Source: an uncultured Roseobacter sp. (GTDB taxonomy: Bacteria > Pseudomonadota > Alphaproteobacteria > Rhodobacterales > Rhodobacteraceae). From it: a stretch of 64,000 bases of DNA. Below, piece by piece: positions 1-64,000 of the stretch. The position numbers were made by a program, and so were the translations under genes. The DNA is taken from positions 620,001-684,000 of the forward strand of contig NZ_CANLYL010000001.1 of assembly GCF_947495275.1 (NCBI RefSeq). Direction: 5' to 3'. Every line of letters begins with the position of its first letter. Position 1 is the first letter of the stretch. The notes below the pieces were generated by a model. The model saw only the letters and a list, made by a program, of their open reading frames with translations, made no database searches and was not told where the DNA came from.

Positions 1-1034
1 AAGACACTGTCACCTGCCGGCATCACCGGCCCAACGGCGCCCTCCGGCGCGGTCCAGATACGCCCGCCGCTTTCAAGATTGAGCGCCACGATTCGCCCTG
101 ACTGATTGCCGACGTAAACCGAATTGCCCGAAACGACTGGGGCACCGGTGACATCGCCAACAGCGCCCAGCGACCGGCCAAACCGCTGGCCAAGGGCAGA
201 GGCATCCCACCGACGCAAACCCCCGCGCCGGAACACCGCCTGAACCTCTCCGGAACCAAAGCCGAAGATCGTCAGCCCATCTGCAACGGCGGGCGCAGGA
301 GAGCCCAGAACATTGTGCCCATCCGGCGAGGCCGCCAGTTGCCATTCGATACGGCCATCCGATGCGCGCAATGCCCAACCGGTGTCGTCGCCCGAGGTCA
401 CATAGACGAGCTCGTCAAAAGCCGTGGGCGTGCTGACACCAACCCCATCAAGTCGCTGACGCCAGATTTCGGTCCCGGTCTTGGCATCCAGAGCGGCAAT
501 TGAACCATAGCCGAGCGAGGCAAATAATATGCCGTCCTTATAGGCCAGACCGCCCCCGGTCGCGGCTTCGGCACTATCGCGCAACGGTTTGAGGTCCGCT
601 TTCCAGGCAATCGCGCCGGAGGTAGAGACAGCAGCGACCTGTGAGGCCGCATCCAGCGTGTAGATCAAACCGCCGCCCACAACCGGATCCGCCGTGATGC
701 GCTGTCTGCGACTGTCGCCCGATCCGATGCCAACGCTCCAGATTTGCTGCGGGGATGCGCTCAGAGCGGCATGATTGACCCGAAATTGTGGCGTTCCGAC
801 CCCTTGGGTCCAGTTGGCATTGGCCTGCACGGGCGGCAGGGATATCGGGCGCGCCTCGTTTTCCGCTTCCTCCACGGCTATGGCCGCGTCTTCTTCCTGT
901 ACCACCGAGCGGATGCTTTCACGTTTGCCCGGCAGGATGACATCAGGCTCGGAGCACGCCGTGAGGAAAGTGGCGGCTGCCAGCAGGCAAAAGGTCATCC
1001 GCCCCCGCACAGATGAATTCGGAATTTGCATCAT
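1..1034 (-). CDS. bamB: Outer-membrane assembly lipoprotein BamB, PQQ-type beta-propeller (3' end cut by window edge)
   Basis: The reverse strand reads without a stop from an ATG at 1034 to the window edge, about 344 codons. Residues 13-28 form a lipoprotein signal ending in the lipobox LTAC, so the mature protein is a lipoprotein. Beta-propeller blades follow, visible as repeated segments such as VGGGLIYTLDAASQVAAVS, YKDGILFASLGYGSIAALDA and VYVGNQSGRIVALN, each with the G-x-(I/V)-x-A-L-D/N signature of PQQ-like repeats. BamB is the propeller accessory protein of the BAM complex that inserts beta-barrel proteins into the outer membrane. It follows the yfgM-like gene on the same strand, and yfgM-bamB(-der) is the usual order. 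Two in-frame ATGs (1034, 1031) follow a TAAGG-like Shine-Dalgarno (SD) sequence. The C-terminal blades lie outside the window. Confidence 0.9.
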   Translation of the reverse strand, partial: MMQIPNSSVRGRMTFCLLAAATFLTACSEPDVILPGKRESIRSVVQEEDAAIAVEEAENEARPISLPPVQANANWTQGVGTPQFRVNHAALSASPQQIWSVGIGSGDSRRQRITADPVVGGGLIYTLDAASQVAAVSTSGAIAWKADLKPLRDSAEAATGGGLAYKDGILFASLGYGSIAALDAKTGTEIWRQRLDGVGVSTPTAFDELVYVTSGDDTGWALRASDGRIEWQLAASPDGHNVLGSPAPAVADGLTIFGFGSGEVQAVFRRGGLRRWDASALGQRFGRSLGAVGDVTGAPVVSGNSVYVGNQSGRIVALNLESGGRIWTAPEGAVGPVMPAGDSV

Positions 1035-1094
1035 GCCTTAATCGCTCTGCCTGTCATACCGCTTGCCACCCGTCCTCATTACCTTGCCAGCAGA

Positions 1095-1772
1095 TCAGTT
1101 TTCCACCGTGGGCAAATTTTCCAGATCAGGCGTGCCTCCCAAGGCTACAATCACCTGTAAGGCCCGCTGTTGCAAGTCCGAGGTCACGCCAGCGTCTTGC
1201 AGGATGCCCTGATAGCGCTCAAGGGCCGCGTCGGTTTTGCCTTCGGACACATCGATCAGCGCGATTTGCTCTGTCGCCAGCAGCCGCAGGGGAGAGCCTG
1301 CATTTGAGAGTGCCTCGAACTGCTGTCGGCGTGTATTCGCATCCAGTGTTCCGGCCTGCAACGTCAGCGCCTTGAAGCTCGCGATCTGGCGATAGATTTG
1401 CGGAACCTCGCCATCCACGGCGATGGCATTCAACTGCGCCACCGCAGTCGCGGCATCTTCGGCCTGCTCCGCCTCCGAAGCGGTCAACATGGCGACAACC
1501 GCCTTTGCCGCTGCATTTTGCGGGGCCAATTGTTCCAGCTCCTGTGCGCGCTCAGCCGATGTTCCCTGCGCCAATGCCGCCAGCATACCGTCGCCCAAAG
1601 CTTCGGCTTCTGCGCGGATGGAAGCCTTGCGGTATTCGTTCCACGCTGCACCCCCAACAATCAGGACAACCAAAAGAATCCCAATCCACCCATATCGCTT
1701 GAGCATGACAAACAAACGGTCGCGGCGGACCTCTTCGTTGACCTCATCGATAAAACTGTCTGTGTCGCTCAT
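1095..1772 (-). CDS. YfgM-like membrane-anchored tetratricopeptide protein
   Basis: The 225-aa protein begins MSDTDSFIDEVNEEVRRD. A single membrane anchor lies around residues 24-43 (YGWIGILLVVLIVGGAAW), followed by a helical TPR-like periplasmic domain rich in Ala, Glu and Gln. This is the layout of the YfgM/TPR_21 family, an ancillary periplasmic chaperone linked to SecYEG and to BamB. The ATG at 1772 fits the family start; the frame is open further upstream but without family character. It lies 60 nt before bamB on the same strand, and the two are probably cotranscribed. The promoter would lie in the 230-nt divergent region shared with the RND operon. Confidence 0.85.
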   Translation of the reverse strand: MSDTDSFIDEVNEEVRRDRLFVMLKRYGWIGILLVVLIVGGAAWNEYRKASIRAEAEALGDGMLAALAQGTSAERAQELEQLAPQNAAAKAVVAMLTASEAEQAEDAATAVAQLNAIAVDGEVPQIYRQIASFKALTLQAGTLDANTRRQQFEALSNAGSPLRLLATEQIALIDVSEGKTDAALERYQGILQDAGVTSDLQQRALQVIVALGGTPDLENLPTVEN

Positions 1773-1900
1773 ACGCACCCGCCGGATTGAATTCCCGCCC
1801 CTCTTAGCGCGGGTCGCGGGGCAAGCCAAGACCTCGCTTTGGGCGCGGTAGGACGGACCCGTTGACGGGCGATTGCACATAGCCTCAGAAAATTCTAATC

Positions 1901-1916
1901 TGAACTGGTCAGTTCA
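1901..1916. promoter_or_regulatory. Candidate TetR-type operator before the RND efflux operon
   Basis: The sequence TGAACTGGTCAGTTCA has 6-bp perfect inverted arms around a 4-bp centre. It lies between the divergent yfgM-like gene and the RND operon. The ten bases AGTTCAGTGT that contain its right arm (1911-1920) recur at 1981-1990, about 13 nt before the adaptor start. Size, symmetry and position match operators of TetR/AcrR repressors of RND pumps. No such repressor is encoded in the window, so the assignment is inference. Confidence 0.4.
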
Positions 1917-2002
1917 GTGTATTTATCGTATGGGTTCGGTGCCACACCGCGGGGTAAATGCCTTCGGGCGGGGCTCGGAAAGTTCAGTGTGAGGCAATCG
2001 AT

Positions 2003-3277
2003 ATGCGTTTTTTCTCCATCCTTGCTGCCGTTCTGGTTTCAGCAGTCTTGGCGCTGTTCATTCTGGATCGGCCACGGCTTTACGCCCTGATTGGTAAGGA
2101 ATATTCGGAAACCACCGAAGAGATGACGGCGGCTGACACGGCAGTAACCGAGCAGGCGAGTGCATCATTGGTAAAGGTCGTGGTGCAGAAATCGGTGGCG
2201 CGTCAAATCGACACCGCGGTTTCCCTGCGCGGGGAGACCAAAGCGGCGCGCGAAGTCAACGTACGGGCCGAAACCTCCGCAGTGGTTGTTTCCGAACCGT
2301 TGCGCAAAGGCGCACGTGTGGAGACGGGTCAGGCGCTCTGCCGCCTTGACGAAAGCACACGTGGCACGGCGCTTGCACAGGCGCAGGCGCAGTTGGACGA
2401 AGCGCGCGCGCGCGTACCCGAATCCGCTGCGCGGCTGGATCAGGCCCTTGCGCAGCTGGAAGAGGCCCGGATCAATCAGAACGCCTCCGCAAAACTGAGC
2501 CAGGGTGGGTTCGCCTCCACAACCCGTCTGGCCAACTCGGATGCCGCAGTGGCCACGGCCGAAGCCGCCGTGGAGAGTGCGCGGGCCGGATTGCAGGCCA
2601 CACAATCCGGCATCCAGAGCGCACAAGCCAATGTCGCAACAGCGCAAAAAGAGATTGAGCGGCTGGTGATCAAAGCGCCTTTCTCGGGGCTTCTGGAGAG
2701 CGATACGGCGGAATTGGGCACGTTGCTGCAACCCGGTGATCTCTGCGCGACCATTATCCAGCTCGACCCGATCAAGCTGGTGGCCTTCGTTCCGGAAACC
2801 GAGGTGGCGCGCGTCACCGAAGGGGCGCTGGCTTCCGCGCGGCTGGTGTCGGGCAGCGGTGCGATCAATGCCAGCGTTACCGAAAGCCGGGGCCAGGAAG
2901 TGCGCGGTCAGGTCACTTTCCTCTCCCGCTCGGCGGATGAGACCACCCGGACCTTCCGCGTGGAAATCGATATTTCCAATTCAGACAACTCGATCCGGGA
3001 CGGCCAGACGGCAGAAATCCTGATCTCCGCAGAAGGTGCGACCGCGCATCTGCTGCCTCAATCGGCACTGACGCTGAATGACGAAGGCACCCTGGGCGTG
3101 CGGACCATCGATGCCAATGCTATCGTCGCGTTTCACCCGGTGACCCTGATGCGCGACACGCTTGAAGGCATTTGGGTGACAGGGCTGGCGGATAAGGCGG
3201 ATGTCATCGTCCTGGGACAGGAATATGTCGTGGCCGGGGTGCAGGTCGCGCCGACATATAAGGAGCTCAGTCAATGA
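2003..3277 (+). CDS. RND efflux periplasmic adaptor (HlyD/AcrA family)
   Basis: The 424-aa protein has an N-terminal anchor (MRFFSILAAVLVSAVLALFI). A lipoyl-type half-motif follows (VNVRAETSAVVVSEPLRKGARVETGQALCRLDE, shown here as two runs: VNVRAETSAVVV and GARVETGQALCRLDE). Next come a long Ala/Gln/Glu coiled-coil hairpin (about residues 125-215), a second lipoyl half (IKAPFSGLLESDTAELG) and beta-barrel and membrane-proximal domains. This is the membrane-fusion protein that links the inner-membrane pump to an outer-membrane channel. The ATG at 2003 was chosen because GAGG lies 8 nt upstream and the signal anchor starts there; an upstream in-frame ATG at 1958 has no support. Its stop overlaps the pump start by ATGA, so translation is coupled. 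A TolC-like channel is encoded far away at 46.3-47.7 kb; whether they pair is unknown. Confidence 0.9.
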   Translation: MRFFSILAAVLVSAVLALFILDRPRLYALIGKEYSETTEEMTAADTAVTEQASASLVKVVVQKSVARQIDTAVSLRGETKAAREVNVRAETSAVVVSEPLRKGARVETGQALCRLDESTRGTALAQAQAQLDEARARVPESAARLDQALAQLEEARINQNASAKLSQGGFASTTRLANSDAAVATAEAAVESARAGLQATQSGIQSAQANVATAQKEIERLVIKAPFSGLLESDTAELGTLLQPGDLCATIIQLDPIKLVAFVPETEVARVTEGALASARLVSGSGAINASVTESRGQEVRGQVTFLSRSADETTRTFRVEIDISNSDNSIRDGQTAEILISAEGATAHLLPQSALTLNDEGTLGVRTIDANAIVAFHPVTLMRDTLEGIWVTGLADKADVIVLGQEYVVAGVQVAPTYKELSQ

Positions 3278-6200
3278 CCGGCATCGTCGATTGGGCCGCA
3301 AGCCGCGCGCGGATGGTCCTTGCCTTCATACTGCTGTCGCTGGTGGTTGGCGGATACGCCTATACGACCCTGCCCAAGGAGGGTGAACCGGACATCGAAA
3401 TCCCCGCACTTTTCGTGTCGGTCCCCTTCCCCGGCATTTCGGCCGCAGATAGCGAAACCCTGCTGGTCAAACCGATGGAAACCGAACTGGCCGACCTTGA
3501 CGGGTTGAAAACCATGACCGGCACCGCGGCAGAAAACTATGCGGGTGTCGCGCTGGAATTCGAGTTTGGCTGGGACAAGACGAAAATCCTGGCCGACGTG
3601 CGCGATGCCATGGGCAAGGCTGAGGCTGATTTCCCGCAAGGTGCGGAACAGTATTCGATCACGGAAATCAACTTCTCTGAATTCCCCATCATCATCGTGA
3701 ACCTGACAGGTCCGGTGCCCGAACGCACCATGATCCGGGTCGCAAAGGATTTGCAGGATGATCTGGAGGCTGTTGACGCCATTCTGGAAGCCGGGATCGC
3801 AGGCAGCCGGGATGAGATGCTCGAAGTGCTGATCGATCCGCTGAGGCTGGAGGCCTACAATGTCACCGCCAGCGATCTGATCAACACGGTCCGCAATAAC
3901 AATCAGCTGATCGCTGCCGGGGAGGTCGATACCGCGCAAGGCACTTTCGCGGTAAAAATCCCCTCTTCTTTTGATGATGCCCGCGATGTATACAACCTGC
4001 CGGTCAAAACCAATGGCGACCGCGTAGTGACCCTCGGTGATCTTGCGCAGATCAACCCGACCTTCGAGGACCGTGCTGGCACCGCGCGTTTCAACGGGGA
4101 AAAATCGCTGGCCCTTCAGGTGGTCAAGCGCAAGGGCTTCAACCTCATCGACACCGCCGAGATCGTGAAGAACATGGTCGATGACAAACGCGCCGACTGG
4201 CCGGAAGGGTTACGTGCTGCCGTCGAAATGGGCACGTCCAACGACCAGTCGCGGATCGTGAATGCGATGGTGCAGCAGCTTCTGGGCTCGGTGTTCACGG
4301 CCGTGGCCCTGGTGATGATCGTCGTCCTCGCAGCCCTGGGCATCCGCGCGGCGCTGCTGGTGGGCTTTGCCATCCCCACATCCTTTTTGCTCTGCTTCGC
4401 TTTCCTCGCCATGATGGGGATTTCCATTTCGAACATCGTGATGTTCGGGCTGATCCTCGCGGTGGGCATGCTGGTGGATGGGGCCATCGTGGTGGTGGAA
4501 TACGCAGACAAGCGCCAGCAGGAAGGCGTCGGCCCGATGCAGGCCTATGTGGATGCGGCCAAACGCATGTTCTGGCCCATCATCTCCTCCACCGCGACGA
4601 CGCTCTGCGCGTTTCTGCCGATGCTCTTCTGGCCTGGCGTGCCGGGCGAATTCATGGGCATGCTGCCCGTTACGTTGATTTTTGTTCTCTCCGCGTCTCT
4701 CGTTGTCGCCCTGATCTACCTGCCCGTTATGGGCGGGGTCACGGGCCGACTGGAGCGTTGGATGTCCGACTATATGACGGCAATTGCGGCGCTGCGCTGG
4801 TATCTGCACCTCGCGCTCTTCCCGATCGCCGCGATCATGATGGCCACCTCCGGCCTCATGGGGCCGATCTTTGGCCTGATTGGCGCCCGTTTTGCGGTAA
4901 TGAACAGCCTGCAAATCCTGTCATCGGTCATCCCGACGCTCTTGGTTGTTTTCCTGCTGATCCTCGCCGCGGCGGCCTGTCTCTTTGTTGCGCTGGGGGG
5001 ATTCCTGCTGCTGCTGGTATCAATGTTTGCCGTGCTGACCCGTATGGGCCACTATGGGCGCAAGATCGCCAGCCGCTTGTTCCGCGCCGAACCAACCGGG
5101 ATCAACGCAGGCTATCAGCGCTCTTTCTTTGGATACTTCATTCAGGGCATTGCCGGCAATCCGGTTATGCCCCTGGTCATGGCAGGCATCGTTTTCGTCT
5201 TTGTCGGCTCCGTCCTGATGTTCTTTACGAACAACAACAACGGCGTGGAGTTCTTCGTGGAATCCGAACCCGAACAGGGGATCGTCTATGTTCTCGCCCG
5301 CGGAAACCTCTCTCTGGAAGAGAAAGACAGCCTTGTGCGCAAGGCCGAAGACATCGTGCTGGCGCATCCGGGCATCAGCAATGCGTTCTCCTTCGCCGGA
5401 GAGGGCGGATTGAACACCGATACCTCTGGCGGCGCGCGCCCCAAGGATCTGATCGGACAGGTGCAGTTTGAAACGATCCCCTGGGAGGAGCGCGCCGGTC
5501 GCCCCGATCTGGATGGCAACATCGTCATCGCCGAACTGACGGAGCAGCTCTCAACGCTGCCGGGCATCAAGACCGAGGTGCTGGAAGTGGCCGATGGTCC
5601 CGCCTCGGGCAAACCTGTGCATCTGCGCCTGAAGGCAGATGACTTTGAAACGCTGATCGAAGCCGCCGCAATCGCACGAACCCAGTTCGAGCGCACCCCC
5701 GGGCTAACCCTGATCGAAGACACCCGCCCCCTGCCCGGTATCGATTGGCAAATCGACGTCGATGTGGAGAAGGCCGGGCGCTATGGCGCGGATGTGGCCA
5801 CGGTGGGGGCCATGGTGCAGCTCGTCACACGTGGTCTGATGCTGGACACCATGCGAGTGGACAGCTCGGATGAGGAAATCGAGATCCGCGTGCGTTTGCC
5901 GGAAGAGGACCGGGTGTTGTCCACTCTGGACACGCTCAAGGTCCGCACCGCAGATGGCCTCGTGCCGCTGGCGAATTTCATTACCCGCACGCCGGTGCCG
6001 AAACTGGCGGAGATCAACCGCATCGACCAGAAACGCTATTTCGACGTCAAGGCGGATGTCGCGCCCGGCATGATGAAGATCGTGGAAACGCGCCGGGTCA
6101 ACGGTGTGGAGGTGGATGAAACACTGGCCGTGCTACGCCCGGCAGGCGCCGACGCCGATCTCACAGCACCCGACCAGACCGCCTATAAGATCACCGACCG

Positions 6201-7089
6201 GATCGCCCCTGCGGACCGCGATCTGCAAACGGGTGTCAGCGCAGGTGATCTGCGGCTGGTGCCGATCAACCCCAACGAGCGTATCGGAGTTCTGACCGAA
6301 TGGCTGGAAACCCGCCCGTTGCCCGACCGCGTGGCACATGAATGGACCGGTGATCAGGAAGACCAGGAAGAAAGCGGTGCTTTCCTGCAATCGGCCTTTA
6401 GCGCAGCGCTGGGACTGATGTTCATCATCCTGCTGGCCCAGTTCAACAGCTTTTACAACGCGGTACTGGTGCTGCTGGCGGTGGTGCTGTCCACCACCGG
6501 CGTGTTGATCGGCATGCTGGTGATGGACCAGACCTTTTCCATCATCATGACCGGAACCGGGATCGTGGCGCTCGCGGGCATTGTGGTGAACAACAACATC
6601 ATCCTGATCGACACCTATCAGGAATACAGCCAGTACATGCCCCGCATCGAGGCGATCATTCGCACTGCACAGGCGCGTATTCGCCCGGTGCTGCTGACCA
6701 CAATCACCACGATGGCCGGGCTCGCCCCGATGATGTTCGGGCTCAGCCTGAACTTTGCCGAAGGCGGCTACACCATCGGCAGCCCGACGGCTTTGTGGTG
6801 GAAACAACTGGCTACGGCGGTGGTCTGGGGGTTGGGCATTGCCACGGTGCTCACCCTGATTGTCACCCCGTCAATGCTGGCGATCCGCATCTGGGCCACA
6901 ACTTACGTGCGCTGGATTGCCCGGCTGCTGGCGAAAATGTCCATGGGCACCGCCTCGCGGGCCGCAAAGGACTGGGCGCTGCAAAAAGATGCGGCCCGGT
7001 TGGGTGCGGGTGAGATCATCTGGGAGGAGGCCTTCCCGGGCGATCCCTCTGCTTCGACGCAAAGCGGTACACTGAAAGCCGCCGAGTAA
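3274..7089 (+). CDS. RND-family efflux pump (AcrB/HAE-like) with enlarged central membrane region
   Basis: This 1271-aa inner-membrane transporter has the RND duplication: a TM helix, a large periplasmic domain, a TM bundle, then the same again. TM4 carries GLILAVGMLVDGAIVVVE. The first of the two relay aspartates of AcrB is kept, and the second is Gly. The TM10 counterpart reads GIVALAGIVVNNNIILID, with Asn at the position of the AcrB relay lysine, as in many non-AcrB RND proteins. The protein is longer than the usual 1030-1050 residues, mainly because residues about 486-628, between TM6 and TM7, contain two or three extra hydrophobic stretches. It is coupled by ATGA to the adaptor gene. The substrate cannot be told from sequence; multidrug or lipid-like compounds are possible. 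Confidence 0.92.
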   Translation: MTGIVDWAASRARMVLAFILLSLVVGGYAYTTLPKEGEPDIEIPALFVSVPFPGISAADSETLLVKPMETELADLDGLKTMTGTAAENYAGVALEFEFGWDKTKILADVRDAMGKAEADFPQGAEQYSITEINFSEFPIIIVNLTGPVPERTMIRVAKDLQDDLEAVDAILEAGIAGSRDEMLEVLIDPLRLEAYNVTASDLINTVRNNNQLIAAGEVDTAQGTFAVKIPSSFDDARDVYNLPVKTNGDRVVTLGDLAQINPTFEDRAGTARFNGEKSLALQVVKRKGFNLIDTAEIVKNMVDDKRADWPEGLRAAVEMGTSNDQSRIVNAMVQQLLGSVFTAVALVMIVVLAALGIRAALLVGFAIPTSFLLCFAFLAMMGISISNIVMFGLILAVGMLVDGAIVVVEYADKRQQEGVGPMQAYVDAAKRMFWPIISSTATTLCAFLPMLFWPGVPGEFMGMLPVTLIFVLSASLVVALIYLPVMGGVTGRLERWMSDYMTAIAALRWYLHLALFPIAAIMMATSGLMGPIFGLIGARFAVMNSLQILSSVIPTLLVVFLLILAAAACLFVALGGFLLLLVSMFAVLTRMGHYGRKIASRLFRAEPTGINAGYQRSFFGYFIQGIAGNPVMPLVMAGIVFVFVGSVLMFFTNNNNGVEFFVESEPEQGIVYVLARGNLSLEEKDSLVRKAEDIVLAHPGISNAFSFAGEGGLNTDTSGGARPKDLIGQVQFETIPWEERAGRPDLDGNIVIAELTEQLSTLPGIKTEVLEVADGPASGKPVHLRLKADDFETLIEAAAIARTQFERTPGLTLIEDTRPLPGIDWQIDVDVEKAGRYGADVATVGAMVQLVTRGLMLDTMRVDSSDEEIEIRVRLPEEDRVLSTLDTLKVRTADGLVPLANFITRTPVPKLAEINRIDQKRYFDVKADVAPGMMKIVETRRVNGVEVDETLAVLRPAGADADLTAPDQTAYKITDRIAPADRDLQTGVSAGDLRLVPINPNERIGVLTEWLETRPLPDRVAHEWTGDQEDQEESGAFLQSAFSAALGLMFIILLAQFNSFYNAVLVLLAVVLSTTGVLIGMLVMDQTFSIIMTGTGIVALAGIVVNNNIILIDTYQEYSQYMPRIEAIIRTAQARIRPVLLTTITTMAGLAPMMFGLSLNFAEGGYTIGSPTALWWKQLATAVVWGLGIATVLTLIVTPSMLAIRIWATTYVRWIARLLAKMSMGTASRAAKDWALQKDAARLGAGEIIWEEAFPGDPSASTQSGTLKAAE

Positions 7090-7169
7090 CATAAGGACAC
7101 AGCGTTGTGATCTGACGTGGCGTGCCAATTTGATATTGATGTCCCTACATTCCAGGACAGGAGCGCAGA

Positions 7170-7628
7170 ATGATACGGTCCCTTACCACCGGCCTTGCGA
7201 TGAGCATCGCCCTTTTGACAACATCAGCACTGGCAGACGACATGATCAAGATCACCAGCCCGCACTCTGTTTCAGAGACAATTGACCGGTTGGAGCAAGC
7301 CGTAACCGGTGCCGGTGCCACTGTTTTTGCCCGCATTGATCATGCGGCAGGTGCCGCCAAAGTTGACGCCGAATTGCGCCCGACACAGGTTCTGATTTTC
7401 GGCAATCCAAAGATCGGCACCCCCGCCATGCAGGCGGCCCAGACGGCCGGTCTTGATCTGCCGCTGCGGGTTTTGGCTTATGAGAACGAGGCCGGAGAGA
7501 CCGTCGTCGCCTATCACGCCCCCGCCGCGATGGCCGATGCCCATGGGATCGACACAACAGCGCCCTTCATCCAGAAGATGGCAGGCGCCTTGAACAAGCT
7601 GACAGCCAAGGCAAGCGCGGCGGAATAG
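7170..7628 (+). CDS. Secreted DUF302 family protein
   Basis: The 152-aa protein has a Sec signal peptide of about 22 residues ending SALA-DD. The single domain contains HSVSETIDRLEQAVTGAG, RPTQVLIFGNPKIGTP and PLRVLAYENEAGETVVAYH, the hallmarks of DUF302. DUF302 proteins are small periplasmic or cytosolic alpha/beta proteins of unproven function. The ATG is preceded by CAGGAGCGCAGA (good SD). It lies 80 nt after the RND pump on the same strand and is followed by a clear terminator, so it may be the last gene of the efflux transcript or have its own promoter. Confidence 0.85.
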   Translation: MIRSLTTGLAMSIALLTTSALADDMIKITSPHSVSETIDRLEQAVTGAGATVFARIDHAAGAAKVDAELRPTQVLIFGNPKIGTPAMQAAQTAGLDLPLRVLAYENEAGETVVAYHAPAAMADAHGIDTTAPFIQKMAGALNKLTAKASAAE

Positions 7629-7654
7629 ATCAGGTTTTCTCCGAATTCAGCGAT

Positions 7655-7681
7655 GGGCGACGTAACGGTCGCCCATTTTTT
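7655..7681 (+). terminator. Rho-independent terminator after the DUF302 gene
   Basis: GGGCGAC (7655-7661) and GTCGCCC (7668-7674) form a 7-bp G+C stem with a 6-nt loop, followed by ATTTTTT. It ends the plus-strand RND/DUF302 transcription unit. Confidence 0.85.
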
Positions 7682-7802
7682 GTGGCCCCGCCACAGGTGT
7701 CACCGCCCAATGGCCCTTTGCCTGATCCAGACGTACTGAAAAACAGGTCGCAAACATCTGGAACGACGGCGCATTTTGGGCCGCGCGAGGTCGCGACCCG
7801 CT

Positions 7803-9644
7803 TCAGACCGCATCATCCGCCTGTTGACGATACCAGAGCTGCGAATAGCGCCCGTCCTTGGCCAGCAGGCTTTCATGGGTGCCCTGCTCAACCACCTTAC
7901 CCGCTTCCAGCACAACGATCCGGTCGGCCTCCGCGATGGTCGAAAGACGGTGCGCGATGGTCAGCACCGTGCGCCCGCGCCCGGCCTGCATGAGCGCCTC
8001 CTTGATGTCCTGCTCGGTCTCGGAATCCAATGCGGAGGTGGCTTCGTCAAGTAACAGGATCGGCGGGTCTTTCAGAAGCGTGCGGGCGATCCCGACGCGT
8101 TGCTTTTCACCTCCCGAGAGCTTCAGCCCGCGCTCGCCCACAGTTGTGTCATAGCCATCGGGCAGCCGCACAATGAAGTCGTGAATTTGCGCGGCCTTGG
8201 CGGCTGTTTCGATTTCTTCCTGCGTCGCCCCCTCGCGGCCGTAGCCGATGTTGTATCGAATGGTGTCGTTGAAGAGCACGGTATCCTGCGGCACCACGCC
8301 TATGGCCGCGTGCAGACTGTCTTGGGTGACATGCCGCACGTCCTGCCCATCAATCCGGAGCGCGCCGCCGCCGACGTCATAAAACCGAAACAGCAAGCGC
8401 CCGATGGTCGATTTTCCCGAACCGGTTGAACCCACAATCGCCACCATCTCTCCGGGTTCCGCCGTGATGGACACCCCCTTCAGAATGGCGCGCTCCGCAT
8501 CGTAACCAAAGCGCACGTTGTCGAGTTCGACCCGTCCCCCCTCAACATTCAGCGCAGTGGCGTCCGGGGCGTCGGTCACCTCGGCCGGTTGTTCCAGCAG
8601 ATCGAACATCTCCCCCATATCCACCAGCGCCTGGCGGATTTCACGATAGACCGTGCCAAGGAAATTCAGCGGAATGGTGATCTGGATCATATAGGCATTG
8701 ACCATGACGAAATCGCCAACCGTCAAGGTGCCGTTCTGCACGCCGATCGCCGCCATGACCATCACTGCGACCAGCCCGCTCGTGATCAGCATCGACTGGC
8801 CGAAGTTCAGAAATGCGAGACTGTAGTTGGTCTTGATCGCCGCCGCTTCGTATTTCTCCATAGATGCGTCATAGCGCCGGGCTTCACGCGCTTCCGCGCC
8901 GAAATATTTGACCGTTTCAAAATTCAGCAGACTGTCGATGGCTTTCTGATTGGCATCAGTATCCTGATCGTTCATTTCCCGCCGCAGCTTGACCCGCCAT
9001 TCGGTCACCGCAAAGGTGAACCAGACATAAAGCCCGATGGTGACGGCCACGACCAGCAGGTAGGTGATGTCGAAAACCACCGCAAGGATGATCCCCACCA
9101 GCAGCAATTCCAGCATCAGGGGCCCGATGGAAAAAAGCAAAAACCGCAACAGGAAGTCGACGCCCTTTACGCCGCGCTCGATGATCCGGCTGAGCCCGCC
9201 CGTCTTGCGGGTGATGTGATAGCGCATGCTGAGCCGGTGGATATGCTCAAAGGTCTCCAGCGCCAGCATTCGCAGCGCCCGCTGGCCGACACGCGCAAAA
9301 ACCGCGTCGCGCAATTGCTGAAATCCAACCGTCATCAACCGCGCGACACCGTAAGCAATGGTCAGACCCACGGCACCCAGCGCCAGCATCGGCACGCCGT
9401 CCTGCGCCAGCGCGTCGACGGCGCCCTTGTAGAAGAAGGGTGTGGCGACCGAGATCAGTTTTGAAATCAGGAGCAGGGCCATGGCCATGACCACCCGCCG
9501 CTTCACCCATTCGGGGTCTTTGGGCCAGAGGTAGGGGGCGACTTTGCGGATGGTGCGCAGGCCTGACTGCCTGTCGTGCAATCCGGTGTCTTTTGCGTCC
9601 GCGTCCCGGGCGTCATCAGGCGCGACTGAGGTATCGGCTGGCAT
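7803..9644 (-). CDS. ATM1/HMT1-type ABC exporter (fused permease and ATPase)
   Basis: The 613-aa half-transporter has an N-terminal six-helix exporter domain (about residues 45-335) and a C-terminal ATPase. The ATPase shows Walker A GSTGSGKSTIGR, signature LSGGEKQR, Walker B ILLLDEATSAL and the H-loop IAHRLST. The TM region (NFETVKYFGAEAREARRYD, NFGQSMLITSGL) matches the ATM1/ABCB7 and heavy-metal tolerance subfamily, whose members export glutathione-linked sulfur, iron-sulfur precursors or metal-glutathione conjugates from the cytoplasm. The ATG at 9644 follows AGGACC. It would act as a homodimer in the inner membrane. It stands alone on the minus strand, convergent with the DUF302 gene. Confidence 0.9.
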   Translation of the reverse strand: MPADTSVAPDDARDADAKDTGLHDRQSGLRTIRKVAPYLWPKDPEWVKRRVVMAMALLLISKLISVATPFFYKGAVDALAQDGVPMLALGAVGLTIAYGVARLMTVGFQQLRDAVFARVGQRALRMLALETFEHIHRLSMRYHITRKTGGLSRIIERGVKGVDFLLRFLLFSIGPLMLELLLVGIILAVVFDITYLLVVAVTIGLYVWFTFAVTEWRVKLRREMNDQDTDANQKAIDSLLNFETVKYFGAEAREARRYDASMEKYEAAAIKTNYSLAFLNFGQSMLITSGLVAVMVMAAIGVQNGTLTVGDFVMVNAYMIQITIPLNFLGTVYREIRQALVDMGEMFDLLEQPAEVTDAPDATALNVEGGRVELDNVRFGYDAERAILKGVSITAEPGEMVAIVGSTGSGKSTIGRLLFRFYDVGGGALRIDGQDVRHVTQDSLHAAIGVVPQDTVLFNDTIRYNIGYGREGATQEEIETAAKAAQIHDFIVRLPDGYDTTVGERGLKLSGGEKQRVGIARTLLKDPPILLLDEATSALDSETEQDIKEALMQAGRGRTVLTIAHRLSTIAEADRIVVLEAGKVVEQGTHESLLAKDGRYSQLWYRQQADDAV

Positions 9645-9784
9645 CCAAGGTCCTGCTTGCTGTGAGACTTGCTACGTAAGGCACAGGCCCGCCCTTTGCC
9701 AGACTCCGGGGCAAAATAAATCTCCGGCGAAATGCGGAAACTGAATTGCACCACGGCCCGTCTGATCGGAAATGACCGGCCGGG

Positions 9785-11413
9785 TTACTCGCCCGGCAGA
9801 TCGAATATCTGGCCCGGGTAGATCAGGTCCGGGTCACGGATCGCGTCGCGGTTCGCCTCAAAGACCCGCACATAAAGCAAACCCTCGCCGTAGCGGTCAC
9901 GTGCAATGGCCCAAAGTGTGTCGCCAGTCTGCACTGTCACGGCGGTGACGGGGCCGGTCTGGCCCTCGGTTGCGGCTGCGAGCACCGCAGGGGCTTCGCG
10001 TTTGAACGGTGTCTCAACCCGGCTGGTGACGTCACCTTCCGCGTTCAGCTCATCGACCCGCAATGTATAAATGCCAGCGTCGACCCCGGATATTGCCCCT
10101 CGCCAGGTGCCATCTTCGGCCACGGGAAACGCCGCGACATTCTGATTGTCGAGATAGACGCGCACCTCCACCGAGCCCGCAACCGCACGGCCGGAAAGCT
10201 GAACATCGCCGGTTTCAGAGTACCCTATCGTATCGAGTGCGATGTTGGTTTTGGGAGCCTCGGCAGGCTGCAACAATTCCACCCCTTCCGGCGTCGACTT
10301 CAGGACCGCGACGGTTTGCGAAGGCTCGGCGGGGGCGCCTGACTCGGCGGGCCGCGTTGGCTCCGGGGTCGCAACCTGCGGTGCTGCCACTTCTGCGGTT
10401 TCAGTTTCCGCCGCCGGCACGGGCGCGGTCTCGGGCTCCTGCACAGGGGGGGCATCAGCTTCAGCCACATCAGTTTGCGGAGGCTTCAATTCGGCGTTTT
10501 GCGCAAGCGTTTCGGAGGCAGGTGCCTCCGGCTCCGCGGCGGTACCCTCGCTCGGCGTCGCAATTTCCTCCGCGCGCGCTGCGTCTTCCGTGCTTGGTTC
10601 CGCAACTTCGGGTGCCTCAGCGACGGTTTCGGGTACGACCTCGGTTAACTCCCGAGGCGCTTCGGCAACCTCAACTTCGTCGGTCGCTGGCGCTTCGGGT
10701 GAGGTCTGCGCCACCGATGGCACTGCCACGTCGGTCTCTTCAGCGACCACAGCATCGTTCGACGCGGGCGCGTCTTGTTGAGCGTCTTCCGCCTCGGCTA
10801 CCGCCACGGGCTTCGGCAGCGGTGCCAGAATGATCTCATCGACGGAGGCAACAGAAACATCCTGCCCGTCGGCCCGCAGGGTCAACACCTGTGCTACGTC
10901 GCTTGCCGGAATGAACCCCACTGCGGCAAAGGCTCCACGCGCATCGGCAACAGCGGTCGCCACCTCAACACCATCCACCAGAACCGAGACCTTCGCTCCC
11001 GGTGCCGCACGCCCGGCGATGACCGTGAGCCCGTCCTCTTCCAGACGCACCTCATCCACGCTGGGAACGATGGGCTCCGGCGTATCCGCCACAATCTCTT
11101 CTTCAGCCGGTTCGGCCGCTTCCGCCTCCTCGGCAAGATCGTTTTCATCGGGGACTTCGGGTTCTGATACCTCTTCGGCAGGCGCTTCTTCCTGCGGTGT
11201 CTCGGCGGCTTTCTCGGGCTCTGCTGGCGGGGTTTCGGCAACCGGCTGATCGGGTGCGTCAGAAGCAACGATAGCGGCCAGTTCCTCCGGGCTTGGCGGC
11301 CCCTGATCGCGCAATCCGAAATAGGCGCCAGCGGCGATCACCGCCGCAATCACCAATCCAGCCGTGACAAGCCCCGTACCGCCGGATTTGCTGGCAGCGT
11401 CATCTTCGCGCAT
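9785..11413 (-). CDS. Membrane-anchored LysM protein with long acidic Ala/Pro/Glu linker
   Basis: The 542-aa protein has an N-terminal membrane helix (TGLVTAGLVIAAVIAAGAYF) and a long low-complexity stretch of Ala, Pro and Glu. Two small beta-sandwich-like modules (around VDEVRLEEDGLTVIAGRAAP and ALDTIGYSETGDVQLSGRAV) resemble Ig/bacterial-adhesin folds. A C-terminal LysM domain reads VQTGDTLWAIARDRYGEG to YPGQIFDLPG. LysM binds peptidoglycan, so the protein probably spans from inner membrane to cell wall. The ATG at 11413 has GAAGAAGAG 6 nt upstream; a GTG at 11440 is the alternative. This architecture is common in Rhodobacterales and usually annotated only as LysM domain protein. Confidence 0.8.
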   Translation of the reverse strand: MREDDAASKSGGTGLVTAGLVIAAVIAAGAYFGLRDQGPPSPEELAAIVASDAPDQPVAETPPAEPEKAAETPQEEAPAEEVSEPEVPDENDLAEEAEAAEPAEEEIVADTPEPIVPSVDEVRLEEDGLTVIAGRAAPGAKVSVLVDGVEVATAVADARGAFAAVGFIPASDVAQVLTLRADGQDVSVASVDEIILAPLPKPVAVAEAEDAQQDAPASNDAVVAEETDVAVPSVAQTSPEAPATDEVEVAEAPRELTEVVPETVAEAPEVAEPSTEDAARAEEIATPSEGTAAEPEAPASETLAQNAELKPPQTDVAEADAPPVQEPETAPVPAAETETAEVAAPQVATPEPTRPAESGAPAEPSQTVAVLKSTPEGVELLQPAEAPKTNIALDTIGYSETGDVQLSGRAVAGSVEVRVYLDNQNVAAFPVAEDGTWRGAISGVDAGIYTLRVDELNAEGDVTSRVETPFKREAPAVLAAATEGQTGPVTAVTVQTGDTLWAIARDRYGEGLLYVRVFEANRDAIRDPDLIYPGQIFDLPGE

Positions 11414-11549
11414 AACCGTCTCTTCTTCTCGTTTAGACACCCGTCGCGAGCAGACGGACAGGCGTTGAGCCTACATAACAACTGCTCTATCACCGGTCAA
11501 AACCCAGAGCGTCACATTTCCTTTAAATTCAACAGCAAGGGATAGCCAT

Positions 11550-12101
11550 ATGAGATCGAAATCTGTTTGCGTCTACTGCGGCTCCCGCCCCGGTGCCGAC
11601 CCCGCCTATATGCGCGACGCCAAGGACCTCGGGCGCGCGCTGGCCGAAGAAGGCTGGCGGCTTGTCTACGGTGCGGGCGACGTGGGCCTGATGGGCGCTG
11701 TCGCCAGAGAGGCACAGTCCGCGGGCGCCGAAACCTTTGGCGTGATCCCGCAACACCTTGTCGATTGGGAGGTCGGCAAGACCGATCTGACCTCCTATGT
11801 GGTTACTGAGACCATGCATGAGCGCAAGAAGGTGATGTTCATGAACTGCGACGCCGTAGTGGTTCTGCCCGGCGGGGCGGGCTCACTTGATGAGTTTTTC
11901 GAGGCGCTGACCTGGCGCCAACTCGGCCTACATGAAAAGCCGGTTTTCCTTGTGAATACAAATGGCTACTGGGATCCGCTTGTGACGCTCCTGACCCATG
12001 TCACAACCCAAGGATTTGCCGATGACAGCCTGCACGGCTACTACAGCACCGTGCCGGATGCCGAGGCCGCGCGTGCCGCCCTGCGCCGCGCATTGTCCTG
12101 A
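11550..12101 (+). CDS. LOG-family (TIGR00730) protein, probable nucleotide 5'-monophosphate phosphoribohydrolase
   Basis: The 183-aa Rossmann-fold protein begins with VCVYCGSRPGADPAY and holds the LOG active-site motif as PGGAGSLDEFFE (consensus PGGxGTxxE, with Ser for Thr), plus the upstream arginine in ETMHERKKVMF. LOG enzymes split N6-modified or plain AMP into base and ribose 5-phosphate. The length is typical. Its 3' end overlaps the 3' end of the convergent permease gene by 61 nt. It is divergent from the LysM gene, with which it shares a 136-nt upstream region. Confidence 0.88.
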   Translation: MRSKSVCVYCGSRPGADPAYMRDAKDLGRALAEEGWRLVYGAGDVGLMGAVAREAQSAGAETFGVIPQHLVDWEVGKTDLTSYVVTETMHERKKVMFMNCDAVVVLPGGAGSLDEFFEALTWRQLGLHEKPVFLVNTNGYWDPLVTLLTHVTTQGFADDSLHGYYSTVPDAEAARAALRRALS

Positions 12102-12961
12102 CGCAGGGCTGAGACGGAATAGAACGCCAGCGCCGTCCAGATCAGGACAAAGGCGATCAGGTGCCAGCGTCCAAAGGGTTCGGAGAAGACAAAAACCGCG
12201 CAGGCGAATTGCAATGTCGGGTTGATGTATTGTAACAGCCCGACCGTGGTCATCGCCAGCCTGCGCGCGGCAAAACTGAACATGATCAGCGGCAAGGCGG
12301 TGATCGGTCCGGCAAAAACCAGCAGCGACATCGTGGTCAGATCGCCGCCAAAAACCGCTCCGCCATTGTGATAGGTTTGCAACAGAATGACTACGGCAAA
12401 GGGAACCAGCAGGAGCACTTCGGTGGTCACGGACACCACGGGCCCAACGTCGAGTTGTTTTTTGATCATTCCGTACAGGCCGAATGTCAGCGCCAGCGTC
12501 AGGGCAATCCAGGGCGCGGTGCCCAAACCAACCGTCAGAACCACCACCGCGACAGCCGCCAGTCCGACCGCCAGCCACTGCACCGACCCCAGCTTCTCGC
12601 CGAAAATCACCCGACCGATGACGACGGCGACCAGCGGATAAACGTAGTAGCCAAGAGAGGTCTGCGTCGTGCGCCCGGTTTGCACGGACCAGATAAAAAG
12701 CGCCCAATTGGCCGCGATCATCACAGACGCAACGGCGACCAATGCAAAACTGCGGCGGGTATTCATAGCCTGCAAGACTTCGCCCAGCCGTCCTTGTGCC
12801 CCCAGAACGACACCGAAAAACACCAGCGACCAGATCATGCGGTGCGACAGAACTTCCATCGCCGGGATATGCGACAGCATCTTGTAATACATCGGGGACA
12901 ACCCCCAGACGGTACAGGCCCCGACCATCGCCGCCACGCCCTTGGCTGGCCCACTCAACAT
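12041..12961 (-). CDS. rarD: RarD/EamA-family inner-membrane permease
   Basis: The 306-aa protein has about ten hydrophobic helices in two EamA repeats. Motifs VWGLSPMYYKML, EVLSHRMIWSLVF and QYINPTLQFACAVFVF, FSEPFGRWHLIAFVLIW are characteristic of the RarD branch of the drug/metabolite transporter superfamily. The substrate is unknown; RarD proteins are often labelled chloramphenicol-sensitive. The ATG at 12961 has AGAAGGAG about 7 nt upstream, which decides the start. Its last 61 nt overlap the end of the LOG gene on the other strand. Confidence 0.88.
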   Translation of the reverse strand: MLSGPAKGVAAMVGACTVWGLSPMYYKMLSHIPAMEVLSHRMIWSLVFFGVVLGAQGRLGEVLQAMNTRRSFALVAVASVMIAANWALFIWSVQTGRTTQTSLGYYVYPLVAVVIGRVIFGEKLGSVQWLAVGLAAVAVVVLTVGLGTAPWIALTLALTFGLYGMIKKQLDVGPVVSVTTEVLLLVPFAVVILLQTYHNGGAVFGGDLTTMSLLVFAGPITALPLIMFSFAARRLAMTTVGLLQYINPTLQFACAVFVFSEPFGRWHLIAFVLIWTALAFYSVSALRQDNARRRAARAASASGTVL

Positions 12962-13015
12962 ATTGGCACTCCTTCTTGCCGCCGGTTGTGATCCGAAAAT
13001 CACCGCGCAACAAGC

Positions 13016-13042
13016 AAAAAGGCCCCGCCAGATGGCGAGGCC
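13016..13042 (-). terminator. Rho-independent terminator of sodB
   Basis: On the minus strand the hairpin GGCCTCGCC ATCT GGCGGGGCC is followed by TTTTT (13016-13020). It lies about 20 nt after the sodB stop codon and upstream of rarD, so the two minus-strand genes form separate units. Confidence 0.85.
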
Positions 13043-13064
13043 CTTGAATGCAGTCCGTTGAGGA

Positions 13065-13664
13065 TCAGAGGCGCGAGGCGACGTTTTCCCAGTTCACCAG
13101 ATTGTTCAGGAAATTATCGAGATACGCCGGGCGCTTGTTGCGGTAATCGATGTAGTAGGAATGCTCCCAAACATCACATCCCAGCAGCGCCGTTTGCCCA
13201 AAGCACAAGGGGTTCACGCCGTTTTCGGTCTTGGTGACCTTCAGCCCGCCATCTGCGTCCTTGACCAGCCAGGCCCAACCCGACCCGAACTGGCCCGCGC
13301 CTGCGGCCGCAAACTGCGATTTGAATTCATCCATTGAGCCAAAGCTCTCGTCGATCGCCTTGGCCAGTTCACCCGGTACGCCAACCGGGCGCGGCGACAT
13401 CATTTCCCAGAACTGATTGTGGTTCCAAAGCTGGCTGATGTTGTTGAAAATCCCGTTCTGCGCCACGGCAGAACCGTCATAGGTGCCCTTGATGATCTCT
13501 TCGAGGGATTTACCTTCCCATTCCGTGCCTTCAATGGCCTTGTTGCCATTGGTCACATAGGCATTGTGGTGCAGGTCATGGTGATATTCCAATGTCTCGG
13601 CCGACATGCCCTGTGCTGCAAGCGCATCATGAGCGTATGGAAGGTCAGGTAGTTCAAAAGCCAT
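13065..13664 (-). CDS. sodB: Iron-type superoxide dismutase
   Basis: The 199-aa enzyme converts superoxide to oxygen and hydrogen peroxide in the cytoplasm. It begins MAFELPDLPYAHDALAAQ. Metal-ligand motifs are all present: EYHHDLHHNAYV, ISQLWNHNQFWEMM and DVWEHSYYIDYRN. Typical Fe-SOD residues such as FGSGWAWLV are also present. The ATG at 13664 follows AAAGGGGG. The gene is monocistronic, with its own terminator. Confidence 0.95.
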   Translation of the reverse strand: MAFELPDLPYAHDALAAQGMSAETLEYHHDLHHNAYVTNGNKAIEGTEWEGKSLEEIIKGTYDGSAVAQNGIFNNISQLWNHNQFWEMMSPRPVGVPGELAKAIDESFGSMDEFKSQFAAAGAGQFGSGWAWLVKDADGGLKVTKTENGVNPLCFGQTALLGCDVWEHSYYIDYRNKRPAYLDNFLNNLVNWENVASRL

Positions 13665-13764
13665 TTGGGCCCCCTTTGGTGATTCAGATGGGTATGGAGA
13701 GACATGAAGCTCACCCAATCATAAGTTCAAGTGTTAACGGGCGCAAAAAGTTCCTGAAGCGCAA

Positions 13765-14178
13765 TTATTCGGTGCGCGGCGTGCATTTTCCCTTACCCGA
13801 AAACCGATTGGGATAGTTCTCCGGCTTGGCGTAGATGGCAAATTTGTTGGTCTTCTTGTTGATCTGCGCGGAATAGTCGAAATAGCCCACCCGCTGGTTG
13901 GCGTCATCCTTGGCACCGCGGATCGTCCAGCGGACATCGAGACGTTTAGCATCGTTGCGCACGACCTTGGCGCTCATCGGTGTCTTGTTGAAATAGAGGA
14001 TGACAGCATCAATGACCGTCACCTGACCATTTGGTTTGACGACAATACCGACCTTATCCGAAATCCAGTCGAGGTCCTTTCTCTTCTGCGTCACATCGCA
14101 GTCGTAAAGGACCCCCTGCGCGGCGCCAGCCTGCGCCATGAAACCCGCGAATAAGATTACCAAAAAACCACGTAACAT
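13765..14178 (-). CDS. Secreted protein of unknown function, copy 1 of a tandem pair
   Basis: The 137-aa protein has a cleavable signal peptide (LRGFLVILFAGFMAQAGA), leaving about 118 residues. The mature protein begins QGVLYDCDVTQ and ends YPNRFSGKGKCTPR, with one Cys near each end that could pair. The ATG at 14178 has AAGGAG at proper spacing; a GTG six bases upstream is the alternative. It is clearly homologous to the next gene upstream (14284-14712): both share VLYDCD, an IS(D/E)K motif, an N-G-x-x-x-(V/I) turn and the RFSGxGxC terminus. I recognise no characterised family. Confidence 0.8.
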   Translation of the reverse strand: MLRGFLVILFAGFMAQAGAAQGVLYDCDVTQKRKDLDWISDKVGIVVKPNGQVTVIDAVILYFNKTPMSAKVVRNDAKRLDVRWTIRGAKDDANQRVGYFDYSAQINKKTNKFAIYAKPENYPNRFSGKGKCTPRTE

Positions 14179-14283
14179 CTTCACTCCTTACCACTTTTCC
14201 ATTGCCATAGGGCATTTGCGTCGTTGAAAACCATTCTTGCGGCAGGAGCCTCCTGATGAGGTTCTATTGCCGTTATCCGGTCA

Positions 14284-14712
14284 CTAGCCGGTACGTTTCT
14301 TGCAGGTGCCCTCTCCGGAAAACCGATCCGGATATCCATCCGGACGGGCATAAACCGATATCTTTCCGTTTTTCTTGATGGTCGCCTGATACTCGAAAAT
14401 GGGCGCAAGTTGATTGTGAGAGTTCACAAAACCAGCGACCGTCCAGCCAACAAACAAGCGGCGATCATTCTTCCTGACCATATCCGCCTCGATCGGGCTC
14501 GCATAGACATGGAGGATCATCCCATCGCTGATCGTGGCCTTGCCATTCTGATCCAGAACAATGGCCAGCTTCTCCGAAATATAGCCGCCGCCCCTCTTCA
14601 ACTGCGTGATGTCACAGTCATAAAGCACACCGCCGGAGGCGGCCTGGGCGACGGGTGCCAATGTCAGCAGGCCGAGGGCGGCCAGGGGTGCCATAAGGGC
14701 TTTAATGTGCAT
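14284..14712 (-). CDS. Secreted protein of unknown function, copy 2 of a tandem pair
   Basis: The 142-aa protein has a signal peptide ending APVAQA-ASG. The mature part starts GGVLYDCDITQLKRGGGYIS and ends YPDRFSGEGTCKKR, matching its downstream neighbour at both ends with a more divergent centre. Two cysteines are conserved between the copies. It is predicted to be periplasmic or extracellular. The two genes are 105 nt apart on the same strand and probably arose by tandem duplication. Confidence 0.8.
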   Translation of the reverse strand: MHIKALMAPLAALGLLTLAPVAQAASGGVLYDCDITQLKRGGGYISEKLAIVLDQNGKATISDGMILHVYASPIEADMVRKNDRRLFVGWTVAGFVNSHNQLAPIFEYQATIKKNGKISVYARPDGYPDRFSGEGTCKKRTG

Positions 14713-14820
14713 CGTTCATCCGCAGGTTTTTGACGTTCCGCCCCTCGGGTTGCGCCGAATTGTCGGAGCCGCAAGCCCGGGTCAGTTGAACGCCCCGTTA
14801 TCATCAGGCGGAAAATCGCA

Positions 14821-14840
14821 TTGACGCTAATGGGCGTCAA
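14821..14840. repeat. Inverted repeat downstream of soxG
   Basis: TTGACGC (14821-14827) and GCGTCAA (14834-14840) are perfect 7-bp arms with a 6-nt spacer. The repeat lies 12 nt beyond the soxG stop and 109 nt before the secreted-protein gene. There is no T-run, so it could be an operator or the stem of a Rho-type 3' end. Confidence 0.4.
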
Positions 14841-14851
14841 CCCCACGATTG

Positions 14852-15418
14852 CTAAAGATTGACCTCGGAACCAGGCTGCGCGGCAACAGTCAGCAGGTCA
14901 AACACATATTGTGCTTGAGACCGGAAACAGATGATCTGAAAACTGTCTTCATCGCGCATCCAGAAGGCGGCAGGCACCTGCGCCATGCGGGTCCGGCGGA
15001 ACATCCCCGGCTTGAATGCATCCGGCGACAGATCAACGGGGCAAAGCTTGGCGATGACCTCGCGCGCCCGGCCTCCGCCAACGCGAAAGGACGCGCGGGC
15101 GTCCGAGACATTGACCGCCAGCGCATGGGCATCGCTCAGGGTTTTCTGCATCAATTCGATATTCGCGGCTACTGTCTCATAGGGGCACAGCACCAACATC
15201 TCATCCGGGCTCATCCAGCAGATACCGCGATTTTCGACGCAATTGGCCTCGCCCTGCCCGGGCATATCTACCGCCGCAACGCCGGTCGCCGCATTCTTGA
15301 CGGCCGTCGTGGAGAGATCGCCGCGCAGCGTGATCATGCCCTGCAAAGGCACTTCGGTAATGGTTGCGATACCGGCGTCGGACACGGCGCCATCGAGGGC
15401 GGTCACGGGATCAGACAT
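14852..15418 (-). CDS. soxG: Sarcosine oxidase gamma subunit
   Basis: The 188-aa protein begins MSDPVTALDGAVSDAG. It carries the SoxG features ITEVPLQGMITLRGDL, RGICWMSPDEMLVLCP and the C-terminal FWMRDEDSFQIICFRSQAQYVFDLL. It is the small non-catalytic subunit of the cytosolic alpha-beta-gamma-delta sarcosine oxidase. The ATG at 15418 follows AAGGGGAGAAGGGG and overlaps the end of soxA by 8 nt, which implies coupled translation. It is the last gene of the soxDAG unit. Confidence 0.92.
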   Translation of the reverse strand: MSDPVTALDGAVSDAGIATITEVPLQGMITLRGDLSTTAVKNAATGVAAVDMPGQGEANCVENRGICWMSPDEMLVLCPYETVAANIELMQKTLSDAHALAVNVSDARASFRVGGGRAREVIAKLCPVDLSPDAFKPGMFRRTRMAQVPAAFWMRDEDSFQIICFRSQAQYVFDLLTVAAQPGSEVNL

Positions 15419-18400
15419 TCCCCTTCTCCCCTTCCTTGTCATAGAAAACTGGATCGACGATCCGTGCTTTGTAGGTTGCGCCATTGGTGCCGGGGAATTC
15501 GATCACCTCCCCCATACGGTCCGGACCATGCAGCACCAGCCCCATGGCAATTCCTTTTTCAAGGTTGGGGGAGTAGTAGCTGGACGTCACGCGCCCGATC
15601 ATGTTTTTCTGACCGTTGGCGTTTTCGCCATCCCCCAACGCGTAAGCGCCATCCGGCAGCACCGACCCCGAAAGCGTCTCCAGTCCGACCAGCTTCCAAC
15701 GTTCCGGATCGGCCATATGACTGCGTTCCTGCGCGCGCTTGCCCAGAAAATCCTCTTTCTTTTTGGAAATCGCCCAATGCAACCCCAGATCCTGCGGGAT
15801 TACGGTGCCGTCGGTCTCGTCACCGATCATGATGAACCCTTTTTCGGCCCGCAGAATGTGCAGCGCTTCGGTGCCGTAAGGCATCACGCCGAGATCATGA
15901 TCCACGACCATCAGCGCATCCCAGAAGGCTTGCCCCTGCCCAGCATCGACGGCAATCTCATAGCTCAACTCGCCCGAGAAGGAGATGCGGTAGACCCTCA
16001 CCTTGAAACCACCGAGTTCGCCATCGGCCCATTCCATAAAGCCCAATGCCTCCTTGGAGACATCCATACCGCCCAGCTTTTCCAGCGCTTTGCGGGCGTT
16101 TGGGCCGACCACGGCGACCTGCGCGTATTGCTCGGTCACATTGGCCACATAGACCTGCCAATCCCACCATTCGGTCTGCAGCCATTCTTCCATATGGCCG
16201 TGAATGCGCTCAGCCCCACCGGTGGTGGTGTGGCAGAGGAAGGTGTCCTCGTCGATGCGCGCCACGACGCCATCGTCGATGAGAAATCCGTTCTCCGAAC
16301 ACATCAGCCCGTAGCGGCATTTGCCGGGTTTCAGCGTGCTCATCATGTTGGTGTAGAGCATGTCGAGGAACTTGCCCGCATCTGGCCCCTTGACGATCAG
16401 CTTGCCCAGGGTCGAAGCATCCAGAAGGCCAAGGTTTTCGCGCGCGTTCTTGGTTTCGCGCATCACCGCGTCGTTCACGCTCTCGCCCGCGCGCTGATAA
16501 CAGTAAGGTCTGCGCCAATGGCCGACCGGTTCCCAATGCGCCCCGTTGGCGTCGTGCCAATCGTGCATCGGCGTGCGCCGCAACGGCTGGAACACCTCGC
16601 CGCGCGCTTCACCCGCAATCGCCCCCATGGAAATGGGCGTGTAAGGCGGGCGAAAGGTGGTCGTACCGACTTGCGGGATCGTGGTATTCAGCGATCCTGC
16701 CAGTGTCGCCAGCCCGTTAATATTGCTCAGCTTGCCCTGATCCGTCGCCATCCCGAGGGTTGTGTAGCGTTTGGCATGCTCGACACTTTCAAAACCTTCC
16801 TGTGCTGCCAGTTGAACGTCAGAGACCTTGACATCGTTCTGATAGTCCAGCCAGGCTTTGCTGCGCAGCTCGATCCCGGCCCCTTGCGGCATCAGCCAGA
16901 CAGGCGACATAGGCGCATCTTCCAGGCTTTCGGCCACCGGGCAGGCGGTTTGTTTGACCTTGTATCCTGCCGCTGATGCTGCAAGCTTGCCCGCCTGATC
17001 ACCATCCCCCAATGCATCGCCCAGCAGCAGGCTGCCGTTGGCAGCACCAGCGGCGGTCACAAAGGGCTGACCGTCCGCGCCGGTCGGCGCTTTGTCCACA
17101 TCCGGACGGAAATGTGCCTGCGCCACGTCCCAGACCAATTTGCCACCACAATGCGACCAAAGGTGCACCACCGGGGACCAGCCACCCGACATGGCCACGG
17201 CGTCACAGGCAATCTCTTCCAGAACCGCCCCTGCACCCGCCTGGCTGCAAATGGCGACACCGGTCACGCGCTTGGAACCTTTCACCGACGCAATCGCATG
17301 GCCCATCATCACCCGAATACCCAAGGCCTTGGCCTGTTCCATGACCGGGCTGTCCACGGCCTGCACACGTGCATCAATGATGACCGGCACGCTCAAACCG
17401 GCATCTTTAAGGGAAAATGCCGTCAAATAGGCATCATCGTTGTTGGTGACCACAACCGTACGATCGCCCGCAGAGACCCCGTAATTCACTACGTAATCGC
17501 GCACAGCAGAGGCCAGCAGAACCCCCGGGATGTCATTTCCCGCAAACGACAGAGGCCGTTCGATGGCGCCGGTGGCCGTCACGATATGGCTCGCGCGAAT
17601 GCGCCATAACCGTTGGCGTGGCCCCGGTTTTTCGGGGCAATGATCGCGCAGCTGCTCGTATCCCAACACGTAACCGTGGTCATAAACCCCCGCGCCCATC
17701 AGGCGATTGCGCATCGTCACATTGGGCATGGACTGCAGCTCGGCGACGGTTTGCTCCACAAAGTTCTCCACAGGCGCGCCATCAATTGAGCCGCCATCGA
17801 CCGGTGCCCGCCCGCCCCAATGGGCGGATTGCTCGACCAAAAGCACCTTGGCCCCTGTCTGAGCGGCCGCCTTTGCGGCCTGCAACCCTGCGACACCACC
17901 GCCGATCACCATCACATCGCAAAAGAAATGATAATGTTCGTAGGTATCGACATCGCGCGCCTTCGGTGCCCGCCCCAGACCCGCGGAATGGCGGATGATC
18001 GGCTCATAGACATGTTTCCACAGGGGCCGTGGGTGGATGAACATCTTGTAATAAAAACCGGCGGGCAGAAAGCGGCTGAGACGGCTGTTGATTGCACCGA
18101 CGTCGAATTCGAGGCTTGGCCAGTGGTTCTGGCTCTGGGCACTCAGCCCCTCGAACAACTCAGTGGTCGTGACGCGCTGGTTCGGCTCGAATTTCCCTTC
18201 CGCACCAAGGTTGACCAGACCATTGGGCTCCTCGGCACCGGATGCCACCACGCCACGCGGGCGGTGGTACTTGAAAGACCGGCCGACCAGCATCTGGTCA
18301 TTGGCTAACAGGGCCGAGGCCAGCGTATCCCCTTCGCAACCGCGCAATTGCTTGCCATTGAAGGTGAAATTCATCGCCTTTTGCCGGTTCAGCAGACGGC

Positions 18401-18425
18401 CACCTTTTACCAGACGCGTGCTCAT
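15411..18425 (-). CDS. soxA: Sarcosine oxidase alpha subunit
   Basis: The 1004-aa protein has the SoxA layout. An N-terminal ferredoxin-like/2Fe-2S-type fold region (FTFNGKQLRGCEGDTLASAL) is followed by a dinucleotide-binding domain with VIGGGVAGLQAAKAAAQTG. A second Rossmann region and a C-terminal aminomethyltransferase (GcvT-like) half follow, with NLGLLDASTLGKLIVKGPDA and YRISFSGELSYEIAVDA. The complex oxidises sarcosine to glycine, hydrogen peroxide and, through the tetrahydrofolate site of this half, 5,10-methylene-THF. The length matches the family (about 1000). The ATG at 18425 follows GAGGATCC. It lies 79 nt after soxD and overlaps soxG. Confidence 0.95.
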   Translation of the reverse strand: MSTRLVKGGRLLNRQKAMNFTFNGKQLRGCEGDTLASALLANDQMLVGRSFKYHRPRGVVASGAEEPNGLVNLGAEGKFEPNQRVTTTELFEGLSAQSQNHWPSLEFDVGAINSRLSRFLPAGFYYKMFIHPRPLWKHVYEPIIRHSAGLGRAPKARDVDTYEHYHFFCDVMVIGGGVAGLQAAKAAAQTGAKVLLVEQSAHWGGRAPVDGGSIDGAPVENFVEQTVAELQSMPNVTMRNRLMGAGVYDHGYVLGYEQLRDHCPEKPGPRQRLWRIRASHIVTATGAIERPLSFAGNDIPGVLLASAVRDYVVNYGVSAGDRTVVVTNNDDAYLTAFSLKDAGLSVPVIIDARVQAVDSPVMEQAKALGIRVMMGHAIASVKGSKRVTGVAICSQAGAGAVLEEIACDAVAMSGGWSPVVHLWSHCGGKLVWDVAQAHFRPDVDKAPTGADGQPFVTAAGAANGSLLLGDALGDGDQAGKLAASAAGYKVKQTACPVAESLEDAPMSPVWLMPQGAGIELRSKAWLDYQNDVKVSDVQLAAQEGFESVEHAKRYTTLGMATDQGKLSNINGLATLAGSLNTTIPQVGTTTFRPPYTPISMGAIAGEARGEVFQPLRRTPMHDWHDANGAHWEPVGHWRRPYCYQRAGESVNDAVMRETKNARENLGLLDASTLGKLIVKGPDAGKFLDMLYTNMMSTLKPGKCRYGLMCSENGFLIDDGVVARIDEDTFLCHTTTGGAERIHGHMEEWLQTEWWDWQVYVANVTEQYAQVAVVGPNARKALEKLGGMDVSKEALGFMEWADGELGGFKVRVYRISFSGELSYEIAVDAGQGQAFWDALMVVDHDLGVMPYGTEALHILRAEKGFIMIGDETDGTVIPQDLGLHWAISKKKEDFLGKRAQERSHMADPERWKLVGLETLSGSVLPDGAYALGDGENANGQKNMIGRVTSSYYSPNLEKGIAMGLVLHGPDRMGEVIEFPGTNGATYKARIVDPVFYDKEGEKGNV

Positions 18426-18504
18426 TTCAGGATCCTCACGGAACGCCGGGGCATCATGGCCGCCGGGCAGGAAAAATTCTTGTCAACGAAAGTGGCGTGC
18501 TGCG

Positions 18505-18834
18505 TCACTTGAAAAGCCTCCACGACCAGCCCGGGCGCTCGCCACTGATTTTCTCACAGATATCCTTGGGGGGTTCATAGGTTTGGGCCGCGTAGGTGCC
18601 GAAAACCTGCAACGTGGTCGTGCAACGGGCCGCGTGGAACCATTTGCCGCAGCCATAGGCATGACGCCAGCGTTCGAAATGAACCCCACGAGGGTTTTCG
18701 CGCATGAAGAGATAACCTTCAAAGTCATCGTCAGTGGCACCGGGGCCAAATCTCTTCAGATGCGCTTCACCACCTCCGTGGAATTCGGTTTCTTCGGCAG
18801 TCACACCGCAGACAGGACAGGTAAGGCTCAGCAT
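18505..18834 (-). CDS. soxD: Sarcosine oxidase delta subunit
   Basis: The 109-aa protein has the zinc-binding pattern CPVCG near the N-terminus and YGCGKWFHAARCTTT downstream, with FMRENPRGVHFERWRHAYG between, all typical of SoxD. It is a structural zinc subunit of heterotetrameric sarcosine oxidase. The ATG at 18834 fits the family start. A strong minus-strand terminator lies just upstream (18868-18897), so soxDAG probably needs its own promoter or readthrough. Confidence 0.93.
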   Translation of the reverse strand: MLSLTCPVCGVTAEETEFHGGGEAHLKRFGPGATDDDFEGYLFMRENPRGVHFERWRHAYGCGKWFHAARCTTTLQVFGTYAAQTYEPPKDICEKISGERPGWSWRLFK

Positions 18835-18867
18835 GGCAAGGCTCCGGCAATCGGGGCACGGCACGCC

Positions 18868-18897
18868 AAAAGGGCGGACGTCAAAAGACGCCCGCCC
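18868..18897 (-). terminator. Rho-independent terminator between the small membrane gene and soxD
   Basis: On the minus strand GGGCGGGCGTC and GACGTCCGCCC form an 11-bp stem (one wobble) with a TTTT loop, followed by TTTT. It starts 27 nt after the stop of the 67-aa gene and ends 34 nt before the soxD start. Confidence 0.8.
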
Positions 18898-18924
18898 TTG
18901 GCGGTCCGCACAATGAAGTGGGAG

Positions 18925-19128
18925 TTATTCGACGACAGCCGGCGCTGTTTCAGCGGGGGCTGTAGGTGCGGACTCGATGGCTGCGGGATCACCGGCAGCA
19001 TCGGGGTCAGTGGGGACGGTGCCAGTGCCAAGCACTGCCAGCAGGAAGACAAATGCGCCGATAACCACCAGCGCGATGAAGATGCCTTTACCACTGACGC
19101 CGTCGTTGTGGGTCGTATAGTCAGCCAT
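18925..19128 (-). CDS. Small single-span membrane protein of unknown function
   Basis: The 67-aa protein has a short soluble N-terminus (MADYTTHNDGVSGKG), one TM helix (IFIALVVIGAFVFLLAVLG) and an acidic Pro/Ala-rich tail. AAGGAG lies at good distance before the ATG, and a terminator follows, so it looks like a real gene. It lies between soxB and soxD on the same strand. No family is recognised. Confidence 0.7.
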   Translation of the reverse strand: MADYTTHNDGVSGKGIFIALVVIGAFVFLLAVLGTGTVPTDPDAAGDPAAIESAPTAPAETAPAVVE

Positions 19129-19370
19129 GGTTCTGTCTCCTTGTTACGGGAGGCCAGTGTGTACGGCAGGGACCGGGTCGCAATATCAGCGGAAAACCCC
19201 GGTGAATTTCGGCGCGCGCAAGCCGGTTGGCCCTGTTTTGGACGGCCAGATTGTGCCGAAAGGCCACCGGAAATTGCCGGGTCGAGCCCGCGCAAGCGTG
19301 CATCTTCCGTATCGCCAAAGGCACTTATGCGCGTTAACATCCTCAGACCCGAGAGAATAAAGGACCCGAT

Positions 19371-19559
19371 ATGAGCGACACGATGATCGCGGTGCTGGGC
19401 TTTGGCGCCATTGGCGCGGTGGCACTTTTGATGCTGATCAGGGAAAGACGTGCCATGGCCGCCCGTAAAGCCGCGCGCGGCGGGCGCGAAGTCGATGTCA
19501 GCCAGTTGATCGCCTTTGGCAGTGCCGCCGGTGAAGGCAAAAAATCCATCGAAGACTGA
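19371..19559 (+). CDS. Small membrane protein of unknown function, antiparallel within the sox region
   Basis: The 62-aa protein has an N-terminal TM helix (MIAVLGFGAIGAVALLMLI), a basic patch (RERRAMAARKAARGG) and a soluble tail. AAAGGA precedes the ATG by 6 nt. It is convergent with soxB, with the two stop codons 2 nt apart. It interrupts the usual contiguous soxBDAG order. No family is recognised. Confidence 0.65.
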   Translation: MSDTMIAVLGFGAIGAVALLMLIRERRAMAARKAARGGREVDVSQLIAFGSAAGEGKKSIED

Positions 19560-19561
19560 CA

Positions 19562-20806
19562 TCAGTGCGCCACCCCGGCGGCCACGCTTTCGTCGATGAA
19601 CCGCCCCTCGCGGAAACGCTCCATGCCAAAGGCATCCGTCAGCGGCCCGTGACCCTTGGCGATCAGCTCCGCCATGGCCCAGCCGGACCCTGGCGTCGCC
19701 TTGAACCCGCCGGTGCCCCAGCCGCAGTTGATGAAGACATTCTCGACCGGTGTTTTTGACAGGATCGGCGAGCGGTCCCCGGTGATGTCCACGATCCCGC
19801 CCCATTGGCGCAGCATTTTCAGGCGGCTGACCATCGGGAAGGTCTCGACCAGCGCCCGCACCGTTTCCTCGATATGGTGGAACGATCCGCGCTGGGTGTA
19901 ATTGTTGTACCCATCGGTGCCACCACCAATCACCATCTCGCCCTTATCGGACTGGCTCATGTAGCCGTGCACGGTGTTGGCCATAACGACAACATCCATG
20001 CAGGGTTTGATTGGTTCGGAAACCAGCGCCTGCAAGGCCACACTTTCAATCGGCAGCCGGAAGCCCGCCAGCCCCGCCACATGGCCGGAATTGCCCGCAA
20101 CCACAATGCCCAGCTTGTCGCAATCAATCGACCCCTTGCTGGTATCAACGCCGACCACTTTGCCGCCTTCGCGGCGCACGCCCGTGACCTCGCATTGCTG
20201 GATCACATCCATGCCCATGTCCGAACACGCCCGCGCATAGCCCCAGGCCACCGCATCATGCCGCGCCGTGCCGCCGCGCGCCTGCCAGAGCCCGCCCAGC
20301 ACCGGGTAGCGTGGCCCGTCGATGTTGATGATCGGCACCAGTTCCTTGACCCGCGTCGGATTGATGAATTCGGTTTTCACCCCTTGCAGCGCATTGGCAT
20401 GGGCGGTGCGCTGATAGCCGCGCACCTCGTGATGGGTCTGCGCCAGCATAATCACGCCACGCGGGCTGAACATCACGTTGTAATTGAGATCCTGGCTCAT
20501 GGTCTCATAAAGCGACCGCGATTTTTCATAAAGCGCCGCAGACGGATCCTGCAAATAGTTCGAGCGGATGATGGTGGTGTTGCGCCCGGTGTTGCCGCCG
20601 CCCAACCAGCCCTTTTCCAGAATGGCCACGTTTTTGATGCCGAACCGCTTGCCCAGGTAATAGGCCGTCGCCAGACCATGGCCGCCCGCGCCAATGATGA
20701 TCACATCGTATTTCTTTTTTGGCTCAGCCTTGCGCCATGCCCGTTCCCAGCCCGTGTGATAGCGCGCAGCTTCCCGTGCGACCGCAAAAACCGAATAGCG
20801 TTTCAT
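19562..20806 (-). CDS. soxB: Sarcosine oxidase beta subunit (FAD/FMN catalytic subunit)
   Basis: The 414-aa protein starts MKRYSVFAVAREAARYHTGW. It has the FAD-binding motif VIIIGAGGHGLATAYYLGK, the NTTIIRSNYLQDPSAALYEKS region and the C-terminal NCGWGTGGFKATPGSGWAMA, all diagnostic for SoxB of the heterotetrameric enzyme. SoxB carries noncovalent FAD and covalent FMN and oxidises sarcosine. The length is the family norm (about 415). It is separated from soxDAG by two small genes and a terminator. The 221-nt region upstream is shared divergently with ccmI. Confidence 0.95.
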   Translation of the reverse strand: MKRYSVFAVAREAARYHTGWERAWRKAEPKKKYDVIIIGAGGHGLATAYYLGKRFGIKNVAILEKGWLGGGNTGRNTTIIRSNYLQDPSAALYEKSRSLYETMSQDLNYNVMFSPRGVIMLAQTHHEVRGYQRTAHANALQGVKTEFINPTRVKELVPIINIDGPRYPVLGGLWQARGGTARHDAVAWGYARACSDMGMDVIQQCEVTGVRREGGKVVGVDTSKGSIDCDKLGIVVAGNSGHVAGLAGFRLPIESVALQALVSEPIKPCMDVVVMANTVHGYMSQSDKGEMVIGGGTDGYNNYTQRGSFHHIEETVRALVETFPMVSRLKMLRQWGGIVDITGDRSPILSKTPVENVFINCGWGTGGFKATPGSGWAMAELIAKGHGPLTDAFGMERFREGRFIDESVAAGVAH

Positions 20807-21027
20807 GGCAAGACCACCCCAAGACAAAGAATGCGGATTCGGCCCGACATTCAGAATGACACCGTTCTGCTGCACTGGCCGAAAAAGAGGATACTGCGCG
20901 CGCCGCTTTCTAACAAGTTTGCGACACCTTTCACTATTGCAACAGCGGCCACGCGAAGGCGTGATCATTTGTCTCTTTTGCACCGGCGCAATGGTGGCTA
21001 CATCTGACGTCGAAGGAGCCGTTACGC

Positions 21028-22257
21028 ATGACACTATTCTGGATCATAGCCGGGGGGCTGGCGCTGATGGTATCGGTGGTACTGGCCGCGGGCCTGCGCG
21101 CTCCGCGCAAAGGACTGGTTGAACCGGCCGCTGCCTATGATCTGCGTGTCTATCGCGATCAACTGCGCGAAGTGGACAAGGACCTTGCGCGGGGTGTTGT
21201 CAGTGCGGCGGATGCCGAACGGGTGCGTGCCGAAGTTTCGCGCCGTATCTTATCGGCTGATGCCGCCCTGCAAGCGGAAAACCTGTCAACGGATGCCAGC
21301 AAGGGCGCGCCAGCGCTTGTCGCGGGTGTTCTGGCCCTGATCTTGATCGGTGGCAGCGTGGCGCTCTATACGCAGCTCGGCGCACCGGGTTATGGCGATC
21401 TGGGTCTCCAGAGCCGGATTGCCCTGGCCGAAGGCGCGCGTGAAAACCGCCCCAGTCAGGAGGCGGCAGAAGCCAGCCTGCCCGCCGGGGCCACGCCACA
21501 GGCAAGCCCGGATTACGTGGCGCTTGTCGAGAAGCTCAGGGAAACCGTTGCCGAGCGTCCGGATGATCTGCAAGGCCATATTCTGCTGGCCCAGAACGAA
21601 GCCAACCTGGGCAATTTCCCGCAAGCGGCTCGCGCACAGGCCCACGTCCTGCGCATCAAGGGCGATGAGAGCACCGCAAATGATTTCGTGGATTATGCGG
21701 ACATGCTGGTGCTGGCGGCAGGTGGTTATGTCTCTCCGAGAGCCGAAGAGGCCCTGCGCGCGGCCCTGACGCTCGATGCAACCAACGGCACCGCACGCTA
21801 TTATCTGGGGCTGATGATGGCCCAGACCGGGCGGCCCGACACGGCGTTTCGGCTCTGGGACGCGCTTTTGCGCGAAGGCCCGGAAGAGGCCCCCTGGATT
21901 GCCCCGATCCTGTCGCAGATCGAAGACATGGCGTTCCGCGCAGGCGTAACCTATCAGCTGCCGCAGATCGGCACCGGGCGCGGCCCCACAGCCGCCGATA
22001 TCGAAGCCGCGCAGGACATGAGCCCCGCAGAGCGCATGGAGATGATCCAGAGCATGGTCGCGGGTCTCTCCGAGCGGTTGGCAACCGAAGGTGGCACGGT
22101 TCAGGACTGGGCGCAGCTCATCAGCGCATTGGGCGTCCTTGAACGATATGATCAGGCGCGCGCAATCTATGAAAACGCCATTGAGGTTTTTGCCGATGAC
22201 ACCCGCGCTCTTGATTTGTTGTTGCGCGCGGGCCAGCGCGCTCAGGTTGTCGAATGA
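21028..22257 (+). CDS. ccmI: c-type cytochrome biogenesis protein CcmI
   Basis: The 409-aa inner-membrane protein has an N-terminal TM (LFWIIAGGLALMVSVVLAAG) and the motif VYRDQLREVDKDLARGVVSAADAERVRAEVSRRIL (key run VYRDQLREVDKDLARG). A second TM around residue 95 (LVAGVLALILIGGSVALY) is followed by periplasmic TPR repeats. CcmI delivers apocytochrome c to the heme-ligation machinery. GAAGGAG precedes the ATG. It overlaps ruvX by ATGA, and no other ccm genes are in the window. Confidence 0.9.
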   Translation: MTLFWIIAGGLALMVSVVLAAGLRAPRKGLVEPAAAYDLRVYRDQLREVDKDLARGVVSAADAERVRAEVSRRILSADAALQAENLSTDASKGAPALVAGVLALILIGGSVALYTQLGAPGYGDLGLQSRIALAEGARENRPSQEAAEASLPAGATPQASPDYVALVEKLRETVAERPDDLQGHILLAQNEANLGNFPQAARAQAHVLRIKGDESTANDFVDYADMLVLAAGGYVSPRAEEALRAALTLDATNGTARYYLGLMMAQTGRPDTAFRLWDALLREGPEEAPWIAPILSQIEDMAFRAGVTYQLPQIGTGRGPTAADIEAAQDMSPAERMEMIQSMVAGLSERLATEGGTVQDWAQLISALGVLERYDQARAIYENAIEVFADDTRALDLLLRAGQRAQVVE

Positions 22258-22742
22258 TCTTTGAAGATGTCGCGGAATTTGCGGCCAGCCTGCCACCCAA
22301 GCAGAGCATCGCGGGGCTCGATCTGGGCACGGTGACCATCGGGGTTGCAGTCTCAGACACCTTCCTGTCGGTCGCCACCCCGCTGGAAACGATCAAAAGG
22401 CGCAAATTCACGCTGGATGCGGCCCAGCTGGCAAAAATCATCGCAGACCGCCGCATTGGCGGGATCGTGCTAGGCTTGCCACGCAACATGGATGGCTCCG
22501 AAGGACCACGCTGCCAGTCCACGCGCGCCTTTGCGCGCAACCTCGCGCGCGCAGACGGGATCGGCGTGCCAATCACCTTCTGGGATGAACGCCTGTCAAC
22601 CGTCGCCGCAGAACGCGCGCTTCTGGAGGCGGATACGTCGCGAAAACGTCGCGCCGAGGTTATTGATCACGTGGCCGCCGGGTATATCTTGCAGGGAACC
22701 CTGGACCGTATCCGTGTGATCCGGGCGGGTATGGAAGGGTAG
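22254..22742 (+). CDS. ruvX: Holliday-junction resolvase-like protein RuvX (YqgF)
   Basis: The 162-aa RNase H-fold nuclease family protein has the first catalytic Asp in IAGLDLGTVTIGVAVSD, the GGIVLGLPRNMDGSEGPR loop, and the later acidic residues in FWDERLSTVAAERAL and VIDHVAAGYILQ. YqgF proteins act in pre-16S rRNA processing and are also called Holliday-junction resolvases. It is translationally coupled to ccmI (ATGA) and followed 3 nt later by a DUF1289 gene. Confidence 0.9.
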   Translation: MIFEDVAEFAASLPPKQSIAGLDLGTVTIGVAVSDTFLSVATPLETIKRRKFTLDAAQLAKIIADRRIGGIVLGLPRNMDGSEGPRCQSTRAFARNLARADGIGVPITFWDERLSTVAAERALLEADTSRKRRAEVIDHVAAGYILQGTLDRIRVIRAGMEG

Positions 22743-22745
22743 CAC

Positions 22746-22976
22746 ATGACAGATGACATCTGGCGCCGCGAGGAGGTCGAAAGCCCCTGCATCAAGATCT
22801 GTGTGGTGCACCCGGAGGCCCGCATCTGCACCGGCTGTCTGCGATCCATCGACGAGATCACCCAGTGGTCACGCATGACGCCCGAAGCACGCCGCGCGGT
22901 CATGGATGAATTGCCGACCCGCACCGGCCTGATCACCAAGCGCCGGGGCGGACGCGCGGCGCGGCTGGCCCGCTAG
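22746..22976 (+). CDS. DUF1289 family small Cys-rich protein
   Basis: The 76-aa protein has the DUF1289 signature SPCIKICVVHPEARICTGCLRS, then EITQWSRMTPEARRAVM and a basic tail. The four cysteines suggest metal binding. DUF1289 function is not established. It is the third gene of the ccmI-ruvX unit, and its 3' end is 10 nt from the convergent DUF3095 gene. Confidence 0.88.
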   Translation: MTDDIWRREEVESPCIKICVVHPEARICTGCLRSIDEITQWSRMTPEARRAVMDELPTRTGLITKRRGGRAARLAR

Positions 22977-22986
22977 AGGCACCCGC

Positions 22987-24138
22987 TCATGCCCGCTTGC
23001 GTGCCTTGATCATGGTCGCCGCCTGTGTGTACCCGCCCGAGGCACCATCGATGAAGTGGATGTGGTCATCGGTCAGAACCGAGGGCACGATGCAGGTCAT
23101 CATCGCCTGATCCTGCTCGAAAACACCATAGTCCACCACCCCGTCCGCCTGCGCTTTGTCCAGCAAGGCCTTGATTTTCCTCAAGGTATCCGGGTCGCAA
23201 TCCAGCGTCATCTTCAGCCCGTCATCATATTTGCGAAAGTCCGAATTGCGCGAAACAGTGCGCGCATAGTGGTGACCGTTGAAGCCGCCCACGGTCAGAC
23301 CGCTGCGGATCAGCACCCAGGCCAGCAGCGTTTCGAGCAGTATTTTCCGCCGCGTGGCGCTGAACGATCCGTCGCCTTTGGTCGCATGTGCCTCCAGCTT
23401 GACGCCGGGCGGCGGCCAGCGGTTGCCCGGCCCGTCTGCGGGCACCGGATGCCCACCCCGCGCCAACCCTTGCGTCAACGCGATGACCTGGCCCACCACT
23501 TGCGTGAACCTCGCGCCATCCACACCGCCCACGGGCTGCATCACCAGCGACAGGATCGTGCCATTCTGCGCCGTGGTCGGCGACCAACGGCAGGACAGGC
23601 CAGTCAGGTCAGGCACGGTGCCCGCAGGCGCTGGATCGAACCCGTAATTCTTTGATTTCAAGGAGCTTTCCGCCCAGGATACGCCGCCCCCGTTGAACAT
23701 AGCATAGTCCGCCGTCTCAGAAGCCTGATAGCGTGCCACCCTGATGCTGAGACCGGCGGCCAGAATGTCACGCACCGGCACCAGCCCGGCGCGCAACCCG
23801 ATCTCGAACTCATCCGCAGCCCAGCGCTGCACCGCACGCAGAGCGTCTTCAGCCACGGCCCGCTGCTCGGACCAGATCGCAAAAGTCGCCCCGTCCCCGC
23901 CAAAAACAAAAGGAAAGGGCGCACCACCCGCCGCGTTGATCTGCGCCGAAATCACCGCTGCCCCGACCATGTTGACCGTCTTGTAGCGCCCGTTGGCCAC
24001 CTCAACCGTGGAATTGACCACGTCGGACACCCCCACCAGCCAATCCTCGGGAATGGCGGTGAAGCAGGCGGGATCGCACAGGCTGTCAAAACTCGCGGTG
24101 CGCGGAAGATCAGCGTAGAATCGCGTGCTTGTGCCCAT
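22987..24138 (-). CDS. DUF3095 family protein, GGDEF/cyclase-like
   Basis: The 383-aa cytosolic protein has no signal or TM. DUF3095 hallmarks are WLVGVSDVVNSTVEVANGRY, KTVNMVGAAVISA and FPFVFGGDGATFAI. The last resembles the GGDEF/class III cyclase hairpin (GGDGA), so the fold may be cyclase-like. Whether it has activity is unknown. The ATG at 24138 follows a G-rich SD (GGGGGGAAAG). It is alone on the minus strand. Confidence 0.8.
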   Translation of the reverse strand: MGTSTRFYADLPRTASFDSLCDPACFTAIPEDWLVGVSDVVNSTVEVANGRYKTVNMVGAAVISAQINAAGGAPFPFVFGGDGATFAIWSEQRAVAEDALRAVQRWAADEFEIGLRAGLVPVRDILAAGLSIRVARYQASETADYAMFNGGGVSWAESSLKSKNYGFDPAPAGTVPDLTGLSCRWSPTTAQNGTILSLVMQPVGGVDGARFTQVVGQVIALTQGLARGGHPVPADGPGNRWPPPGVKLEAHATKGDGSFSATRRKILLETLLAWVLIRSGLTVGGFNGHHYARTVSRNSDFRKYDDGLKMTLDCDPDTLRKIKALLDKAQADGVVDYGVFEQDQAMMTCIVPSVLTDDHIHFIDGASGGYTQAATMIKARKRA

Positions 24139-24204
24139 GCTTTCCCCCCGCGTCTGGCCTCCGAAGCAGCCTAGCACAGCCTGCCGCCGCGATGAACTCC
24201 GCCC

Positions 24205-24340
24205 CTCAGTGCGCCTGCAAATTGCGCACTTCGGTCCCGGCCAGTTCCAGAAGCTGTTTCATAAAGAGCGTTTCCAGATCGTCCTGCCGGACTGCCGCAT
24301 AAAGCCTGCGCGGGATGCCTGCTTAGGCCCGTTGGTCAGA
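24205..24340 (-). pseudogene. Remnant duplicate of the 3' end of the LysR regulator gene
   Basis: On the minus strand the last 39 codons before the TGA at 24205-24207 encode AGIPRRLYAAVRQDDLETLF followed by MKQLLELAGTEVRNLQAH. The intact regulator at 25539-26444 ends AGITRRLYAAVRQDDLEKPY then MKQLLELAGTEARKLQMQ. DNA similarity is obvious down to 24322 and continues weakly, with a small deletion, to about 24340. No start codon or DNA-binding domain remains. It is a decayed partial copy; the 364-aa gene lies between it and the intact regulator. Confidence 0.8.
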
Positions 24341-24358
24341 AATCCGGGCACCGAAACG

Positions 24359-25453
24359 TCAGAGCTTTTTGATCAGATCGGGAAGCTTGCGATAATCCAG
24401 TGTGATGATCAGGCTGGGCCCCATAGGGTTTTGATCGTCCATCAGCACTTCTTCATAGGCATCCATGACGGTCTTTGCGCCCTCGGTATCCGCCAGCATG
24501 TTCGGGTTCATCATGGTGTGTATTTGTTCATCCGTCAGGCCAGCGTTGGTTTCCGGGTTGGAAAGAATGGCCCGGTCCTCGTCTGAGATGGGCCCGCCCT
24601 TGTAACCGATGCTCACGCCTTCGGCCCCTTTGAGCGACTTCATGAAGTGCATGTGTTCCGGCACGACATCGCGGTCGATCTTGCCCGCCAGATTCTGACG
24701 TTTCACCCCGGATTTCTGCGCTGCCGATTTGCGCCGTTTCTGCGCTGCGAAACCCTTGGCCCATTCAAACCAGCCCCCCAGACTTGAGCCCAGAAGCTCG
24801 ACAATCTGTTTGGTCACGACGGCCCCTGTCGGATGCCATTCCAGCACGCCCGCAACGCCCGAAAACCTGTGATGACCCGCCATCAGGCTGTAAAGTTCCT
24901 GAAAATAGGCCTTCAGGTCACCTGGATTTGCAGGCTCGCCGATCTTGCCCGTGACATGCAAATCCGCCCAGTTGCGGTTGGGACCGGTTTCGATCGTGCC
25001 GGAAAAAACGCCGTGCTTCAAAGAGTTGCTGAAAAACTCCGGTACGTCCTGAGCCACAGCCTCCACTTCGGGCTCCGGCTCGGCCAGCGCGCCGGCACCG
25101 GCGTCCCTGTCCAGATCAAGATCGGTGCGCGCCACGGTTTCAGGCCCGTCACTGCCTTCGAATTCAACGCTGTAGCTGTCTGTATCGTTGTTGTCTGACA
25201 CCACGATCCGGCCCCGCCGACCCGTGGCATCCCGCACCCTTGTACCCGGCGCCAGCCCCTCTGCCACGACACGTTGCAACGGGGCATCGGGGCGCGCATG
25301 CAAATTGGCGCGGGTCTGGATAGCGTTCAATGCAACAACACTTTGGCTGGTGCTGGCCTTCTGCGCCAGAACACTCAGTCTTGCACCACCCGGTTTCGCG
25401 ATGGGGTTGGCCGATCTCTCAGGAGGCGCGCGGCGCTGCTTGTCAGCCTTCAT
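24359..25453 (-). CDS. Protein of unknown function with eCIS-cargo-like N-terminal motif
   Basis: The 364-aa protein has no signal peptide. Residues 26-63 (SVLAQKASTSQSVVALN, AIQTRANLHARPDAPLQRVV) resemble the helical 'spqv..L..lQ.mAn....vvQR' leader that precedes DUF4157 and toxin modules of extracellular contractile injection systems. A small beta segment with GTRVRDATGRRGRIVVSDN follows, then an acidic linker and a C-terminal globular domain (about residues 150-364) I do not recognise, containing HHRFSGVAGVLEWHPTGAVV and PEHMHFMKSLKGAEGVSIGY. The SD before the ATG at 25453 is weak. The gene is flanked by the intact LysR gene and its remnant copy, which suggests a rearranged or acquired segment. 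The eCIS link is inference. Confidence 0.6.
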   Translation of the reverse strand: MKADKQRRAPPERSANPIAKPGGARLSVLAQKASTSQSVVALNAIQTRANLHARPDAPLQRVVAEGLAPGTRVRDATGRRGRIVVSDNNDTDSYSVEFEGSDGPETVARTDLDLDRDAGAGALAEPEPEVEAVAQDVPEFFSNSLKHGVFSGTIETGPNRNWADLHVTGKIGEPANPGDLKAYFQELYSLMAGHHRFSGVAGVLEWHPTGAVVTKQIVELLGSSLGGWFEWAKGFAAQKRRKSAAQKSGVKRQNLAGKIDRDVVPEHMHFMKSLKGAEGVSIGYKGGPISDEDRAILSNPETNAGLTDEQIHTMMNPNMLADTEGAKTVMDAYEEVLMDDQNPMGPSLIITLDYRKLPDLIKKL

Positions 25454-25538
25454 GCCGGCTCGGTCTTCTCTGTGAAAGCATCCATTACTTGCAACCTATA
25501 CTAGAAAATGCTCCGCGCGAAAGCCTGATGGATGTCCC

Positions 25539-26444
25539 TCACTGCATTTGAAGTTTGCGTGCTTCTGTCCCGGCCAGTTCCAGCAATTGTTTCATATAGG
25601 GTTTTTCCAGATCGTCCTGCCGGACAGCGGCATAAAGCCTGCGCGTGATACCCGCCTCAGTCAGGGGCCGCGTGATGTAGTCAGAGGAATATTTGACCTC
25701 GCGCACAACCCAGTCGGGCAAGACCGACACCCCGCGATTTGACGCAACCAGCAGCAGGATCACCGCGGTCAGTTCCACCTGCCGGATCGCTGCCGGTTCC
25801 ACCTTGGCCGGGATCAAAAGCTGACTGAACACATCCAGCCGGGTGCGCTCCACCGGGTAGGTGATGAGCGTCTCACCCCTGAAATCGGCCGCATCCACAT
25901 AGGGTTTCTTGGCCAGCGGATGTGTGCTGGCGGCGACAAAAACCGGCGCATAATCAAAGAGTTCCACAAATTCCACACCTTGCAACTCCTCGGGGTCGGA
26001 GGAAATAACCAGATCGACCTCTTCTTTCAGCAGCGCAGGCAGCGCGTCAAAGGCGAGCCCGGGGCGAATGTCCACATCCACATCGCCCCAGTTCTTGCGG
26101 AACAATTCCAGCACCGGAAAAAGCCATTCAAAACAGGCATGGCATTCAATGGCGATATGCATCCGCCCGGTCGATCCCGCTCGCAGGCCGGTGAATTCTT
26201 CCTGCAAGGCCTGCACCTGCGGCAGAACCTGCTGAGCAAGCTTCAACAGGCGCATACCGGCCGGCGACAGTTTCAGCGGTTTGGAGCGGCGCACGAAAAG
26301 TTCCACACCGGCCTGATCCTCCAACCCCTTGATCTGGTGGCTCAGCGCCGATTGGGTGATGTGCAGCTGATCGGCCGCCCGCGCCAGCCCACCCGCCTCG
26401 TGAATGGCCTGAATGGTGCGCAGATGGCGGAACTCGATATGCAT
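25539..26444 (-). CDS. LysR-family regulator, probable MetR-type regulator of metF
   Basis: The 301-aa protein has an N-terminal winged helix-turn-helix (FRHLRTIQAIHEAGGLARAA then LHITQSALSHQIKGLEDQAG) and a C-terminal periplasmic-binding-like effector domain (about residues 90-295). The HTH and the phrase FECHACFEWLFPVLE-like IAIECHACFEWLFPVLELF match MetR, the homocysteine-responsive activator of methionine genes. It is divergent from metF, with 88 nt between starts, the classic arrangement. The SD is GAGGATCAT. MetR identity is likely from context and sequence but not certain, so no symbol is given. Confidence 0.85.
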   Translation of the reverse strand: MHIEFRHLRTIQAIHEAGGLARAADQLHITQSALSHQIKGLEDQAGVELFVRRSKPLKLSPAGMRLLKLAQQVLPQVQALQEEFTGLRAGSTGRMHIAIECHACFEWLFPVLELFRKNWGDVDVDIRPGLAFDALPALLKEEVDLVISSDPEELQGVEFVELFDYAPVFVAASTHPLAKKPYVDAADFRGETLITYPVERTRLDVFSQLLIPAKVEPAAIRQVELTAVILLLVASNRGVSVLPDWVVREVKYSSDYITRPLTEAGITRRLYAAVRQDDLEKPYMKQLLELAGTEARKLQMQ

Positions 26445-26446
26445 AT

Positions 26447-26525
26447 GATCCTCATGTTAAAGATGAGAGTTATGAATTTGTCTCACGAACACATCTGTGG
26501 CACAAGGCATGAAATCATGAGGATC
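26447..26525. promoter_or_regulatory. Divergent metF/LysR control region with inverted repeats
   Basis: GATCCTCATG (26447-26456) and CATGAGGATC (26516-26525) are perfect inverted copies that hold the SD of each divergent gene. Between them TGAGA (26464-26468) and TCTCA (26481-26485) form a 22-bp interrupted dyad, the size and T-rich form expected of a LysR-type binding site. The whole intergenic region is only 88 nt, so one regulator-bound site could control both genes. Confidence 0.45.
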
Positions 26526-26532
26526 CTGTTTG

Positions 26533-27402
26533 ATGCCCACGCCCTCCGTCTCGTTTGAAGTCTTCCCGCCCCGTTCCATCGACGCCTCTTTCAAGCTGTG
26601 GGAAACCGCGCAGGCGCTGGCACCGCTGGAGCCACGGTTCTTCTCCGTCACCTATGGTGCGGGTGGTAGCACCCGCGACCTGACCCATGATGCCGCCTAT
26701 ACCCTGCGCAAATCATCCGGGCTGCCGGTCGCCGCACATCTGACCTGTGTGGGGGCAACCAAATCCGAAACCATGGCCACGGCCCAGCGTTTCGCCAAGG
26801 CAGGTGTGACCGACATCGTGGCCTTGCGAGGCGATCCCCCCGAAGGTGCCGCCGGGTTTGAGCCACACCCTGAGGGTTTCGCAAATTCCTGTGAATTGAT
26901 CGAAGCGCTGGCGCAGACCGGCCAGTTTACCCTGCGTGTCGGGGCCTATCCCGAGAAACATCCGGATGCGCAAAATCAGCAGGCCAACATCGATTGGCTC
27001 AAGGCCAAGATCGACGCAGGGGCTGACGAGGCCATCACCCAGTTCTTCTTTGAGACGGACACGTTTTTGCGCTTCCGGGATGACTGCGCCAAAGCGGGCA
27101 TCACAGCGCCGATCACACCGGGCATTCTGCCGATCATCAACTGGACGAACGCGCGCAAATTCGCGCTGCGTTGCGGCGCAAACGTACCGGACTGGCTCGA
27201 TCAGGCGTTTGATACCGCCATCCGCGATGACCGGCATGACCTTCTGGCCACGGCAATCTGCACGGAGATGTGCTCGGACCTGTTGGACGAAGGCGTCGAC
27301 AGTCTGCATTTCTACACGTTGAACCGGCCCGAAATGACCCGAGAGATTTGCCACGCGTTGGGGGTCACACAGGCCGTTACCGGCGTGCGGGACGTCGCGT
27401 AA
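26533..27402 (+). CDS. metF: Methylenetetrahydrofolate reductase
   Basis: The 289-aa FAD enzyme reduces 5,10-methylene-THF to 5-methyl-THF for methionine synthesis. It begins MPTPSVSFEVFPPRSIDASF. Conserved segments are FFSVTYGAGGSTRD, AAHLTCVGATKSE, DIVALRGDPPEG and AITQFFFETDTFLRF. The length is the bacterial norm. The ATG at 26533 follows GAGGATCC; a TTG directly upstream is the alternative. It is divergent from the MetR-like regulator. It could use methylene-THF made by sarcosine oxidase (SoxBDAG). Confidence 0.95.
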   Translation: MPTPSVSFEVFPPRSIDASFKLWETAQALAPLEPRFFSVTYGAGGSTRDLTHDAAYTLRKSSGLPVAAHLTCVGATKSETMATAQRFAKAGVTDIVALRGDPPEGAAGFEPHPEGFANSCELIEALAQTGQFTLRVGAYPEKHPDAQNQQANIDWLKAKIDAGADEAITQFFFETDTFLRFRDDCAKAGITAPITPGILPIINWTNARKFALRCGANVPDWLDQAFDTAIRDDRHDLLATAICTEMCSDLLDEGVDSLHFYTLNRPEMTREICHALGVTQAVTGVRDVA

Positions 27403-27433
27403 GTCTTGTAGCTCAAAACCGATAATCCTAGCT

Positions 27434-27455
27434 TCCGGGGTAGCGCAGCCCCGGA
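27434..27455 (+). promoter_or_regulatory. Hairpin overlapping the thioesterase ribosome-binding site
   Basis: TCCGGGG (27434-27440) and CCCCGGA (27449-27455) are perfect 7-bp arms with an 8-nt loop. The right arm contains the first bases of the GGAG that serves as SD for the ATG at 27463. Folding would limit ribosome access. It may also terminate metF transcription, though there is no T-run. Confidence 0.35.
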
Positions 27456-27462
27456 GACGCCC

Positions 27463-27942
27463 ATGCCCATCGCCACATCCCCCGCCGATCTGATGCCCCA
27501 ACACGAGGTGCTACAGCTCTCCGGTCTGGCATTCATGCAATCGATCCTGGAGGGCAAGACGCCCGGCCCGCCGATTGGCCAGACCATGGGCTTCACGCTG
27601 CAAGATGTGGCCGAAGGGCGCGCGGTTTTCACCGGCACGCCTGAGTTCAACGTGACCAACCCGATGGGCACCGTGCACGGCGGATGGTACGGCGCGCTTC
27701 TGGACAGCGCTTTGGGCTGTTCGGTGATGACCTGCGTGCCGCGCGGCTCGGTCTATACAACGCTGGAATTCAAGGTGAACATCCTGCGCGCCATCCCGCT
27801 GGGCACGCGCGTGATCTGCAAGGCTGAAGTCGATCACGCCGGACGTTCCACCGGGGTGGCCCATGCTGAGATCAGGGGCGCTGATGATGACAAGCTTTAC
27901 TCTACGGGCTCCACGACCTGCATCATCATGAAGCTAGCCTGA
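27463..27942 (+). CDS. PaaI-family hotdog thioesterase
   Basis: The 159-aa protein carries the hotdog signature NPMGTVHGGWYGALLDSALG, with the conserved HGG and downstream acidic residue, followed by VYTTLEFKVNILRAI and CKAEVDHAGRSTGVAHAEI. PaaI/YbgC-like enzymes hydrolyse acyl- or aroyl-CoA thioesters as cytosolic homotetramers. The exact substrate is unknown. It follows metF by 60 nt. Its stop is 20 nt from the convergent secreted-protein gene. Confidence 0.88.
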   Translation: MPIATSPADLMPQHEVLQLSGLAFMQSILEGKTPGPPIGQTMGFTLQDVAEGRAVFTGTPEFNVTNPMGTVHGGWYGALLDSALGCSVMTCVPRGSVYTTLEFKVNILRAIPLGTRVICKAEVDHAGRSTGVAHAEIRGADDDKLYSTGSTTCIIMKLA

Positions 27943-27962
27943 CCCACGACCCGCAAACGGGA

Positions 27963-28337
27963 TCAATCGGGATCGATGTGCAGGCCCCTGCTGCGTGCCA
28001 GCGCCCGGCAATAGGACGTCCAGTCGCGAAAATCCTCGCTGAAAAAATAGAGCGCGCCCTTGTCCGACCATTGCGCGCATTTCTCACCCCAGAGGTGGGA
28101 GACATAGCCTTCGGTATCGGAGCGTCTTTCATTTTCGGCCTGCGCCAGTGCTGCGTCCGCCCAAACCTGCGCTGCGGCATGAAGCCGTCGGGCGCGATCA
28201 AAGGTGCTGACGCGGTCGGATGCAACGGTGTAGAGCGCACCGCATTGGATCATGCTTTCGCTGATCGGCTGACCGGCATGGGCGGGCAAAAACCCCGCCA
28301 TCCAGACAGCGCAAATCAATGAAGTCTTTCGCAACAT
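27963..28337 (-). CDS. Secreted protein of unknown function
   Basis: The 124-aa protein has a signal peptide ending LPAHA-GQP. The mature protein of about 102 residues contains three cysteines (IQCGALYTVASD, WGEKCAQWSDKG, WTSYCRALARSRG) and is helix-rich. GGAGGT precedes the ATG at 28337. It is downstream of, and on the same strand as, the DUF2235 gene, 66 nt after it. No family recognised. Confidence 0.7.
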   Translation of the reverse strand: MLRKTSLICAVWMAGFLPAHAGQPISESMIQCGALYTVASDRVSTFDRARRLHAAAQVWADAALAQAENERRSDTEGYVSHLWGEKCAQWSDKGALYFFSEDFRDWTSYCRALARSRGLHIDPD

Positions 28338-28403
28338 CAACCACCTCCAGGATACGCAAAAGGTGAATAACAGGGCAATATGGTGAGAATTTGGCGGGGT
28401 TCT

Positions 28404-29483
28404 CTAGACCGTTTTGCTGAACCGGACCCAGCCGCGCGCCGGAGGTTTTGCGGCCTCTCTCAAGGAAACGCTGTCGTGCAGATGTTCCGATGGATCGAGG
28501 CCTACTTTGCGAGCGCGACGGGAAATGAACCATCTGCCGTACCCTCTGAAAGTGCCCGTCGAGGGTGCTGTGGCATCCTGCGCAAACCGTTGCGCCCAGC
28601 CATCGGGCAGCGGCAGCCCGCAGATTTGCGCGCGCTCCAGCATCCAGACAAGCGGTATGTTGGATAACTCGCGCGCCTCCTCATAGCCGCCCAGCTGCCC
28701 CCCCACATCGCCATGAGTGCCCGGAAACCAGACCTGCTCAACCTGCCCTTCGAACCCCTCCGGGGACGTCCACATCACCGGCGCATAAACCACGCGGGTT
28801 TCATCAAGCGCCAGTGCCTGGAACCCGGCTTTGACGTTGTGGCTCAGATGGTGGTTGTGAAACGCATGACGCGCTTCGCTCAGGCGCCACAGAAGCGGCG
28901 CATTGAACCCAAGTGATTTGACCGTGTCCCAGACGCCGATCATTTCGATCTGCACCTCGCCCAGACAATGCGCGGCGCGAAATTCGCGGGCGCAGGCACT
29001 GTCCGGATCTCCCTCATAGTGGCGGTAGACATCGCGAATATTGCGTTCCGTTGCCTCTTCTGCACGCAAGAGCCCCATGCGGTCGATCACGCCCGCAAGG
29101 CTGCGGACCGCATAGGCCCCCCGCGAATACCCCATCAGGAAAATCTTGTCGCCCGGACGGTACCGCGAGGCCAGATAGCCGTAGGCGCGTCGTATCTGGC
29201 GGTTGATCCCACGCCCCTGCAACACATCCATGGCCGAGCGCCAGCCATTCCATTGCAATCCCGGTTCATAGTAGATCGACAGTTCGCTGCCGACTTCGCG
29301 GCACAGATGATAGGCCCTTCCTGCGTTGGTTTCGCACCCCGGTTCGAGCGAGGACATGGTGCCATCCAGGATCACCACATGGACAACGGGGCCACGGCGG
29401 GGGCCAAAATCGCTATCGGGCCGGCGCCAGAACCTGCTGCGCAGCCAGCCGAGCCATCTGTTATTCCGCCGCGAGGACCTCAC
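28404..29483 (-). CDS. DUF2235 alpha/beta-hydrolase (Tle1-like phospholipase fold)
   Basis: The 359-aa protein has the DUF2235 hydrolase domain. The nucleophile elbow is FLMGYSRGAYAVRSLAG (GxSxG as GYSRG), with upstream VVHVVILDGTMSSLEPG and downstream IEMIGVWDTVKSLG and VWFPGTHGDVGGQLGGYEEA, which holds the catalytic-type Asp/His region. DUF2235 includes type VI secretion phospholipase effectors (Tle1), but no T6SS gene is nearby and a housekeeping lipase role is possible. The GTG at 29483 has GGAGC upstream and overlaps the CoxL-type gene by 23 nt. Confidence 0.8.
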   Translation of the reverse strand: MRSSRRNNRWLGWLRSRFWRRPDSDFGPRRGPVVHVVILDGTMSSLEPGCETNAGRAYHLCREVGSELSIYYEPGLQWNGWRSAMDVLQGRGINRQIRRAYGYLASRYRPGDKIFLMGYSRGAYAVRSLAGVIDRMGLLRAEEATERNIRDVYRHYEGDPDSACAREFRAAHCLGEVQIEMIGVWDTVKSLGFNAPLLWRLSEARHAFHNHHLSHNVKAGFQALALDETRVVYAPVMWTSPEGFEGQVEQVWFPGTHGDVGGQLGGYEEARELSNIPLVWMLERAQICGLPLPDGWAQRFAQDATAPSTGTFRGYGRWFISRRARKVGLDPSEHLHDSVSLREAAKPPARGWVRFSKTV

Positions 29484-31758
29484 TGTTCAACAGCTCCCAA
29501 ACTTTATGCGGTGTGAAAGGCATATCAGCCTGTCGTACGCCCCGCTCCCAAAGCGCATCCTGAACCGCGTTCGCAACGGCGGCCAATGCACCCACCGTGC
29601 CCGCTTCGCCACATCCCTTCATACCCATGATGTTGGCGGTGGAGGGCACCGGTTCCGATGTAAAACTAATAGTGGGTATGTCATCCGCGCGCGGCAAGGC
29701 GTAGTCCATGAACGATGCCGTGAGCAATTGCCCATCCGCGTCGTAGACAACATGCTCTGTGATCGCCTGACCGATCCCCTGAGCCACCCCGCCATGAACC
29801 TGACCTTCGGCCAGCATCGGATTGATAAGATTGCCGAAATCATCAACGACCGTGTAACGCTCGACCGTGACCACACCGGTCTCGGGGTCGATCACAACCT
29901 CTGAAACATGACATCCGTTTGGAAAGCTGCGCGCGGGCAGAGTGGCGCGCGCTTCATGTACCAGCAGATCATCGCGCCCTTTCGCGCGGGCCATTTCTGC
30001 CACCTCCAGCATGGTCGGTGTCAGGTTCGACCCATCAGCGCGGAACCGTTCGTCGTCAAAGCTGATCTCTGAAGCGGGTACGCCCATTTCATCGGCCAGA
30101 AAGGCAGAGAAACTCTCGGTCATCGCTGAAACCGTGGCCAGTGTCGCATTGGTCTGCACGGTGACGGATCGCGACCCGCCCGTACCACCGCCCGAGGCGA
30201 TCAGGTCACTGTCGCCTTGTACAACGGAGATCATTTCAGCGGGAATACCGGTCTGATCGGCAAGGAAGGCGGCAAAAACCGTCTCATGCCCCTGCCCTGT
30301 GGATTGTGTGCCCACGTAAATCGTCACCGTACCGTCCTCATTAAACGTCACCTTCGCGCCTTCCGAAGGATCACCCAAAATACTTTCAATATAGTAACAC
30401 AAACCAACGCCTCTCAGAAGACCGCGTTCGGCATCAGCCTTTTTGCGCGCCTCAAAGCCTGAAAGTGCCGCTTCCTGCACCGCCCGGTCGAGCACCTTGT
30501 TGAAATCCCCCACGTCGTAGGTTTCGCCCACGGTGGTGTCGTAGGGGAACTGTTCGGGCTTGATGAAATTGCGCCGCCGCAGCGCAATGGGGTCTACGCC
30601 CAACTCGCGCGCCGCCCGGTCCATCAGCCGTTCCAGGACGTAAATCGCCTCCGGACGCCCAGCGCCGCGATAGGCATCCACATAGGTCGTATTGGTGTAA
30701 ATCCCCTCAACCCGCAGCCAGGTTTTCTGCACGTCATAGACACCCATCATGACGCGGCTGAAAAGCTGCGATTGAATGAATTGCCCGAAATGGCTGTTAT
30801 AGGCGCCCAGATTGCAGCGGGTGTGCACCCGGTAGGCGATGATCCTGTTGGTCTCGTCAAAGGCGAACTCAGCCGTGGAAACCAGATCACGGCCAGCATT
30901 GTCCGACAGCATGGCCTCGGTGCGTTCCGACATCCAGCGCACAGGACGCCCCGCAAGCCGTGCGGCATGGGCCGCAAGGGCGTATTCGGGATAGGGAAAC
31001 CCCTTCATGCCAAAACCACCGCCCACATCCGGCGTGGTCACGCGCACATCGGCTTCTTCGAGCCCCAGTGCCTTGGCAATGAATTCCTTCTGGCCCCAGA
31101 CCCCCTGTCCGCCCAGCGACACATGCACCCGGTTACCGTCCCATTCGGCAAAACACCCGCGCGGTTCCAGCGAATTGACGATGATCCGGTTGTCTCCAAC
31201 ATCCAGGCTGACGGTTCTGGCCGCTGATCTGAAGGCGGCATCGGTTGCTGCCTCGTCCCCCATTGCCCAGTCAAAGGCCCGGTTGTCTGGCACGTCATCA
31301 TGCACAGGCGCGCCCCCGGCCGCCACATCCATCTTGGCGGGCAGATCATCGTAATCAAGCAGTATCAGCTCTGCCGCGTCGCGCGCCTGATCCAGCGTTT
31401 CGGCCACCACAAAAGCAACCGGCTCGCCGACAAACCGCATCTTCCCCTTTGCCAGCAAGGGGCGCTTGGGTGCCGCCCCCGGGGTGCCATCGTGGTTTTT
31501 GACCGTCGCCCCAAACATGTTGACATCCATGCCGGCCGCTTCGAGGTCATCTATGGTCAGAACCGCATGGACACCTTCGGCCTCTCGCGCGTCCGACACA
31601 TCCAGTGTAGTGATCACACCATGCGCGACAGGAGCCCGGAAAACGAAGGCCCGCAGCGCATTTTCCGGCGCGATATCATCTACATAACGGCCATGGCCGG
31701 TCAGGAACCGCACATCTTCCACACGTCTGATCGATTGTGATTTGCCGAACTTTTCCAT
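29461..31758 (-). CDS. Molybdopterin-binding large subunit, CoxL/xanthine dehydrogenase family (form II-like)
   Basis: The 765-aa protein begins MEKFGKSQSIRRVEDVRFLT. It has the CoxL/XDH-family landmarks DVGGGFGMKG (residues 244-253) and AYRGAGR (362-368). The latter is the form II signature; form I CO dehydrogenase has AYxCSFR. The C-terminal motif GMKGCGEAGTVGA contains the catalytic-type Glu. These enzymes hydroxylate CO, aldehydes or N-heterocycles with a Mo-MCD cofactor. The medium (FAD) and small (2Fe-2S) subunits that normally adjoin it are absent here. The ATG follows GGAGAA. The substrate cannot be assigned. Confidence 0.88.
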   Translation of the reverse strand: MEKFGKSQSIRRVEDVRFLTGHGRYVDDIAPENALRAFVFRAPVAHGVITTLDVSDAREAEGVHAVLTIDDLEAAGMDVNMFGATVKNHDGTPGAAPKRPLLAKGKMRFVGEPVAFVVAETLDQARDAAELILLDYDDLPAKMDVAAGGAPVHDDVPDNRAFDWAMGDEAATDAAFRSAARTVSLDVGDNRIIVNSLEPRGCFAEWDGNRVHVSLGGQGVWGQKEFIAKALGLEEADVRVTTPDVGGGFGMKGFPYPEYALAAHAARLAGRPVRWMSERTEAMLSDNAGRDLVSTAEFAFDETNRIIAYRVHTRCNLGAYNSHFGQFIQSQLFSRVMMGVYDVQKTWLRVEGIYTNTTYVDAYRGAGRPEAIYVLERLMDRAARELGVDPIALRRRNFIKPEQFPYDTTVGETYDVGDFNKVLDRAVQEAALSGFEARKKADAERGLLRGVGLCYYIESILGDPSEGAKVTFNEDGTVTIYVGTQSTGQGHETVFAAFLADQTGIPAEMISVVQGDSDLIASGGGTGGSRSVTVQTNATLATVSAMTESFSAFLADEMGVPASEISFDDERFRADGSNLTPTMLEVAEMARAKGRDDLLVHEARATLPARSFPNGCHVSEVVIDPETGVVTVERYTVVDDFGNLINPMLAEGQVHGGVAQGIGQAITEHVVYDADGQLLTASFMDYALPRADDIPTISFTSEPVPSTANIMGMKGCGEAGTVGALAAVANAVQDALWERGVRQADMPFTPHKVWELLNSEVLAAE

Positions 31759-31958
31759 GGGGAATTTCTCCTTGTGCCATCTTGTGCCATCGCGTCACGC
31801 GGACACTAGCGGCAAGGGCGCGCTTGTCCAGTCACGCGAGCGATGGTTTGATCACCCAGTCGCCGGATCGGCGGGAATGCGACCTCCGCCCAGGTCGCAA
31901 ACAGAACAGAGGATCGCCGCCGCCTCAGACATCGTTGTGGCAAAAGAGGAGGTATCAC

Positions 31959-32837
31959 ATGGTCTCATCCCTGCCCCTGGAAAAAGGCCGTCTCAGCGAG
32001 AGCCAGACCAAATCCTACTGGGACGATGGCTACCTTTTTCCGATCCCGGTCATGCCAGCTGATGAGGCGCGGAACTTGCGCGCCGAACTGGAACGGATCG
32101 AAGATACCTGGCTGGCGGCGGACCTGCCCCTGTCCTTGAACACCTACAAGCGTGTCAACGCCCATTGCGTGATGCCGCTGGCCCATCGCATCGGGTCTGA
32201 TCCGCGCATACTGGATGTGGTGGAGGGCATTCTGGGGCCGGATATCCTGATTTACGCCGTCGAGTTTTTCATCAAGGAACCGAGGACGGCCCATAAGGTC
32301 TCGATGCATCAGGATCTGACCTATTGGGGTCTGGGCGCGGTTGACGGGCTGGTCACCGCCTGGCTGTCGCTGTCGCCCGCCACGCCCGCTTCGGGCTGTA
32401 TGGATTTCGTCAAAGGCTCCCACAAAAACCCGATCCTGCCCCATGAGGATACCTTTGCCGAGGACAACCTGCTGAGCCGGGGACAGGAGATCAGGGTGGA
32501 TGTCGCCGAAGAGGACAAGACACCCATTGAAATCCATCCCGGCCAGATGTCGCTGCATCACGGGCTGACCATTCATGGCTCCGGCCCCAACACAACCGAT
32601 GATCGTCGCATCGCCGCTGTCATCCGCTACTGCACGCCAGACATCAAACAACGCTTGGGTGATGTGGATTACGCAGTGCTGGCGCGGGGCGCGGACCGGC
32701 ACGGCAATTTCCTCAGCTTTGATCCGCCTGAAACGGACTTTGCGCCGCAGGCCCTCGCGCAATATGAAGAGATACGGCAAGCACAGGCCAAGGTGATGAT
32801 GGCCGGCGCCAAAAGCAAGAAAGGCCTATACGCATGA
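31959..32837 (+). CDS. PhyH-family Fe(II)/2-oxoglutarate dioxygenase (partner of HD oxygenase)
   Basis: The 292-aa protein has the PhyH fold. Fe ligands are H117-x-D119 (SMHQDLTYW) and a distal His near 206 (TIHGSGPNTTDDRR), whose following Arg binds 2-oxoglutarate. AAAGAGGAGG precedes the ATG at 31959. It overlaps the next gene by ATGA. A 2OG dioxygenase followed by an HD-domain oxygenase is the layout of PhnY-PhnZ and TmpA-TmpB. In those systems the first enzyme hydroxylates the alpha carbon of 2-aminoethylphosphonate or its trimethyl form, and the second cleaves the C-P bond. The exact substrate here is unknown. Confidence 0.85.
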   Translation: MVSSLPLEKGRLSESQTKSYWDDGYLFPIPVMPADEARNLRAELERIEDTWLAADLPLSLNTYKRVNAHCVMPLAHRIGSDPRILDVVEGILGPDILIYAVEFFIKEPRTAHKVSMHQDLTYWGLGAVDGLVTAWLSLSPATPASGCMDFVKGSHKNPILPHEDTFAEDNLLSRGQEIRVDVAEEDKTPIEIHPGQMSLHHGLTIHGSGPNTTDDRRIAAVIRYCTPDIKQRLGDVDYAVLARGADRHGNFLSFDPPETDFAPQALAQYEEIRQAQAKVMMAGAKSKKGLYA

Positions 32838-33454
32838 GCACCAGTGACATGAAACACGTGGGCTTCACGCAAATGAAAGATGGCACCGCCGAGGATTACG
32901 CCTTTCTGACCGAACACGAGGTCGCCTACACGCGGGGCACCGCCGGGCGGTTGCTCAAAGCATTGGTCGATCTCGATGAAAGCCTGTCAGGCTATCAGGT
33001 CACCCGTCTGGGCCACTCGCTGCAATCGGCGACACGGGCGTGGCGGGATGGTGCGGATATCGACTGGATGGTCTCTGCGTTGCTGCATGATATCGGCGAC
33101 ATCTACGCGCCTCATAACCACGACGAATATGCCGCCACCATTCTGCGCCCCTTCGTGCGCGAACAATGCGCTTGGGTGGTCGAGAAACATGGCGATTTCC
33201 AGATGGTCTATTATGGCCACCACGTCGGGGCTGATCCGCACAAACGCGACAGATATGCAGGCCACCCGTATTTCGAGGATTGCGCCACGTTCTGCGAACG
33301 CTGGGATCAGGCGAGCTTTGATCCCGATTACGACACGCTGCCGCTGGCGCATTTCGCCCCCATGGTCGAGGAGGTCTTTGCCCGCACACCCTATGACGCG
33401 CAGGTTATCTGCAGTGGGCAGCGCGAGCCTCTGGTCGCAACCCCACGCAGTTGA
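32834..33454 (+). CDS. HD-domain oxygenase/phosphohydrolase (PhnZ/TmpB/MIOX-like)
   Basis: The 206-aa protein has an HD-fold metal site: H61 (GHSLQSATRA), H85-D86 (ALLHDIGD), H94 or H96 (PHNHDEYA), H119 (VEKHGDFQ) and an Asp near 159-163 (WDQASFDPDY). The spacing and the HSLQ motif resemble mixed-valent diiron oxygenases such as PhnZ and TmpB more than phosphohydrolases. Tyr54 lies at the position where PhnZ has its substrate-sensing Glu (7 residues before the first His). It is coupled by ATGA to the dioxygenase. A role in a two-step C-P or related bond cleavage is inference. Confidence 0.8.
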   Translation: MSTSDMKHVGFTQMKDGTAEDYAFLTEHEVAYTRGTAGRLLKALVDLDESLSGYQVTRLGHSLQSATRAWRDGADIDWMVSALLHDIGDIYAPHNHDEYAATILRPFVREQCAWVVEKHGDFQMVYYGHHVGADPHKRDRYAGHPYFEDCATFCERWDQASFDPDYDTLPLAHFAPMVEEVFARTPYDAQVICSGQREPLVATPRS

Positions 33455-33460
33455 TCACAG

Positions 33461-33483
33461 GCCGGGAGCAAATTATCCCCGGC
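33461..33483 (+). terminator. Possible terminator after the HD-oxygenase gene
   Basis: GCCGGG (33461-33466) and CCCGGC (33478-33483) form a 6-bp stem with an 11-nt loop. A weak T-containing tract (CCTTCCCCTTTTCC) follows. It lies just after the stop codon and before valS. Confidence 0.35.
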
Positions 33484-33549
33484 TGCCACCTTCCCCTTTT
33501 CCGCAAGCTCGGTTAGACCCGCGCGGGCAGAGTGACGAAGGACGTGATC

Positions 33550-36714
<3,165 letters not shown>

Positions 36715-36723
36715 ACTGCCGCC

Positions 36724-37053
36724 ATGCGCAGTTTTCGCTCCCTCATCGAACAGCAGATCGCCAAGGCGCGAGCCTCAGGCGCGCTGAGCGGGTTGAAGGG
36801 TGAAGGCCGCCCCCTGCCCGACCGCCCGGTGGAAACAAGTGACGAGGCGGCGATGTCAACCGGTATGCGGATCATGGCCGAGGCCGGTGTGGTCCCCGAA
36901 GAATTCGCGCTGAAAAAGGCGCTGGAGGCGGCCCGCAAATCCTACAGCACCTGTAAGACAGAGGCCGAACGCAAATCCGCCATGGCCCATCTCGCCGACC
37001 TGGAACTGCGCTATGAGATCGCCCGCGAGGCCCGGCGCAAATTCATGTCCTGA
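36724..37053 (+). CDS. DUF1992 (DnaJC28-like conserved region) protein
   Basis: The 109-aa protein starts MRSFRSLIEQQIAKARASGA. It has the DUF1992 pattern: an N-terminal helix, the loop LKGEGRPLPDRPVE, then a helical bundle (VPEEFALKKALEAARKS, RYEIAREARRKFM). This domain is found alone in bacteria and fused in eukaryotic DNAJC28; its function is not known. It follows valS by 9 nt and is probably cotranscribed. Its end is 10 nt from the convergent crotonase. Confidence 0.82.
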   Translation: MRSFRSLIEQQIAKARASGALSGLKGEGRPLPDRPVETSDEAAMSTGMRIMAEAGVVPEEFALKKALEAARKSYSTCKTEAERKSAMAHLADLELRYEIAREARRKFMS

Positions 37054-37063
37054 GCGCTGTAAC

Positions 37064-37852
37064 TCAGTCGAAAACCGGCGCGCGTTTGGCAAATTGCGCG
37101 GCGATCACTTCCATCTGTTCCGGCTTGCCCAACAGCGCGCCCTGAAGGCGCGATTCAGCCAGCAGAACCGCCTCAGTATTTTCGTTTTCTGCAATATCTA
37201 TCAGTGACTTGGCGGCACGAATTGCCTTGGGGCTTTTGCCCGCAATCTCTTCGGCCAGCGCTGTCGCGGCCGCCAGCGGATCCTCTGCAATCTCGGTCAC
37301 AAGACCCCATTGCGCAGCCTGTTCGGCGCTGATCGGCGTGGCGGTATAGGTCAGACGGCGCAGCACGTCCGAACGCACCAGACGCGGCAGCAGAACCATG
37401 CCCCCCATGTCCGGAAGAATGCCCCACTTCATCTCCATCACCGCCAGTTTCGTGTCCGGTGCCGCAATCCGGATGTCTGCGCCCAAGGCGATTTGAAGTC
37501 CGGCCCCGAAGGCAACACCGTGCAGGGCGGCAATGACCGGGATGTCCAGACGGTGCCAGACCATCGCGGCCTCCTGCCATTGGTTGGTGGTGCCCGCGCC
37601 ATGGGTGCGGCGCATGATTTCGGCCGCGATATCCTTGCTCAGCATATCGCCGAGGCTGCTGATGTCGATACCTGCGCAAAACGCCCCGCCCGCACCTGAC
37701 AAAACCACCGCGCGCGCGTCCGATGCAGCCACTTGCTGACCGGCGTCAATCAGGGCGGTGAACATGTCCTGATCCACAGCATTGCGCTTTTCGGGGCGGT
37801 TGAGCTGAACATGAGCGACGTGGTCGATCTGGCTAACGGTAACGCGGGGCAT
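37064..37852 (-). CDS. Crotonase-family enoyl-CoA hydratase/isomerase
   Basis: The 262-aa crotonase has the oxyanion-hole segments GGAFCAGIDISSLG and HGVAFGAGLQIALGADIRI. The first hydratase glutamate (E144 of rat enoyl-CoA hydratase) is Gln here, in GLQIA. The second is kept in MEMKWGILPDMGG, together with an Asp matching that of dienoyl-CoA isomerases. It may therefore be an isomerase or act on another CoA ester rather than be a classical hydratase. It is monocistronic on the minus strand. Confidence 0.88.
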   Translation of the reverse strand: MPRVTVSQIDHVAHVQLNRPEKRNAVDQDMFTALIDAGQQVAASDARAVVLSGAGGAFCAGIDISSLGDMLSKDIAAEIMRRTHGAGTTNQWQEAAMVWHRLDIPVIAALHGVAFGAGLQIALGADIRIAAPDTKLAVMEMKWGILPDMGGMVLLPRLVRSDVLRRLTYTATPISAEQAAQWGLVTEIAEDPLAAATALAEEIAGKSPKAIRAAKSLIDIAENENTEAVLLAESRLQGALLGKPEQMEVIAAQFAKRAPVFD

Positions 37853-37964
37853 CTGTGTCTCCTCTGTCTCAGATCATCAGACCGCAACGGCATCTTTTTG
37901 ACCAGAAAAACGTTAGGGCAATCGGGGCCTTGCTCAAACCCGCCAAGCCGTTTTAAGAGACGCC

Positions 37965-39068
37965 ATGACCAGCTTTCGATTGACACCACTCGCCCAGTCC
38001 CTGCCCGCAACCGTCCCCTTTGTTGGCCCGGAGACACAGGAACGCGCCCGCGCCCGGATCTTCGACGCCCGCCTTGGCGCAAATGAAAACGTATTTGGCC
38101 CGTCGCCCGCTGCGACCCGTGCCATGGCAGAAACCCCGCAGTGGATGTACGGCGACCCCGAGAGCTTTGAACTGCGCGAAGCGCTCGCGGCCCATTACGG
38201 CATCACCCCGGAAACGATCATGCCGGGTGAAGGCATCGACGGGCTTCTGGGCTATCTGGTGCGCCTGATGGTTGGTCCCGGCGATGCTGTCGTCACCTCG
38301 GACGGCGCTTACCCTACATTCAACTATCATGTGGCGGGGCATGGGGGCGTCCTACACAAGGTCCCCTACAAACAGGATTTCGAGGACCTTACCGCGCTGT
38401 TTGCCAAAGCCGCCGAGGTGGATGCGAAACTTGTCTATCTGGCCAATCCCGACAATCCCATGGGAACGGCGCACTCGGGACGGGACATCGTGTCCGCCAT
38501 GTCCTCGCTTCCGGAAGGGACGCTCCTGATACTTGACGAAGCCTACATCGAATTTGCGCCCCAAGGTACGCCGCTGCCGCTGCCGATGGATGATCCTCGC
38601 GTGATCAGAATGCGCACGTTTTCCAAAGCATATGGACTTGCGGGCGCGCGCGTCGGCTATGCGATCGGGGCCCCGGAGCTGATTTGTGCATTCAACAAGG
38701 TGCGAAACCACTTTGGCATGAACCGCGCCGCACAGGCCGGCGCATTGGCCGCCCTGGAAGATCAGACATGGCTACGGTCGGTTCAGGCGCGTGTTGTCGC
38801 CTCTCGCAATCGCATCTGGGACATCGCGCGGAACAATGGGTTGAGCCCGCTTAAGTCCGCCGCCAATTTCGTAACCATCGACTGTCGACGGGACCCGGCG
38901 TTCGCCCAGACGGTCCTGCGAGAGATGGTAGCCCGCGGTGTCTTCATCCGCATGCCTTTCGTGGCGCCTCAGAACCGGTGCATTCGCGTCAGTTGCGGCA
39001 CACCTGCCGATCTCGATATTCTGGCCGAAGTTCTGCCTGTCGCCCTGAGGGCCGCAGAAAAGTGCTGA
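37965..39068 (+). CDS. PLP aminotransferase, class I/II (histidinol-phosphate aminotransferase-like)
   Basis: The 367-aa fold-type I enzyme has the N-terminal LGANENVFGPSPAA, the cofactor segments YLANPDNPMGT and LILDEAYIEFAP, and the PLP lysine in RTFSKAYGLAGARVGYAIG. This order and length fit the HisC/CobD-like branch. Roseobacters often hold several HisC paralogs, and whether this copy acts in histidine, phenylalanine or another pathway cannot be told. It is divergent from the crotonase gene. Confidence 0.88.
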   Translation: MTSFRLTPLAQSLPATVPFVGPETQERARARIFDARLGANENVFGPSPAATRAMAETPQWMYGDPESFELREALAAHYGITPETIMPGEGIDGLLGYLVRLMVGPGDAVVTSDGAYPTFNYHVAGHGGVLHKVPYKQDFEDLTALFAKAAEVDAKLVYLANPDNPMGTAHSGRDIVSAMSSLPEGTLLILDEAYIEFAPQGTPLPLPMDDPRVIRMRTFSKAYGLAGARVGYAIGAPELICAFNKVRNHFGMNRAAQAGALAALEDQTWLRSVQARVVASRNRIWDIARNNGLSPLKSAANFVTIDCRRDPAFAQTVLREMVARGVFIRMPFVAPQNRCIRVSCGTPADLDILAEVLPVALRAAEKC

Positions 39069-39122
39069 CGGCTGATTTGGGTTGGATATAATTGGCGCAC
39101 CTGCCCTGAGACGGGATGCGCT

Positions 39123-39338
39123 ATGGAAAACCACAGACTGGGCCGCGCGCCCAATTACACAAGTGCCTGTATCGTGATGTTCGGTGTGAACCTGTCGTGG
39201 ATACTGCTGTTTCTGTTTGCGATCTGGGGCCTGATCGCAGCGGTTTTCCTATGCCTCACGGTCAATTACTGGCTGAACTGGCTTGATTTCCGGCGCCGCG
39301 CATCAGAGCGGCGATATCGGGCAAAACCAAATCTCTAG
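39123..39338 (+). CDS. Small membrane protein of unknown function
   Basis: The 71-aa protein has two close hydrophobic segments (CIVMFGVNLSWILLFLFAIW and LIAAVFLCLTVNYWLNWL) and a strongly basic tail (RRRASERRYRAKPN). It follows the aminotransferase by 54 nt. Its last 4 nt overlap the end of the convergent class V aminotransferase. No family is recognised. Confidence 0.65.
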   Translation: MENHRLGRAPNYTSACIVMFGVNLSWILLFLFAIWGLIAAVFLCLTVNYWLNWLDFRRRASERRYRAKPNL

Positions 39339-40543
39339 CCGCTGGCAATCACCTGGGCCGCTGCCGCCAGAGCACCTGGGCCATGTGCGATGTTCAGAGC
39401 CTTGAACCCCGCCTCCATTCCGCCCAGCAACCCCATGATCATGTGGCCATTCACATGACCCATATGACCCAACCGAAAAAACCCATGCCACTCAGGATCA
39501 TCGGGGGCGGTCATGCCCAATCCGATGCCGAGGGTCAGCCCCAGGTTCTGAGCGGTCCAGTCCCGTAGCGCAGTGGCCTGAGGCGCTTCCAGATGCAGCG
39601 CTGTGACCGCATGGCTACGCTGTGCCGGATCGTCGATGTTCATGCGCAGCGTGCCCTGCGCGGCCCAGGCACCACAGGCCGCCCAGATCGCCCGCGCCAG
39701 CACCGCGTGACGCGCCCAGACAGCCTCCATGCCCTCCGCGTGGATCATATCCAGTGCCGCCCGCAACCCGTAGACATGATGGGTGGGCGCTGTGCCGTCC
39801 CAGTACTGATAGAACTCCTGCGGATTCGCACGCGGCGTCCAGTTCCAGTATTCGCTGACCCGGGGCATTGCCGCACGCACCTCGGCGGCTTTGTCATTGA
39901 AAAAGACAAACCCCATGCCCGGGGGCACCATCAGCCCTTTCTGGCAGGCAGAGACCATGACATCGACGCCCCAGGCATCCATCTCGAATGCGTCGCACCC
40001 CAGCGACGCAATGCAATCGGCCATCAGAAGCGCGGGATGGCCAACCGCGTCCATGGTTGCGCGCAGGGCGGCAATATCGTTGCGCACGGAACTTGATGTA
40101 TCCACATGCACGCCCAGCACGGCCTTGATCCTGTGGTCCTTGTCCGCTGCCAGCGCCTCAGCGATGCGGCTCATGTCCATTGGCGCGGATTTACCGAAAT
40201 CAATGACCTCTGCTTGGGCCCCCAACCCTTCGGCAATTCCCGCCCAGCCCTTGCCGAAATGCCCCGTAGAAGGCACCAGAACCCGCTCGCCCGGTGCTAC
40301 GACATTGGCCAAGGCGGCCTCCCAGACACCGTGACCATTGGCAATGTAGATGGCCACCTGCCCATCCGTGCGCGCCACGCGTTTGAGGTCCGCAACAATC
40401 CCCGGCATCATCTGCGGCAGCTCGCCTGCGTAGATATTTGGCGCGGGCCTGTGCATGGCATTCAGCACCGCCTCCGGCATGACAGACGGTCCCGGAATGG
40501 CCAGATACCCCGTGCCGGAGGGCGTGATGGATTTTTGGGGCAT
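39335..40543 (-). CDS. Class V aminotransferase (serine/alanine-glyoxylate type)
   Basis: The 402-aa PLP enzyme starts MPQKSITPSGTGYLAIPGPS. It has the N-terminal AIPGPSVMPEAVLNAM, the glycine-rich IANGHGVWEAAL, GVHVDTSSSVRNDIAAL and the lysine segment VSACQKGLMVPPGMG. It belongs to the alanine/serine-glyoxylate aminotransferase group (SgaA, PucG relatives). It probably transfers amino groups to glyoxylate, linking photorespiratory, purine or glycine metabolism; the amino donor is uncertain. The ATG at 40543 has AAAGGA upstream at slightly long spacing. Confidence 0.85.
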   Translation of the reverse strand: MPQKSITPSGTGYLAIPGPSVMPEAVLNAMHRPAPNIYAGELPQMMPGIVADLKRVARTDGQVAIYIANGHGVWEAALANVVAPGERVLVPSTGHFGKGWAGIAEGLGAQAEVIDFGKSAPMDMSRIAEALAADKDHRIKAVLGVHVDTSSSVRNDIAALRATMDAVGHPALLMADCIASLGCDAFEMDAWGVDVMVSACQKGLMVPPGMGFVFFNDKAAEVRAAMPRVSEYWNWTPRANPQEFYQYWDGTAPTHHVYGLRAALDMIHAEGMEAVWARHAVLARAIWAACGAWAAQGTLRMNIDDPAQRSHAVTALHLEAPQATALRDWTAQNLGLTLGIGLGMTAPDDPEWHGFFRLGHMGHVNGHMIMGLLGGMEAGFKALNIAHGPGALAAAAQVIASG

Positions 40544-40640
40544 AAGGGCTGTCCTTTTGATCTGGCGCCACACTAGCCCAAGTTATGGCGACGTCAATTG
40601 CACCTTTTCGTGCCTGTCAAATCGGAAAAACCGGAACCGT

Positions 40641-41315
40641 TCAGCGGCGGTAACTCTCGGCCAACCGATGCGGCGATGCACCGCCGAAATACCGCAGCAA
40701 AGTCCAGATATTGCGCGCACCGCGCCGCAACCAGCCCTGACGATGATAGCGCGCCGCGCTGGTAAGCGCGATGGCATCAAGCGCACGCAAACGCCCCCTG
40801 AGCGCGCGCGCGATTGCCACGTCTTCCATCAAAGGTTGATCCGGGTATCCGCCAACGTCAGAATAAAGGGCACGCGGGATCAGCAGCCCCTGATCCCCAT
40901 AGGGCAGCCCCGACCGGCTGCGCAAATTGGCCCAGCCGGCGACGATCCGTCCAGCAGTGCCGCCTTGGGCAAACCGCAGTTTGAACCAGCCTGCTTCATG
41001 CGTCTCCAGATGCTTGACGACAGCCGCCACCCAACCCTCCTGCAACACCGTATCGGCATGCAGCACCAGCAGCCACATACCCTGCGCCTGCGCACAACCG
41101 CGTGCGAGTTGCCCGCCGCGTGACGCAGGGCATTCGACGGTCTCCGCCCCCCAGGCGCGCGCAATGGCAAGGGTAGCGTCATCCGAGCCCCCATCGGTAA
41201 CGATCAGCTCGCGGATCAGACCGGCTTCCAGCCCCGGCATCAGCGCCGTCAGGCAAGCCCCCAACTGATGCTCGGCGTTGAGAGTTGGCACAATCACTGA
41301 AATCGGTGCACGCAT
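40641..41315 (-). CDS. Family 2 glycosyltransferase (TIGR04283-like)
   Basis: The 224-aa GT-A enzyme shows ISVIVPTLNAEHQLGACL, the nucleotide-sugar motif ELIVTDGGSDDATLAIA, the metal-site-like VLHADTVLQEG and YGDQGLLIPRALYSDVGGYP with PLMEDVAIARALR. This set fits the TIGR04283 group, some members of which are named in arsenosugar synthesis. The usual TIGR04282 partner is not seen here. It is divergent from ygfZ. Confidence 0.85.
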   Translation of the reverse strand: MRAPISVIVPTLNAEHQLGACLTALMPGLEAGLIRELIVTDGGSDDATLAIARAWGAETVECPASRGGQLARGCAQAQGMWLLVLHADTVLQEGWVAAVVKHLETHEAGWFKLRFAQGGTAGRIVAGWANLRSRSGLPYGDQGLLIPRALYSDVGGYPDQPLMEDVAIARALRGRLRALDAIALTSAARYHRQGWLRRGARNIWTLLRYFGGASPHRLAESYRR

Positions 41316-41383
41316 AGGTTATGCCCCTTCTTCTTCGCGGCGAAACTTCTATATGTCATGCAAGGCCAGAAGAGGAACCCCCC

Positions 41384-42124
41384 ATGAGCACATACCGCAT
41401 TTTGCATCTGACCGGGGCTGATGTCCGGGATTTCCTGCAGGGCCTGATCACCAATGACATCGCAGGCCCCGACACCGGCCTGATCTATGCCGCCCTGTTG
41501 ACGCCGCAGGGCAAATACATCGCGGATTTCTTCCTCTCAAAAGCACCACAGGGTTACCTGCTCGACGTGCATGAGAGCCTCGCGGATCTGCTGGTGCAAC
41601 GGCTGAGCATGTACAAGCTGCGCGCCGACGTCACCATCACGCCGACCGAAAAACATCTGCACCGGGGGCTGGGCCCCGTTCCCGCCGATGGCTACGCCGA
41701 CCCGCGTCATGACGCTCTGGGCTGGCGAGCGTATCGCGACGTGGCAGCCCCGGAAGACACCATTGACTGGACAGCCCTCAGAGTCGCGCATCTGATCCCG
41801 CAGACAGGCATTGAACTGACCCCGGACACTTTCATCCTGGAGGCCGGTTTCGAACGGCTCTCCGGCGTCGATTTTCGCAAGGGCTGCTATGTCGGGCAGG
41901 AGGTCACCGCCCGGATGAAGCACAAAACCGAACTGCGCAAAGGGTTGGCGAGGGTGGCGCTCAGTGGTCCGGCGGAAACCGGCACCGACATCACCGCGAA
42001 TGGCAAAGTCGCAGGCCAACTCCTTAGCCGCACCCAGGATGCCGGTATTGCCTATCTGCGGTTTGACCGTGCCCGGGGCGACATGCGGGCAGGTGACGCC
42101 ATGGTTACTTTACTGGACAGCTGA
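41384..42124 (+). CDS. ygfZ: YgfZ/GcvT-domain folate-binding protein
   Basis: The 246-aa protein has the YgfZ signature K-G-C-Y-x-G-Q-E in DFRKGCYVGQEVTARMKHK and the N-terminal LTGADVRDFLQGLITNDI. YgfZ proteins bind tetrahydrofolate and help assemble or repair certain iron-sulfur enzymes such as MiaB. The ATG at 41384 follows AGAGGA. The gene is convergent with efp, 12 nt apart. Confidence 0.9.
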   Translation: MSTYRILHLTGADVRDFLQGLITNDIAGPDTGLIYAALLTPQGKYIADFFLSKAPQGYLLDVHESLADLLVQRLSMYKLRADVTITPTEKHLHRGLGPVPADGYADPRHDALGWRAYRDVAAPEDTIDWTALRVAHLIPQTGIELTPDTFILEAGFERLSGVDFRKGCYVGQEVTARMKHKTELRKGLARVALSGPAETGTDITANGKVAGQLLSRTQDAGIAYLRFDRARGDMRAGDAMVTLLDS

Positions 42125-42136
42125 TCGCAGCCTGCC

Positions 42137-42700
42137 TCAGGCGCGTTCGGAATATTCCATCGTTTCGGTATTCACGATGATATCCTCATCCTGCCCGACG
42201 AAGGGCGGGACCATCACCTTGACGCCATTGTCCAGAACCGCCGGTTTGAATGAATTCGCCGCCGTCTGACCTTTGACCACCGGTTCGGTCTCCACGATCT
42301 TGCAGGTCACCTTTTGGGGCAGCGTCGCGTTCAGCGCTTCATCCTCGTAGAACTCTACGACGATGGTCATGCCGTCTTGCAAAAACGGACGCCGTTCGCC
42401 CAGCAGTTCGGCAGGCAACTGAACCTGTTCGTAGGTTTCCGTGTCCATCACAACCAACATGCCGGCATCCTCATAGAGGAATTGCTGATCTTTCTGCTCC
42501 AGACGAACCCGTTCTACCTTGTCGGCACTGCGGAACCGCTCGTTGAGTTTTGAGCCGTTGCGCAGATTGCGCATCTCCACCTGGGCAAAAGCCCCGCCCT
42601 TGCCGGGCTTGACATGATCGACTTTGACCGCAGCCCACAGACCACCATTATGCTCCAGAACATTTCCGGGGCGGATCTCGTTTCCGTTGATTTTAGGCAT
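42137..42700 (-). CDS. efp: Translation elongation factor P
   Basis: The 187-aa protein has the EF-P layout. The KOW-like N-domain has the modification loop PGKGGAFAQ, with Lys at the tip. This is followed by OB domains ([18 protein letters not shown] and [20 protein letters not shown]). EF-P relieves ribosome stalling at polyproline. The ATG at 42700 is the family start; the SD is weak, and in-frame upstream codons have no family character. Confidence 0.95.
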
Positions 42701-42722
42701 ATGACCAAACCATGACAAAAGG

Positions 42723-42750
42723 TTGATGAATTGTTGACGCACCCTATATC
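42723..42750 (+). promoter_or_regulatory. Possible sigma70-type promoter for the gene at 42921
   Basis: TTGATG (42723-42728) and TATATC (42745-42750) are separated by 16 nt in the 220-nt divergent region between efp and the 106-aa gene. This is a weak match and the transcription start is unknown. Confidence 0.3.
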
Positions 42751-42920
42751 TGGCGGGATGGGTGGTGACAAGACAACGAAATCTCGTGCTGCAATTGCGA
42801 AAAGCCATGCGCCGGGCGCATGCGAGCTATGCAGTTTCGGGGTATCCGAATCAACTAAACTCCTCCATAAGGAACGTCACGCCGAAAAGACAAGAGCAAG
42901 AATAATGGAAAGGACGACGA

Positions 42921-43241
42921 ATGAAGGATTTCGTTGACGGCACAGCCTTTAATAACGAGCAAGGCAACCGTGCACGTAAACTTTTCGCAGCCGTTGTACT
43001 GGCTGCGTTGGACGACGCCATCGCGGACGACAAGAAATATGGCAATGGTCCTGAGCAAATCGCACGCTGGGCGCGTTCGCGCGATGGCCGCGAAGTGCTG
43101 AGCTGCGCCGGTATTGACCCCAACGAACGGGTTGTGTCCGGACTGATGGAATTTGTGGGCAAAGGGGTACGGACTTCTGTGGCACTGTCACGTGAAGAAT
43201 CCGAGCGTCGCAACGCCGCCCAACAGGCCGAAGCCGCCTAG
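42921..43241 (+). CDS. Small conserved Rhodobacterales protein (resembles DUF6280)
   Basis: The 106-aa soluble protein begins MKDFVDGTAFNNEQGNRARK, with a helical core LFAAVVLAALDDAIADDKKY, GNGPEQIARWARSRDGREVL and an Ala/Glu-rich tail. From memory it matches a very conserved small family of Rhodobacteraceae (DUF6280) of unknown function; I cannot check this here. AAAGGACGACGA precedes the ATG. It is followed by a strong terminator. Confidence 0.75.
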   Translation: MKDFVDGTAFNNEQGNRARKLFAAVVLAALDDAIADDKKYGNGPEQIARWARSRDGREVLSCAGIDPNERVVSGLMEFVGKGVRTSVALSREESERRNAAQQAEAA

Positions 43242-43260
43242 TAACAAGCTGATTTCAAAA

Positions 43261-43300
43261 ACAAAAGCGCGCCCCACCCCGGGCGTGCTTTTGTGTTTTC
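43261..43300. terminator. Bidirectional Rho-independent terminator
   Basis: ACAAAAGCGCGCCC (43261-43274) and GGGCGTGCTTTTGT (43281-43294) form a 14-bp stem (one wobble) with a 6-nt loop. T-rich sequence follows on the plus strand and A-rich sequence precedes it, so it serves both the 106-aa gene and the convergent membrane hydrolase gene, whose stop codon starts 5 nt away. Confidence 0.85.
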
Positions 43301-43877
43301 AGCTGTCTGTGAAGTAAAACAGCCATTGCCGGACGATCCATAATTCGGCCACCAGCAGGCACCCTACCAAGACCATAACCCCGATCCCAATTCGCTGCTG
43401 CCACAGCAGCACGGCTGCTACCGTCGCCAGAAACGCTTCGATGGGCGCCACCCAGAACGCGCCATGGTCGCGATCCCAATAGCTGACCGGACTGTCAAAA
43501 ACCCACCCCGTAAGAGGCCAGAAATGCGCCCGCCCGTCGTCATGGTGCAGCGGTAAATCGAGGCAAAGATGCAGCAGCGCCGCCCCGGTAAGCGCGATTG
43601 CCCATGCCGACCTGCGCCAGATAGCGACCCCCAGAAGCCCGCCCCAAAGGATCATCGAATTGTCGATGGCAAAAATTGCCTGCCAGGATGTGGAAAAATA
43701 GAGATCATTGAAGACAATCGGCGGAGCAATGCCGAAAAGATATATCGCCCCACCCGCCAAAAGATACAGCGACAGATCCGGCAACAGGGCACCAATCAGG
43801 GCCGCCCAGACCACGGCGGCGCTGCCTTTGCGCCCCATGACCGCAGCGCCGATCAGCAAATGTGCAGGCGTGTTCAT
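43299..43877 (-). CDS. Membrane protein of the YdjM/DUF457 metal-dependent hydrolase-like family
   Basis: The 192-aa protein starts MNTPAHLLIGAAVMGRKG and has four to five TM helices. Conserved polar motifs sit at helix ends: NTPAHL, LIGALLPDLSLYL and LHLCLDLPLHHDDGRAHFWP. These His/Asp motifs define the DUF457/YdjM family, suggested to be membrane metal-dependent hydrolases. It is divergent from cobQ with a 62-nt gap. Confidence 0.8.
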   Translation of the reverse strand: MNTPAHLLIGAAVMGRKGSAAVVWAALIGALLPDLSLYLLAGGAIYLFGIAPPIVFNDLYFSTSWQAIFAIDNSMILWGGLLGVAIWRRSAWAIALTGAALLHLCLDLPLHHDDGRAHFWPLTGWVFDSPVSYWDRDHGAFWVAPIEAFLATVAAVLLWQQRIGIGVMVLVGCLLVAELWIVRQWLFYFTDS

Positions 43878-43939
43878 GATTGCTCCTTTTCCTTCGGGCG
43901 ATCATGCGGCAGGTTGCGGAAAACAGGAAGGGTTGAGGC

Positions 43940-45412
43940 GTGGCGCGTGCGATCATGATTCAGGGAACCGGCAGCAATGTCGGCAAGTCCATCATCGTGG
44001 CAGGGCTTGTGCGCGCCTATACGCATCGGGGTCTTTCGGTACGTCCTTTCAAACCGCAGAATATGTCGAACAATGCCGCCGTGACCTCGGATGGTGGGGA
44101 AATTGGCCGTGCACAGGCACTTCAGGCACGCGCGGCAGGCGTTGCGCCCCATACGGATATGAACCCAGTATTGCTCAAACCGCAGTCCAACACGGGTGCC
44201 CAGATCGTCGTTCAGGGACAGGTGCGCGGCGTTCAGGAAGCGGGCGACTTCGGCAAACACAAAGACGCCCTGATGCCACATGTTCTGGAAAGTTTCACAC
44301 GTCTTTCCGAGCAATGCGACCTGGTGATCGTGGAAGGCGCTGGCAGCCCGGCAGAGACAAACCTGCGCGCCCGCGACATTGCCAACATGGGATTTGCGCA
44401 GGCCGCCGATGTGCCGGTGGTTCTGATGGGTGACATCGACCGTGGCGGCGTGATCGCACAGGTGGTGGGCACGCAGGCGGTTCTCGATAATGCGGATAAC
44501 GCGCGGATCAAAGCCTTTGCAATCAACAAGTTCCGTGGAGATGTCAGGCTGTTTGACAAGGGGCGCGATGATATCCGTCTGCGCACCGGATGGCCCTGTC
44601 TGGGTGTGATCCCCTGGTTTGGCGATGCCCACAGGTTGCCCGCCGAAGACGTCGCGGACCTTCCTGCGCGATCTCAATCCGGGGGGTCGGGGCTAAAAAT
44701 CGTGGTGCCGCAATTGCCGCGCATCTCAAATTTTGACGACCTTGATCCGCTTGCCGCAGAACCCACGGTCGATCTGCAAATCATCGCGCGCGGAACCCCC
44801 CTTCCCGCCGATGCCGATGTGGTCATGCTGATTGGCAGCAAGGCCACGCTCGCCGATCTGGCAGCCTTGCGCGCGGAAGGCTGGGACGTTGATATCGCCG
44901 CCCATATTCGACGCGGCGGTCACGTGCTGGGCCTGTGCGGCGGGTACCAGATGCTGGGGCAAAGCATCTCCGATCCCGAAGGCCTCGAAGGCACCCCTGG
45001 GACCGCCCAAGGGCTCGGCCATCTGGAGGTCGATACGGTTTTGACACCCCGAAAAACACTGACGATCAGCAATGGCACACATCTTGCCAGCGGCGCGGAT
45101 CTGAACGGCTATGAAATCCATATGGGGCAAACCACGGGACCCGACTGCGCCCGCCCGTGGCTCAGCCTTGAGGGCTCCCCGCAGGGCGCCGGTTCCGCGG
45201 ATGGCAAGATCAAAGCCTGTTACCTGCACGGCATTTTCAGTTCCGACAAGTTTCGCAAAGCCTGGATGTCGGAATTTGGTGCAGTCTCACATATCGCGCA
45301 TGATCAGCTTGTGGAGGCAACGCTTGATGACCTGGCCGCGCACCTGGAACAGCATCTCGATCTGGACATGTTGCTCAAACTGGCTGAAATTCCGGCCCGG
45401 GTAGATGCCTAG
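43940..45412 (+). CDS. cobQ: Cobyric acid synthase
   Basis: The 490-aa enzyme amidates adenosylcobyrinic a,c-diamide side chains in cobalamin synthesis. The N-terminal ATP-binding domain has GTGSNVGKS (residues 9-17), LRPFKPQN-type [16 protein letters not shown] and [12 protein letters not shown]. The C-terminal class I glutamine amidotransferase has its Cys near 333 in [14 protein letters not shown] and the His in [10 protein letters not shown]. The start is GTG at 43940. No other cob gene or cobalamin riboswitch was seen nearby. Confidence 0.94.
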
Positions 45413-45427
45413 AAGAATTTTGGAAGA

Positions 45428-46189
45428 TTATTCCAACTCTTTCGCTGCAAGTGCCCGATGAATCTCTCGCCTCACAAGCTTACGTACGTTGCGCGTAATC
45501 CGCTCTCCAAGTGCACCCTGTAATTCCGACCGCACAATGTCCGACACCAGATCGCGCAGGGCCTGTTCGTCAAGAAGCTGCTCGCGATCCGGCCCGTCAC
45601 CTGCATCAGCAGAATTGTCGCCGGCCTGCGTTTCGACAGGTACCGGCGCGCCTGTCGCATCCAGTTCCACACTGTCCTGCCACGCCATTGCCTGCGATTG
45701 CGTGCCGGAATAGTCATCCCGGCTGTTGCCGTCGGGCTCCCATTGGTCAGAAGTGCGCGCGATCGCGGTTTCCAACGCCGCAATCTTTGCGGTTAGTGCC
45801 TCGATCCGCGAGGCTTTGCCGCCTGACCGACCCGTGGCTTCACCATCATTCAACGGGTTCGGCAGAGGCGGAAGAGCATCGTCAGCCGCACCAGTGATTG
45901 TCGCCTCACTGACTTCTTCGGCGTTCGAATGGGATGGCGTCTCATCAGCTACATCCGCGGCCCCGTCATGCCCTTTCGGCGTATCCGGTTGGTCGGCGGC
46001 GTCTATCGCATGCTCAGGCTGCAAACGCAGCACACCCTCGGGCGCCACCCGCAAATTCGGCGACAGTATCAGACGATCTGATGCTTGCGGATCTGAAGCC
46101 CCAGAAGCGGGGCGCTTGTTGTCACTTACCAGCCGACGAATGGACGACAACACGTCCTCAACATCGGCGTTTGAAACCGGCTCTGTCAT
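45428..46189 (-). CDS. PopZ-like (DUF2497-like) protein with disordered acidic centre
   Basis: The 253-aa protein has a short N-terminal helix (ADVEDVLSSIRRLVSDN, residues 8-24), a long low-complexity acidic/Pro/Ala middle, and a C-terminal helical region (LRDLVSDIVRSELQGALG, RITRNVRKLVRREIHRAL). This three-part plan and the EEILASIRRI-like leader match PopZ, the alphaproteobacterial polar-organising protein that self-assembles via its C-terminus and recruits partners via its N-terminal helix. Identity is weak and the WLD/LP segment of PopZ is missing, so the call is tentative. Confidence 0.6.
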   Translation of the reverse strand: MTEPVSNADVEDVLSSIRRLVSDNKRPASGASDPQASDRLILSPNLRVAPEGVLRLQPEHAIDAADQPDTPKGHDGAADVADETPSHSNAEEVSEATITGAADDALPPLPNPLNDGEATGRSGGKASRIEALTAKIAALETAIARTSDQWEPDGNSRDDYSGTQSQAMAWQDSVELDATGAPVPVETQAGDNSADAGDGPDREQLLDEQALRDLVSDIVRSELQGALGERITRNVRKLVRREIHRALAAKELE

Positions 46190-46259
46190 TTTTTTACCAC
46201 TCTTGCCCGATCACAAGTCTAGCGCTCATGACCGTATCGCACAATGGGTGGCACGAGGG

Positions 46260-47702
46260 CTATTTCTTTTGCAATGACCTCAGAACCCGATCGAGTTTCT
46301 GCCCTTGAGCCGAAGAAGGCACCGGCGCATCTTTGACCAGATCATAATAGGCATTCGGATCGTAAACCTGCACCCCAAGTGCGAGATCCTTGGCCGTCAG
46401 GCGCCCGGTGGCCTGCAAGACTGCGTAGGCAGCAATGTACACATTAGCCTGCGCCGAAATACGCGATGTTTCCGCGTCCAGAAGTTCCTGTTCTGCATCC
46501 AGCACGTCCAGCGTGGTACGCGCGCCCAGTGTTGCTTCCTCCCGCACACCTTCAAAGGCGATCCGTGCGGCGCGAATACGTTCTTCGCTGGCCTGCAAAC
46601 TGGCCTGCTGCGAAGTTAGCGACGCATATGCATTACCCACGTTCTGTGAAACGGTCTTGCGCACCTCAAGCAAATTGCCGCGCTGCGCATCACGCGATGC
46701 CATGGCCGAGCGAATGCCCGATGACAATCCCCCGCCCTGATAGATCGGACCGGTCAGCTGGATGCCCACGGTGCCGGAGCGGGAGTAGTCGCTGTTGCCA
46801 AAATCTTCTGTGAGGTTCAATGAACCCACGGCAGATACCGTCGGGTTCAGTGCCGCCTTGGCCCGTAATATGTTCAATTCGGTGACCGCCACCTGATGCT
46901 GAGCGGCCCGCAGATCCGGGTGGGTCTGAACCGCCAGAGATCGGGCATTTTCCAGATTGTTGTCGATCCGCGGCAAAGACGGCGGGGGGGACAGCTGGCC
47001 GGGCGTTCTGCCAACCACGTTACGATATTCTTCCGTTGCCTGCAGCAAATCGCCCTGAGCGGTTGCCAGACCGCTGCGCGCTTCTGCCAGGCTCGATTCC
47101 GCCTGCGCAACATCCGTACGCGTAACTTCACCAACCTCGAACCGGTCCTGAGCCGCGCGCAATTCCTGGGTCAGCAGACGCAGGTTGTTCTGCCGCAGGG
47201 AAACGAACTCTCTGGTGGACACAACGTTGAGATAAGCCGTCACCGCGCGCAGCAACACAGATTGCTCGATACTGATCAACTGCTGACGCGTTGCCAGAAC
47301 CGTTTCTTTCGCCGCTTCTTTGCCCAATCCCGTGGCACCGCCGTCATATAGCAACAGCGACGCTGAAAGCCCGATGGTCCCTGTCGTGGCCTCGAGATTA
47401 GTGGTTGTATTAAACCCCGTGGCAGTCTGTGACCGGCGATCCCCAAAATCCCGCGCGATGCTGGCGTTGTAGTTCAGGATTGGCCTCAGGGCCGCAACGG
47501 CCGCCGCGACATCTTCATCCGCTGCCCGCAGCAAAGCGCGGTTCTGATCCAGCAAGCCGCTTGTCTTGTAGGCACCCACGAGCGCATCAGCGAGTGTTTC
47601 CGCCCGAACGCCCTGCCCGGTGAAAACGACAATCATGCCCACCGACATTGCCACACCGCGGAGCAATTTTCGCACTCCGGTCTTTTTTTCTGTTCCCACC
47701 AT
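46260..47702 (-). CDS. TolC-family outer-membrane efflux protein
   Basis: The 480-aa protein has a signal peptide ending TGQGVRA-ETL, then two OEP repeats of long helices. Typical TolC segments are VLLRAVTAYLNVVSTREFVS, GEVTRTDVAQAESSLAEAR, QLTGPIYQGGG and GARTTLDVLDAEQELLDAE. TolC channels form trimers through the outer membrane for RND, MFS and type I export. The ATG at 47702 follows GAGGCG; an ATG at 47717 is possible. It lies 47 nt after the Pcm-like gene, the usual roseobacter pair. Confidence 0.93.
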   Translation of the reverse strand: MVGTEKKTGVRKLLRGVAMSVGMIVVFTGQGVRAETLADALVGAYKTSGLLDQNRALLRAADEDVAAAVAALRPILNYNASIARDFGDRRSQTATGFNTTTNLEATTGTIGLSASLLLYDGGATGLGKEAAKETVLATRQQLISIEQSVLLRAVTAYLNVVSTREFVSLRQNNLRLLTQELRAAQDRFEVGEVTRTDVAQAESSLAEARSGLATAQGDLLQATEEYRNVVGRTPGQLSPPPSLPRIDNNLENARSLAVQTHPDLRAAQHQVAVTELNILRAKAALNPTVSAVGSLNLTEDFGNSDYSRSGTVGIQLTGPIYQGGGLSSGIRSAMASRDAQRGNLLEVRKTVSQNVGNAYASLTSQQASLQASEERIRAARIAFEGVREEATLGARTTLDVLDAEQELLDAETSRISAQANVYIAAYAVLQATGRLTAKDLALGVQVYDPNAYYDLVKDAPVPSSAQGQKLDRVLRSLQKK

Positions 47703-47749
47703 AACAATGCGCCTCATTTTGTTCGCTTCAGTTCTGCCAACTGAAGCTT

Positions 47750-48403
47750 TTAGAATTCGAATGCCTGTTCCCGCGTAAACCCTGCCAGTACCGGTGCGCC
47801 GGCGTTGAATGACCGGCGCCATGAAATCTCGCCTTCGCGCTTGTAACCGACCCGGACCTCACCCAACGCCCCATCCATGAACAGGCAGGCCACACGCCCC
47901 CCTTCCTTGATCTGATCCTGCAATCCGAGCGGCAGTTCCTCAACACCGCCCTGCACGATCATCACGTCATAGGGCCCATGTTGGGGGGCACCTTCGGTCA
48001 GCGGAGCCATATGCACAACAACATTGTCAACACCAGCCTCGGCCAGCGCATCCTGCGCCTCTGCCGAGAGGCTTTCGCTCTCTTCAACCGCGACGACAGC
48101 CTCGGACATATGTGCAATCACCGCAGAGGAATACCCCATGGCCGCACCGATATCGACCACCATTTCGTCCCGTGAGATATCGAGCGCGTCCAGCATCTTG
48201 GCCAGCGTCCGCGGTTCGAGCAGCACCCGGCCTTCACCCAGGTCCAGGTTTTCCCCCATATACGCGGCTTCGCGCTTTGCAGCCGGCACAAAATCCTCGC
48301 GCTGGATGGTGAGCATCGCATCGATGATGGGAAACTTGGTGACGTCAGAAGGTCTGACCTGTGTATCTACCATCATCGTACGGCGGGCGGCGAAATTGGT
48401 CAT
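47750..48403 (-). CDS. Protein-L-isoaspartate O-methyltransferase-like protein
   Basis: The 217-aa SAM-dependent methyltransferase-fold protein has VRPSDVTKFPIIDAML, REDFVPAAKREAAYMGENL, EPRTLAKMLDAL and the SAM motif VVDIGAAMGYSSAVIA. This matches the Pcm-like group found upstream of tolC in alphaproteobacteria. The catalytic Ser/Thr of true Pcm (around the 'isqP' loop) is not obvious, so repair activity is uncertain. It is probably cotranscribed with tolC. Confidence 0.85.
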   Translation of the reverse strand: MTNFAARRTMMVDTQVRPSDVTKFPIIDAMLTIQREDFVPAAKREAAYMGENLDLGEGRVLLEPRTLAKMLDALDISRDEMVVDIGAAMGYSSAVIAHMSEAVVAVEESESLSAEAQDALAEAGVDNVVVHMAPLTEGAPQHGPYDVMIVQGGVEELPLGLQDQIKEGGRVACLFMDGALGEVRVGYKREGEISWRRSFNAGAPVLAGFTREQAFEF

Positions 48404-48549
48404 TCGGCTAAACTCATCCGTTCAGTTACCATTTCGTCAGATGTGACACATTCAAATGCCTGCGGCAACGCTCATGGGAGGGATTTTGCCAATCTATGGC
48501 TCTTGCAGCACGCAAACTTATCAGATAGCACATCGCTCACACCATGCGC

Positions 48550-48623
48550 GGCGAGTTGGCGGAGTGGTGACGCAGCGGATTGCAAATCCGTGTACACCGG
48601 TTCGATTCCGGTACTCGCCTCCA
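48550..48623 (+). tRNA. tRNA-Cys (anticodon GCA)
   Basis: The 74-nt gene folds as a cloverleaf. The acceptor arms are GGCGAGT and ACTCGCC, the anticodon loop has GCA in ATTGCAAAT, the T-loop is GGTTCGATTCC, and CCA is encoded at 48621-48623. Confidence 0.97.
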
Positions 48624-48982
48624 TTTAAAATCAGCAACTTAGCGTGCGTCACAGTATGGGTAGAAACGATCTCCACCCACATATCCACCCATTCATGTTC
48701 TGTGTTTGTTTTGCTTCGGCGTGCAATGCTGAACCCGTGCACTCTTCGATGTGAACCAAGCCAACCGCGCGCAAACCACTGTATTTGCGGGAGCAAGACG
48801 AGATCACTCTATCGGTGCTTTAGAACACCATATCCGAGACCGGCTAGATCGAATACCTTTTCAAAGCAGTAGACGCGACGCATGGGGGTGCTGAAAAGTG
48901 TCGACTGGATCGTCCCTTGGTCAACTTTTGGTCATGGCACAAGCACGCCGGTCAAGCCAATTTACGCGGGCCGCAGGCAGGG
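48624..48982. other. Gene-free region downstream of tRNA-Cys
   Basis: This 359-nt stretch between tRNA-Cys and ptsP is visibly more A+T-rich than its surroundings and shows no convincing coding sequence, SD or RNA fold. Its place beside a tRNA 3' end would fit a scar of an excised integrative element, but I see no duplicated tRNA end or integrase fragment. Confidence 0.5.
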
Positions 48983-51226
48983 TCAGTTCTGGTTGCGCAG
49001 CCATTCCATGATTGAGGGGCGCACCGACATTTCGCCGCGATGACGTGCGTCAACAATCACTTTTCGAACTTCCTCGAGGTTACTGCGCCTGAGCAGGCTT
49101 TTGACCGGACCAATCGACGCTGGACGCATGGACAGGCTGCGCAACCCGATGGCCGCCAGGCATAGCGCTTCAACCGGGCGGCCGGCATCTTCGCCGCAAA
49201 ATGACAGGGCGGTTCCCGTCGCATCGCAACGTTCCACAATCCGTTCCAGAAAGCTCAGGAAGGAAACGTTCAGCGTATCGTAACGGCGGCGCACGCGTTC
49301 GTTTTCACGGTCAGCGGCAAAGAAGAATTGTTTGAGGTCGTTGCCGCCAATCGACAGGAAATCAACTTCTTCGAAAAACTTCGCCGGGGCAAAGGCCAGG
49401 CTGGGCGTTTCCAGCATAGCTCCGACTTCGATGGTCTCCGGCAATACATGGCCCAGACGTTTTTCCGCCGCGAGCGTCTTTTCCATTAGCTTGCGGGCCT
49501 CGCGGTACTCTTCGAACTGCGCCACGAAGGGGAACATCACCGTCAGCGGGCGTCCGTCAGCAGCCCGGATCAACGCCTGCAACTGCATCCGCATGATCCC
49601 CGGCTTGTCCAGCCCCACCCGAATGGCGCGCCAGCCCAGTGCCGGGTTGGGCTCATCATTCGGCTTCATGTAGGGCAGCACCTTGTCGGACCCGATATCC
49701 AGCGTGCGAAACACCACGCGCTTGCCCTGGGCCGCATCCAGCACGCGTTCATAAAGCGCCACCAGCTCTGACCGGCGCGGCATCTGGTCGCGCACCAGAA
49801 ACTGCAGTTCCGTCCGGAAAAGCCCCACACCCTCCGCGCCCGAATTCTGCAGAGACGGCAAATCGGCCATTAGGCCCGCATTCATCTGCAAGGACAAGAC
49901 AGCGCCGTCCTGCGTCTCAGCGGGTTTGTGCCGGATCGAGGCATAGCGTTCCTGCGCCGCCGCCAACATGGCAATCTTGTCGCGGAAGGCGGTGACGACG
50001 TTGTCATCCGGTCGCAGGTGCACGATCCCCTGCTCGCCATCGACCATGATGTGATCCCCGTTGAGCGCCTCGGTCGTGACCCGGTTGGCGTGCACCACAA
50101 GGGGGATGGCGAGCGCACGTGCTACAATCGCCGCGTGGCTGCCAACCGAACCCTGTTCCAGCACAATCCCCTTGAGCCCGCGCCCGTATTCCAGCAATTC
50201 AGCCGGGCCAATATTGCGGGCAATCAGGATCGGATCGGCAGGCATCTCGGCACCGGTATCGGCCCCCTGCCCGGTCAGAATGCGCAGCAGCCGGTTGCTG
50301 AGGTCATCAAGATCGCTCAGCCTTTCGCGCAGATAGTTATCGGTGACTTGCCCCATGCGGGCGCGCGCCAGCGACTGCTCTTTCTCCACGGCCGCTTCGG
50401 CGGAGAGCCCATTGGCGATATCCTCCTCCATCCGGCGCATCCAGCCTTTGGAATTGGCGAACATCCGGTAGGCTTCCAGCACCTGCAACTGGTCCTTGTC
50501 CTGATTTCCGGCGATTTCCAGCATCTTGTCGACACCCACACGCAAATCTTCGATCGCCTCGTTCAGGCGTTCCAGCTCGCGCTGCGGATCATCCGCAATC
50601 GGATTTGTCACCACAACGCGCGGCTCATGCAGCCAGACATGGCCTTCGGCGGCCCCCTCCTGACCCACGGTGCCCTTGAACATCACCGGTTGCTGGTGCC
50701 GGGCGGACATGGCTGCCCCTTCGCCCACGAAAGCACCAAGCTCCGTCATTTCCGCCAGGACCATCGCCACGACTTCCAGCGCATAGACCTCATCGGCGGA
50801 ATAGGCGCGCGCAGATTTCGACTGCACCACCAGCACACCCAGAACCTCGCCCAACCGCTGCACCGGCACGCCCAGGAAACTGGAGAATATCTCCTCCCCG
50901 GTCTCCGGCATATAGCGGAAACCCCTCGCCTGCGGCGCATCCGGGGTGTTGACGACCTGGCGTTTCTTGGCGACCTGGCCCACCAACCCTTCGCCCAGTT
51001 TCATGCGCGTCTGGTGCACCGCATCGGGGTTCAACCCTTCGGTCGCGCAAAGCTCCAGCGTATCCTCATCCCGGAACAGGTAGATCGAGCAGACCTCGCA
51101 GCCCATGCTGTCACCGATCAGGTGGGTGATCTTGTTGAGGCGCGCCTGCCCTTCGACATCGCCCGCCATGGCATCCCGCAGCCGCCCCAGCAGCTTGCGC
51201 GATCCGGTCTCCAGACGTTCAGCCAC
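48983..51226 (-). CDS. ptsP: Phosphoenolpyruvate-protein phosphotransferase, nitrogen PTS (EI-Ntr)
   Basis: The 747-aa protein has an N-terminal GAF domain (about residues 20-165; CEVCSIYLFRDEDTLELCAT and FLGVPVQRLGEVLGVLVVQ), then an enzyme I module. The phospho-accepting His lies in EQGSVGSHAAIVARALAIP. The PEP-binding barrel has FRTELQFLVRDQMP, SIGGNDLKQFFFAADREN and LSFCGEDAGRP with the acid/base Cys. EI-Ntr starts the PtsP-NPr-EIIA regulatory phosphorelay. The GTG at 51226 follows GGAGGG. It lies 47 nt after lysC on the same strand. Confidence 0.95.
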   Translation of the reverse strand: MAERLETGSRKLLGRLRDAMAGDVEGQARLNKITHLIGDSMGCEVCSIYLFRDEDTLELCATEGLNPDAVHQTRMKLGEGLVGQVAKKRQVVNTPDAPQARGFRYMPETGEEIFSSFLGVPVQRLGEVLGVLVVQSKSARAYSADEVYALEVVAMVLAEMTELGAFVGEGAAMSARHQQPVMFKGTVGQEGAAEGHVWLHEPRVVVTNPIADDPQRELERLNEAIEDLRVGVDKMLEIAGNQDKDQLQVLEAYRMFANSKGWMRRMEEDIANGLSAEAAVEKEQSLARARMGQVTDNYLRERLSDLDDLSNRLLRILTGQGADTGAEMPADPILIARNIGPAELLEYGRGLKGIVLEQGSVGSHAAIVARALAIPLVVHANRVTTEALNGDHIMVDGEQGIVHLRPDDNVVTAFRDKIAMLAAAQERYASIRHKPAETQDGAVLSLQMNAGLMADLPSLQNSGAEGVGLFRTELQFLVRDQMPRRSELVALYERVLDAAQGKRVVFRTLDIGSDKVLPYMKPNDEPNPALGWRAIRVGLDKPGIMRMQLQALIRAADGRPLTVMFPFVAQFEEYREARKLMEKTLAAEKRLGHVLPETIEVGAMLETPSLAFAPAKFFEEVDFLSIGGNDLKQFFFAADRENERVRRRYDTLNVSFLSFLERIVERCDATGTALSFCGEDAGRPVEALCLAAIGLRSLSMRPASIGPVKSLLRRSNLEEVRKVIVDARHRGEMSVRPSIMEWLRNQN

Positions 51227-51273
51227 GCGTGCTTCCCTCCCTAGAAAGACACCCGCCCCCGATCAGACGGGGA

Positions 51274-52512
51274 TCAGGCGGCTTTTTCCAGCTCGAAAGC
51301 ATCATGCAGCGCCTGCACCGCAAGTTCCATGTATTTCCGGTCAATCAGCACCGAAATCTTGATCTCCGATGTCGTAATGACCTGAATGTTGATGCCTTCG
51401 GCACTCAACACCTCAAACATCTTCGCCGCAACACCAGTGTGGCTGCGCATACCGATCCCCACAACCGAGACTTTGGCCACATCCCTGTCGGCAATCACCT
51501 CCTGATAGTTGATGATGCCATCTGTCTTGGCGTCTTCAACAGCCTTTTGCGCGCGCGCCACCTGATCGGTCGGGCAGGACCAGGTCATATCCGTGCGCCC
51601 CTCTTCCGCGATGTTCTGCACGATCATGTCCACATTCACGCCGCCATCGCTGAGGGCCGTGAAAATCTTGGCCGCGATCCCGGGACGGTCGGCAACAGAG
51701 ACAAGGGTCATCTTCGCCTCGTCACGCGAAAAGGCCACACCGGCCACCACATTGCTTTCCATGATTTCCTCCTCGTCGCACACCAGCGTGCCTGCGTCGT
51801 CAGATTGCTCTTCGAAACTGCTCAAAACCCGCAGCTTCACCTTGTATCTCATCGCCAGTTCCACCGACCGCGTCTGCAAGACCTTGGCCCCCAGGGAGGC
51901 CAGTTCCAGCATCTCCTCAAACGCGATCCTGTCCAGCTTGCGCGCCTTGGCGGAAACCCGCGGATCAGTGGTGTAAACACCGTCCACATCCGTGTAGATG
52001 TCGCAGCGCTCGGCGTTGAAGGCCGCCGCAAAGGCCACCGCCGTGGTATCCGATCCACCCCGTCCCAGCGTCGTGATCCGCCCCTCCGGGCTCACGCCCT
52101 GAAATCCCGCAACCACGGCGACTTTCATGCCTTCGGCAAACTTCGCCATGATGTTCTCGGGCGGAATATCCTCGATCCGCGCGGCAGAATGCGCAGAGGT
52201 CGTCTGCACCGGCACCTGCCATCCCTGCCAACTGCGCGCGGGCACGTCCATTTCCTGCAAGGTCAGCGCCATCAGACCGGCGGTGACATTCTCCCCCGAC
52301 GACACAACCGCATCATATTCGCGGGCATCAAACAACGGCGAAGTCTCACCCACCCAGCCCACCAGCTCATTGGTCTTGCCCGACATAGCAGAGACGATGA
52401 CGATCACGTCATAGCCCTTCGCAACCTCCACGCCCACGCGTTTTGCCGCGCGGCGAATCCGGTCCAGCGTGGCAACGGAAGTGCCCCCAAATTTCATCAC
52501 CAGAACAGGCAT
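51274..52512 (-). CDS. lysC: Aspartate kinase
   Basis: The 412-aa enzyme phosphorylates aspartate, the first step to lysine, threonine and methionine. It begins VLVMKFGGTSVATLDRI. Conserved segments are VSAMSGKTNELVGW, GFQGVSPEGRITTLGRGGSD and YTDVDGVYTTDPR. Two C-terminal ACT domains (VSVADRPGIAAKIFTAL and VGIGMRSHTGVAAKMFEVL) provide feedback control. The length is the class norm. It heads a lysC-ptsP unit. Confidence 0.96.
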   Translation of the reverse strand: MPVLVMKFGGTSVATLDRIRRAAKRVGVEVAKGYDVIVIVSAMSGKTNELVGWVGETSPLFDAREYDAVVSSGENVTAGLMALTLQEMDVPARSWQGWQVPVQTTSAHSAARIEDIPPENIMAKFAEGMKVAVVAGFQGVSPEGRITTLGRGGSDTTAVAFAAAFNAERCDIYTDVDGVYTTDPRVSAKARKLDRIAFEEMLELASLGAKVLQTRSVELAMRYKVKLRVLSSFEEQSDDAGTLVCDEEEIMESNVVAGVAFSRDEAKMTLVSVADRPGIAAKIFTALSDGGVNVDMIVQNIAEEGRTDMTWSCPTDQVARAQKAVEDAKTDGIINYQEVIADRDVAKVSVVGIGMRSHTGVAAKMFEVLSAEGINIQVITTSEIKISVLIDRKYMELAVQALHDAFELEKAA

Positions 52513-52687
52513 GTCTTGTCCCCTGCATCAATCGCGGCGGGTGTACGCGCTCATGCCCGGAACCACAAGGCTTCGCAAAAGCAACTTATTTTGAAATCCT
52601 CACGAGCCTGCGCCAGACCAGCTGCGGGACGCAGCTGACAGCATCGCGTGGCGGCGCCAGCCGCCGCATTTTGACAAGAGCTCCGGC

Positions 52688-53323
52688 TCAATAGGGGTGG
52701 ACACGTCCGTCCCAGGTCAAAAACGCGCCAGTGCTAGCCATGTCCAGCGCATCAAAACGCGTCAACAGGCCCGATACCGCCTGATCGACCGTGATGTCGG
52801 CTCCCTCGCCCCCCATATCCGTCACCACCCAGCCCGGATGATAGATGCCCACTGCGATGCCATCCGGGCGCAGATCCGCCGCCAGATTGCGGCCCACATT
52901 CAAAACGGCGGCTTTTGAGGCGCGGTAGATGTAGCTGCCGCCCGGCGCACGTTCATGGGACGCCATTTGCGAAGAGATGATCGCGATCTTGCCGGACGCC
53001 GCGCGTAGGTTTGGCAACAGCGACTGGACGGTCAGGAACACGCCCGTGACATTGGTGGCAAAGCTCCGCGCCCAGAGATCTGCGCCAAACCCGGTGTCCA
53101 GCGCGTCGCCTTTGTCCAGATACACGCCCGCATTGCAGATCAGCAAATCAACCGGCGCATCTGCCAATGATCTGGCGAAATCAGCCTGACTTTCGGGCGA
53201 GGTAACATCCAGCACATGCGGCCCGTCGCGCGTCGTTCCCACAACTTCTTCACCCCGGTCCCGGTAGGCCTCGGCCATGCCTGCACCAATGCCGCGGCTG
53301 GCCCCGGTAATCACGATTTTCAT
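52688..53323 (-). CDS. Short-chain dehydrogenase/reductase
   Basis: The 211-aa Rossmann enzyme has the cofactor motif VITGASRGIGAGMAEAYRDR (TGxxxGIG), the NAG-type LLICNAGVYLDKG and the catalytic Ser with the YxxxK pair in GSYIYRASKAAVLNVGRNL. The substrate is unknown. The ATG at 53323 starts the Rossmann strand. It lies 4 nt after the DUF1178 gene and is likely cotranscribed with it. Confidence 0.88.
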   Translation of the reverse strand: MKIVITGASRGIGAGMAEAYRDRGEEVVGTTRDGPHVLDVTSPESQADFARSLADAPVDLLICNAGVYLDKGDALDTGFGADLWARSFATNVTGVFLTVQSLLPNLRAASGKIAIISSQMASHERAPGGSYIYRASKAAVLNVGRNLAADLRPDGIAVGIYHPGWVVTDMGGEGADITVDQAVSGLLTRFDALDMASTGAFLTWDGRVHPY

Positions 53324-53327
53324 GAGG

Positions 53328-53753
53328 TCAGTTTGCCTTTCGGTTGGGCAGAAACGGCAGAGGTGCGACCGGGATGCCTTCGTCAATCAGGGCCTTGGCT
53401 TCAGCCCCGTTGGCTTCGCCGTAAATGGCACGCTCGGGCGTACTTCCCAGATACATAGAGCGCGCTTCTTCGGCGAATTTCGGGCCCACGTAGTCCGCGT
53501 TTTCTTCCACATGACGGCGCATCTCGGCCAGCGCTTTTTCTTGATCGCTGCGGGTCTGGGTCAGGGGTTTTTCCGACACCACTTCGGCAGAACTCGACAC
53601 GCGCGGGGCCATCACCGCCTTGGTCACCTCCTCGCTGCCGCAAATCGCGCAAGACAGATGACCGGCCTTGTCCAGAGCGTCAAAAGCCGACGCCGACTGG
53701 AACCAGCTGTCAAACCCGTGCCCTTTGTCACATTTGAGCGCGTATTGGATCAT
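53328..53753 (-). CDS. DUF1178 family zinc-ribbon-like protein
   Basis: The 141-aa protein starts MIQYALKCDKGHGFDSWFQS. It has a CxxxH and CxxC pattern (KCDKGH, LSCAICGSEEVTKAVMAPRV), then a helical RRHVEENADYVGPKFAEEAR and the conserved RAIYGEANGAEAKAL. These define DUF1178, of unknown function. The cysteines probably bind zinc. Confidence 0.88.
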   Translation of the reverse strand: MIQYALKCDKGHGFDSWFQSASAFDALDKAGHLSCAICGSEEVTKAVMAPRVSSSAEVVSEKPLTQTRSDQEKALAEMRRHVEENADYVGPKFAEEARSMYLGSTPERAIYGEANGAEAKALIDEGIPVAPLPFLPNRKAN

Positions 53754-53832
53754 GGTGCGCAAAATATCCCGCTGCCGTTAACATTTGATTATGAAATGGG
53801 GCTTTCCAACTGCCACGTCAAGCAAGTCGGTT

Positions 53833-54288
53833 TCAGTCGCGCGGGTCAAAGTCCTGCAAAATCCGCGCCAATTCCGGCTCGTCAACCCGTTTCGCAGCCT
53901 TTTTACGGGACATCCACTTGCGCTTGCGCTGACCTGCTTCGGGATATTCCTTGGACAATCTCTCCACCCGAACGGCAAAGACCATGACCAGACAGGGCAA
54001 ATCGCCCGATGCCACGGTCTCCTTGCTGTAGGAAAAAACGCCCAGACAGCGCCCATCGGAGGCGCCACGCACGCCGGCCTCTTCCCAGGCCTCCTGAGCT
54101 GCGGAATCCGCCGGGGTCATCGCGTCCATGGGCCAGCCTTTGGGCACGATCCAGCGCTGCGACCCGCGCGACGTGATCAAAAGAACCTGCACATCGCCCT
54201 TGCGTACCCGGTAGCAAAGTGCCGCAAACTGCGTGCGCAGCTCGCTTTTGCGTGCCCCTTGCAAGGATATGGGAAGCTGCTTGATCAT
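53833..54288 (-). CDS. Nudix hydrolase, DIPP-like
   Basis: The 151-aa protein has a Nudix box in GWPMDAMTPADSAAQEAWEE followed by AGV. The EE pair is kept, but the box Arg is Gln and the first Glu is Met. The start PKGWPMD matches diphosphoinositol-polyphosphate-phosphohydrolase-like bacterial members. The substrate is unknown. A basic C-terminus (RKRKWMSRKKAAKRVDEPE) follows. Confidence 0.85.
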   Translation of the reverse strand: MIKQLPISLQGARKSELRTQFAALCYRVRKGDVQVLLITSRGSQRWIVPKGWPMDAMTPADSAAQEAWEEAGVRGASDGRCLGVFSYSKETVASGDLPCLVMVFAVRVERLSKEYPEAGQRKRKWMSRKKAAKRVDEPELARILQDFDPRD

Positions 54289-54414
54289 CGCCGGTTCACG
54301 TCAGTACTCGATTTGTTGCCGTCTTGGGACGGTCTATGCGCCGATCATGCCCGATAACCCCGCAGTTGCCAACAAATGATGCGCCGCCACCGGTATCAAC
54401 GGCCGCGTTCGGGT

Positions 54415-55176
54415 TCAGGTCAGATCGCGGGACTGCATCCGCGATTGCAGGCGCGCGGCCAGATCTTCGACAGGAATATCTGCATCAATGGCCAGCTTGC
54501 GCAGACCAAAATGCACATGCGCCATTTCCTGATAGTAATTCGTGTAGGCATAGTTCGTCGCCGCCCCCGCCACGGCCCCAAGCACGGGCACGGTCTGGGC
54601 GGCCAGTTTCTGCCCCATCGCCGTGGCCAACCGGGGCGCTACCCGGGCGATGATGCCTTGCAGCGCCGCTCCGCTCAACGTGACCCGCGCGGACAGGAAC
54701 CCAAGATCAGCACCGTCATCCTTCGACAGGGGTCCGGCTGAGGCAAAAACCTCAATGCAGTCAAATTGCACATTCTGCTCGGTAGGATCAAACCCGTGTT
54801 CCACCGCAACACCCTGAATGATCCGCAGCAATAATGTGGTGGTGACCGGCAATTCGGCCAGCGCTGTGGGCAGACCGCCCACGCCCCCAACGGCCCCCAT
54901 TGCAGTCCCGACCGCCGTGTTGAGCCAGCTTTTCTGATCCGGTACCATGTCGCGGCTCGAATGGGCCAGCTTCATCGCTTGCTCCAGCGCGCTGCGCGTG
55001 GCGTCCTGCAATCCCGAACGCGCAGGTGCGGGCAAACGCTCCAGCAAGCCCTCGGCGCGGCCGCCCACAAGGTTCAAAAGTTCAATCGCACCACCGCCCG
55101 CGCGTTTGTAGCGATGCGCCAAGGCGTCCAGCTCTTTGTCAACGTCGACCGGGTGAAACTTCGTAATGTCGTTCAT
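54415..55176 (-). CDS. EcsC-family protein
   Basis: The 253-aa protein contains the EcsC hydrophobic core NTAVGTAMGAVGGVGGLPTA, LAELPVTTTLLLRIIQGVA and ALQGIIARVAPRLATAMGQK, with AAQTVPVLGAVAGAATNYAY near the end. EcsC proteins are membrane-associated and of unclear role, first noted beside an ABC transporter in Bacillus. It is monocistronic, 36 nt after the GNAT gene on the same strand. Confidence 0.85.
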   Translation of the reverse strand: MNDITKFHPVDVDKELDALAHRYKRAGGGAIELLNLVGGRAEGLLERLPAPARSGLQDATRSALEQAMKLAHSSRDMVPDQKSWLNTAVGTAMGAVGGVGGLPTALAELPVTTTLLLRIIQGVAVEHGFDPTEQNVQFDCIEVFASAGPLSKDDGADLGFLSARVTLSGAALQGIIARVAPRLATAMGQKLAAQTVPVLGAVAGAATNYAYTNYYQEMAHVHFGLRKLAIDADIPVEDLAARLQSRMQSRDLT

Positions 55177-55212
55177 ATGTGCCCCTTTCCTTCAAGATGG
55201 GCGCAATCGACG

Positions 55213-55722
55213 TTATTTCAATCCAGAAGGCATAGTCCCCTGCCAGCGGGACACCTCGCCCACAACGCCTTGCCAGGCCTGCGGCTGCAATGCGCGGCCC
55301 AAAACCCGGTCCGGGTTTGTCGGCGGTGGCATCACCACATCGTCGAGCCTGGTAAACCCGAAACGCGCATAATAGGGGGCATCGCCTACCAGCATCACGC
55401 GGGCCCAACCTTGGGATTTGGCGCACTCCAGCGCGTCACGGATCAGCCGGGCCGCCAGCCCCTCGCCCTGCCGCGTCGGATGCACCGCAACCGGGCCCAG
55501 CAATAGGGCTGCGACCGAGCCGACACGTACGGGCCAGAAACGGATTGCGCCCGCCAGAATGCCACCCGGATCGCGCGCTACCTGATTGAGACTGGCAACA
55601 GAAGCGATGTCATCGCGCAAACGATATGAGGACAAAGCTTCGCGCCCCGGTGCAAAACACAGGTCAAACAGGGCTTCCACCTCATGCACATCCTGCGCAG
55701 TTTCGACAGTTAATTCATACAC
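55213..55722 (-). CDS. GNAT-family N-acetyltransferase
   Basis: The 169-aa acetyltransferase has the acetyl-CoA-binding loop VAVHPTRQGEGLAARLIRDA (R/Q-x-x-G-x-A/G), preceded by AALLLGPV and followed by VMLVGDAPYYARFGFTRLDD. The acceptor is unknown. It lies upstream of ecsC on the same strand and is divergent from the flavin reductase gene. Confidence 0.88.
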   Translation of the reverse strand: MYELTVETAQDVHEVEALFDLCFAPGREALSSYRLRDDIASVASLNQVARDPGGILAGAIRFWPVRVGSVAALLLGPVAVHPTRQGEGLAARLIRDALECAKSQGWARVMLVGDAPYYARFGFTRLDDVVMPPPTNPDRVLGRALQPQAWQGVVGEVSRWQGTMPSGLK

Positions 55723-55811
55723 AAGCGCCGCCGCAGTGTCTCGCTGAGGGTTTCCGGTGGTCCGCCCCTAGCACATGCGCTACATGGCCTGCAAACGATC
55801 AGGAGAAAGCA

Positions 55812-56417
55812 ATGTTCTACCGCCCCGAGGACGGCCACGGCCTGCCCCATAATCCGTTCAATGCCATTGTCACGCCGCGGCCCATCGGCTGGATTTCGAC
55901 GCGCAATGCGGCAGGCCAGAACAACCTCGCACCCTATTCGTTTTTCAACGGCGTGGCCTACACGCCGCCGCAGGTCATGTTTGCTTCCACCAGCCATAAA
56001 CCGGATCAGGGCGATACCAAGGATTCCGTGGCCAACATCCGCGCCACCGGCGTCTTTTGCGTGAATATCGTGGAATACGCGATGCGCGACGCGATGAATG
56101 CCTCATCGGAAATGCTGCCAAAAGACGTGGATGAATTTGCCGCAGCGGGTCTTGAGCCTGCCGACTGCGCGCAAATCGACTGCGCCCGCGTGTCTGGGGC
56201 CCCCGCTGCGCTGGAATGCCGGATGACGCAAATTGTGCAAATCGAAGGGGCCAGCAATTTCGTGGTCTTTGGCGAAGTGGTCGGCGTGCATATTCGCGAT
56301 GACACTATTGTCGACGGGCGGTTCGACGTGCGCACCTATCAACCGCTCAGCCGTCTGGGGTACCGTGATTACACACGTGTGACCGACCTTTTTGAATTAG
56401 CGCGCCCGGACGACTGA
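55812..56417 (+). CDS. Flavin reductase-like FMN-binding protein
   Basis: The 201-aa split-barrel flavoprotein starts MFYRPEDGHGLPHNPFNAIV. It has TPRPIGWISTRNAAGQNNLA, PYSFFNGVAYTPPQVMFAST and GVFCVNIVEYAMRDAMNAS. It binds FMN and probably reduces it for a partner oxygenase or acts on its own substrate; the partner is not evident. AGGAG precedes the ATG. Confidence 0.88.
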   Translation: MFYRPEDGHGLPHNPFNAIVTPRPIGWISTRNAAGQNNLAPYSFFNGVAYTPPQVMFASTSHKPDQGDTKDSVANIRATGVFCVNIVEYAMRDAMNASSEMLPKDVDEFAAAGLEPADCAQIDCARVSGAPAALECRMTQIVQIEGASNFVVFGEVVGVHIRDDTIVDGRFDVRTYQPLSRLGYRDYTRVTDLFELARPDD

Positions 56418-56528
56418 GCCCTCAGATCACGCAAAACGCAACATTGTCACAACCTGTGCTAGACTGGGTGGTGCGCGGCTGCGAATTCGGTATTGCTGCT
56501 GACCGCGCTCAATTTTGCGGAGGGCACT

Positions 56529-57356
56529 ATGACGAATTTCAACCATTCCATCATTCGCGCGGCGGTCTGGAACCTCGCCGGTTTTACCAGACCGGGCCAG
56601 CCTGTGGGCATTTCAGCACGCTCGAAAAAGGCGGAAAAACAGGCCGAGGGGCTGGCTCTGCTTGATGCGGAATTCGTGACGCTGGTGGAGGTATCGCCGG
56701 AGAATTACATCACGACGCTGGTCGAGAAACTCAAGAAATACGGCGTCGAATACAATCACACGATGCTGCCCCAGCAAAGCGGCCATATCCACATCGGCTT
56801 TCTTCATAAACCCGGCATCGAAGTGACCAACCCGCGCTTCATTCCCGGCTCCGAAGGCGCCTACAAAGGCGGGCGGCAGGCGTTTGCAGTGGATGTGAAG
56901 ATCGCCAAACTCAAAGCCATCGTCATCGGTGTCCACCTGAAATCCGGGCGCGGTCGTCACGAACAAAAGACCCGCGACAGCCAGTGCGAGGTGATTGGCG
57001 ACTACATTGCGGAAATTCACCAGACCCCGGGCCTGAAACGGCGGGCGATCTTCCTGATGGGGGATTTCAATATGATCCCCGGCCAGGATGTATCGAACTT
57101 TCACTACTTAGGTGGCGATGACGCAATGGATTTTGTCTCAAGCTGGGATCTGCAGGACCGCTTCTCGCATATTCTCGAAAAGGGCCGCGCCAATCTGCTG
57201 GACGGGTTTGCGGTCAGCCGTAACTTTTCCACTGACTATATCAAGGGGAGCCTGCGCCTCTTCCCGATGCACTGGACCATGGACATGGGCCGCGAAGCTT
57301 TCCGCAAAGGCGTCTCGGACCACCTGCCCTTCGTGGCCAGCTTCAAAATCTACTGA
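56529..57356 (+). CDS. Endonuclease/exonuclease/phosphatase-family protein
   Basis: The 275-aa protein has EEP-fold landmarks: AVWNLAGFTRPG at the N-terminus, the catalytic Glu in FVTLVEVSPENY, the His in VIGVHLKSGRGRHEQK, FLMGDFNMIPGQD and the final SDHLPFVASF. Metal-dependent phosphodiesterase activity is expected; whether the substrate is DNA, a phospholipid or a phosphosugar is open. There is no signal peptide. GGAGGG precedes the ATG at 56529. Confidence 0.85.
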   Translation: MTNFNHSIIRAAVWNLAGFTRPGQPVGISARSKKAEKQAEGLALLDAEFVTLVEVSPENYITTLVEKLKKYGVEYNHTMLPQQSGHIHIGFLHKPGIEVTNPRFIPGSEGAYKGGRQAFAVDVKIAKLKAIVIGVHLKSGRGRHEQKTRDSQCEVIGDYIAEIHQTPGLKRRAIFLMGDFNMIPGQDVSNFHYLGGDDAMDFVSSWDLQDRFSHILEKGRANLLDGFAVSRNFSTDYIKGSLRLFPMHWTMDMGREAFRKGVSDHLPFVASFKIY

Positions 57357-57416
57357 TCCCCCTGACGGGACGGCGGGCGGGGCGCCTTGGCCGCAGGCCA
57401 ACAGCGCCGCACGCCG

Positions 57417-59051
57417 TCAGTGACCACCCAGAATGCCGGTACGTACCGAATAATCCACGGCCAGCTCGTAGTCAGGATCATCATCGCTGTCGATCATCAA
57501 TTGACCAGCCTTTTGCAACAGTCTGTGGCAATCGCGGCTGAGATGCCGCAGCATCAAGTTCTTGCCTGCATCCTCGTATTTCGCGGCAAGCGCCTCAATC
57601 GCCTGCAGAGCCGATTGATCCACAACCCGGCTGTCGGCAAAATCCACGATCACGGTGTCCGGGTCTCCCGCCACATCGAACAGCTCCATGAAGCCATCGG
57701 ATGAGCCGAAAAACAGCGGACCGGTAATCTCGTAAACCTTGGCCCCCTTCTCGGTCAGCGACTCCCGGGTCCTGGCATGAATGCGCCGCGCATTGTTCCA
57801 CGCATAAGCCAGCGCGCTCACGATCACGCCGACAACCACCGCGACAGCAAGGTCTTCATAAACCGTGACCACAGTCACCAGCAGGATCACGAAAGCATCG
57901 GTCAGCGGCACCTTGCGCAGGATCGTCAGGCTGTTCCAGGCAAAGGTCCCGATCACCACCATGAACATCACACCCACCAATGCAGCCAGCGGGATAAGCT
58001 CGATGATCGACGACCCCACCAGAATGAAAAGCAATAAAAACACCGCCGCCGCGATCCCCGCCACCCGCGTCCGCCCGCCGGATTTCACGTTGATCATCGA
58101 CTGGCCGATCATCGCACAACCGCCCATTCCGCCGAAAAACCCGGTGACCGTATTGGCAACACCCTGTGCGATGCACTCCTGGCTCGCACCGCCCCGCTGG
58201 TTGGTCATGTCCCCCACAAGGTTCAGCGTCAGCAGGCTCTCGATCAATCCAATCGCGGCCAGAATGACCGCATAGGGCAAAATGATCTCGAAGGTCTCCC
58301 AATTCAGCGGCACCATCGGAATATGCAACGTCGGCAGCCCCCCCTGAATCGAGGCGAGATCGCCCACGCGCGGCACATCCAGCCCAAACCCGATGACCAC
58401 CGCCGCGACAATCCCGATACCTGCCAGCGGCGCCGGGATAAGCTTGGTCATGCGCGGCATCACCCAGATGATCGCCATGGTCGCCGCCACCAGCGTCAGC
58501 ATCAAGAACAGCGGCTGCCCGCTCAGCCATTCGCCCCCGCCCATGCCATGACCGGTATCAACCATCGTGCCCGGCACCTTGAACTGGCTAAGCTGCGCGA
58601 GGAAAATCACGATCGCCAGGCCGTTCACAAAGCCCAGCATCACCGGATGCGGCACCAGCCGGATGAACTTGCCCCATTGCATCACACCCGCAAAGACCTG
58701 CAACAGCCCCATCAGAACCACCGTGGCAAAGAGGTATTCCACCCCATGCTGCGCCACCAGCGCCACCATGACCACCGCCAACGCCCCCGTGGCCCCGGAA
58801 ATCATCCCCGGACGCCCGCCAATCAGCGCCGTGATCAGACCCACCAGAAAGGCCGCGTATAACCCCACCAACGGGTGCACCCCCGCCACAAAGGCAAAGG
58901 CCACCGCTTCGGGTACCAGCGCCAATGCGACCGTCAGACCCGATAGCAACTCGATGCGCAGGCGCGCTGGCGAAAACCCGTCTTCGGGCATCCAGCGCAA
59001 ATCAGTGATTGCAAGGTTCTTGGTAAAGCTGCGGAACGTGGTTCGCACCAT
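57417..59051 (-). CDS. SulP-family anion transporter with STAS domain
   Basis: The 544-aa protein has about 12-14 TM helices and a C-terminal STAS domain (about residues 445-540). SulP motifs are ALVPEAVAFAFVAGVHPLVG, GATGALAVVMVALVAQHG and GFFGGMGGCAMIGQSMINVK. The family carries sulfate, bicarbonate or other anions; substrate not assigned. The ATG at 59051 starts the family N-terminus. Confidence 0.9.
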   Translation of the reverse strand: MVRTTFRSFTKNLAITDLRWMPEDGFSPARLRIELLSGLTVALALVPEAVAFAFVAGVHPLVGLYAAFLVGLITALIGGRPGMISGATGALAVVMVALVAQHGVEYLFATVVLMGLLQVFAGVMQWGKFIRLVPHPVMLGFVNGLAIVIFLAQLSQFKVPGTMVDTGHGMGGGEWLSGQPLFLMLTLVAATMAIIWVMPRMTKLIPAPLAGIGIVAAVVIGFGLDVPRVGDLASIQGGLPTLHIPMVPLNWETFEIILPYAVILAAIGLIESLLTLNLVGDMTNQRGGASQECIAQGVANTVTGFFGGMGGCAMIGQSMINVKSGGRTRVAGIAAAVFLLLFILVGSSIIELIPLAALVGVMFMVVIGTFAWNSLTILRKVPLTDAFVILLVTVVTVYEDLAVAVVVGVIVSALAYAWNNARRIHARTRESLTEKGAKVYEITGPLFFGSSDGFMELFDVAGDPDTVIVDFADSRVVDQSALQAIEALAAKYEDAGKNLMLRHLSRDCHRLLQKAGQLMIDSDDDPDYELAVDYSVRTGILGGH

Positions 59052-59159
59052 GGGGAAAATCCTGATGTAGGGTCACTTTGCGGACAGGCGCGGGCCAAAT
59101 CCTCTTGCGCCGCTCCCTAGACGGTTTGGGACGGAATGAAAACCCTGCCCCTCGGGATC

Positions 59160-59179
59160 GTTAGCCGCGCATGGCTAAC
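59160..59179. repeat. Inverted repeat upstream of the SulP transporter
   Basis: GTTAGCC (59160-59166) and GGCTAAC (59173-59179) are perfect 7-bp arms with a 6-nt spacer. They lie in the 221-nt divergent region between sulP and the 608-aa gene. It may be an operator for either. Confidence 0.4.
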
Positions 59180-59272
59180 AAATCCCTAATGCCAGAGGGT
59201 GCTGCCCCCTACGCGCACTTGATTTCAAACCCGCCCCGCGCGACGATCAGCCAACCCTGAACGGAGCCGCCC

Positions 59273-61099
59273 TTGCCCCTCATACACACCCGCCAAGACA
59301 TTGACGATCTTCTGGACGGCCCGACGGAAGCGGAGGAGAAACTCCTCACCGCCTGCAGGGCCGGTGACCCGTGCGATCTGGGCGGGTTGCCCCGCGCAGG
59401 TGATGCGGCGCGTGAGGTCCGTGCCGATGTGCTGCGCTACCTGATCCTCGGCGGCTGCACGGACTGCCCTGTCCAGGGCTGGGGTGTTGACCTTACCGGT
59501 GCCTATATCTCCGGCACCCTCGACCTCAGCTTTGAAAAAGCGCGCAAGGCAACGGGGCTGGAAGCGTGCAGATTTGCCGGTGACATCCTCGCCCTTCAAG
59601 CCAAGTTCGACGTACTGGCGCTGAACGGCAGCACCCTGAACGCGTTGAACGCCCAGGGGGTCGCGGTGACCGGGGGGGTCTTCCTGCGCGGCATCACCGC
59701 CACAGGCGAGGTCCGCCTCTCCAGCGCGCAGATCGGCGGGCAGTTGGATTGCGGCGGTGCGACATTCTCCGCAACGGACGCGGACGCGCTGAACGCCCAG
59801 GGGGTCGCGGTGACCGGCAACGTCTTTCTTCGCGGTATCACTGCCACAGGCGAAATCCGCATCTCCGGTGCGCAGATCGGCGGGCAGCTTGACTGCGACG
59901 GTGCGACGTTCTCCGCGACGGACGCGGACGCGCTGAACGCCCAGGGGGTCGCGGTGACCGGCAACGTCTTCCTACGCGGTATCACCGCCACCGGCAAAGT
60001 CAGCCTCTCCGGTGCGCAGATCGACGGGCAGCTTTCCTGCATCGGTGCCACCTTGTCCACAACCGACGGGGACGCGCTGAACGCCCAGGGGGTCAAAGTG
60101 ACCGAGAGTATCTTCCTGCGAGGTATCACCGCCACAGGCAAAGTCAGCCTCTCCGGCGCGCAGATCGGCGGGCAACTTGACTGCACCGGTGCGACATTCT
60201 CCGCCACGGACGGGCATGCGCTGACCCTGCAAGGGGCGCATATTCGGGACGGGTTCTTCTGGCGCGATGCCACCCTGTCCAAAGGAAGTCTGGATCTGAA
60301 TACCGCCCATGCGAGCGATCTGGTGGATGATCTGACCTCCTGGCCCGGGGAGGGCAGCCTCAATCTCGACGGGTTCACCTATGACCGCATCGGGGCGGCC
60401 CCAACCGATGCGGTTCGCCGTCTCGACTGGCTGGCCAAAGGCAGCACTTGGAATGGAGAGTTCTTTCCGCAGCCCTACACCCAGCTTGCCAAAGTGCTGC
60501 GCGAGATGGGTCATGATGCCCAAGCCCGGACCGTTCTGGCGGAGCGGGAGCGGTTGCTGTATCGTGAAAAATTCAAAACCCGCTGGCGCCTGCATAATGG
60601 CGAGGTGTCAGAAGGCATCACCGTCACCAATATCCATTACCTCACCATCCTGTGGTCGTATTTCCTGCAGGCGGTTGTGGGCTATGGTCACCGCCCGTTC
60701 CGAAGCGTGCTGGCGCTACTGGTCCTCTGGCTGAGCGCCACGACCGTTGCCCATCTCGCGTGGGGGGAAGGCTCCTTCGCACCCAATTCCGGCCCGGTCC
60801 TGCTCTCCGACGACTGGCAGCGGTTCGCGTCTGAGCCTGCCCCGGCCAACCCCGCGCTCTTGTGGTCTGAAAAGGGCGCGCAAGGACAGGATTGGGAGAG
60901 CTTCAGCCCCCATGCCTATGCCGCCGATCTGGTCATACCCATTGTCGACATCGGGCAGACCGCCGCATGGGCCCCCTCGACCACGCGCGGTTTCTGGGGC
61001 TGGCATCTGTGGTGGCTGCGCTGGGTCTTTACGCTGGCGGGCTGGGTCGTCACCGCCCTGGGGGCGGCGGCCATCACCGGGATCATCCGGCGCGATTGA
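59273..61099 (+). CDS. Membrane protein with four 48-residue repeats, probable beta-helix plus channel-like C-terminus
   Basis: The 608-aa protein starts at a TTG with CGGAG upstream. After an acidic N-domain, residues 124-315 hold four near-identical 48-residue repeats, each of the form ALNAQGVAVTGNVFLRGITA then IRISGAQIGGQLDCDGATFS. Short beta turns every 20-25 residues suggest a right-handed beta-helix, like pentapeptide or bactofilin repeats. A degenerate fifth unit follows. The C-terminus has two or three TM helices (SVLALLVLWLSATTVAHLAW and WVFTLAGWVVTALGAAAITG) flanking an extracytoplasmic loop. I recognise no characterised function. Confidence 0.75.
   Translation: MPLIHTRQDIDDLLDGPTEAEEKLLTACRAGDPCDLGGLPRAGDAAREVRADVLRYLILGGCTDCPVQGWGVDLTGAYISGTLDLSFEKARKATGLEACRFAGDILALQAKFDVLALNGSTLNALNAQGVAVTGGVFLRGITATGEVRLSSAQIGGQLDCGGATFSATDADALNAQGVAVTGNVFLRGITATGEIRISGAQIGGQLDCDGATFSATDADALNAQGVAVTGNVFLRGITATGKVSLSGAQIDGQLSCIGATLSTTDGDALNAQGVKVTESIFLRGITATGKVSLSGAQIGGQLDCTGATFSATDGHALTLQGAHIRDGFFWRDATLSKGSLDLNTAHASDLVDDLTSWPGEGSLNLDGFTYDRIGAAPTDAVRRLDWLAKGSTWNGEFFPQPYTQLAKVLREMGHDAQARTVLAERERLLYREKFKTRWRLHNGEVSEGITVTNIHYLTILWSYFLQAVVGYGHRPFRSVLALLVLWLSATTVAHLAWGEGSFAPNSGPVLLSDDWQRFASEPAPANPALLWSEKGAQGQDWESFSPHAYAADLVIPIVDIGQTAAWAPSTTRGFWGWHLWWLRWVFTLAGWVVTALGAAAITGIIRRD
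59642..60217 (+). repeat. Four tandem 144-bp in-frame repeats
   Basis: The DNA repeats with a 144-bp period (starts 59642, 59786, 59930, 60074), each beginning near CTGAACGCCCAGGGGGTC. The copies are very similar at the DNA level, so recent expansion or homogenisation is likely. They encode the beta-helix region of the 608-aa protein. Confidence 0.85.
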
Positions 61100-61119
61100 A
61101 GCCAGGCAATGCACAAATT

Positions 61120-61158
61120 CGGTGCACGGCCTGTGCACAGGCTGTGCACGCAGGTCAT
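61120..61158. repeat. GTGCAC-rich short repeat, intergenic copy (copy 2)
   Basis: Three GTGCAC units are spaced about 10-11 nt apart and include CCTGTGCACAGG. It lies 21 nt after the 608-aa gene and 72 nt before mtnP. It closely matches the copy inside valS at 35831-35870. Confidence 0.6.
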
Positions 61159-61229
61159 ACGCTTGATTTCCCCTCAAATCCCCGCCACCATCCCGCCGAG
61201 AAACGTGCAAATTCGGAGCCTCCCCAGAC

Positions 61230-62105
61230 ATGAGCAAGACAAAGATCGCCGTGATCGGCGGATCAGGGATTTACGATATTGACGGGCTGGAAGAGGCCAG
61301 TTGGACGACGGTAGACACCCCTTGGGGCGCGCCATCGGATGCCATTCTGACCGGTGTTCTGGACGGTGTTGAGATGGCGTTTCTGCCCCGGCACGGGCGC
61401 GGCCATGTGCACAGTCCGAGCACCGTGCCCTACCTTGCCAATATCGACGCGCTGAAACGTCTGGGCTGTACGGATGTGGTGTCTGTTTCTGCCTGCGGAT
61501 CGTTCCGCGAAGAGATGGCGCCGGGGGATTTTGTGCTTGTAGATCAATTCATTGACCGCACCTTCGCGCGCGAGAAGTCGTTTTTCGGTACGGGTTGTGT
61601 CGCCCATGTCTCCGTGGCGCATCCCACCTGTCCGCGTTTGAGCGATGCCTGCGAAACCGCCGCCCGGGACGCGGGGATCACGGTGCACAGGGGGGGGACC
61701 TATCTGGCGATGGAAGGACCCCAATTTTCGACGCTGGCCGAATCCCGCATGTATCGCGAAAGCTGGGGCGCGGATGTGATCGGCATGACCAACATGCCCG
61801 AAGCCAAGCTCGCCCGTGAAGCCGAGCTGTGCTACGCCTCCGTCGCCATGATCACCGATTACGACAGCTGGCACCCCGATCATGGCGAAGTGGACGTAAC
61901 CCAGATCATCGCCACCCTCATGGGCAATGCAGACAAGGGCCGTGACCTCGTTCGGCATCTGCCGAAACTCCTGGGAAAGGACCGTGCGGCATGTGCCCAT
62001 GGCTGCGACCGCGCGCTCGAATATGCGATCCTGACCGCCCCGGAGGCGCGCGATCCAGCCGTCATGGCAAAACTGGATAGCGTGGCGGGGCGCGTCTTGC
62101 CCTGA
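61230..62105 (+). CDS. mtnP: S-methyl-5'-thioadenosine phosphorylase
   Basis: The 291-aa enzyme splits methylthioadenosine to adenine and methylthioribose 1-phosphate. It begins KIAVIGGSGIYDIDGLEEAS. Conserved segments are FLPRHGRGHVHSPSTVPY, YLAMEGPQFSTLAESRMY, WGADVIGMTNMPEAKLARE and MITDYDSWHPDHGEV. The adenine it makes is the substrate of Apt, encoded 1.6 kb downstream. Confidence 0.93.
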   Translation: MSKTKIAVIGGSGIYDIDGLEEASWTTVDTPWGAPSDAILTGVLDGVEMAFLPRHGRGHVHSPSTVPYLANIDALKRLGCTDVVSVSACGSFREEMAPGDFVLVDQFIDRTFAREKSFFGTGCVAHVSVAHPTCPRLSDACETAARDAGITVHRGGTYLAMEGPQFSTLAESRMYRESWGADVIGMTNMPEAKLAREAELCYASVAMITDYDSWHPDHGEVDVTQIIATLMGNADKGRDLVRHLPKLLGKDRAACAHGCDRALEYAILTAPEARDPAVMAKLDSVAGRVLP

Positions 62106-62108
62106 TAC

Positions 62109-62135
62109 GTTGCGCCGCGATCAATGCGGCGCAAC
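62109..62135. terminator. Perfect hairpin between mtnP and the convergent gene
   Basis: GTTGCGCCGC (62109-62118) and GCGGCGCAAC (62126-62135) form a 10-bp perfect stem with a 7-nt loop. It sits exactly between two convergent stop codons. There is no T-run, so termination may be Rho-assisted in both directions. Confidence 0.6.
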
Positions 62136-62137
62136 TG

Positions 62138-62842
62138 TCAGTAAATCTTAACGATGTTTAACTTCGCTTTGAGCCGCGTAAAAGCGTCCGCCTGCACGAT
62201 ATCATGAAGGGTCTTGGGCTGGGGACAATCTGAACAGGTCGCGGGGTCAATCATCAGGGGATTTGCAAAACGCACCCATTTCGATTGCCCATTGGTATCC
62301 TGCACCTCGTAGATCGAGTCCACGACAAAAGGTGTCAGATCCGGGTTTGTCGACGCTGCCACAACGGTTTGCAGACAAGCCGGATCCATCGGCGCATTGA
62401 CGGCCGTACGGTGCTGTTTGAAGTAGGTCCATTTCTTCTCAGGGCTTTTGACAGTGACCCAGCTTGCAATTTTCTTGGGAACATATTCCCCGACGGTTGC
62501 AAGCGTCTCGTTCAAACTGCTGCCCCAGATGTTGGACGCAGAGAGCCTGTCTTCAATAGGGGGACGATCCGCTGAGAAACTCTGTAGTGAGCAAAACTTG
62601 CTGTCTTCAAATTTCTCGTTCTTGTGGCTGTAGACAAAGACATCTCCCGGATAGGGATCCGAAATGCGGTTGGCAGGCACAATCAAACGGGCATAGCTGA
62701 TATCAGCCTCGTCAGCATCGAGCAGCACACTCTCGGTGACATTGAACGCCAACACGGTCAGAACCAACGCCGTCATCGTCCAGAACTTGTAGTCGACACT
62801 TTTGGCGGGTTTGGGTTTATCGTCAGTGTCCAGGGCGGTCAT
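62138..62842 (-). CDS. Membrane-anchored protein of unknown function, partner of the Cys-rich peptide
   Basis: The 234-aa protein starts MTALDTDDKPKPAKSVDYKF. It has one TM (FWTMTALVLTVLAFNV) and a periplasmic domain of about 190 residues with four or five Cys (FCSLQSFS, DPACLQTVVA, DPATCSDCPQPKTL). Base composition is visibly A+T-richer than neighbours. The ATG at 62842 overlaps the stop of the upstream micropeptide (ATGA), which decides the start; a GTG at 62854 is the alternative. No family recognised. Confidence 0.75.
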   Translation of the reverse strand: MTALDTDDKPKPAKSVDYKFWTMTALVLTVLAFNVTESVLLDADEADISYARLIVPANRISDPYPGDVFVYSHKNEKFEDSKFCSLQSFSADRPPIEDRLSASNIWGSSLNETLATVGEYVPKKIASWVTVKSPEKKWTYFKQHRTAVNAPMDPACLQTVVAASTNPDLTPFVVDSIYEVQDTNGQSKWVRFANPLMIDPATCSDCPQPKTLHDIVQADAFTRLKAKLNIVKIY

Positions 62843-62955
62843 TGGGGGCAACACAGGTTGCTACCGCAATTGTAGTAACCCTCAGGACAGGCAGCATAGG
62901 CGACGGCAGTTGAGACGAAAAAGGCAGCTATTGCTAGAGCAGTGATAGCACGCAT
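62839..62955 (-). CDS. Secreted Cys-rich micropeptide (38 aa)
   Basis: A 39-codon frame on the minus strand begins ATG at 62955 after GGAGAATAGTC (strong SD). It encodes a 21-residue Sec signal peptide (ITALAIAAFFVSTAVA core, AYA-type cleavage site) and a mature peptide close to ACPEGYYNCGSNLCCPQ, with four Cys in C-x6-C-x4-CC spacing. Its TGA overlaps the ATG of the membrane-anchored gene, so translation is coupled. The signal peptide, SD, Cys pattern and coupling argue that it is real. I do not recognise a characterised family. Confidence 0.75.
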   Translation of the reverse strand: MRAITALAIAAFFVSTAVAYAACPEGYYNCGSNLCCPQ

Positions 62956-63105
62956 GACTATTCTCCATTTGAATAAAATTCGGGAATATGCTGCATGATT
63001 CTACGTTTACGGGAAAATGTCTGTGAACAAAGTCACAGGCACACCGGGTTGATGTTGCCGCTGGAAACTGGAACTACTGTTGCGGCGCATGTGAAGGAGT
63101 AAACG

Positions 63106-63726
63106 GTGTCTTTCGATCTTTGGCTGACGTTCGTTGCGGCTTCCACCGCTCTCCTGCTGATCCCCGGGCCGACGGTGCTCTTGGTCTTGAGCTACGCGCT
63201 CTCGAAAGGAAAATCCGTGGCCGTGGCTTCCGCCGCAGGTGTTGCAGTCGGAGACTTGATTGCCATGACCGCGTCACTGGCGGGTTTGGGCGCGCTTGTC
63301 CTGGCCTCGGCAACCCTTTTCACCATGCTCAAATGGCTGGGAGCCATCTACCTGGTCTGGCTGGGCTTCAAACTCATCCGGTCGGCACCCCGTGAAGGCA
63401 TGGCGCCGATTGCAGAGGTAAATGCGCGTGGTGTCTTTCGCCACGCCGCTGCGGTGACTGCTCTCAACCCCAAATCCATTGCTTTTTTCATTGCGTTCGT
63501 ACCGCAGTTCTTACGCCCCGATACGCCCCTTGCCCCTCAGTTCATTCTCCTGATCGCAACTTTCGTGTCTCTCGCGGGTATCAACGCTTTGGCCTATGCC
63601 CTGCTTGCCGATCGGCTGCGCCGCGTTATCTCGAAACCAAATATTCTCACATGGATCACCCGTGCTGGCGGTGCCACCTTGATTGGTATGGGCCTCCTGA
63701 CCGCCACGCTGCGCCGCGCAACCTGA
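63106..63726 (+). CDS. LysE/RhtB-family amino-acid exporter
   Basis: The 206-aa membrane protein has about six TM helices. It shows the family N-terminal motif [20 protein letters not shown] (P-G-P), then [20 protein letters not shown] and [14 protein letters not shown]. LysE/RhtB proteins export amino acids or homoserine lactones. The start is GTG at 63106 with GAAGGAG upstream. It lies 11 nt before apt and may be cotranscribed. Confidence 0.9.
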
Positions 63727-63737
63727 AGGCAAATCGC

Positions 63738-64000
63738 ATGAAAACTGTTCAAGACTACATCCGTACGATTGTGGATTTCCCACATGAAGGCATCATGTTT
63801 CGCGACGTCACGACGCTCTTTGCGGACCCTCGCGGCTTCCGCATGGCGATTGACCAGATGCTGCATCCCTACGCCGGGCTTGAAATTGACAAAGTCGTGG
63901 GTCTGGAAGCGCGCGGCTTTATTCTTGGCGGTGCCATTGCGCACCAGCTTTCGGTCGGTTTTGTACCGATCCGCAAAAAAGGCAAGCTGCCCGGCAGAAC
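63738..64000 (+). CDS. apt: Adenine phosphoribosyltransferase (cut by window edge)
   Basis: The first 87 codons encode [39 protein letters not shown] and [33 protein letters not shown]. These are the hallmarks of Apt. It salvages adenine to AMP and would complete the MtnP route. AAGG precedes the ATG. The PRPP-binding loop lies outside the window. Confidence 0.95.

Follow-up and report, generated by a model that had tools for sequence, protein, structure and literature searches.

A short secreted cysteine-rich peptide and its membrane-anchored partner form a two-gene family in Roseobacter and other Alphaproteobacteria

Comparison of related genomes indicated that a 38-aa secreted cysteine-rich peptide and a membrane-anchored partner, encoded next to each other in a 64,000-nucleotide stretch of DNA from an uncultured Roseobacter sp. 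(the whole stretch is referred to as the window), are a genuine two-gene family whose members are kept side by side. The peptide frame was read on the minus strand (62955..62839), a strand that the initial annotation had not given, among the open reading frames of the window. The signal peptide, the Shine-Dalgarno sequence, the mature part of 17 residues and the ATGA overlap with a 234-aa gene, which had been described in the initial annotation, were all present in the sequence (Table 1). The accompanying statement that the frame is too short for most gene callers was doubtful, since its 117 nt exceed the minimum gene length of Prodigal, which is 90 nt. We tentatively favored the reading that, within a two-gene envelope module, the peptide serves the periplasmic domain of the partner as a small subunit or as a ligand.

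Table 1. Positions in the window of the peptide-partner pair, its signals and the flanking genes
Feature	Position	Strand	Basis
CDS, secreted peptide MRAITALAIAAFFVSTAVAYAACPEGYYNCGSNLCCPQ, 38 aa	62839..62955, stop included	-	ORF; 25 further related loci
Signal peptide, residues 1-21, ending in AYA before A	62893..62955	-	hydrophobic core and AXA-like end, simple rule
Mature peptide ACPEGYYNCGSNLCCPQ, 17 residues, C-x6-CG-x3-CC	62842..62892	-	Cys spacing across loci
GGAG, Shine-Dalgarno sequence of the peptide	62963..62966	-	anti-SD duplex -6.4 kcal/mol
ATGA, overlap of peptide stop and partner start	62839..62842	-	sequence reading
CDS, membrane-anchored partner, 234 aa	62138..62842	-	no Shine-Dalgarno sequence seen; anti-SD duplex 0.0 kcal/mol
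Hydrophobic anchor of the partner, about residues 23-41	62720..62776	-	hydropathy maximum 1.8, hydropathy window starting at residue 23
mtnP	61230-62105	convergent with partner	PNP_UDP_1 match
LysE-type gene, followed by a gene read as apt	63106-63726	on the other side of the pair	domain match
TGTGA-N6-TCACA palindrome, CRP-type	63022..63037	.	perfect in 7/22 loci
Promoter-like TTCACA-N18-TAGAAT	62998..63027	-	10/12 matches; overlaps the palindrome at the -35-like element

Genomes were sampled from the genus (19), family (394), order (390), class (385) and phylum (369), together with one named-genome scan, and a partner was defined as a frame of at least 180 aa whose start lay at most 110 bases from the peptide. 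From these samples 26 peptide loci were assembled, and a partner-like frame was located directly downstream in 25 of them; the loci were related and not independent, with L068/L069 and several genus members being near copies. The gap between peptide and partner ranged from -4 to +77 in 24 pairs, and the chosen start overlapped by 4 in seven of the 24; the gap of L105 was 32, or -4 with an earlier in-frame ATG. Loci L062 and L064 came from pair-bearing laboratory strains, Roseobacter insulae YSTF-M11 and Sedimentitalea nanhaiensis DSM 24252. Within the genus, which includes Roseobacter insulae (NCBI family Roseobacteraceae), peptide and partner were both found in 6 genomes and neither was found in 13, the peptide profile and the partner searches being in agreement. 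Partner identity in the six genomes was 100, 80, 62, 57, 57, and 23%. The type I partner profile (see below) found 8 of the 390 order genomes, and all 8 were also peptide matches. The initial annotation had proposed as support that other roseobacters carry the same coupled genes and keep the Cys spacing, and such pairs were indeed found there and also in other Alphaproteobacteria: four (L090, L091, L092, and L105) belonged to alphaproteobacterial families other than that of the window. The L105 pair, from a further family, mildly strengthened the case for pairing.

The family sample gave 45 genomes at E ≤0.1, of which the 7 at E ≤3e-6 were counted and 32 were left unread; six weaker loci (L015, L016, L017, L020, L022, and L024) were read and none was a pair. 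The 26 genomes from the order sample comprised 13 with the pair (11 strong ones plus L078 and L079, accepted by their neighbors), 3 with a larger Cys-rich protein and 10 with a match to the signal part only. The class sample gave 8 genomes (the own genome, 3 pairs and 4 without the motif) and the phylum sample 9 (the own genome, one pair, L105, and 7 without the motif). One locus, L014, encoded the peptide without an adjacent partner, between lysE and a gene read as LuxR-type; two genes beside this orphan copy were read as LuxR-type by eye.

The C-x6-CG-x3-CC arrangement was retained in 24 of the 26 peptide loci, though partner identity dropped to about 20%. The Cys spacing was 6 and 4 in 24 of 25 loci and 6 and 3 in L105. 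Four cysteines ending in a CC dipeptide were present in 25/25 loci, which is partly by construction as the loci were chosen with such a four-Cys pattern. A hydrophobic core and an AXA-like signal end were identified by a simple rule in all 25 loci, and L105 looked alike by eye. The mature part was 15-19 residues long in 24 of 25 loci and 23 residues in one, with a variable tail of 0 to 5 residues beyond the CC dipeptide; across the 25 loci, the net charge of the peptide was -3 to +2, and the mature peptides contained Met in no case and His in six. The duplex formed by the Shine-Dalgarno sequence of the peptide was between -5.8 and -11.2 kcal/mol in 24/24 measured pairs. The possibility that the peptide is a bacterial lipoprotein was rejected because a simple rule found no lipobox ahead of the first Cys in any of 25 peptides. 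In an AlphaFold model, which was of low depth (4 sequences, mean pLDDT 71.6, pTM 0.29), a helix covered the signal part and strands were located at residues 27-29 and 35-37. The short-spaced variant, CPAGYRVCGGACCPGR, was encoded at L105 (G1208, 1501-1626, reversed strand), which belongs to a different family of Alphaproteobacteria and has a partner of type II. Larger signal-bearing Cys-rich proteins starting with CPxGxxxCGxxxCC were observed at L015, L016, L073, and L074; those of L015 (222 aa) and L016 (194 aa) contain many more cysteines and adjoin a gene read as aspartate carbamoyltransferase, and the L016 protein had no match in Pfam. The four share with the peptide the signal and the CPxGxxxCGxxxCC beginning and are from the same family, but no pair was seen beside them.

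Substitution patterns in the frame indicated that the peptide gene is translated. Across six closely related loci with frames of the same length (the window, L040, L041, L039, L038, and L064), pS was 0.755 and pN 0.042 for the mature codons (ratio 0.055), and pS was 0.666 and pN 0.248 for the signal codons (ratio 0.37). When the distant L042 was included, the ratios became 0.114 for the mature part and 0.504 for the signal. The mature stretch read in two alternative frames gave pN/pS values of 5.1 and 0.79, and the low pN/pS in the frame of the peptide thus points to conservation of its amino acids, the mature part being conserved most. The comparison of codon substitution across relatives, which had been proposed as a check, accordingly revealed purifying selection at the amino-acid level, and a chance ORF was set aside, since both the related loci and pN/pS speak against it; the occurrence of the two genes together in 6 of 19 genus genomes likewise exceeds what chance would give.

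The partner had been described as a gene with a transmembrane anchor and cysteines, and this was borne out by a hydrophobic segment near the N-terminus and by cysteines at residues 84, 156, 203, and 206. The structure model of the window partner was poor (pLDDT 43) and contained a helix at residues 18-32. Of the 25 partners, 22 had a 19-residue stretch with a mean hydropathy of at least 1.6 close to the N-terminus; the segment was weaker in the partners of L065, L072, and L092, the last of which carried a lipobox-like LLAGC, and a second hydropathy window above 1.6 was present in the partners of L041 and L038. The partners fell into two types. All 16 type I partners, that of the window included, had at least four cysteines at similar spacing, and a few had extra cysteines in or near the anchor. 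The nine type II partners (L065, L071, L072, L078, L079, L090, L091, L092, and L105) carried two cysteines at a distance of 11 to 15 residues, and some of them may have a cleavable signal in place of the anchor. The type of peptide tracked the type of partner, as LCCP occurred in 16/16 type I peptides and in 0/9 type II peptides. Plain searching with the profile of type I left type II unjoined (best E 0.17 for type II), the profile of type II reached one type I partner (E 6e-6), and a profile-profile comparison aligned the two types over 161 columns (P 3.8e-5, probability 70.7%); a common origin of the two types is likely on these comparisons. The L105 partner matched the partners of L090 (E 4e-20) and L092 (1.3e-5), and reversed sequences gave 3.2 or worse.

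The pair occupies a steady position in the genome. In the window, the partner stop was 32 bases from the stop of the convergent mtnP. The slot between mtnP and lysE-apt held 20 of the 21 pairs of the window's family, with L072 as the exception; in the loci read, mtnP adjoined 18 pairs, and L066 and L070 lay beside lysE and apt. Where the genus lacked the pair (13 genomes), the distance between the mtnP and lysE matches was 17-39 bases in 5 genomes, 392-411 in 2 and 690-763 in 6. In the six with the widest spacing (L046, L048, L049, L051, L054, and L057), the slot was occupied by a secreted protein some 225 aa long; one of these proteins scored as DUF2927 with 26.5 bits (cut-off 26.2), and the others were similar by eye. 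Distances between partners correlated with those between mature peptides (0.71, 18 loci), also with mtnP distances held constant (0.68, p 0.0002) and in type I alone (0.55, p 0.0006, 14 loci). These correlations indicated that peptide and partner travel together, apart from mtnP. The signal peptide, which would be cleaved off, correlated with the partner at 0.82, above the mature part, and the correlations therefore argue for co-inheritance, not for contact. Outside the slot, no gene was common to the four loci read by eye (L124-L127). At L124 (G1021, 3102-4643 and 4796-5775), the L090 pair was divergent from a caspase-domain gene (PF00656, E 1.2e-42) about 150 bases away, and at L127 (G418, 4408-5925) caspase-like motifs were seen by eye and Pfam gave none, with the L072 pair coming after. 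In the window, a 608-aa pentapeptide-repeat protein (PF13576) at 59273-61099 on the plus strand adjoins mtnP.

Across the libraries searched, the pair appears to fit no protein family found. Pfam showed nothing at the cut-off for the window pair, 10 further partners, 20 peptides and others. No convincing match was found in NCBIfam for the window pair and 6 partners, or in PHROGs for the window pair and 3 partners, and sequence searches of the PDB gave E values of 0.47 or worse. The AgrD family of NCBIfam was rejected; its match reached 14.5 bits versus a cut-off of 19 and covered residues 3-24, the signal region. CC domains come from nematode proteins, contain two disulfides and feature a four-Cys module ending in a CC dipeptide. 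The peptide resembles the CC domain PF04942 in being a short Cys module with such an end, and 8 of 20 homologues matched this profile at E ≤10 (best E 0.0013). The cut-off is 20.6 bits, the four homologue scores shown were 12.7-16.5, with the score of the E 0.0013 member absent, and the window peptide itself had no match to PF04942. PADLOC gave none for the window pair and 6 of 7 other partners, the seventh (L090) being a weak DpdG match (E 0.033). No match above chance came from collections of plasmids, phages and viral sequences; tblastn with the peptide returned two plasmid records (E 2 and 9) and one phage record (E 9). Phage or plasmid cargo was set aside given tblastn E values of at least 2 and otherwise no matches. 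No description of the pair was found in the literature searched, peptide strings included, with subscription papers and preprints lying outside this search.

The initial annotation had proposed that peptide and partner act together; the co-occurrence supports joint action, whereas the toxin, metal-binding and signaling roles suggested for it were not established. A role as subunit or ligand was favored because the neighborhood is steady, the Cys frame is fixed, the peptide is more constrained than its partner, the partner would face the periplasm and the peptide comes first. The peptide would be exported by Sec and cut by signal peptidase I, and two disulfides would close it into a periplasmic hairpin of 16-17 residues. 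There it would serve the periplasmic domain of the partner, either as small subunit or as fixed ligand; this domain would be attached to the inner membrane and carries conserved cysteines of its own. With one mRNA and the peptide first, the peptide would be supplied at or above the level of the partner, and the window junction, which has no Shine-Dalgarno sequence for the partner, fits translational coupling. L014, a peptide without an adjacent partner, counts against this role, as do the three weak hydrophobic segments (L065, L072, and L092) and the possibly cleavable signals of some type II partners. A broader joint claim, held more tentatively still, is that the pair is an undescribed alphaproteobacterial envelope module in which a two-disulfide peptide, for the most part of 15-19 residues and among the smallest gene-encoded ones of Gram-negative bacteria, may be obligatory as subunit or ligand for a partner that diverges fast and faces the periplasm, with allelic cassettes exchanged between housekeeping genes and a CRP-type switch in Roseobacter. 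The pair is a small case of a hidden microprotein: about 16 residues are under strong selection, the partner is steady, there is a candidate promoter, and the natural presence and absence in strains of one genus makes it testable. If the peptide is a subunit or ligand, it would represent an additional peptide fold as well as an envelope module of common marine bacteria, and would show what frames of such size can hide.

Other functions were weighed against the same observations. It is unlikely that the released peptide harms or marks non-kin neighbors while the partner provides immunity to the producer. The pair is present or absent in one slot (6 of 19 genus genomes have it), the slot of six genomes holds different cargo, scored in one as DUF2927, and partner alleles in one genus go down to 23% identity; an antagonistic cassette would likewise be compatible with divergent alleles in such a slot. 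However, a toxin is expected to vary more, and here the peptide was the conserved member. The role as subunit or ligand fits better than bacteriocin and immunity because the peptide is near-neutral and better conserved than its partner, because L014 has no partner among the adjacent genes, which were those examined, where immunity is expected at every copy, and because plasmids, phages and viral contigs gave no matches above chance; the lack of a PADLOC match for the window pair also speaks against antagonism. A diffusible pheromone read by the partner as receptor was rated lower, as improbable. The peptide is secreted, cysteine-rich and paired with a periplasm-facing protein, and the orphan L014 lies beside the two LuxR-type genes, but no signaling domain was found in the partner in the libraries searched, and the peptide varied little where partners differed strongly. 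Very unlikely, and the least probable of all, was a thiol or metal peptide whose four cysteines, reduced or cycling, would bind Cu or Zn while the partner docks. The four cysteines found in every mature peptide, a count owed partly to how the loci were chosen, and a Cys-bearing partner would suit this function, whereas the absence of Met from 25 mature peptides, the presence of His in only six and the absence by eye of metal genes near the pairs, among the matches listed, argue against it, as does the oxidizing periplasm, which favors disulfides.

The peptide could also be a nascent-chain sensor, an exported leader stalling or coupling ribosomes to control translation of the partner; we considered this less likely than antagonism and less unlikely than a pheromone. 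The upstream frame carries a signal peptide and a Cys motif, and 9 of 24 pairs, the window among them, had no Shine-Dalgarno sequence for the partner (-1.9 kcal/mol or weaker). CutF of Rhodobacter capsulatus is reported to work in this way (PMC9973294), and CruR has 145 aa with CXXC and RAPP (PMC9426467). CutF and CruR (DUF2946) resemble the peptide as exported Cys-bearing frames closely ahead of a regulated gene, also in Rhodobacter; by contrast, the peptide here has 38 aa, C-x6-CG-x3-CC, no RAPP and, in the eight junctions folded, no common hairpin, and the DUF2946 profile was not among the Pfam matches of the window peptide or 20 homologues. The arrest peptides SecM and ApdP, the latter occurring in Rhodobacterales (PMC10987492), are similar in being short signal-bearing frames upstream of a membrane-protein gene, but the peptide has no RAPP-like end and the downstream gene was not secA, secDF, or yidC in the sequence libraries. 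A leader would need a stall motif, yet the tail past CC is 0 to 5 residues without a RAPP-like end; it would also need a shielded start, and folding of eight junctions (z -1.96 to +0.73) revealed no hairpin shared among them. In addition, 11 of 24 partners had their own Shine-Dalgarno sequence (-4.5 kcal/mol or better), the gaps extended to +77, and none of the libraries searched assigned the partner to metal or Sec genes.

The control region contained a candidate CRP-type site. The palindrome was perfect in six genus loci and L065 and imperfect or absent in 15 of 22 loci, and the perfect copies were located 74-78 bases ahead of the peptide start. The predicted site lies over the -35-like element, an arrangement resembling that of E. 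coli class II CRP promoters, whose site overlaps the -35 element. The promoter-like sequence was weak on its own, with one found compared with a shuffle mean of 0.6. The own genome (5.08 Mb) had 9 perfect palindromes and none of the control pattern, with about 3 expected from a rough estimate of base composition; several of the perfect sites were inside frames, and no clear regulon was defined. With one mismatch allowed, the window contained 1 match versus 1.43 expected, and since such matches were not above expectation, it is conservation that makes the case for the site. Rfam identified no known RNA element in 61900-63800. Elsewhere in the own genome, two perfect palindromes about 390 bases apart (C3:490451 and 490842; L089, L116, and L117) were located in a gap of about 700 bases between a cytochrome c1-like gene and a 224-aa gene resembling a CRP-family regulator (C3:490867-491541), and this gap contained small frames only, perhaps a small RNA.
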